Assembly: GCF_026712185.1 (NCBI RefSeq)
Contig: NZ_JAPPUX010000003.1
Coordinates: 1 to 64,000 of the forward strand
Source of the DNA: Nocardioides pini
GTDB taxonomy: Bacteria; Actinomycetota; Actinomycetes; Propionibacteriales; Nocardioidaceae
Direction of reading: 5' to 3'
DNA: 64,000 nt
Shown one piece after another: positions 1 to 64,000 of the stretch. The notes below the pieces were generated by a model. The model saw only the letters and a program-made list of their open reading frames with translations. It had not been told where the DNA came from and made no database searches. Numbering within the stretch: the stretch's first letter is position 1; each line of letters opens with the position of its first letter. The position numbers and the translations under genes were made by a program.

Positions 1-82
1 ACGCTCAACTCCTTGACCATGAACGAGTGTCAAGAAGGAGCCGAAGCCACCGTCAAGCAGCAACCGAAACCCTGTAAAGCAA

Positions 83-118
83 GAACCCGAGCCACTCCGT
101 CAAGGAGGACCCGGGCTC
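83..118 (-). terminator. Possible terminator downstream of tRNA-Lys
   Basis: An imperfect inverted repeat (GAGCCCGGGT against a GGCTCGGGTTC arm when read on the minus strand) lies just after the tRNA 3' end. It is followed by a T-rich stretch (TTCTTGCTTT on the minus strand). It could end the tRNA transcript. The pairing is imperfect, so this is tentative. Confidence 0.4.
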
Positions 119-131
119 ATACAGGCTGAGG

Positions 132-204
132 TAGGCCTCCAGGGGCTCGAACCCTGAACCAACGGATTAAAAGTCCGCTGCTCTGCCAATTGAGCTAGAG
201 GCCC
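132..204 (-). tRNA. tRNA-Lys (anticodon TTT)
   Basis: Read on the minus strand, a complete 73-nt cloverleaf folds. The 7-bp acceptor stem is GGGCCTC/GAGGCCT with a terminal G-U pair. The D-arm is GCTC/GAGC, the anticodon stem GCGGA/TCCGT with loop CTTTTAA (anticodon TTT, lysine), and the T-arm CAGGG/CCCTG around TTCGAGC. The discriminator is A and no CCA is encoded. No duplicated tRNA end suggesting an integration site was seen. Confidence 0.95.
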
Positions 205-490
205 GGGACATGGGGACGCCGACCCGACGAAGCCTCCGGGCGACCCACGTTCCTGCTGCGGATCCTCTCAGAGACGAGCGGACGACAGAACACGCTGGGT
301 AGGTGGAACCCCCGGAGACGACGCCCGCGATCCACCGCTGCGGCACTGTGCGGTGCGCGTACGCATCCACTCACCCTCGTCGGAGGAGGACGCCGGGCCC
401 GGGAGGCTTGGACGATGCAGCGGTGAGACCTGTCGACGACCGCGCGGTTCCCGGGTGGCGGGACTGGCCGCGACGACAGTGGCCGGGTCC

Positions 491-1798
491 GTGACGGAGC
501 GCCACGACGTCTACGCGACGCTCGACCTGGCACTGAGGATCGGCGAGGTCCTGTTGTCGTCGGGAGCCGGCGCCGCCGACGTCACCGCCACCATGCTCGC
601 GGTGACCCAGGCCTGCGGAGTGCGCCACGTGTCTGCGGACGTGACGTTCGTCGACCTGACTCTTCGCCACCAGCCGAGCAGCGACGAGCCAGCTGCTCTC
701 CAGGTGCGGAGCGTGACCCGTCGCCCGGTCGACTACGCGGACCTGATCGAGGTCGACCAGACGGTCAGTGACCTGGTGGCCGGTGCCATCACGCGGGACC
801 AGGCACGTGACGAGGTCGCCCGGATCGTGTCCACCGGTCACCAGAGGCACCGCTGGGCAGTGACCCTGGGATGGGGCGTCATGGGCACTGGGATCGCGCT
901 CACCCTGGGCGGCAGCCCGATCGTCTGCCTGCTCGCCTTCGCGGCGGCCTGCGCGATCGACGGGACCCAGCTGCTGTTGCCCCAGCACCGCATCCCAGCC
1001 TTCTACCAGCAGGTGGCTGGGGGCTTCGTCGCGACGGCCATCGCCGTCACCGCCTCGGCCACCGAGCTGGAGCTGAACCCCTCCCGCGTCGTCACCGCCG
1101 GCATCGTCATGCTGTTGGCGGGGGTCGGCATCATGGGCGCCACCCAGGACGCCCTCACGGGGTTCCCGGTCACGGCCAGCGCCCGGCTGATCGACGCGCT
1201 CCTGAACACCGCGGGCATCATCGCCGGCGTCGGCGCCGGACTCACCGTCGGGGACCTGCTCGGCGTGGGTCTGACCAGCTTCAAGCCCGGTGCCGCCGGC
1301 CTGGCGGAGGTGGGCGTCACCGTCGTCGGTGCGGCGGTTGCCGCGGCGGCCTTCGCCTTCGCGTCGTACGCACCGCTGCGCGCGATGGTGGCGGTGGCCC
1401 TGGTCGGCGCGCTCGGTCAGGGCGTCCTGCTGGCGGTCGACAGCTCGATGGTCGGCCGGACCTGGGGCTCCGCGATGGCGGCGGTCACCATCGGCGCCGT
1501 CTGCTACCTCGTTGCCGGGCGCTTCCGGGTTCCACCGCTGGTCGTGGTGGTCCCTGCGATCGTGCCGCTGCTGCCGGGTCTCGACATCTACCGCGGGCTC
1601 GCCCTGCTGGCCGAGGGGCAGGACGGCGTGCTCCAGCTGGCGTCCGCGCTGGCCACCGCCCTGGCGCTCGCGGCCGGGGTGATCCTCGGGCAGTACCTCG
1701 CGCGCCCGCTCAAGCGCGAGGCGCACCGCCTCGAGACGCGACTCGCGGGACCTCGGATGGTCGGGCCGTCCAGACGCCGCAACGGCACAGGCACGTAG
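491..1798 (+). CDS. ThrE-type threonine/serine exporter family protein
   Basis: This is a 435-residue inner-membrane protein. The soluble N-terminal part (about residues 1-120) contains the LSSGAGAADV and DVTFVDLTL segments typical of the ThrE (DUF1212) domain. About ten hydrophobic segments follow, with the second half resembling the ThrE_2/DUF3815 domain. Characterised members export threonine and serine in corynebacteria; the substrate here is inferred. I chose GTG at 491 because the upstream in-frame residues look non-coding. GTG at 479 or 353 are alternatives, and none has a strong ribosome-binding site. The gene is convergent with the M20 peptidase. Confidence 0.8.
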   Translation: MTERHDVYATLDLALRIGEVLLSSGAGAADVTATMLAVTQACGVRHVSADVTFVDLTLRHQPSSDEPAALQVRSVTRRPVDYADLIEVDQTVSDLVAGAITRDQARDEVARIVSTGHQRHRWAVTLGWGVMGTGIALTLGGSPIVCLLAFAAACAIDGTQLLLPQHRIPAFYQQVAGGFVATAIAVTASATELELNPSRVVTAGIVMLLAGVGIMGATQDALTGFPVTASARLIDALLNTAGIIAGVGAGLTVGDLLGVGLTSFKPGAAGLAEVGVTVVGAAVAAAAFAFASYAPLRAMVAVALVGALGQGVLLAVDSSMVGRTWGSAMAAVTIGAVCYLVAGRFRVPPLVVVVPAIVPLLPGLDIYRGLALLAEGQDGVLQLASALATALALAAGVILGQYLARPLKREAHRLETRLAGPRMVGPSRRRNGTGT

Positions 1799-1838
1799 CC
1801 CCCGTCGCCGAGCCGGACCGAGTGGCAGGGGCGGGGGC
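1798..1838. terminator. GC-rich hairpin between convergent genes
   Basis: Arms GCCCCCG (1798-1804) and CGGGGGC (1832-1838) can pair between the stop of the exporter and the end of the convergent M20 peptidase. There is no T-tract, so a terminator role in either direction is inferred from position. Confidence 0.35.
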
Positions 1839-1883
1839 CGCACGATGCAGAACGTCGTACCGGGCCGACCGCGCCCGGTGCCG

Positions 1884-3239
1884 TCAGGGACGCGAGGTCG
1901 CGTAGCGCTGGAGGAAGAGGGCCTCGGTCAGGGCCATCCGCTCGATCTCCCGAGGGTCGACGCTCTCGTTGGGTGCATGGATGAGGGCCTGGGGCTCTTC
2001 CACGCCGATGAGGATGATCTCGGCCTCGGGGTACGTCTCCTCGAACACGTTGCACAGCGGTATCGAGCCCCCCTGTCCGAGACGGGTCATCGGACGCCCG
2101 TAGGCCTCCTGCATGGCGTCGGCCAACGCCCGGTACGCCGGCCCGTCGGTGTCCGCCTCGAACGGTGACCCCGTCGCTTCGACCTCGACGGTGACGTGCA
2201 CTCCCCAGGGGGCGGCGCCGCGCAGGTGCTCGACCAGCGCGGGCTGCGCGACTTCGGGGGTGATCCCGGGCGGGATGCGCAGGTTCAGCCGCGCTGCTGC
2301 CTTCGGAACGACGGCCGCTGCCGAGCCGACGACGGGCGGGCAGTCGATGCCGAGGATGGTGACGGCCGGTCTGGCCCACAACATGTCGGACACCGAGCCG
2401 GACCCCAGCAAGGACACGCCGTCGAGCACCCCGGCGTCCTCGGCGAACTGCTCCGCGGGGTAGGGCGCGCCGTGCCACCGGCCAGTGTTGTCCAGGCCGG
2501 TGACGGTGGTGTCGCCGTGGTCGTCACGGAGCGTCGCCAGCATCGCGACGAGCGCCGCCAGTGCGTCCGGGGCGGCACCGCCGAACATCCCCGAGTGGAT
2601 CTCGGAGGCGTTCGCCTCCACGGTGACGACCACGTTGACCATGCCGCGCAGGCTGACCGTGGCCGCCGGTTCGCCCACGGCGGCGTTCCCCGTGTCGCAG
2701 ACCAGGATCGCGTCGGCGCGCAGCAGGTCGGGGTTGTCGACCACGAACGACTCGAGGCCGCCGGTGCCCTGCTCCTCCGAGCCCTCGACCACCAGCTTGA
2801 GGTTGACCGGCAGGCGGTCGCCGAGGGCGCGCAGCGCCGCGAGGTGCATGACGATGTTGCCCTTGCAGTCGGCGGTTCCCCGGCCGTACCAACGCCCGTC
2901 GACCTCGGTCAGCTCGAACGGCGGTGTACGCCAGGCGTCGTCGTCCAGTGGCGGCTGCACGTCGTAGTGGGCGTACAGCAGCACCGTCGGAGCTCCCGCG
3001 CGGGAGCACGATCGCGAGCCGACCACCGCAAGGCTGCCGTCTGCCGTCTTCTCGAGACGGGTGTCGGAGAAGCCGACGTCTGCGAACTTCTGCACGACCC
3101 ACCGCGCGGCTCGCTCGCACTCCTCCGGCGGGTACTGCCGGGGGTCGGCCACGGACGTGATGGCAACGAGGTCAGCCAGCTCGTCCTTGACGACCGGCAT
3201 CAGGTCCCCGATGCGTCGCCCCAGGTCCTCCGTGCTCAC
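1884..3239 (-). CDS. M20 family metallopeptidase (dipeptidase-like)
   Basis: This 451-residue cytoplasmic zinc peptidase belongs to the ArgE/DapE/CPG2 (M20) family. Visible landmarks are YAHYDVQPP (metal ligand His91 and Asp93), RGTADCKGN (Asp124 metal ligand) and GSEEQGTGG (catalytic Glu155 and metal-binding Glu156), followed by a dimerisation domain containing the IHSGMFGG segment. It probably hydrolyses dipeptides or amidated amino acids. The GTG start overlaps the upstream stop by 4 nt (GTGA), so it is the last gene of a five-gene operon starting near 7955. The exact substrate cannot be read from sequence. Confidence 0.88.
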   Translation of the reverse strand: MSTEDLGRRIGDLMPVVKDELADLVAITSVADPRQYPPEECERAARWVVQKFADVGFSDTRLEKTADGSLAVVGSRSCSRAGAPTVLLYAHYDVQPPLDDDAWRTPPFELTEVDGRWYGRGTADCKGNIVMHLAALRALGDRLPVNLKLVVEGSEEQGTGGLESFVVDNPDLLRADAILVCDTGNAAVGEPAATVSLRGMVNVVVTVEANASEIHSGMFGGAAPDALAALVAMLATLRDDHGDTTVTGLDNTGRWHGAPYPAEQFAEDAGVLDGVSLLGSGSVSDMLWARPAVTILGIDCPPVVGSAAAVVPKAAARLNLRIPPGITPEVAQPALVEHLRGAAPWGVHVTVEVEATGSPFEADTDGPAYRALADAMQEAYGRPMTRLGQGGSIPLCNVFEETYPEAEIILIGVEEPQALIHAPNESVDPREIERMALTEALFLQRYATSRP

Positions 3240-3682
3240 GAGGTCGCCACGTCGTCGGTCTTGAGGTCGCCGACGAACTCCTTGAAGTCCTCCAGCTCCT
3301 CCGGGCAGTAGATCTCGATGATGAGCAGCTGGCCCTGCACGACGCGACTGTCCGCGATCACCGGCCTCGTCCCCGGGCCGGTCGCCCCGTTGGTGAGCTG
3401 CGACAGCAGGATGGACCGGCTGAGCGCCTCGTTCGGGTTCTCGCAGGTGGCACCGCCGTCGTCGCCCAGCACGCGGGCCACCTGGTCCACGTCGGGGGTG
3501 CGGGCTCCGGTGCTGGCAAGCGCGTCGATCAGCTCGTTGGCCTTGTTCTGGGCCTGCGCGTTGTCCACCCCTTCGTTGAAGGCGAGCACGCCGGCCAGGG
3601 TGACCACGCCGAGCAGGACCAGTGCCGTGATGAAGATCCAGCTGCGCTCGCTCTTGCTCTGTGTCTCGGCGGGAGTGCTCAT
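3236..3682 (-). CDS. Single-pass membrane protein of unknown function
   Basis: This 148-residue protein has a short charged N-terminus and one membrane helix (about residues 16-36, WIFITALVLLGVVTLAGVLAF). An extracytoplasmic domain follows with two cysteines that could pair. The start ATG overlaps the permease stop (ATGA) and its stop overlaps the M20 start, so it is translationally coupled on both sides. I do not recognise the family. Context suggests an accessory protein of the permease or of peptide catabolism, which is inference. Confidence 0.75.
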   Translation of the reverse strand: MSTPAETQSKSERSWIFITALVLLGVVTLAGVLAFNEGVDNAQAQNKANELIDALASTGARTPDVDQVARVLGDDGGATCENPNEALSRSILLSQLTNGATGPGTRPVIADSRVVQGQLLIIEIYCPEELEDFKEFVGDLKTDDVATS

Positions 3683-5151
3683 GACGCGCTCACCTCCTGC
3701 GGCTCGGGCTGCTTCCAGCTGGGCTTGCGCATGCGGTAGAAGAGGAACGGCACCAGCAGCCCGAGGCCGAGCGCGCCGCCGCCGACGATCGCGAAGTACG
3801 CCCCGGCGTTGCCGTCCGCGAACTGCGAGGGCGGGATGAAGCCGACCAGGAGGGCGGCCAGCGAGGCGGCGAAGCCGATCCCGCACATCCCGATCAGCAG
3901 GGGAGCCCGATAGCCGCGGGGGTGGTCGGGTTGCTTCCGTCGGAGCTGGATCGCAGCGACGAACATCAGCAGGTACATGATCAGGTAGACCTGGGTGGTG
4001 ATCACCGAGAAGATCCAGTAGGCGCTGGAGACGTCAGGGATCAGCGCGTACGCGAGGCCGATCACCGTGGTGAGCAGGCCCTGGACGACCAGGATGTTCT
4101 GCTGGACGCCGTTCTTGTTGAGCTTCTGGAGGAACGGCGGCAGGTAGCCCTCCTGGCGGGAGATCAGCAGCAGTCCCTTCGAGGGGCCGGCGAGCCAGGT
4201 CAGCATGCCTCCCAGCGAGGCGGCGACGAGCATGATGCCCACGATGGGGGTCAGCCACTGCCAGCCGAAGTTCGCGAAGACCGCGTCGAAGGCCTGCATC
4301 ACCCCGGCGGTCAGGGACAGCTCCTCGGCGGGGACGATCCAGCTGATCGCCAGTGCGGGCAGGATGAAGATCAGCAGCACCAGCCCCATGGCCAGGAACA
4401 TCGACCTCGGGAACTCCTTGCCCGGGTTCCGCAGCGAGCTCACGTGGACCGCGTTCATCTCCATGCCGGAGTAGGACAGGAAGTTGTTCACGATCAGCAC
4501 GAGGCTGGAGAGGCCCGCCCACACCGGGAAGATGTTGTCGGCGGTCATCGGTGCCGCGGACTCGTTGCCCTGTCCCAGGAAGACGATGCCGAGGAGGACC
4601 AGGACGGTCCCGGGGACGAGGGTGCCGATGATCAGGCCGCCGCTGGCCAGTCCGGCCACACCCTTGGTGCCGCGCGAGGAGACCCACACGCCGGACCAGT
4701 AGACGACGATGATGACCGCCGCCGTCCACACGCCACTGCTGGCGAGCTCGGGGTTGAAGACGTAGGCGAGCGTGCTGGCGACGAACCCGAGCAGGCTCGG
4801 GTAGTAGAAGATCGTCATCGCGAACTGGCACCACACGGCCAGGAACCCCATGGGCTTGGAGATCCCCTCCGACACCCACTTGTAGATCCCGCCCTCCCAG
4901 CCAGATGCCAGCTCTGCCGACACCAGCGAGGTGGGCAGCAGGAAGACGATCGCGGGGAGCAGGTAGAGGAACACGCAGGCGAGGCCGTAGACGGCCATGG
5001 TCGGCGCCGCGCGCAGGCTGGCGACCGAGCTCGTGGTCATCATCGCCAGCGCCACCCAGGAGATCCACTGGGTGCTGGCCGCGCGAGCGCGGGCGGCGGG
5101 GATCGATCCGGTTGCCCCCGTCCCCTCGGCGGGCACCTCGGCGGTACTCAT
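3679..5151 (-). CDS. APC superfamily amino-acid permease
   Basis: This 490-residue polytopic membrane protein has about 12 hydrophobic helices. Its early WISWVALAMMTTSSVASLRAAP segment and its overall make-up resemble the glutamate:GABA antiporter (GadC/YjeM-like) branch of the APC superfamily. I chose ATG at 5151 because AAGGA sits about five bases upstream; an earlier in-frame start at 5262 adds an unhydrophobic Arg-rich tail. It lies between an M24 peptidase and the small anchored protein, so it probably imports or exchanges amino acids released by the neighbouring peptidases. The substrate is unknown. Confidence 0.85.
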   Translation of the reverse strand: MSTAEVPAEGTGATGSIPAARARAASTQWISWVALAMMTTSSVASLRAAPTMAVYGLACVFLYLLPAIVFLLPTSLVSAELASGWEGGIYKWVSEGISKPMGFLAVWCQFAMTIFYYPSLLGFVASTLAYVFNPELASSGVWTAAVIIVVYWSGVWVSSRGTKGVAGLASGGLIIGTLVPGTVLVLLGIVFLGQGNESAAPMTADNIFPVWAGLSSLVLIVNNFLSYSGMEMNAVHVSSLRNPGKEFPRSMFLAMGLVLLIFILPALAISWIVPAEELSLTAGVMQAFDAVFANFGWQWLTPIVGIMLVAASLGGMLTWLAGPSKGLLLISRQEGYLPPFLQKLNKNGVQQNILVVQGLLTTVIGLAYALIPDVSSAYWIFSVITTQVYLIMYLLMFVAAIQLRRKQPDHPRGYRAPLLIGMCGIGFAASLAALLVGFIPPSQFADGNAGAYFAIVGGGALGLGLLVPFLFYRMRKPSWKQPEPQEVSAS

Positions 5152-5286
5152 GTCCTTGCTCGGCGTGACTCGTGTGGTTGCATCCGAACCTCCTGGACGT
5201 CGGGTCGTCAGTCGAGCCGAGTTGCGTCGACCGTAGGATTCGGCGTCGGGTCTCGGCGTCACCTGCTCCGGGTGACCCTCCTCCTC

Positions 5287-6423
5287 CTAGTCGACGACGC
5301 GGAGCTCGCGGTCGGTGTTGTTCAGCCGCTTCGCGCCCGTCTCGGTGACGGTGACGATGTCCTCGATGCGGACCCCGAACTGCCCGGCGAGGTACACGCC
5401 GGGCTCCACGGAGAAGCACATCCCCGGCACGAGCGGTTGCTCCTCGCCCTCGATCATGTAGGGCGGCTCGTGCGTGGTGGTGCCGATGCCGTGCCCGGTG
5501 CGGTGGATGAACCTCTCGCCGTACCCGGCGTCCGTGATCACCGTCCGGGCGGCGCGGTCGACCTCCTGGCACGCGACGCCGGGCCGGACCGCGTCGACGC
5601 CTGCCTGCTGCGCCAGCCTGACGACGTCGTGCACCTCGCGGACGAGGGCGGAGGGCTCGCCCACGCACACGGTGCGGCTCGTGTCGGAGCCGTAGCCGTA
5701 CATCAGTCCCCCGAAGTCGAGCACGACGGCGTCGCCGACCTCGATGGTGCGCTCACCTGCTTCGTGGTGGGGGTTGGCGCCGTTGGGACCCGAGCCGACG
5801 ACCGTGAAGTCGACCTGCTCGTGCCCGTGCTCGCGCAGCAGCCGCGCGAGGTCGGCCGCCACATCCGTCTCCCGCCGGCCGGCGAACCGGACTCCGAGGA
5901 TCTGTTCGTACGTCGCGTCTGCCGCGGCGCCGGCCGCCGCCAGCCGGGCGAGCTCGCTGGCGTCCTTGACGGCACGCAGCATGGGCAGGCACTGGGTCAA
6001 CGAGCGATAGGAGGAGCCGGGCACCGCGTCCTGCAGCCCCAGCAGGTGCATCGCCCACGCGGAGTCGGCGATCCCCATGGTCGCGTCGGCACGGATGAGC
6101 TCGCTCGCGCGCACGAACGGGTCCTCACCGTCGGCCCAGTCCTCGACGAGGAGGCTCGGCGCGCCCACCGCCCGCTCGACGTCCGGACGCTCCAGGGTCG
6201 GCACGAGCAGCGTCGGGTCCCGGTCCTGGGTGAGGACGAGGAGCGTCATCCGCTCGGTGATCGCGGTGGGTTGGTAGCCGGTGAGCCAGACCAGGTCCGG
6301 CCCCGGCGTGACGAGGAGACCGTCCAGCCCGGCCTCCGAGGCGTCGGCCGTTGCCCGGCGCATCCGGTCCGCGTAGTCGTGGGCCGCGAAGGGTGCGGGT
6401 GCGGGCGGCGGGGTGACGGTCAT
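5287..6423 (-). CDS. M24 family metallopeptidase (Xaa-Pro aminopeptidase-like)
   Basis: This 378-residue protein has a creatinase-like N-terminal domain and a pita-bread catalytic domain. All five metal ligands are visible: Asp236 (VVLDFGG), Asp247 (GSDTSR), His311 (RTGHGIG), Glu340 (SVEPGVY) and Glu354 (RIEDIV). It should cleave X-Pro bonds or a related amide (prolidase or aminopeptidase P type). The ATG at 6423 is preceded by GGAGAGGA. It lies 26 nt after the MFS gene and 135 nt before the permease on the same strand, consistent with one catabolic operon. Confidence 0.9.
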   Translation of the reverse strand: MTVTPPPAPAPFAAHDYADRMRRATADASEAGLDGLLVTPGPDLVWLTGYQPTAITERMTLLVLTQDRDPTLLVPTLERPDVERAVGAPSLLVEDWADGEDPFVRASELIRADATMGIADSAWAMHLLGLQDAVPGSSYRSLTQCLPMLRAVKDASELARLAAAGAAADATYEQILGVRFAGRRETDVAADLARLLREHGHEQVDFTVVGSGPNGANPHHEAGERTIEVGDAVVLDFGGLMYGYGSDTSRTVCVGEPSALVREVHDVVRLAQQAGVDAVRPGVACQEVDRAARTVITDAGYGERFIHRTGHGIGTTTHEPPYMIEGEEQPLVPGMCFSVEPGVYLAGQFGVRIEDIVTVTETGAKRLNNTDRELRVVD

Positions 6424-6449
6424 CGCGTCCTCTCCGGGGTGAGTTCCGT

Positions 6450-7955
6450 TCAGGGTCGGGTGTCGCGGGATCGTCCCGCCGTCGCGGAGGTCGGCAGCGT
6501 GTGGGTGTGTGCTGCCGCCGCTGCGGCGGCGTCCTCGAGCGTGCCCGCCGCGGCGCGGTGCCGGGCGATCACAAGGGCCATCAGGACACCGAGGAAGCTG
6601 AAGACCGCCATCGTCCACGAGGCCGCGGCCAAGCCGGCCGCGAGAGCGTCACCCTGCGCCGCCCCGTCCTCGGTCTGGTTGCCGATCACCGTGCCGTAGA
6701 TGGTCGCGGCCAGCGCGGTGGCCACGGCAGCACCGACGTACCGCGCCATGTTGGAGACGCCCGAGGCCCCGCCGACCTGGTTCTCCGGCACCGACGCCGT
6801 CGCCGCGGACGACGCAGGACCGTTGGACATGCCCATGCCGACCGCGATGGCGACCAGCGGCAGCAGGAAGGCGCGATAGGCCCACGCTGCGTCGACGAAA
6901 CCCACCATGACGAAGCCGACCGTGGTGAGCGCGAACCCGGCGCCGATCGTCTGGCGCCCGCCGAGCTTCGCGGCCAGCCGCGGGACGAGCGGAGCCACCA
7001 CGACCAGCCCGACCGTCGCGGGCAGCGTCGCCAACCCTGCCTCGAGCGGGCTGAAATCCAAGGAAGCGGGATCCTGGAAGTACAGGCTGAGCAGGTACAT
7101 CAGCCCGTTGATCGTGCCCGCACCGATGAGGATGGCGATGGTCGAGCCCACCAGGACACGGTTGCGCAGCAGCGCCAGGTCGAGCAATGGTACGGCGACT
7201 CGACGCTCGACGGCGATGAACCCGTACCCGGCCGCCACCGAGAGCGCGAAGCACCCGATCGTGGCCGCCGACAGCCATCCCCAGTCGCCGCTCTTGGTCA
7301 CACCCAGGATGAGGGGAGTGAGCGTCACGGCGATGAGGATCGTGCCGGCGTAGTCGATCGTCCTCGGCCGCTGCTCGTCCCTGGACTCGCTGACCGTCAC
7401 CATCGTGAGCAGCATGCACAGCACCGCGACGCCGGCGTCGATCCAGAAGAGCCCCTGCCAGCCGGTGAGGTCGACCAGCACGCCGCCGAGCAGCGGACCC
7501 GCGGCGGCGCCCACCGCCGCCGCGGCGCCCCACAGGGACACCGCCCGCAGCTGCGCCTGCCCCTCGTTGGCCACCGAGAGCAGGCTCAGGCCGCAGGCCA
7601 GGATCGTTGCCCCGGCCGCACCCTGGATGACACGACCGGCGATCACCATCCCGCCGGACCCGGCGAGCGCGATCATCACGCACGACGCCACGAACAGCAC
7701 CAGACCGAGCTGGAACACCCGCTTGCGCCCGAAGACGTCGCCGAGTGAACCCGAGGTGACGATCACCGCCGCGCCGACCAGTGAGTAACCGGTCACCGCC
7801 CACTGCAACGTCTCGACCGACGTGCCGGTGTCCTCCGAGATCGCTGGGAGGAGGATGCTCACCGCTGAGGTGTTCGCATTGACCACGAGCGTCGAGATGC
7901 ACGTTGCCGCGAGGACTCCGCCCGCCCGAGTGCTCACCTGCGCGACGTCACTCAT
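6450..7955 (-). CDS. MFS transporter, DHA2 (14-TM drug:H+ antiporter) type
   Basis: This 501-residue protein has about 14 hydrophobic segments. The MFS loop GSLGDVFGRKRVF is present after helix 2, and a motif-C-like glycine-rich helix (GAAAGPLLGGVLVD) is present in helix 5. These are features of the EmrB/QacA (DHA2) family, which exports drugs or metabolites by proton exchange. ATG at 7955 follows an AAAGGCCAGG stretch. It is the first gene of the peptidase/permease operon, so its cargo may be a peptide or amino-acid derivative rather than a drug (inference). Confidence 0.86.
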   Translation of the reverse strand: MSDVAQVSTRAGGVLAATCISTLVVNANTSAVSILLPAISEDTGTSVETLQWAVTGYSLVGAAVIVTSGSLGDVFGRKRVFQLGLVLFVASCVMIALAGSGGMVIAGRVIQGAAGATILACGLSLLSVANEGQAQLRAVSLWGAAAAVGAAAGPLLGGVLVDLTGWQGLFWIDAGVAVLCMLLTMVTVSESRDEQRPRTIDYAGTILIAVTLTPLILGVTKSGDWGWLSAATIGCFALSVAAGYGFIAVERRVAVPLLDLALLRNRVLVGSTIAILIGAGTINGLMYLLSLYFQDPASLDFSPLEAGLATLPATVGLVVVAPLVPRLAAKLGGRQTIGAGFALTTVGFVMVGFVDAAWAYRAFLLPLVAIAVGMGMSNGPASSAATASVPENQVGGASGVSNMARYVGAAVATALAATIYGTVIGNQTEDGAAQGDALAAGLAAASWTMAVFSFLGVLMALVIARHRAAAGTLEDAAAAAAAHTHTLPTSATAGRSRDTRP

Positions 7956-8062
7956 CCGCCTGGCCTTTCCGCCATGTCCCCTGCTCGGGTGCTGGCGGAC
8001 AACGTTAGGGCGGCGCTGCCCGGGGTCCTTCACCCTCGACGGGCGAAGCAGGACCGATCGTC

Positions 8063-8269
8063 TCAGCCCGGCTGGTCGCTCGGTGCCGCCCCGTCGAAGA
8101 GCACGACCTCCTCGAGGACACGCAGCGCGTTGACGTACGCGGAGGTCAGCGGGGCGGCCAGCAGCACGGTCGCGACCATCGCCAGGGCGACGGGGAGCCC
8201 TTGCGCTCCGAGGGCGACCACGACCGCGAACGCGCCGGCCAGAACGGCACCGAAGACGGGAGGCGTCAC
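8063..8269 (-). CDS. Small two-helix membrane protein
   Basis: This 68-residue protein is almost entirely two hydrophobic helices separated by a glycine turn, ending in an acidic tail. Its GTG start overlaps the stop of the upstream gene (GTGA), so the two are translationally coupled. The family is unrecognised. The size and overlap support a real gene, but coding evidence is otherwise limited. Confidence 0.55.
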   Translation of the reverse strand: MTPPVFGAVLAGAFAVVVALGAQGLPVALAMVATVLLAAPLTSAYVNALRVLEEVVLFDGAAPSDQPG

Positions 8270-8604
8270 CGTCTCCGCCGTCCGAAGAGGCGGCCGAGCC
8301 GGTCACTCAACGACCGTGCGGGCTTGATCTCGACCAGGGTGGACTCATCGGGTGGCGGAAGGCTCGCGGCCTGTTCGGCGGAGAGCGTCGTGCGGACACG
8401 ACTGGTGCGGATCGACTCGACCTGGTCGGCGTCCACGAACCTCGCCCCCGCCTCCGACTGGACCACGATGCCGTCGAACACCGAGACCTTCTCGTCCACC
8501 AGCACGCGCTGGACCGTGGCGAACTGAGCACCGTCTCTCGTCTGCACGGGCGTGCCGGGCTGGAGCGCGGTGTACGCGATGGGGTCGTCCGGTGCGTCGG
8601 GCAC
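8266..8604 (-). CDS. PRC-barrel-like small protein
   Basis: This 112-residue protein begins with a beta-rich segment of PRC-barrel character (PGTPVQTRDGAQFATVQRVL, then FDGIVVQSEAGARFVDADQV) and ends in a basic RLFGRRRR tail. PRC-barrel proteins often associate with RNA, membranes or photosynthetic complexes; the role here is unknown. The GTG start has only a weak ribosome-binding site. It is coupled to the downstream two-helix membrane protein, suggesting the pair acts together at the membrane. Confidence 0.6.
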   Translation of the reverse strand: MPDAPDDPIAYTALQPGTPVQTRDGAQFATVQRVLVDEKVSVFDGIVVQSEAGARFVDADQVESIRTSRVRTTLSAEQAASLPPPDESTLVEIKPARSLSDRLGRLFGRRRR

Positions 8605-8849
8605 GCTGCCACCATAGGGCGAACCGCGGTGTCCCGCCGTGACGTCCTCGCCCACCTGTGCCGTCGCCGGCGCCGTACGGACCGGTCCCCCGCAGCGGGT
8701 GACCCCCGCGGACCACCCGGACTGCCACGATCGCCGAGGTGACCCCGCGCCCCCGGCGCACACCGGTCCACGGCACGGCGATCGCACGGATGCAGTCCGG
8801 TCCATGGCGACCACCGGGCTGCCCGCTCGGAACGAACGAAGGAGCAGAC

Positions 8850-9443
8850 ATGACGGAGAACCAGGGCCCGGACGCACCCGATGCGGACATCGTCGCCGGC
8901 GTCTCGGACGGGGCCTACGCCCTCGTCGTGGCCGACTTCGCCGACACCGAGTCAGCGTGGACTGCCTATGAGGACCTGAAGTCGGTCGAGGACGGTCGCA
9001 CCGTCGCCATCGAGGGCGTCGTGGTGGTCAAGCGCGGCACGGACGGCCGGCTCGAGGTCCAGAAGGCCACCGACCACAGCACCCGCGCCGGGCTCCGGTG
9101 GGGACTGGTCGGCGGCATCGCGCTCGGCATCGTCTTCCCGCCCTCGATCCTGGGCAGCGCTGCCGTCCTGGGCTCGACCGGCGCCGCCGCCGGCAAGATC
9201 CGCCAGCTGCACCACCGACACGAGCTCGCCGAGGACCTCGAGGACTCGATCGCACCCGGCCACTCGGGGATCGTGGCCCTCGTCTCCGACCCCAGGGCGG
9301 TGAAGATCCGCCAGGCGCTCACCATGGCCGATGCGATCGTGGAGCGGACGATCGACCAGGTGGCGGCCGACGACATCAAGGCTGCCGCCGAGGACGCGGC
9401 CGCCGAGGAGAAGGCCGCGAAGGACGCCTCGTCCGAGAGTTAG
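8850..9443 (+). CDS. DUF1269 family protein
   Basis: This 197-residue protein carries a ferredoxin-like N-terminal half (YALVVADFADTESAWTAYED). A glycine-rich hydrophobic hairpin follows (GLVGGIALGIVFPPSILGSA), then a helical Ala/Glu-rich tail. The pattern fits DUF1269, found in membrane-linked proteins often induced by stress in actinobacteria. ATG at 8850 has GGAG nine bases upstream. It stands alone, divergent from the PRC-barrel gene. Function is unknown. Confidence 0.75.
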   Translation: MTENQGPDAPDADIVAGVSDGAYALVVADFADTESAWTAYEDLKSVEDGRTVAIEGVVVVKRGTDGRLEVQKATDHSTRAGLRWGLVGGIALGIVFPPSILGSAAVLGSTGAAAGKIRQLHHRHELAEDLEDSIAPGHSGIVALVSDPRAVKIRQALTMADAIVERTIDQVAADDIKAAAEDAAAEEKAAKDASSES

Positions 9444-9663
9444 CCCGTTCCGCGCGGGGGCTCACAGCACCAGCGGACCTCCGCTTCGGATCGACGCCCG
9501 CGCTAGGGTGGGAGTGAACTGCCAGCGGCAGGTCCGTGCCTCGGCCCCGAGGCGTGCGGCCTCTGGTGTAGGCAGCGACGTCAGGCGGTAGCGGGATGAC
9601 CTCGCGACTCAGCACGACTCGATCTCTCGGGCACGCGGACCACGCACGCGGGGCAGGTGCTCG

Positions 9664-10833
9664 ATGATCTCGTTCGTCTGGTCGCCCGGCGAGCCCCTGC
9701 CGGCCGGCACGGGCGGGTCGGAGAACTTCACGGTCGGCCACGTGCGTGAGCTCAACCGGCGTGGGATCGAGGCCCGCGTGGTCACCATCGGCCTCGGAAC
9801 GGCCGACGGCCGCGACGAGTTCGACGACATCCCCTTCCACTCGGTCGCCACGCTCGGCGACGTGGAGCGCCTCGACGACACCCTGGTGTTCGCCAGCGAG
9901 GCCCCGCGGACGACCACGGTCCACCCCGCCTACCAGATCCTGCACGTGCCGCCGCCGCTGCGCGACCACGCGCACGCGTCGCTGGTGGCCGGGACGCAGG
10001 ACCGCACGCTCATCGCGACCAGCCGCTATGCCGCCGCACTGTGGGCGGACTTCCTCGACGTCGACCTCGACACGATCCACGTCGTGTACCCGTTCGCCGA
10101 GCCGGAGTTCGCCATCAGGCCGCGGCCCGGGTCGGGAGCGGAGGTGACCAGGGTGCTGTACGCCGGTCGGCTCACGCCGGAGAAGGGCATCTACACGCTG
10201 CTGTCGGCGCTGCACACGGACCTCTTCGACTCCGACTGCGTCTCCGTCACGGTGACGTCGGCCGGCTCGGACAAGCCGCAGGGCGCCCTCATCCAGGGCC
10301 TGCTGCGCTCGCATCCCGGCATCGCGCTCGTGCCTGCCCGGCGCACGCCGGCCGAGATGGCGTCGCTGCTCGCCGAGCACGACGTGGTCGTGATGCCGTC
10401 GAACGCTCAGTACTGGCACGAGACCTTCGGGATCCTGTCGATCGAGGCGCAGCACGCCGGATGTCGCGTGGTCGCCTCACGCGACGGCGGGTTGCCCGAG
10501 ACCGACTGCGGCGCGCTGGTCCTCGTGGAGCCGGACGACGCCGAGGCGCTGGCCCAGGGCATCCTGACCGCCCGGCGGCTCGGGCCGGTCCCCGAGCACG
10601 AACGTGCGGACGCCGGCCGGCGCTTCACGCTCGTCGACTCGGTCACGGGCCTGCTGGACGTCCTCGAGGCCGTGCCCGCGCCGACCCCCTCGCGGGTCAT
10701 CCACGCCCTCGAGGAGCTGATGTCGCTGCCGTCCGCGACGGAGCCGCACCCGCGTGCCGGCGCCGACGCCTCGGGCACGCGGACCGCCGCCGACCACGCT
10801 GCTGCGCCCGTCCGAGTGGTGGGATCGCCATGA
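9664..10833 (+). CDS. GT4-type glycosyltransferase
   Basis: This 389-residue GT-B fold enzyme has an N-terminal half with the sugar-acceptor GTGGSENF loop. In the C-terminal half the nucleotide-sugar site is marked by YAGRLTPEKGI and the E-x7-E motif (ETFGILSIE, about residues 254-262), followed by GGLPE. It likely transfers a sugar from a nucleotide donor; donor and acceptor are unknown. A TAGGGT -10-like hexamer lies at 9504-9509. Its stop overlaps the next start (ATGA), so it is cotranscribed with two small genes of unknown function. Confidence 0.85.
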   Translation: MISFVWSPGEPLPAGTGGSENFTVGHVRELNRRGIEARVVTIGLGTADGRDEFDDIPFHSVATLGDVERLDDTLVFASEAPRTTTVHPAYQILHVPPPLRDHAHASLVAGTQDRTLIATSRYAAALWADFLDVDLDTIHVVYPFAEPEFAIRPRPGSGAEVTRVLYAGRLTPEKGIYTLLSALHTDLFDSDCVSVTVTSAGSDKPQGALIQGLLRSHPGIALVPARRTPAEMASLLAEHDVVVMPSNAQYWHETFGILSIEAQHAGCRVVASRDGGLPETDCGALVLVEPDDAEALAQGILTARRLGPVPEHERADAGRRFTLVDSVTGLLDVLEAVPAPTPSRVIHALEELMSLPSATEPHPRAGADASGTRTAADHAAAPVRVVGSP

Positions 10834-11426
10834 TCGCCTGGGCCGGCGTGCCCGGACCGACGACGGACGCATTGCCGGAGGGCAATCCCGCCGACCTGCT
10901 CTACCTCGAGGAGGCCGTCGCGGCGCTGTCGCAGATCATGGCGGTCTGCGCGGGCGCCGACCGCAGCTCGCGGACGGACGTCAGGGCGCTTGCACGGGCG
11001 GCGTTGTCCGTCCAGACCGACCGGTTCACGGCGGTCTCGACCGTGCTGCACGGCTGGGGACGACCCGACGGGTCGGGTCCCGCGAGCACCGGTGTCGACG
11101 CCCTCGACGGTCTGGACGGCGAGGCGCTGGACCGGGCGTTCGTCGAGGCGCTGACCGCCTACACCCACGCCTCCACCGTCCGTTCGCGCGCCGAGCTGGT
11201 CGCGGGCGCGAGCCGGGCGACCCGCAACCTGGCCGAGCACGCCATCCACGAGGACGACCGCCAGCTCGCAGACCTCCGGGACTTCCTCCGGATCCAGGGT
11301 CAGCAGATCGGCGCCCCGGGCGTCCACGACCCGGTGGCACGATGGAACGACGACGGCGGGTCGTGGCCGGGTGCGTCCGCTGCGACCCCCTCCGACCGCA
11401 CGGGAGCCCGACGATGGCCTACCTGA
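10830..11426 (+). CDS. Unknown helical protein (DUF305-like in part)
   Basis: This 198-residue protein has no signal peptide and is mainly predicted helix. The segment around residues 40-75 (TDVRALARAALSVQTDRF ... HGWG) resembles the second half of DUF305 proteins, but the histidine-rich first half of that family is missing, so the assignment is weak. The ATG overlaps the glycosyltransferase stop by 4 nt. The C-terminus overlaps the following small gene by 13 nt. Confidence 0.65.
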   Translation: MIAWAGVPGPTTDALPEGNPADLLYLEEAVAALSQIMAVCAGADRSSRTDVRALARAALSVQTDRFTAVSTVLHGWGRPDGSGPASTGVDALDGLDGEALDRAFVEALTAYTHASTVRSRAELVAGASRATRNLAEHAIHEDDRQLADLRDFLRIQGQQIGAPGVHDPVARWNDDGGSWPGASAATPSDRTGARRWPT

Positions 11427-11659
11427 TGCTCTACGGGAACGGCTGGACCCAGCGCTGGCGGATCGCCGCCGAGGACGAGGCAGCAGTCCGGCAGGAGGTC
11501 GAGCGCGTCGGGACCGCCACGACCGGCCGGCTGACGGTCGTCGATCCCGGCTCCGACGCCCCGGCCACCCTCGTCGTGGCCTGGTCGGAGGTGGCTGCCG
11601 CGGTGGTGCTGGACGGCTCCGCCGACCAGCCGGACGACTCGGCGGGGCGGTATCCCTGA
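11414..11659 (+). CDS. Small protein of unknown function
   Basis: This 81-residue protein begins with the beta-like segment MAYLMLYGNGWTQRW and has an acidic C-terminus. The start lies inside the end of the previous gene, giving a tight three-gene unit with the glycosyltransferase. No family is recognised. Confidence 0.55.
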   Translation: MAYLMLYGNGWTQRWRIAAEDEAAVRQEVERVGTATTGRLTVVDPGSDAPATLVVAWSEVAAAVVLDGSADQPDDSAGRYP

Positions 11660-11770
11660 CCCGTCCCGGTGGTCCGCCCGGTCCCTGACGGTCGGTGGGT
11701 AGGCTGGAGACCAATCACCTGCTGGGAAGGGCTCGTCGAGCCCCCGAGAGCAGGACGGAAGGTCGGCGTC

Positions 11771-12259
11771 ATGACGACGTCTCCTCGCACCTCTCCCACC
11801 ACGTCAACATCCACGACCGATCGTGTCCCCCTGCGGATCGACCTCGACCCCGGCCCGCCCTCCGGCCCCCTGGACGGGGCCTGGTGGCCGCAGTCGCGTG
11901 ACCTCCAGGTCGAGGCGGCCGACCTGGTCGACCACTTCCCGGCCGACGCCGGACGGGTGGAGCGGCTCCTGTTCTCCCGTCCCGACTGGGACGCGCCGGG
12001 CGACGAGCCCAGCCTGCACCGGATCACGGCCGCCAGGGGCCCGGTCAAGGTGGGTTCGTTCCCCGGCGACGACACGCACGTGATGGTCGTCAAGATGTCG
12101 TCGCGGCGGCAGCTGCGCCTCCTGGTCGTCCCCAGCACCTGCGAGCCCGACCGGGCGGCCCGGCTGATGCGCCAGGCCGCCGACCCCACCAACACCTCTG
12201 TCGCGGCCATGCTCCTCGGGCCGGACGAGACGGACCGCGCGGCTCCGTCCGACGACTGA
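11771..12259 (+). CDS. DUF5994-like protein
   Basis: This 162-residue cytoplasmic protein contains the LDGAWWPQSRDLQVEAADL segment that I associate with the actinobacterial DUF5994 family. A Ser/Thr-rich N-terminus precedes it. ATG at 11771 has GGAAGG a suitable distance upstream. The function of the family is unknown. It is followed by cutC on the same strand, but cutC appears to have its own promoter. Confidence 0.65.
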   Translation: MTTSPRTSPTTSTSTTDRVPLRIDLDPGPPSGPLDGAWWPQSRDLQVEAADLVDHFPADAGRVERLLFSRPDWDAPGDEPSLHRITAARGPVKVGSFPGDDTHVMVVKMSSRRQLRLLVVPSTCEPDRAARLMRQAADPTNTSVAAMLLGPDETDRAAPSDD

Positions 12260-12307
12260 CCCCCTGCGCGAGCGAGCACGCCCGACACGTCGCCCTACCG
12301 TGGGCCC

Positions 12308-13036
12308 ATGGACACCCTGGTCGAGATCTGCCTGGAGGACGTCGGCGGTGCGGCGGCGGCCGCCGCGGCGGGCGCGGACGCCCTGGAGGTGTGCGCCGGG
12401 CTGGCCGACGGCGGCACCACCCCGACGCTCGGCTTCGTGCGGCACTGCGCCGCGGCGGGACCCGGGCTCGAGGTCAGGGTGCTCGTGCGCGCCCGTCCCG
12501 GTGACTTCGTCCACTCGCCGGCGGAGGTCGACGTCATGGTCGCCGACATCGAGGCGGTGCGCGAGGCGCTCGCCGGGTCGGCCCGGCTCGGGTTCGTCGT
12601 CGGGACGCTGACGCCCGACGGGGACGTCGACGCGGCCGTCGTACGACGCCTCGTGGCCGCGAGCGGTGACGCACCGGTCACCTTCCACAAGGCCTTCGAC
12701 TCCGTGCCGGACAAACCGTCGGCGTTGGCCCAGCTCGCCGACCTCGGGGTCTCCCGCGTGCTGACCTCGGGCGGTCCCGGCCCGGCGCTCGACCACCTCC
12801 CCGCGCTCGCCGACCTGGTGCGTCGCGGCGGCGAGGACGTGCGCATCGCGGTCGGGGGCGGCGTACGACCGGCGAACGCGGCCCGCGTCGTCGCCGAGAC
12901 CGGCGCGCGCGAGGTGCACCTGCGGGCACCGGGCACGGTGGTGCCGGCCGGGTCGTCCGCCGGCTACGACGACGGGCGTCGCAGCGTGACGAGCGCCGAG
13001 GTGGTCGCCGAGGTGATGTCAGCCCTCGGCAGGTAG
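12308..13036 (+). CDS. cutC: Copper homeostasis protein CutC-like (TIM barrel)
   Basis: This 242-residue protein has near full family length and the CutC hallmarks LVEICLEDV, GADALEVCAGLADGG, PVTFHKAFD, RVLTSGG and the C-terminal REVHLR segment. CutC proteins are TIM barrels linked to copper tolerance, though a direct role is disputed. The start is probably leaderless: a TACCGT -10 element ends 6 nt before the ATG. Its 3' end overlaps the convergent M81 peptidase gene by 18 nt. Confidence 0.9.
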   Translation: MDTLVEICLEDVGGAAAAAAAGADALEVCAGLADGGTTPTLGFVRHCAAAGPGLEVRVLVRARPGDFVHSPAEVDVMVADIEAVREALAGSARLGFVVGTLTPDGDVDAAVVRRLVAASGDAPVTFHKAFDSVPDKPSALAQLADLGVSRVLTSGGPGPALDHLPALADLVRRGGEDVRIAVGGGVRPANAARVVAETGAREVHLRAPGTVVPAGSSAGYDDGRRSVTSAEVVAEVMSALGR

Positions 13037-14545
13037 CCCGGTGTCGCCGGGGAACAGCACGGCGTCGGCGAGCGGGTCGACGCCGCCCACGTCGTCGAGC
13101 GGGAACATCGGGCGCCGCACCCGCTGGTGCCCGAGGCGCCCGAGGTCCTGGTCGACGCCGCCCGGGGTGAGCGCCAGCATCCAGTCGGCGGCCATGGCGA
13201 AGAGCTCGGGCTCGAGGTAGCCGATCTTGACCACCACGATGTCGGCGTTGCGGGGGTCGAGGCCGAGCCGGGTGAAGTCCCGCTCGAGGTGGTAGGGCCG
13301 GCGCCGCCGGGTGACGACGACGTCGACCGCCGGGGTGCGGACGACGACCTCGAGGTTGTCCTCCGTCGGCACGACCGCCACCACCGTGCCGGCGACCTCC
13401 ACCGGCGGGGCCGGGCGGGCATCGACCCGGGCGCCGACCGTGAGGCGTACGTCGGTGCCCACGCCGGCCTCCGCGGCGGCCAGCGCCCCCGCGGCGTCGG
13501 GGACGGAGGCGTAGATCGCGCGCCTGCCGCTCGCCGCCAGCTCCTCGCTCGCGAGCAGCTGCGTGAGCGTCCAGGTCACGTCACCGGCGCCGCCCGCGGT
13601 CGGGTTGTCGCCCGAGTCGGAGACGAAGTAGGGCGCGACCGGCGAGGCGAGCGCGGCGGCGAGCACCTCGTCGAGCGAGCCGGTCGGGGCGACGAAGCCG
13701 AACTCCTCGCGACGCTCCCAGAGCTCGGTGGCCAGCGCCGTCGCCTCCGACACCACCAGGTCGGCGTCGTCGCCGGTCACCATCACGACCGCCCCGTTGC
13801 GCGGCTCGTCGGCCCACGGGTAGCCGATCCAGATGCCGGCGTCGAGGACCCCGTCGCGCGCCTCGATCTCGGGGACACGGGCGTACAGGCTCCTCGCCGG
13901 CTCCTGGCGCGTGCTGGTCATCTCGCCCGGCAGCAGGATCGGCACCGGCACCCAGGCCTTCGCCGGCCGGCGGCGTCCCGGCGGCAGCGCGAGCCGGTCG
14001 ACCAGGTTGCGGGCCGCCCGCTCTTTCGTCTCCTGCCAGTCGACGTGCGGGGCCGTGCGGTAGGTCGTCAGCAGGTCGAGCGTCGCGGCGAGCGTGCGCG
14101 ACACGTTGCCGTGGAGGTCCATCCCGCTGCTGATGAGGCAGTCGGGCCCCACCACGTCGCGCACGGCGACCGCGAGGTCACCCTCCATGTCGTCGAGGCC
14201 GACGACGCTCGCGGCCCCGTGGATGTCGAGGACGACGCCGTCGAGGGGCGCCTCGGCGACGGCCGCGACCAGGCCGGCGAGGATCTCCGCCTTCAGCAGG
14301 GCGTAGTCGTCGGCGGGGATCGCACCTCCGGCGATGTTGCGCGCCTGCACGATGCCGAGCCACTGCGCGCGATCCGCGAGGGCGCCGCCGGGCCGCCAGA
14401 ACTCCCAGGCATCGAGCACCTCGCGGCCCCGGCGCGGAGCCAGCATCGCGGCCGTCGTGAGCGCTGGGGAGAAGGTCGACGCCTCCAGGCTGATGCCGCA
14501 GACCGCCACGCGCGGCAGGTGCGGAGGGACGACGGCGCTGGTCAC
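13019..14545 (-). CDS. M81 family metallopeptidase (MlrC-like)
   Basis: This 508-residue protein has an N-terminal DUF1485 domain starting [15 protein letters not shown], with metal-site segments LDIHGAASV and [10 protein letters not shown]-terminal MlrC domain ([17 protein letters not shown]) follows. The characterised relative MlrC cleaves linearised microcystin; other members act on unknown amides. I chose GTG at 14545, close to where homology-like sequence begins; the frame stays open upstream to 14767 but that part looks like the cspA leader in antisense. The 3' end overlaps convergent cutC by 18 nt. Confidence 0.78.
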
Positions 14546-14744
14546 TTCCCCGATGGTGTCAGGGACCTCCGCCAGACCGATCGGCAGGCCCGTTGGCCGA
14601 GTGTTCACCAGCACGTGGATCTCGACCAGTGACGACGGCAGATTTGTTGGTAGTGTCTGCCCTGCAACAGGTGCAAGTTCCAGCAGGTCGACGCCCGCGG
14701 AGTTTGTGATCCAACGGCGTTTGTTCTTCGGGCCCTGCCAGCTC

Positions 14745-14802
14745 GTGAGTCTCAAGCGGCGTGTCACCGCATCTGGTGCGGGTCGTCGAAGTGGCGACTC
14801 AC
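14745..14802 (+). promoter_or_regulatory. cspA 5' leader stem-loop
   Basis: The cspA leader between about 14650 and 14828 can fold with outer arms GTGAGTC (14745-14751) and GACTCAC (14796-14802). Inner CCGCA/TGCGG pairing is also possible. The element ends about 10 nt before the GAGGAG ribosome-binding site (14813-14818). Long structured leaders are characteristic of cold-shock mRNAs, so a temperature-dependent translation switch is inferred. A possible -10 (TAGTGT) lies at 14651-14656. Confidence 0.4.
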
Positions 14803-14828
14803 GCCCCTACAGAGGAGTAACGAGCACC

Positions 14829-15032
14829 ATGGCTCAGGGCACCGTTAAGTGGTTCAACGCCGAGAAGGGTTTCGGCTTCATCGCGCAGGAGGACGGCGGC
14901 GACGACGTCTTCGTGCACTACTCGGCCATCCAGACCAACGGCTACAAGTCGCTGGACGAGAACCAGAAGGTCGAGTTCGACGTCACCCAGGGCCCCAAGG
15001 GCCCGCAGGCGGAGAACGTCCGTCCGCTCTGA
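14829..15032 (+). CDS. cspA: Cold-shock protein CspA family
   Basis: This 67-residue OB-fold protein is of exact family length, with RNP1 (KGFGFIAQ, about residues 13-20) and RNP2 (DVFVHYSAI, about residues 26-34). It binds single-stranded RNA or DNA as a chaperone. Strong GAGGAG ribosome-binding site at 14813-14818. It is monocistronic, with a structured leader upstream and a strong terminator downstream. Confidence 0.97.
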
Positions 15033-15067
15033 TCGGCTGACGCTGGACCTGTTCCAGATCTGATCAA

Positions 15068-15112
15068 GAGTCTGGCTCCTCCCCCTCAGTGGGGTGGGGC
15101 CAGACTCGATTT
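15068..15112 (+). terminator. Intrinsic terminator of cspA
   Basis: A 9-bp perfect stem GAGTCTGGC/GCCAGACTC (15068-15076 and 15099-15107) extends inward through C-rich/G-rich arms around a CAG loop. It is followed by GATTT. It lies 35 nt after the cspA stop. Confidence 0.85.
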
Positions 15113-15233
15113 CGGGGCACACTTGACACGTTCGGGTCATGTTGCGGAGCTCGCGAGTCCGTCACACTTGGCGCGAACGCGTAATGTCGAGTGGCCCGAC
15201 GAGACCACACCCAGACGTGAGGAGGGTGACGAA

Positions 15234-15398
15234 GTGCACGACCAGTTCGACGTGACCCTCGAGGACGGCGACCTCCTGGGCGAGGTGGAGCTGACGACCA
15301 CGCTGATCATCGCCGCGAGCGAGTCCGACGACCACCTGTCGCAGGAGGAGATCGACCGCCTCCTCGGCGTCACCCCGCGACGCCCGTCCGAGGACTGA
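15234..15398 (+). CDS. Small acidic protein of unknown function
   Basis: This 54-residue, strongly acidic protein carries the motif LSQEEIDRLLGV near its C-terminus. The GTG start at 15234 has a strong GAGGAGGG ribosome-binding site (15219-15226), which supports translation. No family is recognised. It ends 7 nt before the convergent DUF3352 gene. Confidence 0.6.
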   Translation: MHDQFDVTLEDGDLLGEVELTTTLIIAASESDDHLSQEEIDRLLGVTPRRPSED

Positions 15399-15405
15399 GC
15401 GCGAC

Positions 15406-16491
15406 TCAGCAGGTCGCGAACAGCACCGGGCCGCTGGTGAGGTCGGAGAGCACGTAGCTGCCCTCCGCCGGGCGCAGGTCGAGCACGACCTCCCGGCCCT
15501 CCGAGCCGGCCCGCTCCACCGAGAACCGGTCGGTGAACTCCCCGCCCTGCCCGGGCGCCGGTCCCGCGGCCAGCCGCGCCCGCGCCTCCGCGTCGCCCTC
15601 CGCGTCGCCCGCGTCCTCGACCTGCATCACCGCCCGTACGTCGCCGCCGGGCAGCACGCCCATCGCGAACCCGGTCAGCGGGTGCACCTCGCCCGCCGCC
15701 GCGACGAGCTGGTCGGCCTCGGCGCGGGCGTCGTCGTCGGCTCGCGACATCGCCAAGTGCTCGCACGCGTAGGCGCCGTCGTACACCGCCGCGGCCAGCG
15801 GCTCGTCGAGCGAACCGGCGAGGTCGACGAGGTCGTCGGGGGCGTCGTCCTCCTCGAGCACCTGCTCGAGGAAGGGACCCTGGTCGGACGTGAGCACGAG
15901 GCCCTCGTCGGCGAGCAGCGCGACGTGCTGCAGCTCGGGGGTCAGCCTCGAGCCCACCCCCGCGAGCACGTCGGGCCCACCGAGCCACACGCCGTCCTCC
16001 TCGTCGGGCTCGGTCCAGCCCAGCTCGGCCAGCCGCTCGGCCACCGCGTCCAGGTCGACGTCGTCGCCGACCTTGAGCACCTCGACCGCGCCCGCTCCCG
16101 ACTGGGCGAGGAGCTCCCACGACACCGTGGCGGGGGAGAAACCGAGCTCTTCCTGCATGACGCCCGCGGACGTCCCGAGCGCCGACATCGACGACAGGTC
16201 GGCGCCGAAGGCCTCGGCCAGGAAGGCGTCGACGTCCTCGGCCGACGAGCCGGCGTCGACGTCGGCGTCCAGCTCGCGGCGTACGCCGTCCCAGTCCGTC
16301 CACGAGAAGCGGGTCGCGTCGGCCGGCACCAGCTCCATCGCCTCCTGGAGCGGGGTCCCGGGCGTGAGCGCGCGCCAGGCCACGAGGCCGGCACCGGCCA
16401 GCACGAGCACGACCACGGCGGCCAGCGCGGCGCGGATCCAGCCCCGGCTCCGGCCGCGGGTCCCGGCGCCCGGGACGTCACGATGTGGCAC
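15406..16491 (-). CDS. DUF3352-like membrane-anchored protein
   Basis: This 361-residue protein has an Arg-rich N-terminus, one membrane helix (about residues 20-40) and a large extracytoplasmic domain. The domain contains PADATRFSWTDWDGVRREL and is acidic throughout. It fits the DUF3352 family of secreted or anchored proteins of unknown function. The GTG start (16489-16491) lies opposite the divergent mutT1-like gene, so the two share a short promoter region. Confidence 0.72.
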   Translation of the reverse strand: MPHRDVPGAGTRGRSRGWIRAALAAVVVLVLAGAGLVAWRALTPGTPLQEAMELVPADATRFSWTDWDGVRRELDADVDAGSSAEDVDAFLAEAFGADLSSMSALGTSAGVMQEELGFSPATVSWELLAQSGAGAVEVLKVGDDVDLDAVAERLAELGWTEPDEEDGVWLGGPDVLAGVGSRLTPELQHVALLADEGLVLTSDQGPFLEQVLEEDDAPDDLVDLAGSLDEPLAAAVYDGAYACEHLAMSRADDDARAEADQLVAAAGEVHPLTGFAMGVLPGGDVRAVMQVEDAGDAEGDAEARARLAAGPAPGQGGEFTDRFSVERAGSEGREVVLDLRPAEGSYVLSDLTSGPVLFATC

Positions 16492-16532
16492 GGGGCTCCT
16501 CGCGGGGTCGGGGTGGGTGTGAGACTACTTCC

Positions 16533-17399
16533 ATGGAGCCCCGCGACGTGCGCGCTGCTGGTGCTGTCGTGACCCGCAAGGGCGGCGAGGTGCTCCTCGT
16601 GCACCGGCCCAAGTACGACGACTGGTCCTTCCCCAAGGGCAAGCTGGACCGCGGTGAGCACGTGGTCACCGCCGCGGTGCGCGAGGTGGCCGAGGAGACC
16701 GGGCTCGACGTGCGCCTCGGGCCGGCGTTGTCGTGCCAGCGCTACCGGATGTCCAACGGCCGCTGGAAGACCGTGGACTACTGGACCGCCCGGGTCGTCG
16801 GCAGCGACGAAGTGAGCGGCTACCGCCCCAACGCGGAGATCGACGCGGTCGAGTGGGTGGGCTGGAAGGAAGCCGGGGAGCGGCTGACGTACTCCTACGA
16901 CCGCGACACCCTGGTCGAGGCGCGGCCGCTGCGGCGGCGTACCCGGGCACTCGTGGTGCTGCGCCACGCCGAGGCCCGCTCGCGCAAGGGGTGGAAGAAG
17001 GACGACCGGCGGCGACCGCTCGTCCGGCTCGGGGAGGCCCAGTCCGAGCGCCTCGTGCCGATCCTGGCCGCCTTCGACGTGACGGTGGCCCACACCTCCT
17101 CCAGCACCCGCTGCGTGCAGACGGTGATGCCGTACGCCGACGTGACCGGCTGGCCGGTCAAGCTCTACGACGAGCTGAGCGAGGAGGACTCCACCGTCGA
17201 GGGCGTGGTCGACCTCGTCGACGACCTCCTCCACGGCGACCTCGACACCGGGGGCGCCGTGCTGTGCAGCCACCGGCCGGTGCTGCCGACCGTGCTCGAC
17301 GCGCTGGAGGTGCCGGACGTCTTCCTCGAGCCCGGGTCGATGCTCGTGGTGCACCACCGCAAGGGCCGCGTCGTGGCCTCCGAGCTCATCGCCCCCTGA
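16533..17399 (+). CDS. mutT1: MutT1-like Nudix hydrolase fused to histidine phosphatase
   Basis: This 288-residue two-domain enzyme has a complete Nudix box (G36-x5-E42-x7-R50-E51-V-A-E-E-T-G57) in the N-terminal half. The C-terminal half is a histidine-phosphatase domain starting LVVLRHAEAR (about residue 140). The same architecture in mycobacterial MutT1 hydrolyses 8-oxo-(d)GTP and diadenosine polyphosphates, removing oxidised nucleotides. The ATG follows a GAGACT -10-like element by 6 nt, so it may be leaderless. The fusion is clear; the exact substrate is inferred. Confidence 0.87.
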   Translation: MEPRDVRAAGAVVTRKGGEVLLVHRPKYDDWSFPKGKLDRGEHVVTAAVREVAEETGLDVRLGPALSCQRYRMSNGRWKTVDYWTARVVGSDEVSGYRPNAEIDAVEWVGWKEAGERLTYSYDRDTLVEARPLRRRTRALVVLRHAEARSRKGWKKDDRRRPLVRLGEAQSERLVPILAAFDVTVAHTSSSTRCVQTVMPYADVTGWPVKLYDELSEEDSTVEGVVDLVDDLLHGDLDTGGAVLCSHRPVLPTVLDALEVPDVFLEPGSMLVVHHRKGRVVASELIAP

Positions 17400-17508
17400 G
17401 GCGGGTCGCTTCCTATGGCCCCCGGTGGCCCCTCGTCAAGCCTGCCGGGACGAGTTCATGTGATCGTCGTCCCACGCCCGAGCGGGTGATGCCAACCGGT
17501 CCTGCCGA

Positions 17509-17548
17509 GTTCACCGCGCGTTCACCGACGGCGACGTGGTCGTTCTCC
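17509..17548 (+). promoter_or_regulatory. PHO box (PhoP site) before pstS
   Basis: GTTCACC occurs at 17509-17515 and again at 17520-17526, an 11-bp direct repeat. A related GTTCTCC follows at 17542-17548, two further 11-bp turns on. This matches the GTTCACC-type PHO boxes described for PhoP in Streptomyces. A TACCTT -10-like element at 17558-17563 lies ten bases beyond, so the third unit would overlap the -35. A fourth GTTCATG lies at 17454, 55 bp (five turns) upstream. Confidence 0.75.
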
Positions 17549-17607
17549 TGACGTGCCTACCTTCCTGATCGTCAGCACTCATCAGACTTCCATCAGGAGC
17601 ACCCGAA

Positions 17608-18726
17608 GTGAATCGCACTTCCTTCCGCAAGCTGCTCGCCCCGAGCGTCGCCGTGCTTGCCCTCTCGATCTCCCTCAGCGCGTGCGGTGCCTCCAACGAG
17701 GCCGACGCCGCCTCGGGCGACGACACCTCTGAATCCGGTGGCCTGTCTGGCGACCTGAACGGCGCCGGTGCGTCCTCGCAGGAGAAGGCGCAGGCTGCCT
17801 GGGCCACCGGCTTCCAGGGCATGAACGACGGCAACGTCACCGTCAACTACGACCCGGTCGGCTCCGGCGACGGACGGACCAACTTCATCGAGGGCGGCGT
17901 CAGCTTCGCCGGCTCCGACTCCTACCTCACCGACGACGAGGGCGAGCTCAGCGCCGCCAAGGAGCGCTGCAACGGCGAGGACCCGATCGAGGTCCCGGCC
18001 TACGTCTCGCCCATCGCGGTGGCCTTCAACCTCGAGGGGGTCGACTCGCTCAACATGTCCGCCGACACGATCGCGCAGATCTTCGACGGCAAGATCACGA
18101 AGTGGGACGACCCGGCCATCGCCGAGGAGAACCCGGACGCCGACCTGCCGGGCACGACCATCACGCCGGTCCACCGCTCCGACGACTCGGGCACCACGAA
18201 GAACTTCACCGACTACCTCGGCAAGGCCAGCAGCTCCTGGTCCTACGAGGCCGAGGACGCCTTCCCCGTCAAGGGCGGCGAGGCCGCTGAGGGCACCTCG
18301 GGCGTCATCTCCGCTGTCTCGGGTGGCGACGGCACGATCGGCTACGCCGACGAGAGCCAGGTCGGCGACCTGTCCGTCGTCTCGGTCAAGGTCGGCGAGG
18401 AGTACGTCGCCCCGTCCGCCGAGGGCGCCGCGCTCGTCGTCGAGTCCTCGCCCGCCGCGGAGGGCCGCGCGGACGTCGACATGGCCGTCGACATCGACCG
18501 CACCACCACCGAGTCGGGCGCCTACCCGGTCGTCCTGCTCAGCTACCTCATCGCCTGCCAGACCTACGAGGACCAGGCTGAGGCCGACCTGGTGAAGGGC
18601 TACCTGTCCTACATCGTGTCCGACGAGGGCCAGCAGGCCGCCTCCGAGGAGGCCGGCTCCGCGCCGCTCTCCTCGACGGTCGCCGAGAAGGCGCAGAGCA
18701 TCGTGGACGGCATCTCGGCGGGCTGA
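17608..18726 (+). CDS. pstS: Phosphate ABC transporter substrate-binding lipoprotein PstS
   Basis: This 372-residue lipoprotein has a signal peptide with lipobox LSAC (Cys26) and phosphate-binding loops GAGASSQ, GSGDGRTNF and HRSDDSGTT. It captures phosphate outside the cell for PstCAB. The GTG start has a CAGGAG ribosome-binding site. It is preceded by a PHO box and followed by a 16-bp hairpin before pstC. That arrangement suggests PhoP control and higher expression of pstS than of the channel genes (inference). Confidence 0.95.
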   Translation: MNRTSFRKLLAPSVAVLALSISLSACGASNEADAASGDDTSESGGLSGDLNGAGASSQEKAQAAWATGFQGMNDGNVTVNYDPVGSGDGRTNFIEGGVSFAGSDSYLTDDEGELSAAKERCNGEDPIEVPAYVSPIAVAFNLEGVDSLNMSADTIAQIFDGKITKWDDPAIAEENPDADLPGTTITPVHRSDDSGTTKNFTDYLGKASSSWSYEAEDAFPVKGGEAAEGTSGVISAVSGGDGTIGYADESQVGDLSVVSVKVGEEYVAPSAEGAALVVESSPAAEGRADVDMAVDIDRTTTESGAYPVVLLSYLIACQTYEDQAEADLVKGYLSYIVSDEGQQAASEEAGSAPLSSTVAEKAQSIVDGISAG

Positions 18727-18766
18727 TCCCACGACCGGGGCCAGCTGCCCCGGCCACCCAGCGCCG

Positions 18767-18800
18767 CGTGCGGCGGGTCGGAACTCCGACCCGCCGCACG
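18767..18800 (+). terminator. 16-bp hairpin between pstS and pstC
   Basis: CGTGCGGCGGGTCGGA (18767-18782) and its exact complement TCCGACCCGCCGCACG (18785-18800) form a perfect 16-bp stem around a 2-nt spacer. There is no T-tract. It probably acts as a partial terminator or 3'-protecting hairpin that raises pstS mRNA relative to pstCAB. Confidence 0.65.
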
Positions 18801-18830
18801 GACGCATGAACCGACTGATTGAGGTAGCAC

Positions 18831-19766
18831 GTGGCAACCATCGCCACCGACCAGAAGACAGGCCCGGCGCGGCTGGGCGACCGGATCTTCTCCGGCACCG
18901 CCCTGGCCGCCGGGATCGCCATCCTTCTCGCCCTGGCCGGCGTCTTCATCTTCCTGGCCATCGAGGGCGTCCCGGGTCTGGCCAAGCCGGCCGAGTTCTA
19001 CGGCGAGGCGAGCAACTTCTGGGGCTACGTCGCCCCGCTGCTGTTCGGCACCGTCCTCGCCGCCGTGATCGCGCTGATCGTGGCTGTCCCGCTCGCCTGG
19101 GGCATCGCGCTGGTGGTGAGCCACTACGCGCCGAAGTCGATCGCCACCCCGATCGCCTACGTCATCGACCTGCTCGCCGCCGTGCCGTCGGTGGTCTTCG
19201 GCCTCTGGGGCATCAGCGTCCTGGCGCGCCAGCTCCAGCCGGGCTACGTGTGGCTGGACGAGAACATGGGCTGGCTGCCCTTCTTCGCCGGCCCGGCCTC
19301 GGGCACCGGCCGCACCATCCTGACCGCCGGGCTGGTGCTGGCGATCATGATCCTCCCGATCATCACCGCGATCTCGCGTGAGGTGTTCTCGCAGACGCCG
19401 CGGCTCCACGAGGAGGCCGCCCTCGCCCTGGGCGCCACCCGGTGGGAGATGATCCGGATGGCCGTCTTCCCCTACGCCCGCTCGGGCATGATCTCCGCGG
19501 TGATGCTCGGCCTCGGCCGCGCGCTCGGCGAGACGATGGCCGTGGCGATGGTGCTCTCCGCCGGCGGCGGCATCTCCCTCAACCTGATCTCGAGCAGCAA
19601 CCCGGCCTCGATCGCGTCCAACATCGCCTCCAACTACAAGGAGGGCACCCCGGGCAAGATCCAGGTGCTGATCGCGACCGGTCTGGTGCTCTTCCTCGTG
19701 ACCTTCCTGGTCAACTTCGCCGCCCGGTGGATCGTCACCCGCAACGAGAGGAAGCTGGCCCGATGA
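18831..19766 (+). CDS. pstC: Phosphate ABC transporter permease PstC
   Basis: This 311-residue inner-membrane permease has six main helices. The cytoplasmic EAA-type loop is EEAALALGATRWEMIRMAVFP (about residues 197-217), the contact site for PstB. The GTG start at 18831 has a GAGGT ribosome-binding site. It forms the phosphate channel with PstA and lies second in the pst operon. Confidence 0.94.
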   Translation: MATIATDQKTGPARLGDRIFSGTALAAGIAILLALAGVFIFLAIEGVPGLAKPAEFYGEASNFWGYVAPLLFGTVLAAVIALIVAVPLAWGIALVVSHYAPKSIATPIAYVIDLLAAVPSVVFGLWGISVLARQLQPGYVWLDENMGWLPFFAGPASGTGRTILTAGLVLAIMILPIITAISREVFSQTPRLHEEAALALGATRWEMIRMAVFPYARSGMISAVMLGLGRALGETMAVAMVLSAGGGISLNLISSSNPASIASNIASNYKEGTPGKIQVLIATGLVLFLVTFLVNFAARWIVTRNERKLAR

Positions 19767-19836
19767 ACCACCCCACGAGCTTCTCGTTCTCCCCCGCGTC
19801 GCTCCTCCACCCGACAACTTCGAGGGGACCCCGGAC

Positions 19837-20928
19837 ATGAGCGTCGCCACGGCCCCCACCCGGCCGACCTCGGAGCCCATCGCCTTCACGCAGGCCAAGC
19901 TGCCTCGCTCGGCGCCCGTCCTCGTCGCCGTCGTGGCCGCCGCCGCCGCGGCCCTGCCGGTGCTCCTGCTCGACTGGGGCCTCGTCGTGTGGGCGCTCGT
20001 CGCCGGCCTCGTCTACCTCGTCGCGCTGCCCGTCTGGGCGCGGGTCGTGGAGGGGCGTCGGGGAGCGGTGGACCGGATGGTCACCGGGCTCGTGTGGGCC
20101 GCGTGCCTCGTCGCCATCGTGCCGCTGGTCTCGTTGCTCTACACCGTCATCGACCGGGGTCTCCCCGCGATCAACTCGACGTTCCTGACCTACTCGATGT
20201 ACCGGACCGAGCTCGACCAGGAGGTGGGGATCTACCACGCCCTGATCGGCACCCTCCTGATCACGCTCGGCGCCGCCGTCATCTCGGTGCCGATCGGCAT
20301 CATGGCCGCGATCTACCTCATCGAGTACGGCAAGGGCAGCCGCCTCGCCCGGTGGATCACGTTCCTGGTGGACGTGATGACCGGCATCCCCTCGATCGTG
20401 GCCGGCCTCTTCGCGTTCTCGCTGTTCATCCTCGTCTTCGGTCCGTCCACCAGGCTCGGCATCGGTGGTTCGGTGGCGCTCTCGCTGCTCATGATCCCGG
20501 TGGTGGTCCGCTCGACCGAGGAGATGCTGCGGCTGGTTCCCGCTGACCTGCGCGAGGCGTCGTACGCCCTGGGCGTGCCGAAGTGGCGCACGATCGTCAA
20601 GGTCGTCCTCCCGACGGCCCTCGGCGGCATCGTCACGGGGGTCACGCTGGCCATCGCCCGCGTGGTCGGCGAGACCGCCCCGCTGCTGCTGATCGCCGGG
20701 CTGACGACCCGCACGAACTTCAACGTGTTCTCGGAACGGATGACCACCCTGCCGGTGCTGATCTACACCCAGAACGCCAACCCCGGCATCGCCGAGACCC
20801 CGGGTGGCACGCCCCCCGGCATCGAGATCGCCTGGGGCGGCGCGCTGGTGCTGATCCTGATCGTCATGATGCTGAACCTCGTGGCGCGCGTCATCGGCGC
20901 GATCTTCGCCCCCAAGACCGGCCACTGA
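19837..20928 (+). CDS. pstA: Phosphate ABC transporter permease PstA
   Basis: This 363-residue permease has the PstA-type EAA loop ([21 protein letters not shown]) and the [11 protein letters not shown] segment. It is longer than E. coli PstA because of an N-terminal extension carrying two extra hydrophobic helices, common in actinobacterial forms. The ATG lies 70 nt after pstC, and pstB follows after 32 nt. Confidence 0.94.
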
Positions 20929-20960
20929 GCCCGAACCAGAGACAAGAGAGACCCACCCCC

Positions 20961-21740
20961 ATGGCCAAGAGCATCACCGTCGGCGACCTCGACATCTACT
21001 ACGGCGACTTCCTCGCCGTCCAAGGCGTCAACATGACCATCAAGGCGCGCTCGGTCACCGCCTTCATCGGTCCGTCCGGCTGCGGCAAGTCCACGTTCCT
21101 GCGCTCGCTCAACCGGATGCACGAGGTCATCCCCGGCGCACGCGTCGAGGGCAAGGTGGTGGTCGACGGGCAGTCGCTCTACGACAGCGCCGTCGACCCG
21201 GTCGCCGTACGACGTCAGATCGGCATGGTCTTCCAGCGGCCCAACCCGTTCCCGACGATGTCCATCTACGAGAACGTCCTGGCCGGCAACCGGCTCAACT
21301 CCAAGAAGATGAAGAAGGCCGAGGCCGACGACATCGTCGAGCGCTCTCTCAAGGGCGCCAACCTCTGGAACGAGGTCAAGGACCGCCTCTCCAAGCCCGG
21401 CATGGGCCTGTCCGGCGGCCAGCAGCAGCGCCTCTGCATCGCCCGCGCGATCGCCGTCGAGCCGCAGGTGCTGCTGATGGACGAGCCCTGCTCGGCGCTC
21501 GACCCGATCTCGACCTCCGCGATCGAGGACCTCATCCACGAGCTGAAGTCCGACTACACGATCGTCATCGTCACCCACAACATGCAGCAGGCGGCCCGCG
21601 TCTCCGACGAGACCGGCTTCTTCAACCTCAAGGCCGCCGGCCAGCCCGGCCACCTCGTCGAGTTCAACGCGACGTCGAAGATGTTCGCCAACCCCGACAA
21701 CGAGGCCACCGAGGCCTACATCTCCGGCCGCTTCGGCTGA
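20961..21740 (+). CDS. pstB: Phosphate ABC transporter ATPase PstB
   Basis: This 259-residue ATPase is of family length. Walker A is GPSGCGKST (37-45), the Q-loop FQRPNPFP, the signature LSGGQQQR (150-157), Walker B LLMDEP (171-176) and the switch histidine is in THNMQQ. It energises phosphate uptake through PstC/PstA. It is the last gene of the operon; no phoU follows directly, and a very large stem-loop lies 24 nt after the stop. Confidence 0.96.
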
Positions 21741-21763
21741 GCCTGGTCGGGTGTCCCGGGTAT

Positions 21764-21837
21764 GCCCGGGGCGGCCCGGGACGTCCTGGGGTCCGGTCGG
21801 GGGTTCGGCCCCCAGGGCGTCCCCGGCCGCCCCGGGC
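21764..21837 (+). terminator. Giant stem-loop after pstB
   Basis: Two 28-nt arms (21764-21791 and 21810-21837) are complementary at 26 of 28 positions; one mismatch would be a G-U pair in RNA. The loop is 18 nt. The stem begins GCCCGGGGCGG and the far arm ends CCGCCCCGGGC. It lies 24 nt after the pstB stop and just before the first palindromic repeat array. It probably ends or protects the pst mRNA. The rest of the gap to 22083 holds the repeat array and about 115 nt with no recognised feature. Confidence 0.6.
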
Positions 21838-21860
21838 GCTTCAGGTGGTCCCGGGGTGCT

Positions 21861-21967
21861 GCGTCATACGAAGCGGCACCTATGGGTCTCGGTCGGTATG
21901 ACGTCCGGTCGCCCGGGCGGTGCTGCGTCATACGAACCCGCACCTATGGGTCGCGGTCGGTATGACG
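21861..21967. repeat. Palindromic repeat array 1 (two units)
   Basis: Two 43-bp units (21861-21903 and 21925-21967) repeat with a 64-bp period. Each begins GCGTCATACGAA, has a centre GCACCTATGGGT and ends with the complementary GGTATGACG, so each can fold into a hairpin. The same unit appears in arrays at 23100 and 31669. This array lies between pstB and the DUF559 gene. Confidence 0.85.
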
Positions 21968-22083
21968 TCCGGAGCCCCAGACCGCGAGCCATCATCCGTC
22001 CACAGGCCGCCGTCGGGGTAGTCCGTCCACAAGGGCCGTGCGGGCGCGTGGCAGGCGTACGCCGACGGGGCGACCGTGGCGTT

Positions 22084-23049
22084 GTGAAATCTCTGGAGAC
22101 CCCTCGTACGGCCTCGCTCCGCGCCGCCAGGCGACAGCGGGTCGAGAGGCTGGCGCGTACGCAATCGGGGGCGCTGTCGCGTCGGCAGCTGTACGCCGCC
22201 GGCATCACGCGCGCAGAGGTGCGGGCCAACCTCCGCGCGCGGCGGTGGCAGCGAGTGGGTCGGCACGTCGTGGTGGTGCACACGGGTCCGCTCGCACTGG
22301 CGACAACCCTGTGGGCAGCCCAGCTGTCGGGTGGCCCGCGCGCCCGACTGGACGGGGCGTCGTCGTTGATCGCGGCCGGCCTCGACGGGTTCCAGGTCGA
22401 CCGGCACCGTGTGTCCGTGCCGCGTGGCGCGCGGGTGTTCCGCGACCGGGTCGTCGACGTACGACAGACGCGTCGGTGGCGGACCGATGACATCGCCGCC
22501 GGCGGCGGGCCCCCGCGCACCCGCTCCGAGGTCGCTGCCGTGCGCGGAGCGCTCTGGGCGCGGAGCGACCGACAGGCAGCCCTCCTGCTGACCATGGTCG
22601 TCCAGCAGGGCGTCGCGCCTGCTGATCGGATCGGGCAGGCACTCCTGCAGGTCAAGCGCGATCCGCGGCTGGCGTTCGTGATCGACGTGGTGACCGACCT
22701 GCTCGGCGGCGTGCGCAGCCTCGCCGAGCTCGACTTCGCCCGCGAGTGCCGCAGGCGAGGGCTCCCCGAGCCCACGCGGCAGGTCGTACGCCGGGGCCGG
22801 GACGGTCGCTACTACCTCGACGTGGTGTGGGAGGAGTGGGGTCTCGTCGTCGAGGTGGACGGCATCCAACACGCCCTCGCACAGGAAGTGGTGGCCGATG
22901 CGCTGCGCCACAACGACGTGACGCTTGCCGAACTCACCGTGCTGCGGCTCCCGGTGCTCGGCCTGCGTGTCGCCGCCGACGAGTTCTTCGACCAGATCGA
23001 AAGAGCGCTGGCTGCAGCGGGCTGCCCCGGTCTGGGTCCCGCGGCCTGA
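22084..23049 (+). CDS. DUF559 (Vsr-like) endonuclease-domain protein
   Basis: This 321-residue protein has an N-terminal winged-helix-like region (RTQSGALSRRQLYAAGITRAEV, about residues 20-41), resembling AbiEi-type antitoxin domains. A C-terminal PD-(D/E)XK-like domain holds FARECRRRGLPEP, then RYYLDVVWEEWGLVVEVDGIQH with the putative catalytic Asp and Glu. Such proteins are frequent in actinobacteria and their function is unknown. The GTG start at 22084 has a weak ribosome-binding site. It is bracketed by palindromic repeat arrays ending at 21967 and starting at 23100, an unusual setting that may be functional. Confidence 0.72.
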   Translation: MKSLETPRTASLRAARRQRVERLARTQSGALSRRQLYAAGITRAEVRANLRARRWQRVGRHVVVVHTGPLALATTLWAAQLSGGPRARLDGASSLIAAGLDGFQVDRHRVSVPRGARVFRDRVVDVRQTRRWRTDDIAAGGGPPRTRSEVAAVRGALWARSDRQAALLLTMVVQQGVAPADRIGQALLQVKRDPRLAFVIDVVTDLLGGVRSLAELDFARECRRRGLPEPTRQVVRRGRDGRYYLDVVWEEWGLVVEVDGIQHALAQEVVADALRHNDVTLAELTVLRLPVLGLRVAADEFFDQIERALAAAGCPGLGPAA

Positions 23050-23099
23050 GCGGGTCGACGTACGCCTGAGGTCGCCTGGTGGTGGCGTGCCGCGGGTCA

Positions 23100-23269
23100 G
23101 CGTCATGCGAATCGGCACCTATGGGTGCGGCTTCGTATGACGCAGGTGCGGCGCGGACGTCAGCGTCATGCGAACCGACACGTATGGGTGCGCCTTCGTA
23201 TGACGCAGGCGCGGCGCGGACGTCAGCGTCATCCGAACCGGCACGTATGGGTGCGCCTTCGTATGACGC
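23100..23269. repeat. Palindromic repeat array 2 (three units)
   Basis: Three 44-bp units (23100-23143, 23163-23206 and 23226-23269) repeat with an exact 63-bp period. The two 19-nt spacers are nearly identical (GGCGCGGACGTCA at their ends). Units start GCGTCAT and end CTTCGTATGACGC, so each folds back on itself. The array sits between the convergent DUF559 and pit genes and may double as a bidirectional terminator. Confidence 0.88.
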
Positions 23270-23307
23270 ACGCGGCCGGACGACGCCGGAGGCGGACGGG
23301 CGACAGG

Positions 23308-24303
23308 TCAGGGGAGGAAGAGGTGGGCGACCCAGTAGCAGAGGGCGGCGACGGAGGCAGCGGCCGGGAAGGTCAGCACCCACGCGATCAGGATCGAGCG
23401 GGCGACACCCCAGCGGACGGCCGAGAGGCGCTTGGTCGCACCCACGCCCATGACCGCGGAGGTGATGGTGTGGGTGGTCGAGATCGGCGCCTCGAAGACG
23501 TACGCGGTGGTGTACAGCACGCCCGAGGCCACGGACTCGGCGGCGAAGCCGCGGGCCGGGTCGAGGTGGATGATGCGGCGTCCGAGGGTGCGCATGATGC
23601 GCCACCCTCCGGACCAGGTGCCGAGCGAGATCGCGGCGGCCGAGGTGAAGATGACCCACAGCGGGAGCGGGTCGCTCTCGGCGACGTAGCCGCCCGTGAG
23701 CAGCGCCAGGAAGATGACGCCCATCGTCTTCTGGGCGTCCTGGAGGCCGTGGCCCAGCGCCATCGCGGCCGCGGAGACCGTCTGGGCGACCTTGAAGCCA
23801 CGGTTCGCGCGGCCCGGGTTGGCCCGGCGGAACATCCACATGATCGCGACCATCAGGGCAAAGCCCAGGGTGAAGGCGACCACGGGGGAGATCAGCATCG
23901 GCAGGACGACCTTGTCGATCACCACGTTCCAGTTGGCGGTGGTGCCGGCGGCGATCGCCGAGCCGACGAGGCCGCCGATCAGGGCCTGCGACGACGAGGA
24001 CGGGAGGCCGAGCCACCACGTGATCAGGTTCCACGTGATGGCGCCGAGCAACCCACACATCACGATCACCAGGCCGTGGCTGCCGGGCCCGGGATCGATG
24101 GTGTCGGACACCGTGTGCGCGACCTTCTGGCCGAGGAAGGCGCCGACGAAGTTCATGATCGCCGCCATGGCGAGGGCCACGCGCGGCTTGAGGGCGCCCG
24201 TCGAGACGGACGTCGCGATCGCGTTGGCGGCGTCGTGGAAGCCGTTGGTGTAGTCGAAGACCAGGGCCACGACGACGACCGCCACGATGATGGCGATCTC
24301 CAT
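23308..24303 (-). CDS. pit: Inorganic phosphate transporter, Pit family
   Basis: This 331-residue protein has about ten helices and the two Pit repeats: DYTNGFHDAANAIATSVSTG near the N-terminus and a mirrored EAPISTTHTITSAVMGVGAT segment near the C-terminus. It is a low-affinity, metal-phosphate/proton symporter. It lies 49 nt after the DUF47 gene on the same strand, the usual PhoU-like/Pit pairing. Confidence 0.93.
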   Translation of the reverse strand: MEIAIIVAVVVVALVFDYTNGFHDAANAIATSVSTGALKPRVALAMAAIMNFVGAFLGQKVAHTVSDTIDPGPGSHGLVIVMCGLLGAITWNLITWWLGLPSSSSQALIGGLVGSAIAAGTTANWNVVIDKVVLPMLISPVVAFTLGFALMVAIMWMFRRANPGRANRGFKVAQTVSAAAMALGHGLQDAQKTMGVIFLALLTGGYVAESDPLPLWVIFTSAAAISLGTWSGGWRIMRTLGRRIIHLDPARGFAAESVASGVLYTTAYVFEAPISTTHTITSAVMGVGATKRLSAVRWGVARSILIAWVLTFPAAASVAALCYWVAHLFLP

Positions 24304-24352
24304 CAGACCACGCTCCGGGCGCGCGAGGGCAAGGTGATGGCACGCATCAGGG

Positions 24353-24970
24353 TCAGGACTCCTTGACCGCGATCTGCTCCACGATGTTCGCGACCTTCTC
24401 GAACGCGTCGATCGCCCCCTCGAGGGACTCCACGATGTCCTTGAGCTTCATGACCTCGAGGGCCTCGAACTCGCCGCTGAACAGGTTGGCCAGGATGCGG
24501 CGGTAGGACTTGTCGCCGGTGTTCTCGAGACGGTTGATCTCGATCCAGTACTCGTCGAGCGAGCCCATCGACTCCAGCGACGGCATCGCGGCCGCAGTCA
24601 GCTCGGCGCAGCGCTGCAGCACCTCGACCTGCTGGGTGGTCTCCGGCGGCAGCGACGTGACCTCGTAGAGGAGGACGAGGTCGACGGCCTCGTCCATCAT
24701 GTCCATGACGTCGTCGAGCGCCGAGGCGAGGGAGTAGATGTCCTCGCGGTCGAACGGGGTGACGAACGTGCTGTTCACCCGTCGGATGATCGAGTGGGTC
24801 GTCTCGTCGGCGGCGTGCTCGGCCTCGCGCATGCGCTGGGCGATCTCTGCCTTGGAGTTGCCGACCGAGAGCATCTCGCTCAGGAGCTGCGAGCCGACGA
24901 CGAGGTGGTTGGCAGCCTCACTGAACAGGTCGTAGAACGAGCTGTCGACAGGGCGGAACTTCAAACGCAC
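24353..24970 (-). CDS. DUF47 (PhoU-like) phosphate transport regulator
   Basis: This 205-residue all-helical protein has two PhoU-like three-helix bundles and acidic metal-binding stretches (EREDIYSLASALDDVMDMMDE type). Members usually pair with Pit and modulate it. I chose GTG at 24970 because GGAG lies six bases upstream and the family normally starts at this RLKFRP segment. ATG at 25009 would add 13 atypical residues that also cover a PHO-box-like repeat. It is cotranscribed with pit. Confidence 0.85.
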   Translation of the reverse strand: MRLKFRPVDSSFYDLFSEAANHLVVGSQLLSEMLSVGNSKAEIAQRMREAEHAADETTHSIIRRVNSTFVTPFDREDIYSLASALDDVMDMMDEAVDLVLLYEVTSLPPETTQQVEVLQRCAELTAAAMPSLESMGSLDEYWIEINRLENTGDKSYRRILANLFSGEFEALEVMKLKDIVESLEGAIDAFEKVANIVEQIAVKES

Positions 24971-24999
24971 GGTGAACTCCGAACGGGGGGCGGATGAAC
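24971..24999 (-). promoter_or_regulatory. PHO-box-like repeats before DUF47-pit
   Basis: On the minus strand GTTCATC starts at 24999 and GTTCACC at 24977, spaced 22 bp (two 11-bp turns), with GTTCGGA between them. The arrangement matches the PHO box before pstS. The last unit abuts the chosen GTG start, so PhoP could affect transcription or early elongation. Position is unusual, so confidence is moderate. Confidence 0.5.
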
Positions 25000-25076
25000 C
25001 GTGGTTCATGGTAGGGGGTGATCGGCCTCCGGACGCAAAACCGGGGCGCCGTTCGGGGGCCCGTGTGACGCGGCGC

Positions 25077-27254
25077 TCAGCGGCGGCGTACGCGCTGGCG
25101 GTGGATCAGCTCGTCCTGCAGGTGCCGCTCGCCGCGGTGCAGCCGCCACTCGGCGTCCGGCCCGAGCTCCCACGCCGTCGTACCGGGGTCGAGCGCCAGG
25201 TCGAGCAACGCGCCGACCTCCTCGACGACGTCGGGGTCGCCCAGGCGGACGAGCACCTCCACGCGCCGGTCGAGGTTGCGGTGCATCATGTCGGCCGACC
25301 CGATCCACGCCGCCGGCTCGCCGCCGTTGTCGAACCAGAAGATCCGGCTGTGCTCGAGGAACCGGCCGAGGATCGAGCGCACGCGCACCGTCTCGGACAG
25401 GCCGGGTACGCCGGGTCGCAGCGCGCAGATGCCGCGGATCAGCAGCTCGACGCGTACGCCCTCCTGCGAGGCGAGGTAGAGCGCGTCGATCACCGCCTCG
25501 TCCACCACCGAGTTCGCCTTGATCCGGATCCGTGCCGGCCGGCCGGCCTGGTGGTGGGCGATCTCCTGGTGGATCTGGGCGACGAGGCCCTCGCGGACGC
25601 TGTGGGGCGCGACGAGGAGGTGGTCGTAGGTGCGGTTGCGGCTGATGCCCGAGAGGTTGTTGAAGAGCAGCGCGACGTCCTCGCCGATCTCGGGGTTGGC
25701 CGTCAGGAGACCAAGGTCCTCGTAGAGGCGGGCGGTCTTGGGGTTGTAGTTGCCGGTGCCGAGGTGGACGTAGCGGCGGATGCCCTCGGGCTCGTCGCGC
25801 ACCACCATCGACAGCTTGCAGTGGGTCTTGAGCCCGACGAGGCCGTAGACGACGTGGCAGCCGGCCTGCTCAAGCTTGCGCGCCCAGCGGATGTTGGCCT
25901 GCTCGTCGAAGCGCGCCTTGATCTCGACGATCACCAGCACCTGCTTGCCGGCCTCGGCTGCGTCGATGAGCGCCTCGATGATCGGGCTGTCGCCGGAGGT
26001 GCGGTAGAGCGTCTGCTTGATCGCCAGCACGTGCGGGTCGGCGGCGGCCTGCTCGAGGAAGCGCTGCACGGACGTGGCGAAGGAGTCGTAGGGGTGGTGC
26101 AGCAGCACGTCGTGGCGCGCCACGGAGTCGAAGACGTCGACCGGTGACGACGACTCGACCTCCGCCAGGTGGGGGTGCGTCGACGGGAGGAAGGCGGCGT
26201 ACTTGAGGTCGTCGCGCGGCAGGTCGGCGATCGAGTGGAGGCCGGTCAGGTCGAGCGGACCGGGCAGCGAGACGACCTCGTCGCGGCCGACGCCGAGCTC
26301 GGAGACGAGCAGGTCGAGCACCTTCGGGTCCATCGACTCCTCGACCTCGAGCCGCACCGGCGGCCCGAAGCGACGCCGCTGGAGCTCCTTCTCGAGCGCC
26401 TTGAGGAGGTTCTCCGCGTCGTCCTCCTCCACCTCGAGGTCCTCGTTGCGGGTGACCCGGAAGGTGTGGGAGGCCAGCACGTCCATGCCGGTGAAGAGCT
26501 TCTTGAGGTGCTCGCCGATGACGTCCTCGATCGGCACGAAGCGCTGGTTGCCGAGCCCGACGAAGCGGCCGAACGTGGGCGGCACCTTGACGCGTGCGAA
26601 GTGCTCGGTGCCGGTCCCGGGATGGCGTACGACGACCGCGAGGTTGAGCGACAGCCCCGAGATGTAGGGGAAGGGGTGGGCCGGGTCGACGGCGAGCGGG
26701 GTGAGGACGGGGAAGATCCGGTCCTTGAAGAGCTTCTTGCAGATCTTCTGCTCCTCGCGGTCGAGGTCGGCCCACCGCACGATCTCGATGCCCTGGCTGC
26801 CGAGCTCGGGCAGCAGGTCGACGAGCGCCCGCGCGTGCCGTTCCATCAGCTCGCGGCTCGCGGCCCAGAGCATGTCGAGCTGCTCGCGCGGCATCAGCCC
26901 GCTCGCCGCCCGCACCGCGACGCCGGCGGCGATGCGGCGCTTGAGGCCGGCGACGCGGACCATGAAGAACTCGTCGAGGTTGCTGGCGAAGATCGCGAGG
27001 AACCGCGCCCGCTCGAGGAGCGGCAGGCCGGGGTCCTCCGCGAGCTCGAGGACGCGCTGGTTGAACCGGACCCACGAGATCTCGCGGTCGATGAAGCGGT
27101 CCTCGAACTTCTCGACGCCCTCGATGGCCTCCGCGTCGGGCTGGTAGGGCGGCTCGACGTCGAAGGTGTCAGTGGGGTGCCCGAAGGGTTCGGCGACCGG
27201 CCCTTCCTCCACCGACGGGGAAACTGCGCTGGTGAGGGTGGCCGGGTCGGACAT
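25077..27254 (-). CDS. ppk1: Polyphosphate kinase 1
   Basis: This 725-residue enzyme is of full family length. It has the N-terminal helical domain with [19 protein letters not shown], the head domain, and C-terminal phospholipase-D-like domains. The domains hold THCKL (HxK, about His478, expected autophosphorylation site), [20 protein letters not shown] and LEHSRIFWF. It polymerises ATP gamma-phosphate into polyphosphate, reversibly. ATG at 27254 is preceded by a PHO-box-like repeat. It is in line with the downstream DUF47 and pit genes. Confidence 0.96.
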
Positions 27255-27276
27255 GCCACTCAGTGTGGCACCGGAA

Positions 27277-27294
27277 GGTGAACGTGAGATGACC
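27277..27294 (-). promoter_or_regulatory. PHO-box-like repeat before ppk1
   Basis: On the minus strand GGTCATC and GTTCACC start 11 bp apart, 23-40 bp upstream of the ppk1 start. PhoP control of ppk is known in Streptomyces, which makes this reading plausible. Only one of the two units matches the consensus fully. Confidence 0.5.
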
Positions 27295-27300
27295 TTCGTC

Positions 27301-27660
27301 TCAGTAGACCAACGCCTGGACGCCCTCGCCCAGGACCTGCTCGGCGAAGACGGCCGCGCCGGCGATCGTGACGCCCTCGCGGAGGTCGCCGGCGACGATG
27401 CCGCGCCGAGCGGCGCACTGCGTGCAGACGGTGATCGTGCCGCTGGTGAGGACCGCCGCCATGAGCTGGTCGAGGGGCGTGGCGAGCTCGAGCTCGAACT
27501 CCTCCGCGCGCCCCGGTACGCCGAACCAGGCGGCGTCCCCGGTCAGCCACAGCGAGACCTCGGCGCCGGCCGCCGCCGCGGCCGCGGCGACCGTGAAGCC
27601 CTGGTTGAGGCGCTCGGCGTCCTCGGCGCCACAGGTGACCTTGACGACCAGTGACCTCAC
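27301..27660 (-). CDS. DsrE family protein
   Basis: This 119-residue protein has DsrE-fold features: [36 protein letters not shown], and a [10 protein letters not shown] loop whose cysteines could handle sulfur. DsrE-type proteins carry persulfide sulfur between enzymes. The GTG start at 27660 lies at the divergent boundary with the nitrobindin-like gene. The gene is upstream of ppk1 with a 46-nt gap and may share its transcript. Confidence 0.78.
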
Positions 27661-27740
27661 GCGTCCTCCTCGGGTCGAGTGCGCTCGCGGTCGTGTCCGC
27701 CACGGGGCCGCGCACTCGACCTCAACACTAGAGTGGCGCC

Positions 27741-28235
27741 ATGCCCTTCGAGCTGCCGGACAACCTGCATCCCAACTGCGGCCCCGTCGCGTGGCTGCTC
27801 GGCACCTGGCGCGGCAACGGTCACGGCACCTACCCGACCATCGAGTCGTTCCAGTTCGGCCAGGAGCTGATCTTCACCCACGACGGCCGCCCGTTCTTCC
27901 ACTACATGGCGCGCGCCTGGATCGTCGACGAGCAGGGCGAGTTCGTCCGCGACGCGGCGATGGAGACCGGCTTCCTGCGCTGCCCCGAGCCCGGCAAGGT
28001 CGAGTTCCTCCTCTCGCACAACATCGGCTTCTCGGAGGTCTGGTACGGCGCGGCCGAGGGCGGCAAGCTCGAGATGCACACCGCCGGCGTCTCCTTCACC
28101 GAGACGGCGAAGGAGGTCACCGCCGGCTCCCGGATGTACGGCAACGTCGACGGCGACCTGCTCTACGCCTACGACATGGCGGCCGTCGGCCAGGAGCTCC
28201 AGCCCCACACGTGGGCGCGTCTCCAGCGAGCCTGA
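27741..28235 (+). CDS. FABP-like / nitrobindin family heme protein
   Basis: This 164-residue beta-barrel protein of the DUF1794 (THAP4/nitrobindin) family has the signature LLGTWRGNGHGTYPTIESF (about residues 19-37). Nitrobindins bind ferric heme and isomerise peroxynitrite. The heme-ligand histidine expected near the C-terminus is present in the QPHTWARL segment. The start is leaderless-like: TAGAGT (27729-27734) ends 6 nt before the ATG. A fur-type gene follows after 4 nt, so the pair forms an operon. Confidence 0.88.
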   Translation: MPFELPDNLHPNCGPVAWLLGTWRGNGHGTYPTIESFQFGQELIFTHDGRPFFHYMARAWIVDEQGEFVRDAAMETGFLRCPEPGKVEFLLSHNIGFSEVWYGAAEGGKLEMHTAGVSFTETAKEVTAGSRMYGNVDGDLLYAYDMAAVGQELQPHTWARLQRA

Positions 28236-28239
28236 CCCC

Positions 28240-28662
28240 GTGTCCGACGACCTGGCGGCGCGACTGCGGGAGCAGGGGCTCCGCCTCACCCCGCAGCGTG
28301 AGCTGATCCTGCGGGCCGTCGAGGAGCTGCGCCACGCCACCCCCGACGAGGTGCTGGCCCACGTGCGCGGCCAGGTGAGCTCGGTCAACGCCTCCACCGT
28401 CTACCGCACGCTCGAGGTGCTCGAAGAGCTCGGGCTGGTGCGCCACACGCACCTGAGCGACCGCGCGCCGACGTACCACTCCACCCGCGAGCACGAGCAC
28501 GTCCACGTCGTGTGCCGCGGCTGCGGCTCCGTGCGCTCCTACGCCCCCGAGATCGTGGCGGCGCTCGTCGCCGCGCTGGGGGAGGACGGCTTCTCCGTCG
28601 ACGTCGGGCACCTCGCGATCTTCGGCACCTGCGCCGACTGCTCGGCCGCTGCCGGCGCCTGA
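28240..28662 (+). CDS. Fur family metal-dependent regulator
   Basis: This 140-residue regulator has a winged-helix DNA-binding domain (RLTPQRELILRAVEEL, then VNASTVYRTLEVLEELGLV). The dimerisation domain contains EHEHVHVVCRGCG and a second cysteine pair CADC, giving a structural zinc site. The ligand (Fe, Zn or Mn) cannot be fixed from the sequence. It begins 4 nt after the nitrobindin-like gene with a GTG start and probably controls metal or heme genes. Confidence 0.9.
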   Translation: MSDDLAARLREQGLRLTPQRELILRAVEELRHATPDEVLAHVRGQVSSVNASTVYRTLEVLEELGLVRHTHLSDRAPTYHSTREHEHVHVVCRGCGSVRSYAPEIVAALVAALGEDGFSVDVGHLAIFGTCADCSAAAGA

Positions 28663-28743
28663 GTCGCTGGTCGACCCAACCGTCGTCGACGGGCCCTGGT
28701 CGGTGAGTCTCCGAGCGACTCAGGGTTGCTTGGCACCCGAGTT

Positions 28744-28806
28744 CCCTGCTTATCGGTAGAGATCTGTACCTCTAAGCAGGGCGGTCACCGGATATCCGGT
28801 GACCGC
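28744..28806. repeat. Two abutting long palindromes upstream of the ArsR gene
   Basis: The first (28744-28781) has outer arms CCCTGCTTA/TAAGCAGGG and inner GGTA/TACC around AGATCT, pairing at 16 of 19 positions. The second (28781-28806) is a perfect 26-bp palindrome, GCGGTCACCGGAT followed by its complement, centred on GATATC. They share one base. Together they lie 52-114 nt upstream of the ArsR-type start, after the fur stop. They may be operators or a terminator for the fur operon. Confidence 0.7.
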
Positions 28807-28822
28807 AGGCGTGGCGGATCTA

Positions 28823-28851
28823 TTGCAAGAAACCTTTCGAAAGACTACTTT
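28823..28851 (+). promoter_or_regulatory. Promoter and operator of the ArsR-MFS operon
   Basis: A -35 element TTGCAA (28823-28828) and a -10 element TACTTT (28846-28851) are separated by exactly 17 bp. The -10 ends 6 nt before the ATG at 28858, so the transcript is probably leaderless. Between the elements lies a perfect 10-bp palindrome CTTTCGAAAG (28834-28843), and a CTTTCGA half-site overlaps the -10. That fits an autoregulatory operator. Confidence 0.7.
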
Positions 28852-28857
28852 CGAGCC

Positions 28858-29421
28858 ATGCCCAGCCCCCGCCGCCTCCGCGACCCCCGCGCCCTCGCCG
28901 CCGTCGCCCATCCCGTGCGGATGGGCATCATCGAGCTGCTGTCAGTCCACGGGCCGATGACGGCCACCGAGCTGGCCGACCGGCTCGACGAGACCCCGGC
29001 CAACTGCTCGTGGCACCTGCGCAAGCTCGCCGAGCACGACTTCATCGAGGAGGCCGCCGGCGGCACGGGGCGGCAGCGGCCGTGGCAGATGCGGCACATC
29101 GGGATGTCGTGGGCCGAGGACGACGACCTCGGCCGCGACGAGCTGCGGGCCGGGCAGGCGCTGAGCCGGATGCTGCTCGAGCGGTGGGTCGACCGCTTCC
29201 TCGGCGCGAGCGAGCGCGAGACCGATCCCGGCTGGCGCGACAGCGCGGGGCTGTCGCAGCACGTCGCGTGGCTCACGCCCGAGGAGCTCGCCGACCTGAC
29301 GAGCCGCCTGGCGGAGGTCGCCGGGACGTACGACGACCGGCTCGGCTCGGGCGAGCGTCCGGAGGGCGCGCGGCTGTGCGAGATCGTCGCCTGGGGCGCG
29401 GCCGTGGAGATCGAGCGATGA
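28858..29421 (+). CDS. ArsR-type winged-helix regulator
   Basis: This 187-residue regulator has an N-terminal winged helix (PRALAAVAHPVRMGIIELL, MTATELADRLDETPANCSWHL) and a longer helical C-terminal part. The metal-cysteine motif of classic ArsR is absent, so the ligand is probably organic. The start is at the 5' end of a strong promoter with a palindromic operator. Its stop overlaps the MFS start (ATGA), indicating local control of that exporter. Confidence 0.85.
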   Translation: MPSPRRLRDPRALAAVAHPVRMGIIELLSVHGPMTATELADRLDETPANCSWHLRKLAEHDFIEEAAGGTGRQRPWQMRHIGMSWAEDDDLGRDELRAGQALSRMLLERWVDRFLGASERETDPGWRDSAGLSQHVAWLTPEELADLTSRLAEVAGTYDDRLGSGERPEGARLCEIVAWGAAVEIER

Positions 29422-30662
29422 GGGCCGCCTTCGCCCAGCCGGGCTTCACGCGGCTCTTCGCCGGCCTGACGACGTCGATGCTCGGCGACTCGATCATGCT
29501 GCTGGTCCTGAGCATCTGGGTGAAGACGCTCACCGGCTCGAGCGCGATGGCCGGCTTCACGTTCTTCTTCATGTGCATCCCGGCGATCTTCGCGCCGTTC
29601 GTGGGCGTCTGGCTCGACCGGATCAGGCGCAAGCCGATGCTGGTGTGGGGCAACGTCCTGTCCGCCGTCGCCGTCCTGCCGCTGCTGCTGGTCCGCGACG
29701 CCGGGGACGTGTGGATCATCTGGACGGTCGCCGGGCTCTACGGCGTCAGCTTCGTCGTCCTCCCGGCCGGGCTCAACGGCCTGCTCAAGGAGCTGATGCC
29801 GGAGCGGATGCTCGTCGACGCCAACTCCAGCATCCAGACCGTCAAGGAGTCCTACCGGCTCTTCGGCCCGCTGCTCGGCGCCGCCCTCTTCGCCTGGCTG
29901 GGCGGGTGGGCGGTCGCCCTCGTGGACGCGGCGTCGTTCCTCGTCGCCGCAGCCGTGATCTCGACCATCCGCGTCGAGGAGGAGACGCCCGAGCGCGAGC
30001 ACTCCGCCTACTGGAACCAGCTCACCGACGGCCTGCGCCACCTCGTGCACGACCGGGTGCTGGGCCACCTGCTCATCGGCTTCGGCCTGTCGATGCTCGT
30101 CCTCGGCTTCACCGAGTCGGCGATCTTCGCGCTGACCGACCACTTCGACCGCCCCGCCACCTACGTCAGCGTCATCGTCTCGGTGCAGGGCATCGGCGCG
30201 GTCGTGGGCGGCCTCGCCTCCGCCCGGTGCGTACGACGCCTCGGTGAGGTCGCGACGAGCGTGCTCGGCCTGGTGCTGCTCGGGGTCAGCGCCCTCGGCA
30301 TCGCCGCCTCCCCGGTGATGGCGGGCGTGCTGGTGAGCATCGTCGTCTTCGGCGTCTCGCTCCCGCTGCTGATCGTCGCGTACATGACGCTCCTCCAGCG
30401 CCGGACGCCGCAGCGGCTGATGGGACGCGTCTCGACGGCCGCCGAGGTCGTGATGACCGTGCCGAGCGCGGTCTCGCTGGCCCTCGGCGCCGCCCTGGTC
30501 ACGCTCGTGGACTGGCGCTGGATCTTTCTGGTCATCGGCGTCACGACGCTCGCCGGCGCCGGGCACGTCGCCTTCTGGCTCCGCGACCAGCTGCGGCGCG
30601 ACGCCGAGCCGGCGCCCGTCGAGCACCATGAAGGCAGTTCGGATCTCGTGGGCCCGGGCTGA
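29418..30662 (+). CDS. MFS transporter (MFS_3/Enterobactin-exporter-like)
   Basis: This 414-residue permease has about 12 helices, with the MFS loop VGVWLDRIRRKPML after helix 2 and a repeated helix pattern in the second half. It resembles the EntS/MacB-type MFS_3 exporters. It is translationally coupled to the ArsR-type regulator and likely exports the compound that the regulator senses. A GACGCCATG/CATGGTGTC hairpin follows the stop. Confidence 0.83.
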   Translation: MRAAFAQPGFTRLFAGLTTSMLGDSIMLLVLSIWVKTLTGSSAMAGFTFFFMCIPAIFAPFVGVWLDRIRRKPMLVWGNVLSAVAVLPLLLVRDAGDVWIIWTVAGLYGVSFVVLPAGLNGLLKELMPERMLVDANSSIQTVKESYRLFGPLLGAALFAWLGGWAVALVDAASFLVAAAVISTIRVEEETPEREHSAYWNQLTDGLRHLVHDRVLGHLLIGFGLSMLVLGFTESAIFALTDHFDRPATYVSVIVSVQGIGAVVGGLASARCVRRLGEVATSVLGLVLLGVSALGIAASPVMAGVLVSIVVFGVSLPLLIVAYMTLLQRRTPQRLMGRVSTAAEVVMTVPSAVSLALGAALVTLVDWRWIFLVIGVTTLAGAGHVAFWLRDQLRRDAEPAPVEHHEGSSDLVGPG

Positions 30663-30670
30663 GCGTGGCT

Positions 30671-30706
30671 GACGCCATGAGGCAGCCCAACTGCCTGCAT
30701 GGTGTC
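30671..30706 (+). terminator. Hairpin after the MFS gene
   Basis: Arms GACGCCATG-AGGCAG and CTGCCT-G-CATGGTGTC pair over 15 bp with one bulge around a CCCAA loop. There is no T-tract. It separates the ArsR-MFS operon from the ygfZ promoter (TAGACT at 30713-30718). Confidence 0.5.
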
Positions 30707-30724
30707 GGCGCCTAGACTCGCAGC

Positions 30725-31660
30725 ATGCAGTCCCCGCTCCTCGCCCTGCCCGGAGCCGTCGCGGGCGACGGGATCGACGCCCCGGTCGCGGCCCACTACG
30801 GCTCGTTCAACACCGAGCAGCGCAGCCTCGCGCGCGGCGACGGTTTCGTCGACCTCTCGCACCGCGACGTCGTACGCATCTCCGGACCCGAGCGGCTCTC
30901 GTGGCTGCACAACCTCACCACCCAGTACTTCGACGGCCTCGCCCCCGGCACCTGGACCCAGGCGCTGGTGCTGAGCCCGCAGGGCCACGTCGAGCACGCC
31001 TTCACCGGCGTCGACGACGGCGAGGCGTTCACCGCCCACACCGAGCCCGGCGCGGGCGCGGCGCTGGTGGAGTGGCTCGAGCGGATGAAGTTCATGACGC
31101 GCGTCGAGATCTCGCTGCTCGACGACCTCGCCGTGATGTGGCGGCCGGGGGAGGGCATCGGCCGGTACGACCTCGTGCCCCGCGACCGGCTCGAGGCGTA
31201 CGCCGACGCGGCCGGCCCGGCCTGCGGGCTGTGGGCCTTCGAGGCGCTGCGCATCGGGCGCGGCGAGCCGCGGCTCGGCATCGACACCGACCACCGCACC
31301 ATCCCCAACGAGGTCGGCTGGATCGGCGCGGCCGTGCACCTCGACAAGGGCTGCTACCGCGGCCAGGAGACCGTCGCGCGCGTGCACACCCTCGGGCGCC
31401 CGCCCCGCCGGCTGGTGCTGCTGCACCTCGACGGGTCGGAGAACCGCCTGCCGGCCGCCGGCTCCCCGGTGTCGTACGACGGTCGTGACGTCGGCTTCGT
31501 CGGCTCGAGCGCCCGCCACCACGAGCTCGGCCCGATCGCGCTCGCGCTGGTCAAGCGCAACGTGCCCGTCGACGCGACCCTGACGGTCGACGAGATGCCC
31601 GCCGCCCAGGAGGTCGTCGTCGACCCCGAGGTCGGCCTGCACGTCCGCCCCCTCCGCTGA
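30725..31660 (+). CDS. ygfZ: YgfZ/GcvT-like folate-binding protein
   Basis: This 311-residue protein has a GcvT-like fold and the hallmark motif KGCYRGQE (about residues 209-216), whose cysteine is essential in E. coli YgfZ. It assists iron-sulfur cluster assembly or repair with tetrahydrofolate. The ATG lies 6 nt after a TAGACT -10 element, so the transcript is probably leaderless. In related genomes it often sits close to the nitrobindin-like and fur genes; here the ArsR-MFS pair lies between them. Confidence 0.9.
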   Translation: MQSPLLALPGAVAGDGIDAPVAAHYGSFNTEQRSLARGDGFVDLSHRDVVRISGPERLSWLHNLTTQYFDGLAPGTWTQALVLSPQGHVEHAFTGVDDGEAFTAHTEPGAGAALVEWLERMKFMTRVEISLLDDLAVMWRPGEGIGRYDLVPRDRLEAYADAAGPACGLWAFEALRIGRGEPRLGIDTDHRTIPNEVGWIGAAVHLDKGCYRGQETVARVHTLGRPPRRLVLLHLDGSENRLPAAGSPVSYDGRDVGFVGSSARHHELGPIALALVKRNVPVDATLTVDEMPAAQEVVVDPEVGLHVRPLR

Positions 31661-31668
31661 GGTCCGCA

Positions 31669-31837
31669 GCGTCATACGAAACCGCACGTACTGGTTCGCC
31701 TTTGTATGACGCAGCAGATCGGCGGCCCCAGCGTCATACGGAACCGCACGTACTGGCTCGCCTTTGTATGACGCAGCAGATCGGCGGCCCCCAGCGTCAT
31801 ACAACTCGGAACTCATGGGTGCGGGTTCGTATGACGC
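31669..31837. repeat. Palindromic repeat array 3 (three units)
   Basis: Three 44-bp units (31669-31712, 31731-31774 and 31794-31837) repeat at 62-63 bp. The first two are nearly identical (GCGTCATACG and TTTGTATGACGC ends); the third is diverged on one arm. Spacers share AGATCGGCGGCCCC. The array fills the gap between convergent ygfZ and mshD. Confidence 0.87.
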
Positions 31838-31867
31838 AGCCGCGGTCCAGCGAACGGGCGGCAGCGA

Positions 31868-32683
31868 TCAGGGGCGGCGGTACTGCACGTGCGTGTCGGC
31901 GTCCGCGTGCCCGAACCCGAGGCGCGAGTAGACGGCGACGGCGGGGGCGTTGTCGGACTCGACGTAGAGCAGCACCTCGTCCACGCCGAGCCCGGTGAGG
32001 TGGTGCAGCCCGGCCAGGGTGAGCACCTTCCCGAGCCCGCGGCCCTGCGCGGCCGGCGCGACCCCGACGACGTACACCTCACCGAGGCGGGCGTCGTGCT
32101 GCTTGGTCCAGTGGAAGCCGAGCATCCCGGAGTCGTCCTCGGCGACGAGCAGCCCGGCCGGGTCGAACCACGGCTCCGCCATCCGCCGGGCGAGGTTGTC
32201 GAGGTCCATCGCTCCTTGCTCGGGGTGGTGGGCGAACGCGGCCGCGTTGACCGCGACCACGTCGGCGGCGTCGGAGTCGCGGTAGGACCGGATCGTCACG
32301 CCGTCGGGCACCACCAGGTCGGCAAGGGGGAGCGCGGTCGACCGGCGCATCACCCACAGGTCGCGCACCCGTTCCCACCCGTGGCTGGCGGCGAGACGCG
32401 CGGCGGCCGGGTGGTTGCCGTGCGACCACGCCGTCAGCCCGGTGCCGTACGACGACTCGGCGCGCGTCAGCAGCGCCGACCCGAGGCCGCGGCCGCGGGC
32501 CGTCGGGCGGACGACGAGCGAGAGGTCGCCGGCGTGCAGCAGCGCGAAGGCGTCGTCCTCCGCGATGACGGCGGCGTCGCCGTCGGCGAGGGCGATGCGG
32601 GTCGCCTCGTCGAGCGGGTCGGCGCCGTCGGCGGCCGCGGCCTCGTCGGCGATCTGCGCGACGGTCTGCGCGGCGGCGTCCAT
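31868..32683 (-). CDS. mshD: Mycothiol synthase (MshD), double GNAT acetyltransferase
   Basis: This 271-residue protein has two GNAT domains. The acetyl-CoA loop is VVRPTARGRGLGSALL in the first domain and VVGVAPAAQGRGLGKVL in the second. The segment AVNAAAFAHHPEQGAMDLDNL is characteristic of MshD. It acetylates Cys-GlcN-Ins to make mycothiol. It lies next to glnR as in mycobacteria. A TAGGGT -10 lies 7 nt before the ATG, so it is probably leaderless. Confidence 0.93.
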   Translation of the reverse strand: MDAAAQTVAQIADEAAAADGADPLDEATRIALADGDAAVIAEDDAFALLHAGDLSLVVRPTARGRGLGSALLTRAESSYGTGLTAWSHGNHPAAARLAASHGWERVRDLWVMRRSTALPLADLVVPDGVTIRSYRDSDAADVVAVNAAAFAHHPEQGAMDLDNLARRMAEPWFDPAGLLVAEDDSGMLGFHWTKQHDARLGEVYVVGVAPAAQGRGLGKVLTLAGLHHLTGLGVDEVLLYVESDNAPAVAVYSRLGFGHADADTHVQYRRP

Positions 32684-32745
32684 GCGATCGACCCTAGCCG
32701 GGCCCGGCCAGCCCACCCTGCGCACGAGGGGGCAGGGCCCAGCGG

Positions 32746-33465
32746 TCAGGACGAGGTCGAGGAGGGCGCCGACTCGGTGGCCGCCTCGCGGGTGGGCACC
32801 ACGAAGCGGTAGCCGACGTTGCGGACGGTGCCGATGTGGTGCTCGTGCTCGGTGCCGAGCTTGGCGCGGAGGCGCCGGACGTGGACGTCGACGGTGCGGG
32901 TGCCGCCGAAGTAGTCGTAACCCCAGACCTCCTGGAGCAGCTGCTCGCGGCTGAAGACCCGGCCCGGGTGCTGGGCGAGGTACTTGAGGAGCTCGAACTC
33001 CTTGTAGGTCAGGTCGAGCGGGCGGCCGCCGATGCGGGCGGTGTAGGTGGCGTCGTCGACGACGACCTCGCCGCGGTGGATGACGTGGGCGGCCGGGTCG
33101 TCGGGCGCGGCGGCGCTGGCGCGGCCGATCGCGAGGCGGATGCGGGCGTCGAGCTCGGCGGGGCCGCAGGTGTGGAGCACGACGTCGTCCATGCCCCAGT
33201 CGTGGGCGACGACGGCGAGGCCGCCCTCGGTGACGATGAGGAGCACCGGGGCGTCGGTGCCGGTGGTGCGGATCAGCCGGCAGAGGTCGCGGGCCGCGGC
33301 GAGGTCCTGCCGCCCGTCGACGAGGACGAGGTCCGACTCCGGCGCGTCGAGCAGCGCGCTGCCCTGGGCCGGGACGATCTTCACCGTGTGCGACAGCAGC
33401 GCGAGCCCGGGGAGCACCTCCGCAGAGGGCTGCAGCGCGCTCGTGAGCAGCAGCAGGGCGCTCAT
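32746..33465 (-). CDS. glnR: GlnR-type OmpR-family orphan response regulator
   Basis: This 239-residue protein has a degenerate receiver domain ([10 protein letters not shown] in place of the usual acidic pocket). A clear OmpR-type winged helix follows: [34 protein letters not shown] and NVGYRFV. Lack of the full phosphorylation pocket and linkage to mshD match GlnR, the global nitrogen regulator of actinobacteria. No cognate kinase is adjacent. The call as GlnR rests on context and architecture. Confidence 0.82.
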
Positions 33466-33543
33466 CGCGGGGCCTCCTCGTCCGGGGGATCAGCCGGGGG
33501 CGTCAGCCGGAGCGTCAGCCGGGGATGAGGAAGGATATCCCGC

Positions 33544-33843
33544 ATGAGCACCTCGACGGACGCGGAGCGGAGTCGTGAGACAGCGATCACCGTGCGCTAC
33601 TGGGCGGGCGCCCGGGCCGCGGCCGGGACCGCGGAGGACGTCCTCGAGGCGACGGGGGAGCTGACCCTGGCCGACGTCGTCGCGCGCGTGCTGGAGCGTC
33701 ATCCGGGCGAGCAGATGGCCCGCACGGTCGGCGTCTGCTCGGTGCTCCTGGGCGACCAGCCGGTCCGCACGCAGGACCCGGACGCGGTCGTCGTACGCCC
33801 CGGCGACGTGGTCGAGCTGCTGCCCCCATTTGCCGGTGGGTGA
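33544..33843 (+). CDS. MoaD/ThiS family sulfur-carrier protein
   Basis: This 99-residue beta-grasp protein ends in the diagnostic Gly-Gly (PPFAGG), where sulfur is loaded as a thiocarboxylate by an E1-like enzyme. The segment TVRYWAGARAAAGTAED is typical of MoaD-like carriers. No E1 enzyme is nearby, so its pathway (molybdopterin or another sulfur transfer) is open. It is divergent from glnR. Confidence 0.88.
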   Translation: MSTSTDAERSRETAITVRYWAGARAAAGTAEDVLEATGELTLADVVARVLERHPGEQMARTVGVCSVLLGDQPVRTQDPDAVVVRPGDVVELLPPFAGG

Positions 33844-33951
33844 GCACAACCACGCGGTTATGCGATAGAACTGCGTCTCGACAGGCCTCCACGGGGGATG
33901 GCCTGGGTGCTTGGCACGTCGCGTGCCGGCATGAGTCCAAGGGGGACAAGC

Positions 33952-36150
33952 ATGATCAGCACAAACGGGGGAGCCTTCGCGCGCCTTGTTGCAGGTGGCG
34001 CCGCCGCCGCGACGGCGCTCGCCGGCTTCACGATCGGGTTGGCAGCGCCGGCCCACGCCGCGGTCACCATCAGCGGCAGCACGGTGGACACGGCGGGCAA
34101 CTACGTCGACGGTCGCATCTCCGTCTACAAGTTCTCCGACGAGGACGGCGACGGCACGGTCGAGCCGTTCGAGTACGACTTCCTGCCGTCGGTCCCGACG
34201 CAGGGCGGTGCCTTCGACCTCAACCTCGAGGACGGGCTCTACAAGCTGCAGTTCTACCCGGCCTTCGAGAGCTCGGAGCTCCAGTCGGAGTACTACCGCG
34301 ACAAGGCCGACCTCGCCACCGCCGACTTCATCACGGTCGCGGGCGCCGCGCAGGTCCTCCCGGCGTGGACCATCGACGCGGTGCCGGTCGTCTTCGGCAC
34401 GGTCACCACCGCCGACGGTCGTCCGGTCGACAACGCCAGCGTGCAGGCGTACGCCGCTGACGACAACTCGCTGCTCGCCACCGACACCACCAACTCCACG
34501 GGCACGTTCCGCATCGGGGCGACCGAGGCCGTGAAGCTGCGCTTCTCCGGCTACGACCCGAAGACCCGCAAGTCGCTGGCGACGGAGTACTACTCCGACA
34601 AGGCTGACCTCGCGTCCGCCGACGCGGTCGCCCCCGGCAGCAACGTCGGCACCGTCGTCCTGGCCCCCGGCGGCTCCATCTCGGGCCGCGTGACCAGCGA
34701 CGCCGGTGCGGCCCTGCACCGCGTCGAGGTCTGCTCGGACTTCAACTGCGACTACACCGACGCCAACGGCGTCTACACGATCGAGGGTGCCACCACCGGT
34801 GCCCACGAGGTGCTGTTCTCCGACCCGATCGACGAGTACGTCGGCGAGTACTACAACAACGTCGCGCTCGACCAGTACGGCATCCCGGTCTCCGACCCGA
34901 CCGTCGTCACCGTCGGCCCCGGCCAGGCCGTGACCGGCATCGACGCCGCCCTGGCGCCGAAGTCGAAGCCTGCTCCGACCGGCGTCGACCTCAGCGGCAC
35001 CGTCCGCGACCAGCTCGGTGGCGTCGGCGTGGGCTACTCCGTCCTCGCCTACAACACGCCGGCCAACCCGGTCGACCGTGAGGTCGTCGCCCGGACGATC
35101 TCCAACCGCGCCGGTGGCTACGCCTTCACCACCCTCGACCGCATCGGCGGCGAGACCGAGTTCAAGATCGTGGTCGTCGGCGAGGACGCCCGCGAGGACG
35201 GCGACTTCGCCCGTCGCAGCATCTGGACCGGCCAGAAGTACGGCTACGAGACCGCCGCCGCTGTCACCGCGGCCCCGCAGGTCATCGACTTCGTCCAGCC
35301 GGTCGCCGGTGGCGTCGCCGGTGCGATCACCAGCGAGGCCGGGGGCGTCCCGGACCTCCCGCAGGTCGCCTTCTACGACGTCGACAAGACCCTCGCGGGC
35401 GGCGCCGACGAGTACAACGCCGACGGCACCTACGAGACCCGCAACCTGTGGCCCGGCGACTACACCGCGATGTTCGGTGCCGACCGCCACGTGTCGGAGT
35501 GGTGGGACAACGCCGTCGCCGCCGAGGCCAAGACCGTCACGGTCAAGCCCGGCCAGATGGTGACCGGCATCTCCGCCGCCCTCGCCAAGGAGGTCAAGGC
35601 CGTCGAGCGCCCGACCATCGAGGGCGACGCCTGGGTCGGCAAGACCCTGCGCCTCGACAAGGGCGTGTGGACCCAGATGGCCGACAACGAGTTCACCTAC
35701 GAGTGGCTCGTCAAGGGCGTCGTGGTCGCGACCGGCCCGTCGCTCAAGCTCACCAAGAAGAACCTCGGCGACAAGGTCACCGGCCGCGTCACCAACGACC
35801 TCGGCTTCACGCAGGGCCAGGCCGTCACGAAGTCGACCTACAAGGTCGGCTACAAGCCGAAGGTGAAGGCCAAGGTCTCCAAGAAGTCGGCCGCCATCAC
35901 CCTCAAGGTGAAGCCGCTCAAGGCCAAGAAGGTCAAGGCCACGGTCACCGTGTTCGAGATCGTCGGCACCAAGAAGAACGGCGACGACAAGCTCAAGAAG
36001 CTCGGCAAGGGCAAGATCAAGAAGGGCACCGGCAAGGTCACCTTCAAGAAGGCGCTCGGCACGGGCAAGCACAAGCTCGTCTTCACCGTGAAGGGCAAGG
36101 GCAAGGTCGGCTCGGGCGACATCACCAAGAAGGTCAAGCTCAAGCGCTGA
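33952..36150 (+). CDS. Secreted repeat protein with carboxypeptidase-regulatory-like domains
   Basis: This 732-residue secreted protein has a signal peptide (cleavage near APAHA-AV, about residue 37) and several beta-sandwich repeats of the carboxypeptidase regulatory/CNA-B type. Recurrent pieces include YYRDKADLATAD and YYSDKADLASAD, and VGPGQAVTGIDAAL and VKPGQMVTGISAAL. The last ~130 residues are an Ig-like segment and a very lysine-rich tail. There is no sorting signal or anchor. ATG at 33952 has AGGGGG upstream. It probably binds the cell surface or polyanions. Confidence 0.82.
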   Translation: MISTNGGAFARLVAGGAAAATALAGFTIGLAAPAHAAVTISGSTVDTAGNYVDGRISVYKFSDEDGDGTVEPFEYDFLPSVPTQGGAFDLNLEDGLYKLQFYPAFESSELQSEYYRDKADLATADFITVAGAAQVLPAWTIDAVPVVFGTVTTADGRPVDNASVQAYAADDNSLLATDTTNSTGTFRIGATEAVKLRFSGYDPKTRKSLATEYYSDKADLASADAVAPGSNVGTVVLAPGGSISGRVTSDAGAALHRVEVCSDFNCDYTDANGVYTIEGATTGAHEVLFSDPIDEYVGEYYNNVALDQYGIPVSDPTVVTVGPGQAVTGIDAALAPKSKPAPTGVDLSGTVRDQLGGVGVGYSVLAYNTPANPVDREVVARTISNRAGGYAFTTLDRIGGETEFKIVVVGEDAREDGDFARRSIWTGQKYGYETAAAVTAAPQVIDFVQPVAGGVAGAITSEAGGVPDLPQVAFYDVDKTLAGGADEYNADGTYETRNLWPGDYTAMFGADRHVSEWWDNAVAAEAKTVTVKPGQMVTGISAALAKEVKAVERPTIEGDAWVGKTLRLDKGVWTQMADNEFTYEWLVKGVVVATGPSLKLTKKNLGDKVTGRVTNDLGFTQGQAVTKSTYKVGYKPKVKAKVSKKSAAITLKVKPLKAKKVKATVTVFEIVGTKKNGDDKLKKLGKGKIKKGTGKVTFKKALGTGKHKLVFTVKGKGKVGSGDITKKVKLKR

Positions 36151-36176
36151 CCGCCCCGCTCCACCTGCACCACCAC

Positions 36177-36208
36177 GCGAGGCCCCGGGATCCGTCCCGG
36201 GGCCTCGC
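36177..36208 (+). terminator. Terminator after the secreted repeat protein
   Basis: A perfect 14-bp stem GCGAGGCCCCGGGA/TCCCGGGGCCTCGC with a 4-nt TCCG loop lies 27 nt after the stop codon. Only a short T-poor tail follows. Confidence 0.75.
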
Positions 36209-36276
36209 TCCGTTCCCGGCACCCGACGCCGGGGACGAGCCGGAACAAATGCGCGTCCCGACGTCGTTGCTCCGGT

Positions 36277-36738
36277 GTGACCACCGGAGCCTGGATCGTC
36301 GTCGCCGCTGTCGTGCTGGCGACGGCGTTCGGGCTGTGGCGGCTCGCGACCGACGGCCGCTTCCGCGGCAGCGACGTCGTACGCCCGCCGGCGGCACCCG
36401 ACGCCGCAATCGAGGAAGCGCACGTCCCTAGCCCCGGTGCCGACCTCGTCGCCGCAGTGGGCCACGAGTTGGGGGAGCGGGCGACGCTGCTGCAGTTCTC
36501 GAGCGCGTTCTGCGCCCCCTGCCGCGCGACCCGCCGCGTGCTGGGCGAGGTCACCTCGATCGTCGACGGTGTCGCCCACGTGGAGGTCGACGCCGAGCAC
36601 CACCTCGAGGCGACGCGGACCCTCGGGATCCTCCGCACGCCCACCACGATCGTGCTCGACGCGACCGGCTCCGAGGTCACCCGTGCGACCGGCGCCCCCA
36701 CCCGCGACCAGGTCCTGAGCGCGCTGGCGCGCGTCTGA
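36277..36738 (+). CDS. Membrane-anchored thioredoxin-like protein
   Basis: This 153-residue protein has an N-terminal hydrophobic helix (residues 4-22) and a thioredoxin fold with active site FCAPCR (about residues 80-85) and cis-Pro in RTPTT. The position near a sulfurtransferase cluster and an mshD-glnR pair resembles mycobacterial ThiX (Rv0816c). It is likely an exported or membrane-tethered thiol oxidoreductase. The GTG start lies 68 nt after the upstream terminator. Confidence 0.85.
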   Translation: MTTGAWIVVAAVVLATAFGLWRLATDGRFRGSDVVRPPAAPDAAIEEAHVPSPGADLVAAVGHELGERATLLQFSSAFCAPCRATRRVLGEVTSIVDGVAHVEVDAEHHLEATRTLGILRTPTTIVLDATGSEVTRATGAPTRDQVLSALARV

Positions 36739-36760
36739 TCTCAGGATGTGGATGGATGGG

Positions 36761-36808
36761 TCACATGGTGAGACGCGAAGGGGTCCGGGGGACGGCAGCG
36801 CCTAGGGT
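36761..36808 (+). promoter_or_regulatory. Promoter region of the sulfurtransferase operon
   Basis: A TAGGGT -10 element (36803-36808) ends 7 nt before the leader-peptide ATG at 36816, indicating a leaderless transcript. Upstream is the short palindrome TCACATGGTGA (36761-36771), a possible regulator site. No clear -35 is seen. Confidence 0.55.
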
Positions 36809-36815
36809 CGTCGTC

Positions 36816-36893
36816 ATGTCCTCGACCATGCTCACCAAGCGCCGCGCAGTGGACCACTGCCGCGTGCGCTCGGCGCTGTGTCGAATGTCGTAG
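36816..36893 (+). CDS. Cysteine-codon leader peptide
   Basis: This 25-residue reading frame carries LTKRRAVDHCRVRSALCR, the pattern of the actinobacterial leader peptides found before sulfur genes (basic stretch, His/Cys, R-V, LCR). It has Cys codons 15 and 22. It is placed directly at a predicted transcription start. Known relatives in mycobacteria sense cysteine supply by ribosome stalling. It precedes DUF4395-sseA-DUF1416. Alternative RNA pairings downstream support attenuation. Confidence 0.75.
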   Translation: MSSTMLTKRRAVDHCRVRSALCRMS

Positions 36894-36894
36894 A

Positions 36895-37013
36895 GGTCCC
36901 ACCGCTCCCCTGAGCCCCCGTCCGGCTGTCGTCTGCCTGGACCCCGCTCGGTCGGTGGGACCCGCACGCCGGCCCTGCCCCGGTGTGCCCGGCCCCGCCC
37001 GTGCCGACCGACC
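36895..37013 (+). promoter_or_regulatory. Possible attenuator after the leader peptide
   Basis: GGTCCCACCG (36895-36904), just after the leader stop, can pair perfectly with CGGTGGGACC (36953-36962). The overlapping GGTCGGT (36950-36956) can instead pair with ACCGACC (37007-37013), immediately before the AGGAG ribosome-binding site of DUF4395. The two structures exclude each other. A ribosome stalled on the Cys codons would be expected to shift the balance. Confidence 0.5.
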
Positions 37014-37024
37014 TCAGGAGAGAC

Positions 37025-37507
37025 ATGACCACCACCGCCACGCCCAGGCCCACACCGGGGTCCGACGCCGCCGCCCCTCCGGCGGGGGCGATCGATCCAC
37101 GCGGCCCGCAGCTCGCCGCCGCCCTGACCGCCGTCGTCCTGGTCACCGTGCTGCTGCTCCCCACGCCGTACGCCGTCGCGCTGCTCGCCGTGCAGGCGGT
37201 GCTGTTCGCCGTCGGTGCGGTGCGCGGGGTGCAGGCGACGCCGCACGCCTGGCTGTTCCGCACGCTGGTCCGCCCGCGCCTGGCCCCGCCGACCGAGTGG
37301 GAGGCCCCCGAGCCGCCGCGTTTCGCCCAGGCCGTGGGCCTCGCGTTCGCGCTCGTCGGGCTGCTGGCCTTCGCGGCCGGTGCCACCGTCGTGGCCCAGG
37401 TGGCCGTCGGCCTCGCGCTCGTGGCCGCCCTGCTCAACGCCGTCTTCGCCTTCTGCCTGGGATGCGAGGTCTACCTGCTCGTCCGCCGCTTCATCGCCAC
37501 CGCCTGA
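37025..37507 (+). CDS. DUF4395 membrane protein
   Basis: This 160-residue protein has about four hydrophobic helices and the family motif FCLGCEVY near the C-terminus; a pair of cysteines faces the helix end. DUF4395 genes commonly accompany rhodanese-like sulfurtransferases, so a role in moving sulfur or thiols across the membrane is inferred. ATG at 37025 has AGGAG upstream. A 14-bp unit is tandemly duplicated across its stop codon (37497-37524). Confidence 0.83.
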   Translation: MTTTATPRPTPGSDAAAPPAGAIDPRGPQLAAALTAVVLVTVLLLPTPYAVALLAVQAVLFAVGAVRGVQATPHAWLFRTLVRPRLAPPTEWEAPEPPRFAQAVGLAFALVGLLAFAAGATVVAQVAVGLALVAALLNAVFAFCLGCEVYLLVRRFIATA

Positions 37508-37547
37508 TCACCACCGCCTGATCACCACCACAAGGAGCACACCAACC

Positions 37548-38396
37548 ATGAGCCGCGAGAACTCGCTCGTCACCGCCCAGTGGGTCGAGGACAACCTCGA
37601 CACCGACGGCGTCGTCCTCATCGAGGTCGACGAGGACACCACCGCCTACGACAAGGGCCACATCCGGGGAGCGATCAAGCTCGACTGGACCACCGACCTC
37701 CAGGACCAGGTCCGCCGCGACTTCGTCAACAAGGAGCAGTTCGAGGCGCTGCTGTCCGAGCGCGGCGTCGCCAACGACGACACCGTGGTGCTCTACGGCG
37801 GCAACAACAACTGGTTCGCCGCCTATGCCTACTGGTACTTCAAGCTCTACGGCCACCAGGACGTCAAGCTCCTCGACGGCGGCCGCAAGAAGTGGGAGCT
37901 CGACTCCCGCGAGCTGACCGACGAGCTCCCCACCCGCGCGAAGACGTCGTACACCGCGCAGGAGCAGGACTCCTCGATCCGTGCCTTCCGCGACGAGGTC
38001 GTCGCCGCGATCGGCACGCAGAACCTCGTCGACGTGCGCAGCCCCGACGAGTACGCCGGCCGGCTGCTCGCCCCGGCCCACCTCCCGCAGGAGCAGGCCC
38101 AGCGCGCCGGTCACATCCCGACGTCGGTCAACGTGCCGTGGAGCAAGAACGCCAACGACGACGGCACCTTCAAGTCCGACGAGGAGCTCACCGCGCTCTA
38201 CGACGAGGTCGGCTTCGACACCGACAAGGACACGATCGCGCTGTGCCGCATCGGCGAGCGCTCCTCGCTGACGTGGTTCGTCCTGACCGAGCTCCTGGGC
38301 CGCAAGAACGTGAAGAACTACGACGGCTCCTGGACCGAGTACGGCTCGCTCGTCGGCGTCCCGGTCGCCCTCGGCGACGAGCCCGGGGAGGCCTGA
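37548..38396 (+). CDS. sseA: Thiosulfate/3-mercaptopyruvate sulfurtransferase (CysA2/SseA-like)
   Basis: This 282-residue protein has two rhodanese domains. The second holds the active-site loop CRIGERS (about residues 232-238), matching the mycobacterial CysA2/SseA type; the first lacks the cysteine. It transfers sulfane sulfur to cyanide, thiols or protein acceptors. ATG at 37548 has AAGGAG upstream. It is cotranscribed with DUF4395 and the following DUF1416 gene. Confidence 0.92.
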   Translation: MSRENSLVTAQWVEDNLDTDGVVLIEVDEDTTAYDKGHIRGAIKLDWTTDLQDQVRRDFVNKEQFEALLSERGVANDDTVVLYGGNNNWFAAYAYWYFKLYGHQDVKLLDGGRKKWELDSRELTDELPTRAKTSYTAQEQDSSIRAFRDEVVAAIGTQNLVDVRSPDEYAGRLLAPAHLPQEQAQRAGHIPTSVNVPWSKNANDDGTFKSDEELTALYDEVGFDTDKDTIALCRIGERSSLTWFVLTELLGRKNVKNYDGSWTEYGSLVGVPVALGDEPGEA

Positions 38397-38397
38397 C

Positions 38398-38703
38398 ATG
38401 TGCGGAGCCAAGGAGGGCGGCCTGTCGCTCGACGGCGTCAACGTCGCCAAGGAAGCCGTGATCCAGGGGCAGGTGCTGCGCAGCGGTGACGAGCCGGTCG
38501 CCAACGCGTACGTCCGGCTGCTCGACCGCAGCGGCGAGTTCACCGCCGAGGTGCCGACGTCCGCGACGGGGCACTTCCGCTTCTTCGCCGGCGACGGCGA
38601 GTGGACGCTGCGCACCCTCGCGCCGAAGGCCCAGCCGGTCGACACCCGCGTCGTCGCCGCGACGGGCTCGGTGGCCGAGGTGCAGGTGCTCGTCAGCGCC
38701 TGA
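38398..38703 (+). CDS. DUF1416 (SseC-like) protein
   Basis: This 101-residue beta-sandwich protein begins MCGAKEGG and has a transthyretin-like fold. It is the constant partner of CysA2-type sulfurtransferases in actinobacteria (SseC). The conserved Cys2 may accept sulfur. It starts 1 nt after the sseA stop, and a strong terminator ends the operon. Confidence 0.9.
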   Translation: MCGAKEGGLSLDGVNVAKEAVIQGQVLRSGDEPVANAYVRLLDRSGEFTAEVPTSATGHFRFFAGDGEWTLRTLAPKAQPVDTRVVAATGSVAEVQVLVSA

Positions 38704-38730
38704 CCCGCGACTGGTCCAGACCAGGGAGGG

Positions 38731-38768
38731 ACGCCCCGCGCACCCAGCGCGGGGCGTTCCTCTCATTT
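38731..38768 (+). terminator. Terminator of the sulfurtransferase operon
   Basis: A perfect 11-bp stem ACGCCCCGCGC/GCGCGGGGCGT (38731-38741 and 38747-38757) with loop ACCCA is followed by TCCTCTCATTTT. It lies 27 nt after the DUF1416 stop. Confidence 0.88.
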
Positions 38769-38825
38769 TCGCCACCATTCCCCCACACCCCCGTTGCCGC
38801 CGTCGCGTGCGCCCTACCGTGGCGG

Positions 38826-38854
38826 TTCGGGCTGTGCGCCGGATTCGGGCTGTG
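38826..38854 (+). promoter_or_regulatory. Direct repeat upstream of the histidine kinase
   Basis: TTCGGGCTGTG occurs at 38826-38836 and 38844-38854, an 18-bp period, 20-48 nt upstream of the start. A -10-like TACCGT lies at 38815-38820. Two identical 11-mers in phase could be a regulator site, or the leader of a transcript from this -10. Confidence 0.35.
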
Positions 38855-38873
38855 TCGTGGAGAGTGGGTGGTG

Positions 38874-40361
38874 ATGGTCGCCGAGATCGCGCCTGCCGTC
38901 ACGCCCGGAGCCGACGAGCTCTGGCGACTGACCATGGAGCACTCGCCGGTCGGGATGGCGATCGTGTCCCCGACGGGCGGCTTCGTGACGGCCAACCTCG
39001 CGCTCTGCGAGATGCTCGGCCACGACGCCGACGTGCTGGTCACGAAGTCCTTCCAGGACATCACCCACCCCGATGACCTCGACGCCGACCTGCGCCTGTT
39101 CGAGCAGGCCCTTGCCGGAGAGATCAGCTCCTACCGGATCACCAAGCGCTACCTGCGCGCCGACGGCAGCGTCCTCGTGGGGGACCTGTCGGTGGCGCTG
39201 CTGCGCGACTCCCTGGGCGCCCCGATCCACTTCATCTCCCAGATCGTCGACCTGAGCGAGCGCCAGGCCTTCGTCGACCGGCTCGACGCCGCGGAGGCCG
39301 CGGCGGAGGCGGATCGTCGTACGGCCCAGGCGATCTTCGAGGGCGTCGCGGTCGGGCTGCTCCGGATCGACGGCGCGGGCCGCTACGTCGCGATGAACGG
39401 CCGGCACCGGGAGTTCCTCGCCCTCGCCTTCCCCGGTGGCCACCACGGCCAGGCCGGCCAGACCGGCTTCGCCTTCGGCGCCGACCAGCGCCCGCTCGAG
39501 CGCGACGACATGCCGTCGGTGCGCGCCTCACGCGGCGAGGAGTTCGACGACGTACGGCTGTGGGTGGGGGAGCACCCCCACGCGCGACGCGCGCTGTCGG
39601 TCTCCGCGCGGCGCGTGCTCGACCGCTCGGGCGAGCTCGCGGGTGCCGTCCTCGCCTACCACGACGTCACCGACCTGGTCCGAGCCATGGGTGTGAAGGA
39701 CGAGTTCGTCTCGACGATCTCGCACGAGCTGCGCACGCCGCTCACGGCGGCGCTGGCCTACCTCGAGCTGCTCGGCGAGTCGGGCGACGTCACGCCCGAG
39801 GTCCACCAGCAGGTGAGCGCTGCGAGGCGCAACATGCTCCGGCTCTCGCACCTGGTCGCCGACCTCCTCTTCACCACCCGCGTCTCGTCCGGCTCGCCGC
39901 TCGTCGACCCCTACCGGGCAGACCTGGCCCTGCTGCTGTGCGAGGCGGTCGACTCGGCGTCGCTCGCGGCCGACAGCCGGGGCGTGCGCATCGCGAGCCG
40001 GGTGCCTGAGGAGCTGTCGGCCGTCGTGGACGGGATGCGGCTGCGCCAGGTCTTCGACAACCTGCTCGACAACGCGGTCGACTACAGCACGTCCGGCGGC
40101 GTCGTCACGGTCGACCTGAGCCTGCGCGAGGAACGCATCGTGCTGACGGTGACCGACGAGGGCACCGGCATCGACCCGAGCGAGGTGGATCAGGTGTTCG
40201 ACCGGTTCTACCGAGGTGACAACGCCCGCCGGCTGCAGGTGCCCGGCACCGGCCTGGGCCTCACGATCGTGCGCAGCATCGTCGAGGCCCACGGGGGCGT
40301 CGTGTCGCTCGAGAGCACCCTCGGCGAGGGCACCAGCGTCTGCGTCATGCTGCCCCGCTGA
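38874..40361 (+). CDS. PAS-PAS sensor histidine kinase
   Basis: This 495-residue soluble kinase has two PAS domains (about residues 15-125 and 150-265), an H-box SHELRTPL (about His283) and a dimerisation helix. The catalytic ATPase domain holds N (QVFDNLLDNAVDY), G1 (DEGTGID) and G2 (GTGLGLTI) boxes. There is no membrane helix, so it senses an internal signal such as redox state or light. No response regulator is adjacent. GTG at 38871 is an alternative start. Confidence 0.92.
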   Translation: MVAEIAPAVTPGADELWRLTMEHSPVGMAIVSPTGGFVTANLALCEMLGHDADVLVTKSFQDITHPDDLDADLRLFEQALAGEISSYRITKRYLRADGSVLVGDLSVALLRDSLGAPIHFISQIVDLSERQAFVDRLDAAEAAAEADRRTAQAIFEGVAVGLLRIDGAGRYVAMNGRHREFLALAFPGGHHGQAGQTGFAFGADQRPLERDDMPSVRASRGEEFDDVRLWVGEHPHARRALSVSARRVLDRSGELAGAVLAYHDVTDLVRAMGVKDEFVSTISHELRTPLTAALAYLELLGESGDVTPEVHQQVSAARRNMLRLSHLVADLLFTTRVSSGSPLVDPYRADLALLLCEAVDSASLAADSRGVRIASRVPEELSAVVDGMRLRQVFDNLLDNAVDYSTSGGVVTVDLSLREERIVLTVTDEGTGIDPSEVDQVFDRFYRGDNARRLQVPGTGLGLTIVRSIVEAHGGVVSLESTLGEGTSVCVMLPR

Positions 40362-40380
40362 GAGCCCTCGGCGGGACTTG

Positions 40381-41751
40381 TCAGACGCCGACCTGGTCGT
40401 AGGCCCCATAGCCGTAATGGCCGTAGTTGCCGGCGCCGACGGTCCGCTTCGAGACCCGGTTGAGGATGATGCCGAGCGGTCGGGCGTTGACGGTGCGCAG
40501 GTGGCCCAGGGCGTTGTCGAGCTCGGTGTCGAGCGTCTTGCCAGCCGAGACCACGACGAAGGCGCCGTCGGCCGCATGGGCGACGACAGCAGCGTCGGTG
40601 ACGGGCAGCAGGGGAGGCGCGTCGATGATCAGCATCCCCTTGGCCGTCAGGTCGGCGATGACGCCGCGCATGGCCTGCGACCCCAGGATCTCGCTCGGGT
40701 TGGGCGGTCGCGAACCCGAGGTGAGCACGCTGAGGCCCTCGATGGTCGGGTGCGACTGCAGGGCGTCGGCCAGCTCGAGGCGACCGCTCAGCACGTCGGT
40801 GAGGCCCACTGTGTCGTCGACCCCGGCGGCGGACGCGACGGTGGGTCGGCGCAGGTCGGCGTCGACGAGGGTCACGGCCTGCCCGGAGCTCGCGATGGCG
40901 GCGGCGAGGTTGGCCGCGACGGTCGACTTGCCGTCGCCCTGCTTGGGGCTGGTGACGACGATCGCGCGCGGCGGGTTGTCGACGTCCATGTAGGACAGGT
41001 TGGTGCGGAGGCGGCGTACGCCCTCCGCGGCGAGCGCCGCGCTGCCGGTGGCCGTGCCGACGAAGATGCCGGGCTGCTTGCCGATGTCGGGCACCGAGCC
41101 CACGACCGGGACGCCGGTGTCGCGCTCGACGTCCTCGCTCGAGCGGATGCGGCGGTCGAGCAGGCTGCGGACGACGGCGTACGCCAGCCCGAGCAGGGCG
41201 CCGAGGACCGCACCGAGCAGCACGTTGCGCTCGACCTGCGGCGAGACGGGGCTCGTCGGCAGCTGGGCCGACTCCGACACCTCGATGCGCATGCCCTGGT
41301 TGCCGCTCGACTTGCCGGCCTCGATGCTCTTCACGCGCTGGGCGAGGGCGCCCACCCACGCGTCGGCGAGCTGCTGCGCCTCCTCCGGCGTGCCGGCGCG
41401 GGCGGTGATCGAGATGATGACGGTGTCGGGCGTCTGGGCGGCGTCGATGCTGCCGACCAGGCCCTCGGGCGAGGTGTCGAGCCCGAGGTCGTCGATGACG
41501 AGCGACGCGGTCTCGCGGTCCTTCGCCAGGACGACGTACGACGCCGCGCGCGACTTGGACAGCGAGTCGTTCAGGCTGTCGAGGCCCGGGTCGCCGCCAC
41601 CCCCGGACGTGACGAAGCCCGACGAGCTCGCGGCATAGACCTTGGGCTGGACGCTGCTCCAGCCGAAGGCGGCAAGTGCGGCCACCAGGATGAACGCCGT
41701 CACGGCGATCCAGTGGTTGCGCAGGATGCGCAGGTAGTCAGCGAGCTCCAC
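40381..41751 (-). CDS. EPS chain-length determinant / tyrosine autokinase (Wzc/CapAB-like)
   Basis: This 456-residue BY-kinase starts with a Wzz domain (two helices flanking an extracytoplasmic loop). A P-loop kinase domain follows with Walker A SPKQGDGKST, A' LVDADLRRP and Walker B LIIDAPP. The C-terminal tyrosine cluster is YGHYGYGAY. It controls polymer length and export. I chose GTG at 41751 because AAAGGGG sits five bases upstream; ATG at 41850 would add 33 unusual residues. It opens the EPS region on the minus strand and has a paralogue at 63036. Confidence 0.88.
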   Translation of the reverse strand: MELADYLRILRNHWIAVTAFILVAALAAFGWSSVQPKVYAASSSGFVTSGGGGDPGLDSLNDSLSKSRAASYVVLAKDRETASLVIDDLGLDTSPEGLVGSIDAAQTPDTVIISITARAGTPEEAQQLADAWVGALAQRVKSIEAGKSSGNQGMRIEVSESAQLPTSPVSPQVERNVLLGAVLGALLGLAYAVVRSLLDRRIRSSEDVERDTGVPVVGSVPDIGKQPGIFVGTATGSAALAAEGVRRLRTNLSYMDVDNPPRAIVVTSPKQGDGKSTVAANLAAAIASSGQAVTLVDADLRRPTVASAAGVDDTVGLTDVLSGRLELADALQSHPTIEGLSVLTSGSRPPNPSEILGSQAMRGVIADLTAKGMLIIDAPPLLPVTDAAVVAHAADGAFVVVSAGKTLDTELDNALGHLRTVNARPLGIILNRVSKRTVGAGNYGHYGYGAYDQVGV

Positions 41752-41940
41752 CGGATCCCCTTTACTTTCCCGGATGTCCTCAGAAGCGTAGGTGCCGCCG
41801 GGTGGGACGTCCCGCGAATCGGCCGGTCCGTGGGGAAGTACAACATTCATCGAGGAAGTCCCTCATTCGAGTAACACCCCCCGGAAGTCGAGATTGCGCT
41901 CTATAGCCTTCCGAGCACCGGACGGCAAATGCCGACCGGC

Positions 41941-41960
41941 AGTGGTCGGGGGCGACCACT
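41941..41960 (+). promoter_or_regulatory. Hairpin in the leader of the Tat-secreted protein gene
   Basis: AGTGGTCG and CGACCACT flank a GGGG loop, forming a perfect 8-bp stem that ends 23 nt before the ATG at 41984. A -10-like TATAGC lies at 41902-41907. The hairpin may affect ribosome access or be an operator. The 232-nt gap holds the two divergent start regions and nothing else recognised. Confidence 0.35.
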
Positions 41961-41983
41961 CACAACTTCCGTGGGGGCACCAC

Positions 41984-42493
41984 ATGAGCGAGCAGCTCAC
42001 CAGTCAGTCACGCTCGAACGAGAGCGGCATCACCCGTCGGACCGCGCTGCGTGGGGCAGCGTGGTCCGTATCGGCGGTCACAGTCGTCGTCGCGACGCCG
42101 AACATCGCGGCGGCGTCCGGGGGCGCCACGGGTACCGGCGGCGCTTCCTCGGCGAATCGCCAGGGAAACAATCTCGAGATCACGTCGTCGCTCACGGCCG
42201 GCCCTGTCGCGCTGAGCAGCATCGAGGCGATGGTGACCGTCTCTTTCGCGACCGTCGGTCCCACCATTGCGTCGACCAGCCTCAAGGGTCAGTCGCAGTG
42301 GAAGGCGACCGGCAAGACCGACTTCACGGCCACCTTCACCCTTGGCTCTCTCGCCGCTGGCACGAACGCGGCGTTCGAACCGATCCTCGGCCTCCAGAAC
42401 GCGAGCAGCGTCGCGGGCTCGTTCTCGATCAAGTACACGTGGTCCGGCAATGTCGATGGTGACACGGTGGGTGGCACCTTCACCAAGAATTGA
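41984..42493 (+). CDS. Tat-exported protein of unknown function
   Basis: This 169-residue protein begins with a twin-arginine signal (ITRRTALRGAAWSVSAVTVV), cleaved near residue 40. A Gly/Ser/Thr-rich beta-type domain follows (about 125 residues) without cysteines. No family is recognised. It lies between an EPS autokinase and the first PqqD/nucleotidyltransferase gene, with its stop directly abutting the end of that convergent gene. It may be a surface protein handled by the adjacent system, which is inference. Confidence 0.7.
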   Translation: MSEQLTSQSRSNESGITRRTALRGAAWSVSAVTVVVATPNIAAASGGATGTGGASSANRQGNNLEITSSLTAGPVALSSIEAMVTVSFATVGPTIASTSLKGQSQWKATGKTDFTATFTLGSLAAGTNAAFEPILGLQNASSVAGSFSIKYTWSGNVDGDTVGGTFTKN

Positions 42494-43973
42494 TCAGCTG
42501 CCCTCGGACCGTCGGAGCCGAACGATGACGTCTCCAACTCGCTTGGCCAGCGCCGACGAAACGGTCGAGATCGCATTCGTCGAGGTGAACTCAGCGGTGA
42601 CCCATGGGGGGAGCGCGCTCCTGCTCAGCAGGCGCGCTCCCTCTATGGGGGACGCACCCGTGCGAGCCGCGCCGCGCAGCCCGAGGAGGAAGTTGATCCC
42701 CGGCACAGCGAAAGGCTGGTGTGCAGGGGCGGTCATCACCTGATCCCGGCACACGTGGCGCCACAGCTCCGGGCCGACGGCGTCCGCAGCCTTGTCGGCG
42801 ATCGATGGCATGGTCGAGGTCCTTCCAAACATGCGGACGGCCAGGCCCACCGACAGCAGTTCGTCTGCTCGCAGTCGTCGATCGGCGCTGAGCCACGTAT
42901 TGCGGCGGGCCGCCAGCACGTGAACATCAAGCAGGCTTCGCATCCATCTCCACCTGTCCTTCGCGGCGTGACCGGCCGAGTGTGCCAAGGCGTCGTATCC
43001 GGACAGGGTGGGTGTCGGATGGCCGTCGACATGCACGTCCTGGTGCCGCCCCCACAACGTGTCGAAGTCCGGGAAGGTGCCGCGGGTCGGCACCAAGTGC
43101 CAGTGGAGGTCGATGTCTGTACTCGACCCGTTGAGCAGCAGCTCGTTGCCGGTGCGCACGAGGTGGCGCCACGCCCAAGACGGACCTGGCATCGGGTAGC
43201 CGGGAGCCGGCGCCCAGCCAGCGGAGGCGAGTACTCGGTGAGCTCGCTCGAGATCTTTCGGGTCCACCAGGACATCCAGGTCGCCGGCCCCACGAAGCGC
43301 GAAGTCTTCATAGGCCTGAGCCGACAGCGCCACCCCTTTGAATGCGAGAGCTCGCACTGCGGCGTCGCGAAGGGCCGTCAGAGCTACAGACAGGTCGGCC
43401 GCCAGCACCACCGCGCCAGCGTGTTGCCGACCCGGCCGCGGCTTCCAGCTCCGACCTCGCCTGTCCGGGAATGTCGAGGCGGTCGAGGTTGGCGGCCAGG
43501 TATGGAACGACGTGGTGTTGGAGTGCTGCCTCCACGAGCCCTTGTGGGCTCAGCGAGTCAGGCGCCACCCATCGCCGGTCGCCATCGGAGCGCAGGTGTC
43601 GTAGGGCGTCGCGCAGCGCGGTCACCGCGCTTTCGGGATCGTTCCGGGCAGGGCCAACCCCGCGCACCTTGCCCTGCGGTGACGGCTCGTGCGGCGACTG
43701 GTCCCCCTCCACCACGACGAGCACCCTGTGTGCCACGAGGTCCCAGACCTGCTGCTTGGTGAGGTCTTCCGGCGACTCGTGCCCGTCGGGTGGGCCGAAG
43801 GTTGCGACGACGTGGTCGGTCACTGCCCGTAAAGAGACGGCCGTGCCTTCGGGCACGGCTTCGAGGATGACAGTTGCGATCGGGGACAGTCCGAGGACGC
43901 TCTCGTCCACCATGACGACGCTGCGGTCGTCCTCGACGTAGTGGTCGGTCAGCATCCCGCGCCGGACGATCAC
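42494..43973 (-). pseudogene. PqqD-like/nucleotidyltransferase fusion, frameshifted
   Basis: Two overlapping reading frames together match the intact gene at 49600-51048. The 5' part (43973 down to about 43420) encodes the PqqD-like region (MIVRRGMLTDHYVEDDRSVV, then a helical linker). The 3' part (readable from 43411 to 42494) encodes the nucleotidyltransferase (AFKGVALSAQAYED, AGDLDVLVDPKDLE, TDIDLHWHLVP). One base appears to be missing around 43410-43450. Both halves keep good coding character, so a recent mutation or a sequencing error is possible. PF14907-type nucleotidyltransferases accompany HprK-like kinases in peptide and EPS loci. Confidence 0.72.
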
Positions 43974-44728
43974 TCGGGCACCGCCAGGAGCTCAGAAAGC
44001 ACTGGCGTGAGGTCGGCTGACTCGGCGTAGCGGACGTGTCGCGCCCCGCCGACGAGGTGGATCAGCTCGGCCAGGCGGTGAAGGGGCTTGTCCATGCTGG
44101 GCAGGTAGGACGACTGCGGTGCGATGGCAGCGATGGCGTCCACGGTCTCGAGTCGCTCGACGACCGGCTCGCCCTCGTGGCGGGGATCCCGCTCGATGAC
44201 GAGCAGGGCGCCCAACCGACACTCGCGCTCGGAGGTGAGCAATCCGAGCTCGGACGGCGCGACCTGCTTCTTGAGGTGGCCACCGTCGATGATCGACAGC
44301 GGCTTGCGGTAGGCGAGCACGACACCGTCCGGGGTGATGGCCGAGGTCTCGTCGGTGAGGTACGCGAACGTCTTCCCCAAGGTCACCGACGCCGTTGTCT
44401 TGCCGGTGCCGGAGGCCGCGACCAGCACGGCCGTGCGCCCGGTCGCAGGGTCAGCAAGGGCGGCGGCGTGCAGCATGACGAGCTCGCCGGCCCGGGAGTC
44501 GATCGCGGCCGTGGTGACGGCCGGGGACAGGTAGTGAAGAGCGCTCGCGACGTCTGTGCCACCCGCCTCGACTGCATCGGTGGTCGGCTGCGCGTCCGTG
44601 AGGGCGTCGCGCCACGCATCCAGGACCGCGTCGCGCAACGCGTCGGGGGCGCGGATCGGCACGATGACCCCGAAGGCCGAGACGTGGGCGACGACTTCAG
44701 CGTCGGTCGCGATCTCGGTGCTGGACAT
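43970..44728 (-). CDS. HPr-kinase-like (HprK-related) protein
   Basis: This 252-residue protein has an HprK/P-type P-loop AASGTGKTT (Walker A, about residues 105-113), YLTDETSAI after it, and the conserved LSIIDGGHLKK and PLHRLAELIHLV segments. Relatives phosphorylate peptides or proteins in lasso-peptide and EPS loci; the substrate here is unknown. A TAGGGT -10 element (minus strand, 44741-44736) lies 7 nt before the ATG, so the transcript is probably leaderless. The stop overlaps the downstream PqqD/nucleotidyltransferase start (ATGA), showing coupled expression. Confidence 0.82.
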   Translation of the reverse strand: MSSTEIATDAEVVAHVSAFGVIVPIRAPDALRDAVLDAWRDALTDAQPTTDAVEAGGTDVASALHYLSPAVTTAAIDSRAGELVMLHAAALADPATGRTAVLVAASGTGKTTASVTLGKTFAYLTDETSAITPDGVVLAYRKPLSIIDGGHLKKQVAPSELGLLTSERECRLGALLVIERDPRHEGEPVVERLETVDAIAAIAPQSSYLPSMDKPLHRLAELIHLVGGARHVRYAESADLTPVLSELLAVPE

Positions 44729-44772
44729 GTGCGCAACCCTAGGCGGACAGGACGAGCTTGCCGGTCGGGATG

Positions 44773-44810
44773 AAGAAAAGAATGGGCCCCCCGCGTGGGG
44801 TGCGGGGGGC
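44773..44810 (-). terminator. Minus-strand terminator upstream of the HprK-like gene
   Basis: On the minus strand a 9-bp stem GCCCCCCGC/GCGGGGGGC with a 7-nt loop is followed by CCATTCTTTTCTTC, a good intrinsic terminator. It would stop transcripts coming from the regulator at 46563-45205, which would run antisense across the small peptide gene. The HprK-like promoter lies just downstream. Confidence 0.65.
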
Positions 44811-44889
44811 TCCGGACGCTCCGTGGGGTGAAGCGCATTTCTTGGCTCGTCGTGGGGGGCACGGAACGAGCAGACGTCTCGGCGGGGGC

Positions 44890-44951
44890 GTTTGCCAATC
44901 TGTCTTGACTGAGTTTGCCAGACACGGCGCGCTCGCGCAGCATTTTTGACA
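44890..44951 (+). promoter_or_regulatory. Promoter/operator region of the small peptide gene
   Basis: GTTTGCCA occurs at 44890-44897 and 44913-44920 (23 bp apart), the second as TTTGCCAGA. A TTGACT (44905-44910) lies between them, and a perfect -35 TTGACA lies at 44946-44951, 67 nt before the ATG. No convincing -10 is seen. The same TTTGCCAGA motif is in the promoter of the convergent regulator, suggesting a shared operator. The 289-nt gap 44729-45017 holds this region and the minus-strand terminator. Confidence 0.5.
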
Positions 44952-45017
44952 CAATCGCCGCGAGCGACGATTCCCCGTGTCGCTCGGTCAGCACACACCC
45001 CACATAGGAGTCACCCC

Positions 45018-45137
45018 ATGAAGAACATCGCTCGCATCGTCGTTGCCGCCACCGCCGTCGTCAGCCTGGCCGGCGTGGCTGCTGCTCCTGCGACTGCAGC
45101 CCCCAAGGAGGCGCAGCGCAACGTGTGGTGCTGCTGA
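45018..45137 (+). CDS. Small secreted peptide precursor (ends WCC)
   Basis: This 39-residue peptide has a classical Sec signal: MKNIAR, a hydrophobic core VVAATAVVSLAGVAAAP and a cleavage site near ATA-AP. It leaves a tail of about 12 residues, PKEAQRNVWCC. ATG at 45018 has GGAG seven bases upstream (45007-45010) in a good position. Two adjacent C-terminal cysteines after Trp are unusual and could form a disulfide, bind metal or be modified. It lies between an HprK-like kinase gene and a convergent XRE/TPR regulator, so it may be a pheromone or a RiPP-like precursor. Family unrecognised. Confidence 0.65.
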   Translation: MKNIARIVVAATAVVSLAGVAAAPATAAPKEAQRNVWCC

Positions 45138-45178
45138 CGCACACGGCTTCTCAGAGCCTGGTCGTCTCGACGCTCCGG

Positions 45179-45199
45179 CGTGCGGCCCGAGACCGCACG
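45179..45199. terminator. Hairpin between the convergent peptide and regulator genes
   Basis: A 7-bp stem CGTGCGG/CCGCACG surrounds a 7-nt loop between the peptide stop (45137) and the regulator stop (45205). It is short, has no T-tract and could serve either direction. Confidence 0.4.
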
Positions 45200-45204
45200 A
45201 CATC

Positions 45205-46563
45205 TCACACTCTGGTCGGAGAGACGACCGTCGTACGGGTGCGGAGCCCCGTCGAGGCCGCTGCGCGACGGTACGCGTCGCGGGCGGCCTCGGCCAGGTC
45301 GACGCTCTCGAGGAGGCTGGCCAGGTCGAACCAGAGCTGGGCCGCAGCCTTGTCGGCACCGATGGCCGACAGTCGCAGGACCGCTTGCTGGTAGAAGGTG
45401 GCGGCCTCGTCCATTCGGCCTTCGGCAGCGCACGTACGACCAGCGAGGGTCAGCGCTTCCGCCTCTGCCAACGGGGCGTGTCCGCTCGACGTGACCTCGA
45501 CCTCGCCGATCAGGTCCCGCGCCTGCTCCAGCTCGCCTGACAGGTAAGCAGCGCGAGCGAGGCCGAGCAGAGTCCATGCGCGGTCCGTCGGCGAGGCGCT
45601 GCTCCATTCCATCTCGGTGACTGCCCGGGTCAGGTTCTCTCGAGCCTCGTCTACCGCAGGCGGGTCGAGCTCGAGCTGCAACCTGCCGACCTCGGTGCGC
45701 AAGCGAGCCAGGTTACGTGCATCCTGGCCCTCGCTCAGCAGTGACAACGCTCGCTCAGCGAGGGGCACCGCAGCCACGATGTCGCCGCGGTTGGCCTGCA
45801 TGACGCTGGCGTTCCAGTACGCCGACGCGCGTGCTCGCGGGGAGTCGAGAGTCTCCGCCTGAGCGATGGCCTTGCTGCAGAGCCGCACGGCGTGGGCCGT
45901 GTCGCCTCGCTCGAAGTAGGCCGCCGCGACCGTGACCGAGAGCTGAACAGCCTCGTCGCTCGCGTCGAGGCCGGCGGCGCTGAGCTGGGACAGTACGTCC
46001 TCGCCGCAGGTGATCGCACGGCCCAGGTCGCCGGTCTCTCGGTGGATGCGGCTGAGCGCGATGCCGGCCTTGATGCGGCTGACCCCGCTCACGGTGCTGT
46101 CCTCGAGCAGCGTCTCGAGCTCGATGATGGCGTCGTCCTCGCGGCCGCTCGCCTCCAGCGACCGAGCGTGCAGGAGCTTGGCGCGCTCGCGCATACCAGT
46201 CCCGGCCACGTCGTCCACCCGGCTGAGCGCTGTGTGCAGGTGCTGGGCAGCTTCAGCGGGCTCGCCGGACTCGAGGGCCAGCTCGGCGTAGTCGAGGGCG
46301 AGACGAACCTCATCCGGGTCCTGCCCGGGCTCGGCTGCGAGCAGGGAGTCGATCGACACGTCGAGTCGCGCGGCGAGCGCGACGAGTGCCTTCACCGTCG
46401 GGCGGCGAGCGCCGGTTTCCAAGCGCGAGAGGTAGGCAACCGACATCGTGTCACCCACCACCTCGCCCTGGGTGAGCCCACGTGCGACGCGGATCGAGCG
46501 AAGGCGACGACCCAAGTCGTGGGCGTCGGCCTGGGCTAGCAGTTCGGCCTGACGTGCGTCCAT
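45205..46563 (-). CDS. XRE-HTH regulator with TPR domain (RRNPP-like architecture)
   Basis: This 452-residue regulator has an N-terminal XRE helix-turn-helix (residues about 14-72, RLRSIRVARGLTQGEVVGDT then MSVAYLSRLETGARRPTVKAL). A long array of TPR-like helices follows (ALDYAELALESGEPAEAAQH, ARASAYWNASVMQANRGDIV and others). Rap/Rgg/NprR/PlcR/PrgX-type proteins with this layout are switched by small peptides. The ATG lies 6 nt after a CACAAT -10 (minus strand), so it is probably leaderless. The adjacent small secreted peptide is the natural candidate ligand, which is inference. Confidence 0.83.
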   Translation of the reverse strand: MDARQAELLAQADAHDLGRRLRSIRVARGLTQGEVVGDTMSVAYLSRLETGARRPTVKALVALAARLDVSIDSLLAAEPGQDPDEVRLALDYAELALESGEPAEAAQHLHTALSRVDDVAGTGMRERAKLLHARSLEASGREDDAIIELETLLEDSTVSGVSRIKAGIALSRIHRETGDLGRAITCGEDVLSQLSAAGLDASDEAVQLSVTVAAAYFERGDTAHAVRLCSKAIAQAETLDSPRARASAYWNASVMQANRGDIVAAVPLAERALSLLSEGQDARNLARLRTEVGRLQLELDPPAVDEARENLTRAVTEMEWSSASPTDRAWTLLGLARAAYLSGELEQARDLIGEVEVTSSGHAPLAEAEALTLAGRTCAAEGRMDEAATFYQQAVLRLSAIGADKAAAQLWFDLASLLESVDLAEAARDAYRRAAASTGLRTRTTVVSPTRV

Positions 46564-46909
46564 CCGGCCATTGTGAGGGTCGAGCGAGCCGAGTTGTTGA
46601 ATTCTGGCAAAACTGATCGTCAGGTTTGCCGAAGATGATCAAGTTGAACGGCAGGGTGCCCCGTTGGGGTGAGACGACTCGCTGCCTGAGCGTCGAGGCG
46701 GAACTTGTCCGTGACTCAAAGCGTCGACCCCCCCTCAGGGGTGTGTTCCGGGTAACCCGTGAGGAACAGCACGCCCTGAAGTCTGGTCGCATTTGTCCAA
46801 GTTTCCGCCAACCGGCCAGTAGTCGCTTAACGTATGCGTGTCAGTCAGGGGTTGGTTGACGCCGTTAAGTGGGCTCGTCTCGGGCTCGAAGTCATCCGTG
46901 GGGGATGCA
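46564..46909. promoter_or_regulatory. Divergent region between the regulator and sugar transferase genes
   Basis: This gap holds the regulator promoter: CACAAT at 46575-46570 on the minus strand, 6 nt before its ATG. An inverted pair TTCTGGCAAA (46602-46611) and GTTTGCC (46624-46630) follows; its minus-strand reading TTTGCCAGA is shared with the peptide promoter. Further right, CTTAACG (46826-46832) and CGTTAAG (46863-46869) form an inverted pair upstream of the sugar transferase, whose ribosome-binding site is GGGGGA. No gene is supported in the gap. Confidence 0.5.
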
Positions 46910-48427
46910 ATGTCCGTAGCAAGCCGTGTGCCCGAGGCTGCGCGGCCTCGACCGAAGGTGTTGCACCGTTCGTTCCAGGTCGCCGCTCGCCAGCCTGATG
47001 GAGCGGTCGAGTGGCGCAGACGCCACGCCCGCGCCCTCCTCCTCGGCGATCTCTTCGTTCTTTCGCTCGCGCTGGGAACAGCGCAGGTGATTCGCTTCGG
47101 TCCCATTGCCGCGCCACGCGTGGATGGCTTGGGCGCGACCTACCCGGCCCTGGGGGTGATCCTGGCCGTCGTCTGGTGGGCTTCGCTTCAGATCCACCAG
47201 TCGCGGAGTCCGCTTATCGTCGGACACGGTCCAGACGAGTACCGACGCGTGATCGTCGCAACGTTCCGCGTGTTCGCGGTCATGGCCATGATCTCGCTTG
47301 CGTTCCAGATCGAGGCGTCTCGCCTGTACCTCGCTACCGCGTTCCCACTCGGTCTCCTCGGCCTCCTGGTCGAGCGCAAGCTCGCTCGCGTGGGCCTCCA
47401 CCGCGCGAGGGCCCGTGGCGCGGCTACGACGAAGGTCCTCGTCGTCGGCGGTGCTCGGTCGGCTACCCAGCTCACCCGGTGGTTCGACAAGCACCCCACG
47501 GCCGGCTACGCGGTGGGTGGTGTGTGGGTTCCGGATGCACGCACCCCGATCTCGAGCCTGGACGGTTTCGTGGGGCACATCCCGGTGATGTCGGCGAGCC
47601 TCGACTTCGCCGAGGCACTCTCGGTCTCGGGGGCCGGTGCGGTCGTGGTGACCGACACCGAACACCTCGGACACGAATCCCTGCGTGACCTCACCTGGCA
47701 ACTGGAGGGCACGGGGGTAGAGCTCATGATCTCGCCCAACGTGCTCGATGTGTCGTCCGCCCGCCTGCATCTCAACGATGTCTCGGGCATGCCAATGCTC
47801 CATCTTCGCGAGCCGCAGTACGCTGGCGCCGACCGCTTCCTCAAGCGCGCCTTTGACTTCGTCGGGGCCGCCGTCATCCTGTTGCTTCTTGCCCCCGTCC
47901 TTGTCGTCACAGCGCTCGCGATCAAGTTCGACTCGCGCGGACCTGTCTTCTACCGACAGGAGCGCGTCGGGCGTCACCGCGCGACATTCCGCATGACGAA
48001 GTTTCGCTCCATGGCGGTGGACGCGGAACAGCGGCTCGAGGGACTGCGGGTGCTCAACGAGTCCGACGCGGTGCTGTTCAAGATGCGGGATGACCCGCGG
48101 GTCACGCGTGTCGGACGGTTCATCCGCCGGTACTCGCTCGACGAGCTGCCGCAGCTTTTCGACGTGCTGCGCGGCGAGATGAGCCTGGTCGGCCCGCGTC
48201 CATCCCTCGCTGCCGAGGTGGAACAGTACTCGGTCCAGATGGGCCGCCGGATGTACGTACGACCCGGCATGACCGGGCTGTGGCAGGTATCCGGCCGGAG
48301 CGACTTGTCGTTCGACGAGGCCGAGCGCCTCGACCTCGCCTACGTGGACAACTGGTCCATCACGGGCGATCTCATGATCATGCTGCGCACCGTGCGCGCC
48401 GTCACTCGGGGACAAGGGGCCTACTGA
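46910..48427 (+). CDS. EPS polyprenyl-phosphate sugar transferase (priming enzyme)
   Basis: This 505-residue protein is of the WbaP/CpsE class. Four or five N-terminal helices and a Rossmann-like CoA-binding region (TTKVLVVGGARSATQLTRW) come first. The C-terminal bacterial sugar transferase domain follows (FLKRAFDFVGAAVILLLLAP, GPVFYRQERVGRH, KFRSM, DELPQLFDVLRGEMSLVGPRP). It starts EPS repeat-unit assembly by moving a sugar phosphate to undecaprenyl phosphate. ATG at 46910 has GGGGGA upstream. It overlaps the next gene by 1 nt. Confidence 0.93.
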   Translation: MSVASRVPEAARPRPKVLHRSFQVAARQPDGAVEWRRRHARALLLGDLFVLSLALGTAQVIRFGPIAAPRVDGLGATYPALGVILAVVWWASLQIHQSRSPLIVGHGPDEYRRVIVATFRVFAVMAMISLAFQIEASRLYLATAFPLGLLGLLVERKLARVGLHRARARGAATTKVLVVGGARSATQLTRWFDKHPTAGYAVGGVWVPDARTPISSLDGFVGHIPVMSASLDFAEALSVSGAGAVVVTDTEHLGHESLRDLTWQLEGTGVELMISPNVLDVSSARLHLNDVSGMPMLHLREPQYAGADRFLKRAFDFVGAAVILLLLAPVLVVTALAIKFDSRGPVFYRQERVGRHRATFRMTKFRSMAVDAEQRLEGLRVLNESDAVLFKMRDDPRVTRVGRFIRRYSLDELPQLFDVLRGEMSLVGPRPSLAAEVEQYSVQMGRRMYVRPGMTGLWQVSGRSDLSFDEAERLDLAYVDNWSITGDLMIMLRTVRAVTRGQGAY

Positions 48428-49572
48428 TGACTACGTTCGACATCGAATCCTTCGAAGCGATGGCGGAGTCCGAGACCAAGACGCTGCATGTCGCGATGAT
48501 CGGCACGCGCGGCGTTCCTGCTGCCTATGGCGGCTTCGAGACGGCTGTCGAAGAAGTCGGGCGTCGTCTGGTCGAACGCGGCCACCGTGTGACGGTCTAC
48601 TGCCGCAACGCCGACACATCGATCAAGACCCACCTGGGCATGGAGCTCGTTCATCTACCGGCCGTCAAGAAGCGATCGCTCGAGACGTTGAGCCACACCG
48701 CCATTTCCGTCCTGCACGCGATGAAGCAGCGGCCCGATGCAGCCATCCTGTTCAACGCAGGCAACGCTCCGTTCATCGGGTGGCTCAAGGCCGCCGGCAT
48801 TCCTTCCGCTGTCCACATGGACGGGCTCGAGTGGAAACGAGCTAAGTGGGCCGGTCTCGGCGCCAAGTACTACAAGCGAGCCGAGCGCGTGGCCGCTCGA
48901 TCGGGTCTGGCGCTCATCGCCGACGCCCAAGGGATCGCTGACTATCTCAAGGCCGAGTACGGCCGCGACAGCCACCTCATCGCCTACGGCGCGCCAATCA
49001 TGGACCCGGGTTCAGAAAAGCTCGCTGAGCTGAACCTCGAACCCGGGATGTACCACCTCGTCGTGGCACGCATGGAGCCGGAGAACCACGTCGACGTCAT
49101 CGTCGAGGGGTACGCCGGAAGTGGTTCGGACCTTCCGCTCGTCGTGGTCGGCACCGCGCCCTACGGCGATGAGTACATGTCGCGCGTTCGCGAGACGGCT
49201 GGCGACTCGGACACTCGATTCCTCGGCGGTGTGTGGGACCAGGACCTGCTCAACCAGCTCTACGCCAACTGCCGTAGCTACTTGCACGGCCACTCGGTAG
49301 GTGGCACAAATCCCTCGCTCCTGCGCGCAATGGGTTGCTCCGCTCCGGTGACGGCCTATGCGGTGGACTTCAACACCGAGGTGACAGGTGGCAATGCACG
49401 ATTCTTTGCATCAGCCGAGGACGTCTCGGTGGCCATCAAGATCGACGATCACGACGCCGCCAATTGCCGCGCCCGTGGAGCGGCGGGCAGGGATCGCGCG
49501 CGGACCGCATATCGGTGGGATGACGTCGCCTCGAAGTACGAGGCGCTGCTCAGTAAAGTCGCTGCGGATTGA
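48427..49572 (+). CDS. Glycosyltransferase, GT4 with DUF1972-type N-terminus
   Basis: This 381-residue GT-B enzyme begins VAMIGTRGVPAAYGGFETAVEEV, the DUF1972 signature of rhamnosyl-type transferases. The C-terminal half has VVARMEPENHVDV and HSVGGTNPSLLRAMGCS in place of the usual E-x7-E region. It likely adds a sugar to the lipid-linked EPS unit begun by the upstream enzyme. The ATG overlaps the preceding TGA by 1 nt (TGATG), so translation is coupled. Confidence 0.88.
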   Translation: MTTFDIESFEAMAESETKTLHVAMIGTRGVPAAYGGFETAVEEVGRRLVERGHRVTVYCRNADTSIKTHLGMELVHLPAVKKRSLETLSHTAISVLHAMKQRPDAAILFNAGNAPFIGWLKAAGIPSAVHMDGLEWKRAKWAGLGAKYYKRAERVAARSGLALIADAQGIADYLKAEYGRDSHLIAYGAPIMDPGSEKLAELNLEPGMYHLVVARMEPENHVDVIVEGYAGSGSDLPLVVVGTAPYGDEYMSRVRETAGDSDTRFLGGVWDQDLLNQLYANCRSYLHGHSVGGTNPSLLRAMGCSAPVTAYAVDFNTEVTGGNARFFASAEDVSVAIKIDDHDAANCRARGAAGRDRARTAYRWDDVASKYEALLSKVAAD

Positions 49573-49599
49573 CCTGACCGCTTGACCTGGTCGATTTGG

Positions 49600-51048
49600 T
49601 CACCGCCGAGCAGCGCGGCCAACTCGGCGTCCCACGAACTCATGTGCTCGGTGAAAGGCCGCTTGCGATAGGGCGACAGTCGCGCGACTCGAAGTGCACC
49701 GAGCTAGCGCCCACGGAGGTAGTAGGTCAGCGATCAGTCGCCGGATGAGATCTTCGAGGCTGGCCCCAGACTTGCCGAGGCTCACAACCGCACGGAAAGT
49801 CGTCAACATCGGCAGTCCAGTCGTGCGCTGACCGGGGTGTTCCTGACCAAGTTGTGCCCGTAGCGCTCGACGAAGAGTTCGGTCGTCAACCATCGTTGCC
49901 GCGTGTCGGGTGATCGGATGGCTGCCAGGAGGAAGGCCCAGCAGACGCGCTGCGACGCCGATGGTTGTCAACTGGTCTCGCGACAACTCCCGGTTCATAT
50001 CGGCCCACGTGCTGGGCATGCACATGAGGCGGTGTACGTCGGCGATCCCTCGCACCCACCTCCAGCCGTCCCTGGCAGAATGGGAAGCTGAGTGAGCGAA
50101 TGCATCAAACGGCCCCAGCGTGGCAACGTCGTGTGAAGCGATCTGGATCGTCGCCCTCCGCGACCACAGGGTGTTGAAGTCCGGCAGCGCGCGCCGGACG
50201 GGGCCCAAGTGCCAGTGCAGGTCTATGGACGTGGAGGAACGCACGAGGGTCAGTTCATGATGTGTGCGCATGAACTGTTGCCATCCCCAGCTGGTTCCGG
50301 GTGCTGGGTACGAGGGCGGAACCTGCCATCTCGCGTGGACGAGACATAGCGCCGTCTCGTCAAGATCGTCGGGGTGGACCAGTAGGTCGAGATCGCCGTA
50401 ACCGCGAACCAAGTGGTCTCCCCAAGCTTGAGCGGCGAGAGCGAAACCCTTCACGACGAGCACTCGGACGCCGCGAGCCTCGAGAAGGTCTAGAACCTGG
50501 ATCAAATCGTCTGCAACGGGGGCGTTCGCGGCCACCATCTCAACGTGCGATGCGCGCAGCCTGGCTCGCAAGGCTGGGGGGAAAGCCAGATGCTCATCAT
50601 GGGAGGCAAGTTGCGAGATGACGCGATGACGTTTCGCAATGGCGTAAAACGCCGAGGTCGGGACCGCCGCGCCAAGATGCCACCGGCGGGCCACCGCCGG
50701 GGCCAAAGTGGTAGCGCCCACTGCACCATGAAGTAGTCGCAGCACTGCCTCGTCGGTTAGTCGCGTCTCCTCGTAGAACTCGTCGTCCAGCGTCACCAGG
50801 TTGTGTGCGGCGAGGTCGTGCAGTTGCTCCGTGATCGCATCCCGCGCGTCTGCTGCGCCCGGAGGAAGTCCGTGCGCGCTGATGACAGCATGCACCACAT
50901 CTTCGACGTCCACCTCCGCCTGCTCCGGCACACAGTCCAAGATGGTGGCCGCCACCTCGCTTAGGACGAGAACTCGTGCGGCGATCACGACGACGCTGCG
51001 GCCTGCGTCGCGGTACTCGTCATCGATCGGTCCGCGCGCCACTTTCAC
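49600..51048 (-). CDS. PqqD-like/nucleotidyltransferase fusion protein (PF14907 type)
   Basis: This 482-residue protein is an intact copy of the frameshifted gene at 42494. The N-terminal 90 residues are PqqD-like (SVVVIAARVLVLSEVAATIL). The rest holds the nucleotidyltransferase features VLVVKGFALAAQAW, YGDLDLLVHPDDLDE and STSIDLHWHLGP (Asp residues for metal). The GTG start overlaps the stop of the two-domain glycosyltransferase (GTGA), so it is the last gene of the minus-strand EPS operon. The target is unknown; peptide or glycan modification are options. Confidence 0.8.
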   Translation of the reverse strand: MKVARGPIDDEYRDAGRSVVVIAARVLVLSEVAATILDCVPEQAEVDVEDVVHAVISAHGLPPGAADARDAITEQLHDLAAHNLVTLDDEFYEETRLTDEAVLRLLHGAVGATTLAPAVARRWHLGAAVPTSAFYAIAKRHRVISQLASHDEHLAFPPALRARLRASHVEMVAANAPVADDLIQVLDLLEARGVRVLVVKGFALAAQAWGDHLVRGYGDLDLLVHPDDLDETALCLVHARWQVPPSYPAPGTSWGWQQFMRTHHELTLVRSSTSIDLHWHLGPVRRALPDFNTLWSRRATIQIASHDVATLGPFDAFAHSASHSARDGWRWVRGIADVHRLMCMPSTWADMNRELSRDQLTTIGVAARLLGLPPGSHPITRHAATMVDDRTLRRALRAQLGQEHPGQRTTGLPMLTTFRAVVSLGKSGASLEDLIRRLIADLLPPWALARCTSSRATVALSQAAFHRAHEFVGRRVGRAARR

Positions 51049-53027
51049 AGTGACTGGGCCTTCTTGGCGGCGCCCGCCCGTTGACCTTCTCCGGGCGTCG
51101 GAACGGTCGATCGACCCTTCGAACTCCACTCTCGTCCGGTGGCCGGTCTGGGGCCAAAACCGCCGAGGAGACCATCGCGCAATCCCGCCAGCGAAGCGGC
51201 AGCTTTGTCTCGACGGTGTGTCTCGACTGTGGCGGCGAGGATGTTGGCGACGACGGTCTGCCTCAGAGTTCGCACGAGCCAGCGCGGCTCGGTCCTGCCG
51301 TAGCGACGTGCAAGCAAGCAACGGTTTCTGTTCATGTAGTACCGCCGGAACGCTCCATGGGACGTCGCCAAGGGTGCAAACGGACCCACCCGGAAGAGCG
51401 GCGCGGATGTGCCACCGCCGAGTACATGCTCCATCGCGACGTCTCGATGTATGCCTACCCTCAAGCCGGATCGCCGCGCACGCAGGCAATACTCGGTATC
51501 GACGCCATCGATGAACAGCGACTCGTCGAAGAGCCCCAGCGTGGTGATCGTCGTGGACCTCATAGTCATTCCGCTTTGCAGGATCTCGTCTACGGCACCG
51601 CGCGAATCACTCGAATAACGGACACCTGGCAAGGTGCCCGGTCCAACCAGATCGAAGCGACCCGTCTCGACATAGCCACGCAGCGCAACCAGCGAACGAC
51701 CATCAAGTTGCGAATCCTGATCCAGTGTAGTCAGGACCTGTGCACCATGCTCCAAAGCAAATAGAATTCCTGTATTGAGGGCAAATGCGATGCCAGAGTT
51801 AACTGGGGAAATGAGGCCCGAGGAGTCGTCAATGGGTTGATTCAAGGACGCCGAGCCGTCGTCAACGAATACAACATTTGCGACGTCGGCAAGCGCTGCA
51901 GCGGTCGACCTGAGGGCTTCGATGTCAGCCTGATAGACCGGGATTACCACCCAGTGAGTTCGTCCTTTGGCAATGCTAGTCCACACTGAGCGAGCTCTCA
52001 GATTTCGCGATTCGGTCGCGTTCGGCGCCCTGTCGGGTGAGTGGAGACTTGCAAGAAGGACCGAACGCTTCTTGCGCTGGGCTCGTCGCCCTCGTGCTGC
52101 TTCTTTGAGCCCCGGGAGAGACCCTCGCTCGCGAGTCAAAACCGCGGCAATTACGACTAGATCGCGCAATACGGATCGCGTGATGGAGCCAGGACGGTTC
52201 GCAAAACCATGTCGGGAGAGCAAGAGAAAGCGGTTCTGGACGCTCAACTTGTTAGTTATCGGATTGCGTCGAGACGTTCCAGGCGACCCACGATAATGCT
52301 TTGCTACAGGAGCGTTTAACACGAAGCTGCCAATACCCAACATGCCTGCCCGCAGCCCAAGCTCCGCGTCCTCACGATATGCGATGAAGTCCTCGTCGAA
52401 GAACTCGCCCGACCGGTCGCAGATCTGCTGCCAAGCCGCCCGCGGGACCCCGAGCAGCGCGCCCGTGATTCCTGGAACTTGGAAGTCTGCTGGCCCTTCT
52501 CGCAAAGTCCCGAGCGGACTCCCGTGAAGGTCGTCCACATGCCGCGCGTCAGGTGTCCAGACAATGCCAGCGCTGTCGATCAACTGCTCCTTCGAATCTC
52601 CTGAGCGACTGCCGAACAGGAGTATCCCCGAAAAGAGATGCTGATCGGACTTGTCGGCGGAAAGGCGTATCAAAGCCTCAACGCCACCTGGGAGAAACTG
52701 GAGGTCAGGATTGGTGACGAGAACATGCGACGCACCTCGTGCAAAGGCAAAACGGAGCGCCAAGTTGTGACCGCCAGCGAACCCGAGGTTCCGCCCTTGG
52801 CCAAGGATTCCACATTTCTCTTTGAGGTCGGTCGGCACAAGTTCATAGAGCTCGTCTTCGCTGAGCGTGTCGCAATTGCGCACCAACAAGATAGCTGACA
52901 GTGGATGTTCTCTGAGCGAATTCAGGGTGGCTCGAAGCAGTGGAACGTCCGGCCGGTATATCACAAGACTCACAACCAAGCTGGTACTGTCGCGCAATCC
53001 TTGGGAGTTGCGCGTCGTAGGCAACAT
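51045..53027 (-). CDS. Two-domain GT2-type glycosyltransferase
   Basis: This 660-residue protein fuses two GT-A domains. The first (about residues 15-270) has VVSLVIYRPDVPLLRATLNSL, NLGFAGGHNLAL and VTNPDLQF (DxD-like). The second (about 335-600) has WVVIPVYQADIEALRS, VFVDDGS and TLDQDSQLD, the rhamnosyltransferase-like layout. It may add two successive sugars in one polypeptide. The codon use is visibly less GC-rich than in flanking genes. The start lies 6 nt after the polymerase gene. Confidence 0.85.
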   Translation of the reverse strand: MLPTTRNSQGLRDSTSLVVSLVIYRPDVPLLRATLNSLREHPLSAILLVRNCDTLSEDELYELVPTDLKEKCGILGQGRNLGFAGGHNLALRFAFARGASHVLVTNPDLQFLPGGVEALIRLSADKSDQHLFSGILLFGSRSGDSKEQLIDSAGIVWTPDARHVDDLHGSPLGTLREGPADFQVPGITGALLGVPRAAWQQICDRSGEFFDEDFIAYREDAELGLRAGMLGIGSFVLNAPVAKHYRGSPGTSRRNPITNKLSVQNRFLLLSRHGFANRPGSITRSVLRDLVVIAAVLTRERGSLPGLKEAARGRRAQRKKRSVLLASLHSPDRAPNATESRNLRARSVWTSIAKGRTHWVVIPVYQADIEALRSTAAALADVANVVFVDDGSASLNQPIDDSSGLISPVNSGIAFALNTGILFALEHGAQVLTTLDQDSQLDGRSLVALRGYVETGRFDLVGPGTLPGVRYSSDSRGAVDEILQSGMTMRSTTITTLGLFDESLFIDGVDTEYCLRARRSGLRVGIHRDVAMEHVLGGGTSAPLFRVGPFAPLATSHGAFRRYYMNRNRCLLARRYGRTEPRWLVRTLRQTVVANILAATVETHRRDKAAASLAGLRDGLLGGFGPRPATGREWSSKGRSTVPTPGEGQRAGAAKKAQSL

Positions 53028-53033
53028 CAGTGA

Positions 53034-54347
53034 CTAATCCTTCGTCGTAGCACTTCTTTGGATTTGGGTGCGCGTTTTAGGTTCGGACGTTATCGGCAGG
53101 AGTAGACCAGTCCAATAGAATGCGAGGCCCAGAACCACAGCCGGTACCCCGTAGGTGGCTACGGTGGTGGCAATGCCAGCGCCGAACACCCCGGCCCAAG
53201 TAGTACCGAATACCGTTCCCACTAGGGTCCCGCTGACCGTCGGGGCGATCCGCTTCTTAATGATAACGGGAACTAGCGCAGCGGCCCCTGAGAAGATCAC
53301 GACTCCCGGAACCCCGAGGAACAAAAATCCTTCGGCAGCAAGTGGTACAGCTATAGCGCCGCCAGCGAAACTCAGGTTGGCATTCGACTTAAGGATGTCG
53401 CCGATTAGCGGCTGTGAGCCCGGGAGGTATGTGGAAAACGCCGTTCCGAAGAGGTGGAGGCCGCTGACCCGGGGGTCCGACCGTGCGTCAAACACGATCC
53501 CTGCCGAGTAGGGATCCGCTGCGAGTCGTTGCACCGCCAGACTCGCGAAGGATGTGTCACCTCCCGCATATCGAAGTTCGCCGAGGAGCCAAGCTGATAA
53601 GACCGCTGCCGCGGCCACAGTCACCAACCGAGAGAGCGGGCTCTTCCACGATCGCGTAGCGAGTGCTGCCCCCACGCCGACGAGGAGTGCTTTGAGGAGC
53701 GCACCTCGGGAGGCTGTGAGAGCGACGGCTACGAGACACAGTGCTACGAGGACGAGTTTGACGTTCCGCGCTGCTCGACTCTGTCCGACGCCCGAGAGGA
53801 CTACGGCACCTACCGCGAGCGATGCACCGATATGTACGATCGCAAGGAGTGGTCCAGCACCACTGCTGGCATCGACACGGGCCTGCTCGGCGTTGAACAT
53901 CAGAAGGGTGACCCCGCGCTGCGAGAAAAATACTGCGGCTGCACCGAGGGTCGCCGCGGAAGCTACAAGACCCATCCACCCAAGGCGGGCCCGCTCTGCA
54001 CGGGTCGGCAACTGAATGGCGCCAACTGGACGGTCGACTACGCCGATAATTGCAACGTACGTTCCAAGGGACAGCCACATCAACGATGTTGCTAAGTGGT
54101 GCGGTTGATAGGAGGAAAATGGGATGGAGCTAAGGCCGAGCGCTGAAGGCAGAACACCCAGCCAGAACACCATTACTGAGGGGTCATGAAGGTTCTTCAG
54201 GCCGAGCCGGTACGAGATGCTTACCAGCGCTGAAATAGACCAGACGATGCCGGTTATGAGTGTGGTCTCGGCGGTCGCGACCAGTATCGACGTCGCTGCG
54301 AGATTGACGAGGACACTGAGCGAGACTAAACCGTGCTGGCGTTCCAT
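53034..54347 (-). CDS. O-antigen/EPS polymerase-like membrane protein (Wzy-type)
   Basis: This 437-residue protein has about 12 hydrophobic helices and a large external loop between residues about 250 and 315. Wzy polymerases are defined by this topology rather than by sequence motifs, so the call rests on architecture and on lying beside a flippase and glycosyltransferases. ATG at 54347. The 154-nt gap from the flippase gene contains only short hairpins (for example GCACGT/ACGTGC at 54484-54497). Confidence 0.75.
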   Translation of the reverse strand: MERQHGLVSLSVLVNLAATSILVATAETTLITGIVWSISALVSISYRLGLKNLHDPSVMVFWLGVLPSALGLSSIPFSSYQPHHLATSLMWLSLGTYVAIIGVVDRPVGAIQLPTRAERARLGWMGLVASAATLGAAAVFFSQRGVTLLMFNAEQARVDASSGAGPLLAIVHIGASLAVGAVVLSGVGQSRAARNVKLVLVALCLVAVALTASRGALLKALLVGVGAALATRSWKSPLSRLVTVAAAAVLSAWLLGELRYAGGDTSFASLAVQRLAADPYSAGIVFDARSDPRVSGLHLFGTAFSTYLPGSQPLIGDILKSNANLSFAGGAIAVPLAAEGFLFLGVPGVVIFSGAAALVPVIIKKRIAPTVSGTLVGTVFGTTWAGVFGAGIATTVATYGVPAVVLGLAFYWTGLLLPITSEPKTRTQIQRSATTKD

Positions 54348-54501
54348 GTCGTTCAGTCAACCTTTAAGCCTAGGTGACGGGCAATTCGATGATTTTATCA
54401 GATCGCAGAGGCGCAGATGGTCAAACCAACTCATAACGGGGACCGTGGCCCCGTGGGGTTGGACCAAGGCGGCGGATAGACGCGCACGTTGACGTGCGGC
54501 A

Positions 54502-55668
54502 TCATCCCCTGCGGGCGCCACGTCCTCGAACGGTCATGATGATTAACGCGACGCAGCAGGCTGTTTCTGCGACCAATGTTCCGGCAAGGCCGCCGTCAGC
54601 GCCAAAGCGCATGGCAAGGATGAGCGCTGATGGAAGACCGAGGGCACTGCCGATGGCAGTCGCAGCAACGACCGATTTGACCTGGCCGTGAGGGATCAAC
54701 CAAAGTCGACTGATACAAGTATTGATCGCAACGCCCAAATAGGTGGCGGCGAGTAATAGGGCGGACCATGGCGAAGGAAGAGCCGTTCCCAAAATTAGTT
54801 CACTAAGAACCGGCGCGATCAGAGCGAATACGACCGAGCTCGCCGCTGACCACGTCAGCATAACGACGATGTTCTTCGCTCGCTGGTGTGACTTGGCGCC
54901 CATGAAGGCGTTGGACAACGAGATCGTCGCTAGGTTGGCGTAGCTGAGAAGCCGTTGTGCTACCGCAAAGCCAGGAGCCGCGCTGGGCGCGGCGATCTGC
55001 AACAACGGCAGCAGCGCGGTGGTGTAGGAGGTTGCGATCAATGATATTCCCACGGACGACGCATTTGCTCGGAGCTCAGTCGCAAGCCGAAAAGTCGAGT
55101 CCTCCACCGCCACCGACGTGTGCCTTCTGTAGAACCTTGTATATGCCCACGCGACAACCGCGCAGCCAAGGACAGGATAGATGATGGGGTTGATCCCCGA
55201 CCATATAAATGCAGCGCTTGCGATCGCCGCCGCAGCTCGGGGTATCGCATCGTTGCGAAGAAGTTCGTCTGGCGTGCCACGCCCACTGCACCACCAGGTT
55301 GGACTCATTGCTTGCGAGGCCACAGCGAGCGAGCCCGCCGCGGCCAGCAGTGGCTGGTTGCCCTGTGCCAAGGCCCAGCTGAGACACGCACCCAAGGGCG
55401 CGAGGATGGCGAGCAGGACGCCTCGTATGCGGAGGCTGGCCACAAGGACCGTTGCAGCTTGTTCCTCGGTCAAGTCCGCAATGCGCTGCGGCCCGCTAAC
55501 CTCCCACCCCCAAGAGGCGGCGATGGCAACCATTCCCCCGATAGCTTGACCGAGTGCGAGAGCCAGAAATGTCGAAGTGCCGTGGAGGTGTGCAATTGCA
55601 GCCGTGCACAGGAGCGGCGCGAAGCTCCCCAACGCGGTCGCCAAGGTGAAACGAGCGACCCTATTCAA
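54502..55668 (-). CDS. Polysaccharide flippase-like membrane protein (Wzx-type)
   Basis: This 388-residue protein has about 12 helices and resembles MATE/Wzx lipid-linked oligosaccharide flippases (FTLATALGSFAPLLCTAAIAH start; basic residues between helices). I chose TTG at 55668, 1 nt after the upstream stop, because it begins with the first membrane helix. ATG at 55797 would overlap the upstream gene by 128 nt and add 43 non-hydrophobic residues. It would move EPS units across the membrane for Wzy. Confidence 0.72.
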   Translation of the reverse strand: MNRVARFTLATALGSFAPLLCTAAIAHLHGTSTFLALALGQAIGGMVAIAASWGWEVSGPQRIADLTEEQAATVLVASLRIRGVLLAILAPLGACLSWALAQGNQPLLAAAGSLAVASQAMSPTWWCSGRGTPDELLRNDAIPRAAAAIASAAFIWSGINPIIYPVLGCAVVAWAYTRFYRRHTSVAVEDSTFRLATELRANASSVGISLIATSYTTALLPLLQIAAPSAAPGFAVAQRLLSYANLATISLSNAFMGAKSHQRAKNIVVMLTWSAASSVVFALIAPVLSELILGTALPSPWSALLLAATYLGVAINTCISRLWLIPHGQVKSVVAATAIGSALGLPSALILAMRFGADGGLAGTLVAETACCVALIIMTVRGRGARRG

Positions 55669-55669
55669 G

Positions 55670-56689
55670 TTAAAGCGGCCCGCCCTCGCCGAAAATGCGC
55701 CGAACTTCCCGGCGCAGGATCGACTTCTCCTCGCGGATTGCACCTCGGTAGACGTCTTGTCCCGCAAGCATCGCTGTCGGGTCTTCGTCGCACTCAATTA
55801 TCCTACGAGCGACAGCCTTAGGCCCGTCGACTAGGCGAAACTTGTGACTACTCGGTAGCGGAACATCATTGTTGTCGTTTCCGGATCCCTTTTGTGATAC
55901 AAGAACGATGCAGCCCAATGCGGCAGCCTCGCGGGGAATGCGGTCCTTTCCAGGGTGGTGCCCTGCGTCGACGTAGACTTGGGCATGGGAGAGAACGTCC
56001 TTTATCTCGGAGGAGTCCATGCCTTTCAGTCGGATCACAGACATGGACGGCGGGAGGTGAGTTTGCACCGCAGCCATAAAGTCTCCGCCTTTGGCCGGAT
56101 TGTATGCGACGCCATTTCGGGCGTGGACCGCGGCGGGCTCGGTTACCGGGAACGTGATGTAGTCGGACAACATGTATCCATCTGCATGAAGCATCCGACC
56201 CACCTGGGTACGTGCGTACGAGGACTGGAAAAGGTGAACGATGGAGCGATCTTCTCGGAGTTTGGAACGCAACCTTCGTGCCCTCAATAGACGCACAATC
56301 ACGCGCGGAATGTCTCGTAAACGTCTGACGCCGTGATGGCCTCGGCGCCAGCCGCGGAAGGAGAAAAAGACCGGTGAATTATCTATGCTCAGCCACCAGA
56401 TTGCACGCTTTGGGTAGCGGCTGGTGATGGCAAGCTCAGGGTAAATCTCTGGAACGACCAAGACCTCAGTTAGTGGATGCTCCATGAGCCCGGTTTCGGG
56501 GCACTCGTAACTGGCGAACTCCATAACTGGCTCTGCTTCGGAGGTCGCTGGGTGCGGCACGACGAAAGCGTCTCGCCTCAATTCGCTTCTTATGCAACTC
56601 ACTAGTTGATGGATGGCCTCTGGCCCGCCAGTCTTCAACCCCTTATGGAAAACGACGTGAACCGGGGGGAGCGCTGTGTTCACGGTCAC
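55670..56689 (-). CDS. Glycosyltransferase-like protein of the EPS operon
   Basis: This 339-residue protein has a GT-B-like pattern: an N-terminal VHVVFHKGLKTGGPEAIHQL segment, then LVVPEIYPELA, and a C-terminal DAGHHPGKDRIPREAAALGC segment in the place of the usual E-x7-E region. It is less GC-rich than its neighbours. The GTG start overlaps the cysN stop by 4 nt (GTGA), so cysN and this gene are translated together. Donor and acceptor are unknown. Confidence 0.75.
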   Translation of the reverse strand: MTVNTALPPVHVVFHKGLKTGGPEAIHQLVSCIRSELRRDAFVVPHPATSEAEPVMEFASYECPETGLMEHPLTEVLVVPEIYPELAITSRYPKRAIWWLSIDNSPVFFSFRGWRRGHHGVRRLRDIPRVIVRLLRARRLRSKLREDRSIVHLFQSSYARTQVGRMLHADGYMLSDYITFPVTEPAAVHARNGVAYNPAKGGDFMAAVQTHLPPSMSVIRLKGMDSSEIKDVLSHAQVYVDAGHHPGKDRIPREAAALGCIVLVSQKGSGNDNNDVPLPSSHKFRLVDGPKAVARRIIECDEDPTAMLAGQDVYRGAIREEKSILRREVRRIFGEGGPL

Positions 56690-57990
56690 GTCCCGCTGTT
56701 GATCATCCCTGCCCCGACGGTGACGCCGGTGGCCTCGTCGATCAGGATGAACGAGCCCGTGGTGCGGTTCTTCGAGTACGGGTCGCAGAGCAGCGGCACG
56801 GTGGTGCGCAGCTGGACGCGGCCGATCTCGTTGAGCGCGAGCTCGCCGGCCTCCTGGTCGCGGTGCAGGGAGTTCACGTCGAGGCGGTACTGGATGTCCT
56901 TGACCATCGCGCGGCCCATGCGGGTCGTGTGCTTGATGGCGAGCTTCTGGCGCGGACGCAGCGGCTCGGTGGTCATCCAGCAGATCATCGCGTCGATGTC
57001 CTGGCTGGGCTTGGGCGCGTTCTTCGGGCGGGCGATCATGTCGCCGCGGGAGACGTCGACGTCGTCCTCGAGGTGGATCGTCACCGACATGGGCGGGAAC
57101 GCCTCGGGGATCTCCTGGTCGAAGAGCTCGACCTTGGAGATGGTCGACGTCATGCCGCTGGGCAGCACGACGACCTCGTCGCCCTTCTTCAGCACGCCGC
57201 CGGCCACCTGACCGGCGTACCCGCGGAAGTCGTGATACTGGTCGGACTTGGGGCGGATGACGTACTGCACCGGGAAGCGGGTGTCCACGAGGTCGCGGTC
57301 GGAGGCGACGTGGACGTGCTCGAGGTGGTGCATGAGCGTCGGGCCGGAGTACCACGGGGTGTTCTCGGAGCGGTTGACGACGTTGTCGCCCTGCAGCGCC
57401 GAGATCGGGATGACCTCGAGGTCGGGGATGTTGAGCTTGGTCGCGAACGTCGTGAACTCGCGGTGGATCTTCTCGTAGACCTCCTCCGACCAGTCGACGA
57501 GGTCCATCTTGTTGATCGCCAGCACGAGGTGCGGGACGCGCAGCAGCGAGAGCAGCACCGCGTGGCGGCGCGACTGCTCAGTGAGGCCCTGGCGGGCGTC
57601 GACCAGGACGAGGCCCAGGTCGGCGGTCGAGGCGCCGGTCACCATGTTGCGGGTGTACTGGATGTGGCCCGGGGTGTCGGCGATGATGAACTTGCGGTTG
57701 GGCGTCGCGAAGTAGCGGTAGGCCACGTCGATGGTGATGCCCTGCTCGCGCTCGGAGCGCAGGCCGTCGGTCAGCAGCGCCAGGTCGGTGTAGTCGTAGC
57801 CCTTGGACTGGCTGGTCGACTCCACCGCCTCGAGCTGGTCCTCGAAGATCGACTTCGAGTCGAGCAGCAGGCGCCCGATGAGGGTCGACTTGCCGTCGTC
57901 GACGGAGCCGGCGGTCGCGAACCGCAGCAGGTCGGCGTTCTCGGTGACAGCGGCAGCTTCCTCGCCGGCCGTGGTGGTCTGGTCGGCCAT
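56686..57990 (-). CDS. cysN: Sulfate adenylyltransferase large subunit (GTPase), CysN
   Basis: This 434-residue EF-Tu-like GTPase has G1 GSVDDGKST (about residues 28-36), G2 QGITIDVAY, G3 DTPGH and G4 NKMD, followed by two beta-barrel domains. There is no C-terminal CysC kinase. With CysD it makes adenosine phosphosulfate (APS) from sulfate and ATP, driven by GTP. Its ATG overlaps the cysD stop by 1 nt, and its own stop overlaps the EPS glycosyltransferase start, placing sulfate activation at the head of the EPS operon. Confidence 0.96.
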   Translation of the reverse strand: MADQTTTAGEEAAAVTENADLLRFATAGSVDDGKSTLIGRLLLDSKSIFEDQLEAVESTSQSKGYDYTDLALLTDGLRSEREQGITIDVAYRYFATPNRKFIIADTPGHIQYTRNMVTGASTADLGLVLVDARQGLTEQSRRHAVLLSLLRVPHLVLAINKMDLVDWSEEVYEKIHREFTTFATKLNIPDLEVIPISALQGDNVVNRSENTPWYSGPTLMHHLEHVHVASDRDLVDTRFPVQYVIRPKSDQYHDFRGYAGQVAGGVLKKGDEVVVLPSGMTSTISKVELFDQEIPEAFPPMSVTIHLEDDVDVSRGDMIARPKNAPKPSQDIDAMICWMTTEPLRPRQKLAIKHTTRMGRAMVKDIQYRLDVNSLHRDQEAGELALNEIGRVQLRTTVPLLCDPYSKNRTTGSFILIDEATGVTVGAGMINSGT

Positions 57991-58904
57991 CAGAAGTAGC
58001 CCTCCTTCTTGCGGTCTTCCATGGCGGCCTCGGAGAACCGGTCGTCGCCACGGGTCGCGCCGCGCTCGGTCACTCGCGCCACGGCGATCTCTTCGATGAT
58101 TGCGGCGGTGTCGGTGGCCTCGGACTCCACGCAGCCGGTCTGGGTGCGGTCACCCACGGTGCGGAAGCGGACCATCCTCGTCTCGACCTTCTCGCCGCCC
58201 TTGGGCTGGATCTCCGGGCCGAGCGACAGCAGCATGCCGTCGCGCTCGATGACCTCGCGCTCGTGGGCGAAGTAGATGGAGGGGATCTCGATCTGCTCGC
58301 GGTGGATGTAGCTCCAGATGTCGAGCTCGGTCCAGTTCGACAGCGGGAAGATGCGCATGTGCTCGCCGGCGTGGATGCGGCCGTTGTAGAGGCTCCACAG
58401 CTCGGGGCGCTGGTTCTTCGGGTCCCACTGGCCGAAGTCGTCGCGGTGGGAGTAGACGCGCTCCTTGGCGCGGGCCTTCTCCTCGTCGCGGCGTCCGCCA
58501 CCGAAGGCGGCGGTGAAGCCGTTCTCCTCGATGGCGCCGAGCAGGGTGCCGATCTGCATGCGGTTGCGGCTGGTCTTGCCGTCGTCGACGACGTGACCCG
58601 CCGCGATCGCCTCGTCGATCGTGGCGACGATCATCCGGGCGCCCAGCCGCTCGACCCACGAGTCGCGCGTGGACAGCACCTCGTCGAAGTCGAGGCCGGT
58701 GTCGACCTGGAGCAGCGGGAAGGGCAGCTTGGCCGGGAAGAACGCCTTCTCCGCCAGCCGGAGCATGACGATGGAGTCCTTGCCACCGGAGAACATCAGG
58801 ACCGGCTTCTCGAACTCGGCGGCGACCTCACGGAAGATGTGGATCGACTCGGCCTCGAGCTGGTCCAGCTGACTCAGCTGGTAGTCGACGTGGGTGTTGG
58901 TCAT
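57990..58904 (-). CDS. cysD: Sulfate adenylyltransferase small subunit, CysD
   Basis: This 304-residue PP-loop enzyme is of family length. Its SGGKDS motif (about residues 39-44), DTGLDFDE, AFGGGRRDEEKARAKERVYS and WTELDIW segments are all typical of CysD. It adenylylates sulfate. It is the first gene of the minus-strand operon that runs through the EPS genes. A possible -10 TACGAT lies at 58948-58943 on the minus strand. Confidence 0.96.
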   Translation of the reverse strand: MTNTHVDYQLSQLDQLEAESIHIFREVAAEFEKPVLMFSGGKDSIVMLRLAEKAFFPAKLPFPLLQVDTGLDFDEVLSTRDSWVERLGARMIVATIDEAIAAGHVVDDGKTSRNRMQIGTLLGAIEENGFTAAFGGGRRDEEKARAKERVYSHRDDFGQWDPKNQRPELWSLYNGRIHAGEHMRIFPLSNWTELDIWSYIHREQIEIPSIYFAHEREVIERDGMLLSLGPEIQPKGGEKVETRMVRFRTVGDRTQTGCVESEATDTAAIIEEIAVARVTERGATRGDDRFSEAAMEDRKKEGYF

Positions 58905-59072
58905 GGCGTGTGCGACGGCCTCTCTCGGGGACAGCAGCCATCATCGTAGCGACGGGCAGCGCCACCGACGATTCGCACTGCCGGGCGTGGTCCGGCCGCT
59001 GCCCGGGGTGCCCTCCGGTCCCGGAGCGATTCGAGAGGTTTGGCACCGTCGCGCGTGGGGTACTCGTCACAC

Positions 59073-59342
59073 ATGCTCCTCTGGGCCGTGGTGATCCTCG
59101 CAGCGTGGATCCTGCTGTCCCTGCCCGTCGCCCTGATCGTCGGCCGGATGTTCGCGGCCCGTCCCGAGGTCGACGCCCGCCCCGCCCGTACGCCGTCCAT
59201 GAGCGCCGCGCGAGTGGCTCACCTCTCACGGATCGAGTCCCGGCGCTGCGCGGCGTCGCGGTGGCCCCACGAGGCCTGGGCTCTTGCCGAGGCGCGTCGG
59301 CGCGAGGCAGTGACATCGGGCGGCTTCGCACGCACGGGGTGA
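59073..59342 (+). CDS. Small single-pass membrane protein
   Basis: This 89-residue protein has one N-terminal membrane helix (LLWAVVILAAWILLSLPVALIVG, about residues 2-24) and a basic cytoplasmic tail rich in Arg and Ala. No family is recognised. The ATG at 59073 lies 6 nt after a TACTCG -10-like element. It is divergent from cysD. Confidence 0.6.
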   Translation: MLLWAVVILAAWILLSLPVALIVGRMFAARPEVDARPARTPSMSAARVAHLSRIESRRCAASRWPHEAWALAEARRREAVTSGGFARTG

Positions 59343-59418
59343 CGTCGCCCACCTGAGCGCCGGGCGGTCGCCGAGACGATTTGGTCGCCGCCACCGTGGC
59401 TTGGACACAATGGCGCGC

Positions 59419-60570
59419 ATGCGGACCACCCCCCGGGCCCTCGCGGCCGCGCTCGCAGGAGCCCTGCTCGTCACCGGCTGCAGCTCGTCCGACGACGGCG
59501 ACCCCACGCCCCCGTCGTACGACACGAGCGACAGCGTGCACGCCGAGGTGCTGCCGCAGCTCGCGGCGAACGGCGAGGACGTCGAGTCCGCCGCGGACGC
59601 CGCCTGGGTCGTGGACGCCACGATCGACGACGTCGACGAGGGGACCGCGGTCACCCTCGTGGCCAAGGACGACGACGGCTGGTCCGAGGTGGACGAGCAG
59701 GAGACCGACGACAAGGGCCGCGTCACGCTCACGAGTCGCGACTCCGGCGACCTCCACGTGATGGTCGGCGACGGCGACGACGCCATCGGCACCGAGGTCT
59801 CCACCGACGACGCCCCAGAGGCCACCTTCACCGACGACTTCGACGACGAGAGCACCCTCGACGACAAGGACGGCTCCTGGCACACCCGGGACCAGGGCTA
59901 CACGGGCGTCCGCACCTGCTCCCGGGCCAGCGCCGACGCGGCCGAGGTCGCGGACGGCGTCCTGCGGCTGAGCGTCACCGAGGACCCCGAGCGCAAGGGC
60001 GACGAGTGCCAGCTCCCCGGCCGGCGCAAGAAGTTCGCCTACCGGCTCAACGGCCACGTCGGCACCGAGGGCCGGGTGGCGTTCACCTACGGGTTCGCCG
60101 CTGCGCGCATCAAGACGCAGGCCGGCCGCGGCCAGCACTCGGCCTTCTGGATGCAGACCGTCGGCGGCCAGGGCCCCGGCGGCCCCGAGAAGGGCGGCGC
60201 CGAGATCGACGTGATCGAGTACTTCGGCGACGACCACCCCGAGGGCGGACTGACCAGCTTCACCTACTTCCTCGACAAGCAGGGCAAGAAGCAGACCGTC
60301 GGCGGCTGGCTGCCGAACGCCGACGAGCTCGGCGACGACTGGGCGAGCAAGTACCACGTCTTCTCCGTGGAGTGGACGCCCGAGGAGTACGTCTTCCGCA
60401 TCGACGGCAAGGTCACCCAGCGCCTGAAGGGCGTGAGCTCCGGGAAGCCGGAGTTCCTCATCCTCAGCCTGCTCTCGTCCGACTACGAGCTGCCGCGCTT
60501 CGACGGCGACCTGCCGCAGACCATGGAGGTCGACTGGGCGCGGGTGTGGGAGACCGGCCCGAAGTCCTAG
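59419..60570 (+). CDS. Secreted GH16 family glycoside hydrolase (lipoprotein)
   Basis: This 383-residue lipoprotein has a lipobox VTGC (about Cys20) and an acidic linker (about residues 30-130). The GH16 beta-jellyroll domain carries the catalytic motif EIDVIE (about residues 263-268). GH16 enzymes cut beta-glucans, galactans or related polymers. The EPS context suggests trimming or release of the cell's own polysaccharide. I chose ATG at 59419 because CACAAT (59406-59411) lies 7 nt before it; ATG at 59410 is an alternative. The stop overlaps convergent dtd by 4 nt. Confidence 0.87.
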
Positions 60571-60995
60571 GGAGTGTCGAGGACCAGCGTGATCGGGCCG
60601 TCGTTGACGCTCTCGACGCGCATGTCGGCACCGAAGCGGCCGCGCTCCACGTGGGCGCCGAGGCGCTCCAGCTCCGCGCAGACGGCGTCGTAGAGAGGCT
60701 CGCTCACTGGGCCCGGCGCGGCGGCCTGCCAGGTGGGGCGGCGGCCCTTGCGGGCGTCGCCGTACAGCGTGAACTGGCTGACGACGAGCACGGGCGCGCC
60801 CACGTCGCTGGCGCTCTGCTCGTCGCGCAGCAGGCGCAGGTCCCAGATCTTGCGTGCCGTCCAGGTCACCTCGGTCGCGCCGTCGTCGTGCGTCACGCCG
60901 AGGTAGACGAGCAGGCCCGGGCGGTCGAGCTCGCCCACGACCCCGCCGTCGACCCGCACGCTCGCGGACAGCACCCGCTGGATGACGGCCCGCAC
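60567..60995 (-). CDS. dtd: D-aminoacyl-tRNA deacylase
   Basis: This 142-residue enzyme is of exact family length with the DTD signatures VSQFTLYGD (catalytic region) and [10 protein letters not shown] near the C-terminus (Gly-cis-Pro). It removes D-amino acids from mischarged tRNAs. GTG at 60995 has GGAG upstream. A longer in-frame start at 61085 would overlap the adjacent HprK-like gene. Confidence 0.95.
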
Positions 60996-61014
60996 GTCGC
61001 GACTCCGCTCCGGC

Positions 61015-62169
61015 TCAGACGCGGTCGAGGACGCCGACCTCGACGAGGTCGTCGACGTGGGTCTGCACGAGTGACCGGGCGTCACCGGACTCCGGCTCGC
61101 CGAACTCGACGAGGAGGGCCTCGGCGAGCTGGTCCAGCGTCGCGGAGCCCTCGCCGAGCAGGGTCAGGATGCGGGTGGCGAGGAACGACAGCGCGACGAC
61201 GCTCTCGCCGAGCATCACGCAGCCGATGCCGTCGCTGACGTGGAAGTCGACGAACTCGCGCCGGCGTACGCGCTCACTGCCGTCGGCCGTGTCGGGACCG
61301 AGGAGCTCGACGACGGTCGGCTCGGGGGCCGGCGCCACCTCGACGTCTCGGACCGGCGGGTGGTTGAGCAGCTGCTGGGTGACCGCGACGAGGTCGTCGG
61401 CCTCGCGGTAGTCGACGCGGTGCACGGCCCCGACCTCCTCGACGAGGGCGGCCAGCCGGTGCAGCGGCTTGTCGAGCGAACGGAGGTAGGACGCGTTGCC
61501 CGACAGGTGGGCGATCGCCTCCGCGGTGGGGAGCTCGGTGAGGACGGGCGGGACGAAGTCCTCGCTGTGGCGCTCCAGCAGCAGCACCGCAGCCGGGCGC
61601 AGGTCGCCGGGCGCCTCGCGGAGGCCGAGGTCGTCCGGGGACTGCAGTCCCAGCCCGGGCTCGTCGGCGGAGACGAGCGGCTTGCTGTAGGCGACCAGGT
61701 CGAGCGACGTGGTGAAGGCGACCGTGTCGTCGGTGACGTAGCCGAAGTGGCGCGCGAGGGTGCGGGCGGCCGTCGAGCGGCCGCTGCCGGCGGGCCCGAC
61801 GAGCACGACGCACCTGCCGGTCTCCGGGTCGGCCACGGCCGCCGCACGGAGCATCAGCAGGTCGCCCTCGTTGGCCTCCATCGCCTGGAGGGTGACGGCG
61901 AGCGCGACCTGGTCGCCGACGACGGGCCCGCTGGGTCCGGCGATCGCGCCGTGCGCAGCAGCGTCGTCGATCACGGCGGGGTCGTCGTCGACCAGCACGC
62001 GCACCGTGCGTCCTTGCGCGTCGTCGACCCGCCGGGCGTCGCAGCGCGACCACGCGCGGAGCAGGTCGTCGGCGATGCTGCCGGCGTTGCCCCCGGCGAC
62101 CTCGACGTGGACCTGCGTCCCGAGAGCGGTGACGGCGACGACGTGGCGAGGGCTGGCCGAGAGGGTCAC
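61015..62169 (-). CDS. HprK-like kinase fused to a C-terminal PqqD-like domain
   Basis: This 384-residue protein has an HprK-type P-loop GPAGSGRST (Walker A), [23 protein letters not shown], then a linker and a C-terminal PqqD-like domain ([20 protein letters not shown], then [16 protein letters not shown]). It combines the two elements that are separate genes at 43970-44728 and in the PqqD/nucleotidyltransferase genes. No nucleotidyltransferase is adjacent. The GTG start at 62169 is close to a divergent BKACE gene. The substrate is unknown. Confidence 0.82.
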
Positions 62170-62192
62170 GCGCGGGAGTCTAAGGTGCGCGC

Positions 62193-63014
62193 ATGGACGA
62201 ACTGCTCATCACGGTGGCACCCACGGGCGCCGAGACGGCGAAGGCCGACTGCCCGCAGCTCCCCACCACCCCTGAGGAGGTGGCTCGCACCGCCGCCGAC
62301 TGCGAGGCCGCCGGCGCGGCGATGATCCACATCCACGTGCGCGACACCGCCCACCAGCCCACGCTCGACCAGGGGCTGCTGCGCGAGTGGGTCGCCGCGG
62401 TGCGCGAGTCGTCCTCGCTCGTCGTCCAGCTCTCCACCGGCGGCTCGGTGCACGACCCGCTCGACGAGCGGCTCAAGGTGCTCGACGCCGAGCCCGACTC
62501 GTGCTCGCTCACCATGGGCACGACCAACTTCGGCGACGACGTCTTCCTCAACCCGTGGCCCTTCGTGAAGGACCTCTACCAGCTCGCCCTCGAGCGCGGG
62601 GTGGCGCCGGAGTTCGAGCTCTTCGACCTCGGCCAGGTCCACGCGCTCGGACGCCTGATCCGGCAGTACGGCGTCCCGGCCGGCGGCAAGGTGCACGTCG
62701 ACTTCGTCATGGGCGTCCCCGGCGGCATGCCCGGCACCGCCCCGGCGCTCGTCGCCGGCGTCGCGACCCTCCCGCCCGAGGTCACCTCGTGGTCGGCCAC
62801 CGGCATCGGCCGCTCGACGCTGTCGGTCGCGATGGCCTCGCTGTCGATGGGCGGCCACCTGCGCGTGGGCATGGAGGACGTGCTCACCATCAGTCGCGGC
62901 GTGCCCGTCGAGTCCAACGCCCAGCTCGTCGAGCGCGCGGTCGAACTGGGACGGATCGCGCAGCGTACGCCGATGACGCCCGCGCAGTGCCGCGAGCTGC
63001 TCGGCCTGGCCTGA
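62193..63014 (+). CDS. BKACE (DUF849) family beta-keto acid cleavage enzyme
   Basis: This 273-residue TIM-barrel protein has GAAMIHIHVRD (zinc-binding His residues, about 45 and 47), LSTGGS, GTTNFG, EFELFDLGQV and VDFVMGVPGGM. The family cleaves beta-keto acids with acetyl-CoA, including 3-keto-5-aminohexanoate. The exact substrate is open. A TAAGGT -10 element lies 6 nt before the ATG, so it is probably leaderless. It is unrelated in function to the flanking EPS genes. Confidence 0.88.
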   Translation: MDELLITVAPTGAETAKADCPQLPTTPEEVARTAADCEAAGAAMIHIHVRDTAHQPTLDQGLLREWVAAVRESSSLVVQLSTGGSVHDPLDERLKVLDAEPDSCSLTMGTTNFGDDVFLNPWPFVKDLYQLALERGVAPEFELFDLGQVHALGRLIRQYGVPAGGKVHVDFVMGVPGGMPGTAPALVAGVATLPPEVTSWSATGIGRSTLSVAMASLSMGGHLRVGMEDVLTISRGVPVESNAQLVERAVELGRIAQRTPMTPAQCRELLGLA

Positions 63015-63035
63015 CACGCCGGGCCCGCCGTCAGG

Positions 63036-64000
63036 TCAGCGGCGGCGGCGCTTGCCGCCGCCGGACTGCGGGGTCTCCTCCAGTGGAGCGTATCCGTAGC
63101 CGTATCCGTAGCCGCTCGCGGACTTCCTGGCCGGCGTCTGGTTGACCACGAGGCCCAGCGTCGTGGCGCCGACGGAGTCCAGCCGCTCGATGGCTGTGGA
63201 CAGCTGGTCGCGCGTCGTATGACCGTGGCTGACGACCACGACCGCGCCGTCGGCCCGGGTCGCGAGCAGGGCCGCATCGGTGACGGGCAGCAGCGGCGGC
63301 GCGTCGAGCACGACGACGTCGTAGCGCGAGCGGAGGTCATCCAGCAGCGCTTCCATCGCCTGCGACTGCAGCAGCTCCGACGGGTTGGGCGGGATCTGAC
63401 CGCACACCATGACGTCGAGCGTGGTGTCGGCGTAGGGCTGCATCACGTCGTCGGCGCTCACCTTGCCGATGAGCACGCTGGTCGTGCCGATGGAGCCGTC
63501 GAGCTCGAGCCGGTCGGCGATCAGGGGCCGGCGGAGGTCGCACTCGACCAGCGCGACCTTCTGACCTGCCTGCGTCAGGGTGACCGCGAGGTTCACCGCA
63601 GTCGTGCTCTTGCCCTCGCCCGGCAGTGAGCTCGTCACGACGAGGATTTTCTGGTCGTGGTCGACGTCGACGTACTGCATGTTGGTGCGCAGCACGCGGA
63701 AGGCCTCAGCCCACGGTGTTGCCGTGAACAGCACCTCGTGCGGTGCCCGCTTGGCGTCGGTGTCCGAGAAGATGTTGCCCAGCACCGGAGCTGACGTGAT
63801 CGCGGCGATGTCGTCGGCGCCCTTCACGCTGGTGTCGAGCAGCTCGCGCGTGACGGCGAGGCCGACGCCCAGGAGCAGCCCGAGGACGCCGCCAAGTGCG
63901 AGGTTGCGCAGCGGTTGCGGAGACACGGGAGACGTCGGCACCTCGGCGTCGTCGATGAGCGTGGCCTTGATGACAGCAGTCGACTTCCCGTTGGGGGTCT
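63036..64000 (-). CDS. EPS tyrosine autokinase (Wzc/CapAB-like), partial
   Basis: The gene runs off the right edge, so only the C-terminal ~320 residues are present. Visible parts are the end of the Wzz domain (VPTSPVSPQPLRN, then a membrane helix LALGGVLGLLLGVGLAVTREL) and the kinase domain with Walker A SLPGEGKSTT, LVECDLRRP and VVLDAPP. The C-terminal tyrosine cluster GYGYGYGYAP follows. It is a paralogue of 40381-41751. The pair brackets the EPS region, so each may control a different polymer or condition. Confidence 0.9.
   Translation of the reverse strand, partial: TPNGKSTAVIKATLIDDAEVPTSPVSPQPLRNLALGGVLGLLLGVGLAVTRELLDTSVKGADDIAAITSAPVLGNIFSDTDAKRAPHEVLFTATPWAEAFRVLRTNMQYVDVDHDQKILVVTSSLPGEGKSTTAVNLAVTLTQAGQKVALVECDLRRPLIADRLELDGSIGTTSVLIGKVSADDVMQPYADTTLDVMVCGQIPPNPSELLQSQAMEALLDDLRSRYDVVVLDAPPLLPVTDAALLATRADGAVVVVSHGHTTRDQLSTAIERLDSVGATTLGLVVNQTPARKSASGYGYGYGYAPLEETPQSGGGKRRRR

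Follow-up and report, generated by a model that had tools for sequence, protein, structure and literature searches.

Secreted peptides read by cytoplasmic receptors have been described chiefly in Bacillus and related bacteria, as the RRNPP (RRNPPA) pairs of Bacillota; those compared here are PlcR-PapR, NprR-NprX, Rap-Phr, PrgX-cCF10, Rgg-SHP and ComR-ComS. Excerpts of PMC10075063 delimit such pairs by a receptor of 250–500 amino acids with HTH and TPR domains and a propeptide gene of 10–100 amino acids at −60 to 400 bp. That paper also describes actinobacterial signalling as typically small-molecule based, and part of PMC4748050 names GBLs and cyclic or modified peptides. Among the literature matches listed, none described a secreted linear peptide with a cytoplasmic HTH-TPR receptor as its partner in Actinomycetota. 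Here we analysed a window of 64,000 nucleotides from Nocardioides pini, in which a peptide gene and a regulator gene, with their counterparts in many actinobacteria, look like an undescribed signalling pair of this kind. The features discussed are, in window positions:

38601–40361, + strand: PAS histidine kinase, a neighbour of the peptide gene in close relatives
42494–43973, − strand: PqqD-like and NTP_transf_5 nucleotidyltransferase, frameshifted, not part of the pair (Pfam/TIGRFAM, comparison with relative L032)
43970–44728, − strand: HprK-like protein, not part of the pair (weak TIGR04352 match, genome comparison)
44891–44920, + strand: putative operator TTTGCCA-N16-TTTGCCA with a degenerate TTGAC copy between, 5' of the peptide gene (promoters compared by eye)
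45006–45010, + strand: ribosome-binding site AGGAG, 7 nt 5' of the peptide ATG (sequence)
45018–45137, + strand: secreted CC peptide gene, 39 amino acids (sequence, relatives' loci, selection test)
45205–46563, − strand: XRE-type HTH and nine-TPR regulator, 452 amino acids, putative peptide receptor (Pfam, model, alignment)
46606–46630, − strand: inverted repeat GGCAAAC-N12-TTTGCC, putative autoregulatory site 5' of the regulator gene
56686–58904, − strand: cysN and cysD, neighbours of the regulator in close relatives

The secreted WCC peptide and the XRE-HTH/TPR regulator of RRNPP layout that a first-pass annotation had claimed are both present. The translated product of the peptide frame, MKNIARIVVAATAVVSLAGVAAAPATAAPKEAQRNVWCC, ends in NVWCC. 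It comprises a Sec-type signal sequence, called with a simple hydrophobicity rule in place of a trained predictor, and a short mature part, about APKEAQRNVWCC given the presumed cleavage site, that closes with Trp-Cys-Cys. The frame meets the regulator gene 3' to 3' with 67 nt between them. Set against the RRNPP(A) ranges, the candidate receptor has 452 amino acids with HTH and TPR domains, and the candidate propeptide has 39 amino acids at 67 bp, its secretion being deduced from sequence. Like RRNPP systems, the locus joins an HTH and TPR receptor to a small Sec-type propeptide gene with putative self-regulation; the closest natural PDB entry to the regulator by sequence is PlcR (E = 8.4e-15), and Rap and NprR are among the top structural rows, alongside the unrelated LGN. 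Unlike them, it lies in a host of the Actinomycetota, its receptor model has nine TPRs, its gene order is mostly tail-to-tail, and binding and import of the CC peptide are putative. To our knowledge, none of the known RRNPP pheromones ends in Cys-Cys.

The case for the pair rests on its recurrence. Among relatives whose regulators are 30–91% identical, a Sec-like ORF ending exactly in CC lies within 700 nt of the regulator in 44/60 loci of one set (L032–L091; 60 regions fetched of 77 places listed, with the window, short fragments and some weak places left out) and 59/80 of another (L122–L201), the two sets sharing some genomes (for example, L032 and L124). Together they gave 87 distinct CC peptides. 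Gene order was convergent in 42/44 and 48/59 pairs, and divergent in Jiangella-type loci. Eleven other terminal doublets each occurred beside regulators at 0–3 of the 60 loci, versus 44/60 for CC. In the first set, 51 CC ORFs lay near the regulator in ~84 kb versus none in 545 kb of far DNA from the same loci; in the second, 65 in ~112 kb versus 1 in 968 kb, so that ~1,500 kb away from regulators held a single one. Recurrence of the exact CC end beside homologous regulators, together with its scarcity in far DNA, indicates that the peptide is more than chance.

We weighed these data against the reading that the ORF is a chance frame or part of a shared bidirectional terminator. Its position between convergent genes, the simple string TGCTGCTGA and the use of TGC TGC for CC in 83 of 88 distinct genes would suit that reading. 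However, the substitution pattern across 12 disjoint equal-length pairs of 60–99% identity (pN/pS 0.43, Jukes–Cantor (JC) dN/dS 0.37) indicates that purifying selection acts on the frame. The near/far enrichment, the divergent orientation in Jiangella-type loci, a promoter box of its own and the varied residue before CC (W in 54 of the 87 peptides, G in 7, Y in 7, and others) also speak against it, leaving this explanation barely credible. These comparisons show both the peptide and the regulator to be genuine, and partners of each other. The first-pass annotation had named loss of the peptide frame in relatives that keep the regulator and kinase as a finding that would tell against it; for the two genes, the frame is kept in most regulator-bearing relatives, and the two genes stand as a unit.

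At 16/60 and 21/80 regulators, scattered on the tree, no adjacent ORF ended exactly in CC. A looser rescan of these found CC plus a tail in L080, L089, L090, L171, L191 and L195, and a peptide farther away at L051/L150; most of the others had none by this rescan. On a quick regulator tree, ending classes tracked the branching (14 changes versus a shuffled mean of 26.2), with 'none' meaning no exact-CC ORF within 700 nt and L051, L080, L089 and L090 counted so.

The first-pass annotation had also drawn an HPr-kinase-like protein and a PqqD/nucleotidyltransferase fusion into the system. An HprK-like protein is indeed present, its start likely the ATG at 44728 and not the GTG at 44998; its similarity is weak (HprK_rel_A TIGR04352, E = 1.4e-4, 21.1 bits versus a cut-off of 200). 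Both domains of the fusion were likewise found, the nucleotidyltransferase by PF14907 (E = 4e-32) and the PqqD-like part below its cut-off (PqqD_rel_X TIGR04353, E = 0.0015, 19.5 bits versus 35). Here they occupy two frames overlapping by ~100 nt; in L032, the nearest relative fetched, they form one continuous frame, so in this record a frameshift near 43411 breaks the fusion. Resemblance to the HPr-rel-A system is thus weak, with scores far below the cut-offs and the genes outside the peptide-regulator pair.

Could all four genes nonetheless form one peptide-modification or EPS-gating system? They adjoin in the window and L032, polysaccharide-type genes lie beside the regulator in 5/14 close relatives (sugar transferase in L032, L033 and L039; chain-length type in L034 and L036), and HprK-like protein and regulator co-occur somewhat above chance (Fisher p = 0.0027, kinship uncorrected): of 197 family genomes, 53 have the regulator, 41 the HprK-like protein and 19 both. 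Yet in 17 of those 19, the regulator and HprK-like matches compared were at least 24 kb apart or on different contigs, and a search with the window's proteins placed the HprK, PqqD and nucleotidyltransferase genes beside the pair in only 1/60 relative loci, contrary to the claimed linkage of all four. A RiPP arrangement, in which tailoring enzymes such as the lasso-type kinase and nucleotidyltransferase would be kept beside the precursor, does not fit this 1/60 count. By this genome comparison, the kinase and nucleotidyltransferase genes beside the pair are bystanders, and the four-gene system is very improbable. A link of the peptide-regulator pair to EPS is possible but unproven.

Other neighbours are conserved among close relatives. 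A PAS histidine kinase gene lies directly 5' of the peptide gene on the same strand in 13/13 close relatives (L033–L045), and cysD/cysN lie 5' of the regulator in 9 of these 13; in the window, polysaccharide genes intervene. No conserved third gene emerged when the flanking ORFs of a subset of loci, with eight near copies excluded, were clustered. Six clusters occurred in at least six loci and, read by eye without a family search, comprised ABC-type ATPases, the close-clade histidine kinase, regulator paralogues, a one-clade NAD-epimerase-like protein and two likely spurious frames, with no modification enzyme recognised among them.

We next consider the regulator as a receptor. Pfam matches above cut-off were HTH_31/HTH_3 and TPR_12/TPR_2 (HTH_31, 1.7e-11; TPR_12, 1.2e-15), and the predicted structure is an HTH followed by nine TPRs (pLDDT 89.3). 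Structural comparison of the model gave Z 25.6 for Rap-CSF (rmsd 6.2, 342 aligned), 24.8 for RapF-peptide (rmsd 6.7, 347 aligned) and 24.5 for NprR (rmsd 6.7, 347 aligned); eukaryotic LGN, which is unrelated, reaches an equally high score (Z 26.1, rmsd 4.8, 320 aligned), the TPR superhelix being generic. According to parts of PMC3601957, the A helices of TPRs form the concave, peptide-binding side, and a strictly conserved groove Asn holds the peptide backbone in RRNPP receptors. In an alignment of the window protein with 57 of 80 named loci (wrongly picked frames, truncated genes and near copies left out), 11 polar or aromatic TPR positions are conserved at 90% or more; A helices account for 10 of them and B helices for none. 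Asn251 on helix A5, invariant in 58/58, is a candidate counterpart of RapF Asn227. Outside this alignment, L106 and L108 have Glu at this position and also no CC peptide. In-frame stops in their family (f18) were considered and dismissed, as L106 and L108 align stop-free over residues 18–435 of a relative.

In its TPR part the regulator also has a distant likeness to the NsdA-family regulators of Streptomyces (NF053720), which matched 20/58 aligned regulators at E ≤ 1e-5 (window protein 1.2e-7, 31.6 bits versus a curated cut-off of 75). Excerpts of PMC12243394 describe NsdAsr as a negative regulator of rimocidin production. Four loci of the weaker class (L247, L250, L253 and L256, group f20), screened for a CC peptide, had none. 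We take this group to be Streptomyces. A plasmid origin of the regulator was rejected, as the 36 matching plasmid records, 31 of them from Streptomyces, are all below 60% identity; so was a phage origin, the one phage record (86.5% identity) being an unannotated faecal contig that we take for chromosomal DNA. The PHROGs profile search gave nine weak regulator matches, mostly to the HTH part, and none for the peptide.

The putative operator points to autoregulation. The repeat TTTGCCA-N15/16-TTTGCCA stands 5' of the peptide gene and is almost absent elsewhere in 15 close genomes: TTTGCCA-N{12,18}-TTTGCCA occurs in 12/15, with 12 of 13 matches at the peptide promoter and one match in this genome, and a shorter core in 14/15, with 14 of 15 matches there. 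Among distant promoters, TGGCAA is the most frequent enriched hexamer (36/69 versus 6.2 in base shuffles; some loci repeat a genome). The inverted repeat GGCAAAC-N12-TTTGCC 5' of the regulator gene has one match in the window versus 0.00 expected in shuffles, and a pattern built from regulator promoters matched in 1/15 genomes. Beyond the peptide gene, the operator scan of the 15 genomes gave only single stray matches, and so no downstream regulon was found.

With the full operator all but confined to its gene, the peptide could itself be the output: an extracellular effector (antimicrobial, envelope-active or metal/thiol-reactive) whose gene is merely switched by a regulator sensing another cue. 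The six recurrent neighbour clusters, read by eye, include no gene for an importer, a protease or a modification enzyme, which would fit such a role; nor do they include an immunity or export gene, which would not. The pattern at multi-copy loci does not fit either: the last five residues are common to all copies in 6/7 distinct loci (seven remain of ten rows once L140 and L143, duplicates of L045 and L046, and L082, where a single ORF had been scored for two regulators, are set aside). In L044 and L141 the copies keep these residues but differ elsewhere in the mature part, as expected of a ligand, and the conserved receptor residues line the groove side. We consider an effector unlikely.

We favour, with a probability of roughly 0.6, an autoregulated pair of secreted peptide and cytoplasmic receptor that operates in the manner of the Bacillota RRNPP systems and in which the Cys-Cys end is near-obligatory. 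Sec would export the small precursor, and cleavage after its Ala-x-Ala site would be followed by formation of the signal, a short C-terminal fragment with Cys-Cys at its end (roughly ...RNVWCC here), which would be re-imported, probably by an oligopeptide permease (the genome has one SBP_bac_5 peptide-binding protein). The peptide may then bind, extended, along the concave side of the regulator's TPR superhelix and alter the regulator's hold on the TTTGCCA boxes that precede both genes of the pair. This reading draws on the pairing and conservation of the two genes, the purifying selection on the peptide frame, its constant CC, the TTTGCCA box and a predicted TPR groove with conserved inner residues; from these we infer that the peptide is exported, processed, taken up again and bound, which way regulation runs, and any further targets.

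The Cys-Cys end might instead be chemically sensitive (vicinal disulfide, thiolate or metal ligand), the peptide reporting envelope thiol or metal state. CC is the sole constant feature of the 87 varied peptides, being itself the search criterion but set against eleven other doublets at 0–3/60; Cys is common in the regulator at 173 (37/58) and 229 (44/58); and the cysD/cysN adjacency may be chance. Neither receptor Cys is invariant, however, and the sulfate-assimilation neighbour was confined, among the loci fetched, to the close clade, making a redox or metal sensor quite unlikely. A combined form is tentative and on the doubtful side: a widespread actinobacterial class in which the secreted linear peptide read by a cytoplasmic TPR receptor must end in Cys-Cys, as a vicinal disulfide, a dithiol or a metal-bound pair, and so signals cell density together with thiol/redox or metal state.

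Should the favoured pairing prove functional, a compact signal-receptor switch would be present in dozens of species of Nocardioides and its relatives, in some of them in several copies, and the conserved Cys-Cys end poses a new chemical question. A small synthetic ligand and a single promoter box make the pair directly testable. Outside the class, a candidate peptide was found within flanks of 1.5 kb at 3 of 25 loci (L240, L246 and L252), in each case as a short ...P.CC ORF.

The window belongs to a 4.5-Mb genome with Nocardioides species as its close relatives. As the first-pass annotation had proposed, it carries a gene for a secreted-type peptide of 39 residues ending in WCC beside that for an HTH/TPR regulator of 452 residues; the two are adjacent and tail to tail, with 67 nt between their facing stop codons:

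45018-45137, + strand: peptide ORF, with a basic start, then a hydrophobic core, an Ala-x-Ala site and an NVWCC end
45205-46563, - strand: regulator gene, encoding an HTH and many TPRs

The regulator has a match in 53 of 197 family genomes. We sampled regulator loci as 60 regions and 80 named loci, two sets that share genomes, and scanned them for short ORFs (25-75 aa) that have a signal-like core, end exactly in Cys-Cys (CC) and lie within 700 nt of the regulator. Loss of the peptide frame in relatives would have spoken against the earlier proposal, and the frame is kept beside the regulator in 44/60 and 59/80 loci. Tolerating one residue after CC gave candidate peptides in 47/60 and 60/80, and each of eleven other terminal doublets was found in 0-3 of the 60 loci by the same scan. 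Such ORFs are concentrated beside regulators (51 in about 84 kb; 65 in about 112 kb) and nearly absent at a distance (0 in 545 kb and 1 in 968 kb); that single distant ORF (L194:1255-1371, ending in HPCC) may encode an orphan peptide. In Nocardioidaceae the two genes nearly always stand tail to tail, and in Jiangella-type loci head to head, which argues that the peptide ORF is no by-product of one gene arrangement. The pair also occurs in Frankiales records and in one Streptomyces.

Silent changes exceed amino-acid changes in the peptide frames (pN 0.122, pS 0.287; 12 disjoint pairs). Seven distinct loci hold two or three different peptide copies. The last five residues are common to all copies in six of these, the remaining mature part differing much in L044 and L141 only, while L091, the seventh, combines two regulators with two peptide endings. 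In a quick tree, the class of peptide ending tracks regulator phylogeny, and regulators without an adjacent peptide are dispersed over it.

The pair had been proposed as half of a four-gene system gating polysaccharide production, and the four-gene grouping did not hold up: of 60 relative loci, only that of the nearest relative sampled (L032) has HprK-like, PqqD-like and nucleotidyltransferase genes next to the pair. Each of the other 13 close relatives (L033-L045) has a gene for a PAS histidine kinase directly upstream of the peptide gene, and 9 of them have cysD/cysN upstream of the regulator. The window has both markers, separated by about 16 kb, and chain-length, glycosyltransferase, HprK/PqqD and nucleotidyltransferase genes lie in this interval and around the pair; polysaccharide genes therefore probably entered on either side of a pair that was already there. 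A loose regional link exists nonetheless, since polysaccharide-type genes lie on the regulator side in 5 of 14 close relatives (sugar transferase in L032, L033 and L039; chain-length type in L034 and L036) and 19 genomes have both HprK-like and regulator genes, somewhat above chance expectation (Fisher P = 0.0027, uncorrected for kinship), with 24-73 kb between the two in 11 of them. The cause may be a common place on the chromosome or a function.

Other features were seen in this polysaccharide region. At 43308-43411 the frames for the PqqD-like protein and the nucleotidyltransferase overlap in different registers; L032 has them as a single continuous frame, so the frameshift in the window record is either genuine or a sequencing error. 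The region also encodes a second HprK-like protein, whose C-terminal part is PqqD-like (61015-62169), and a second NTP_transf_5 nucleotidyltransferase (49600-51489). Beside the kinase cluster, P0005 (41984-42493, 169 aa) has a Tat-motif-like start; a family search gave no match, and a relative occupies the equivalent place in L032.

AlphaFold2 models the regulator with confidence (pLDDT 89.3, pTM 0.73) as an HTH leading into nine pairs of helices. Rap-CSF, RapF and NprR are among its best bacterial structural matches (Z 24.5-25.6, r.m.s.d. 6.2-6.7, 342-347 aligned), but eukaryotic LGN scores level with them (Z 26.1, r.m.s.d. 4.8, 320 aligned), so the fold alone is no proof of RRNPP membership. 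By sequence profile, the best natural PDB match is PlcR (E = 8.4e-15). Conservation reaches at least 90% at 11 polar or aromatic TPR positions, 10 of them in A helices and 0 in B helices; at the 85% level the numbers are 12 versus 2 (Fisher P = 0.012). A helices form the concave TPR face, where Rap proteins bind their peptides, holding them via a strictly conserved Asn (PMC3601957). Tyr249, Trp250 and Asn251, the last a candidate counterpart of the Rap residue, are invariant in 58 aligned regulators. In two relatives from family f18 outside that alignment (L106 and L108), Glu replaces Asn251 and the flanks of the regulator yielded no CC peptide; a connection between Asn251 and the peptide's presence is possible.

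Upstream of the peptide gene, close relatives have in common TTTGCCA, a TTGCC-like copy and a further TTTGCCA. The pattern TTTGCCA-N{12,18}-TTTGCCA occurs in 12 of 15 close genomes, 12 of its 13 matches being the peptide promoter, and its reversed control had no match in the same search. A shorter core with one mismatch tolerated was found in 14/15 genomes, with 14/15 matches at the peptide gene (reversed control, 4 matches). Among 69 more distant promoters, in which some loci repeat a genome, TGGCAA was the most frequent enriched hexamer (36 versus 6.2 in base shuffles). The same half-site recurs as an inverted repeat before the window's regulator gene; the pattern derived from relatives' regulator promoters matched in only 1 of 15 genomes, so conservation is weaker on the regulator side. 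Read most simply, the regulator acts on the peptide gene and perhaps on its own.

The comparison shows pairing, selection on the peptide, a conserved CC, a promoter box and a predicted groove. We favour, at a probability of 0.62, a model in which a cytoplasmic receptor reads the secreted peptide: the peptide would be exported, trimmed, re-imported by Opp (the genome encodes one SBP_bac_5 protein) and bound by the regulator, with a sign of regulation that is likewise conjectural. The operator-pattern search of the 15 close genomes found no further target, which is what speaks most against a broad quorum-sensing role. This leaves room for the peptide to be an effector, which we consider unlikely, or a reporter of thiol or metal status, which appears less likely still.

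Having the layout of the RRNPP families, with ligand binding putative here, the pair is classed as RRNPP-like and, judged from sequence, would be a new variant. Actinobacterial signals are typically small molecules (PMC10075063), with cyclic or modified peptides also named (PMC4748050). A term search of PMC9765709 returned no mention of Actinobacteria, and we found no such peptide/HTH-TPR receptor pair in the open-licence literature; it may be described elsewhere.

Possible variants with a non-terminal CC are downstream, opposite-strand Sec-like ORFs in two Streptomyces relatives (L191:11325-11477 and L195:11608-11802), in which GPGPCC is internal and a tail follows. In genomes outside the class, regulator relatives have short ORFs nearby that end in APWPHCC (L246:1229-1327), APWPPCC (L252:2315-2407) and APFPGCCG (L240:2959-3060), which suggests that the pair's range extends further. 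In eight loci (L058, L063, L073, L074, L077, L082, L088 and L091), a second, often shorter, regulator copy adjoins the full one, perhaps as its partner or antagonist.
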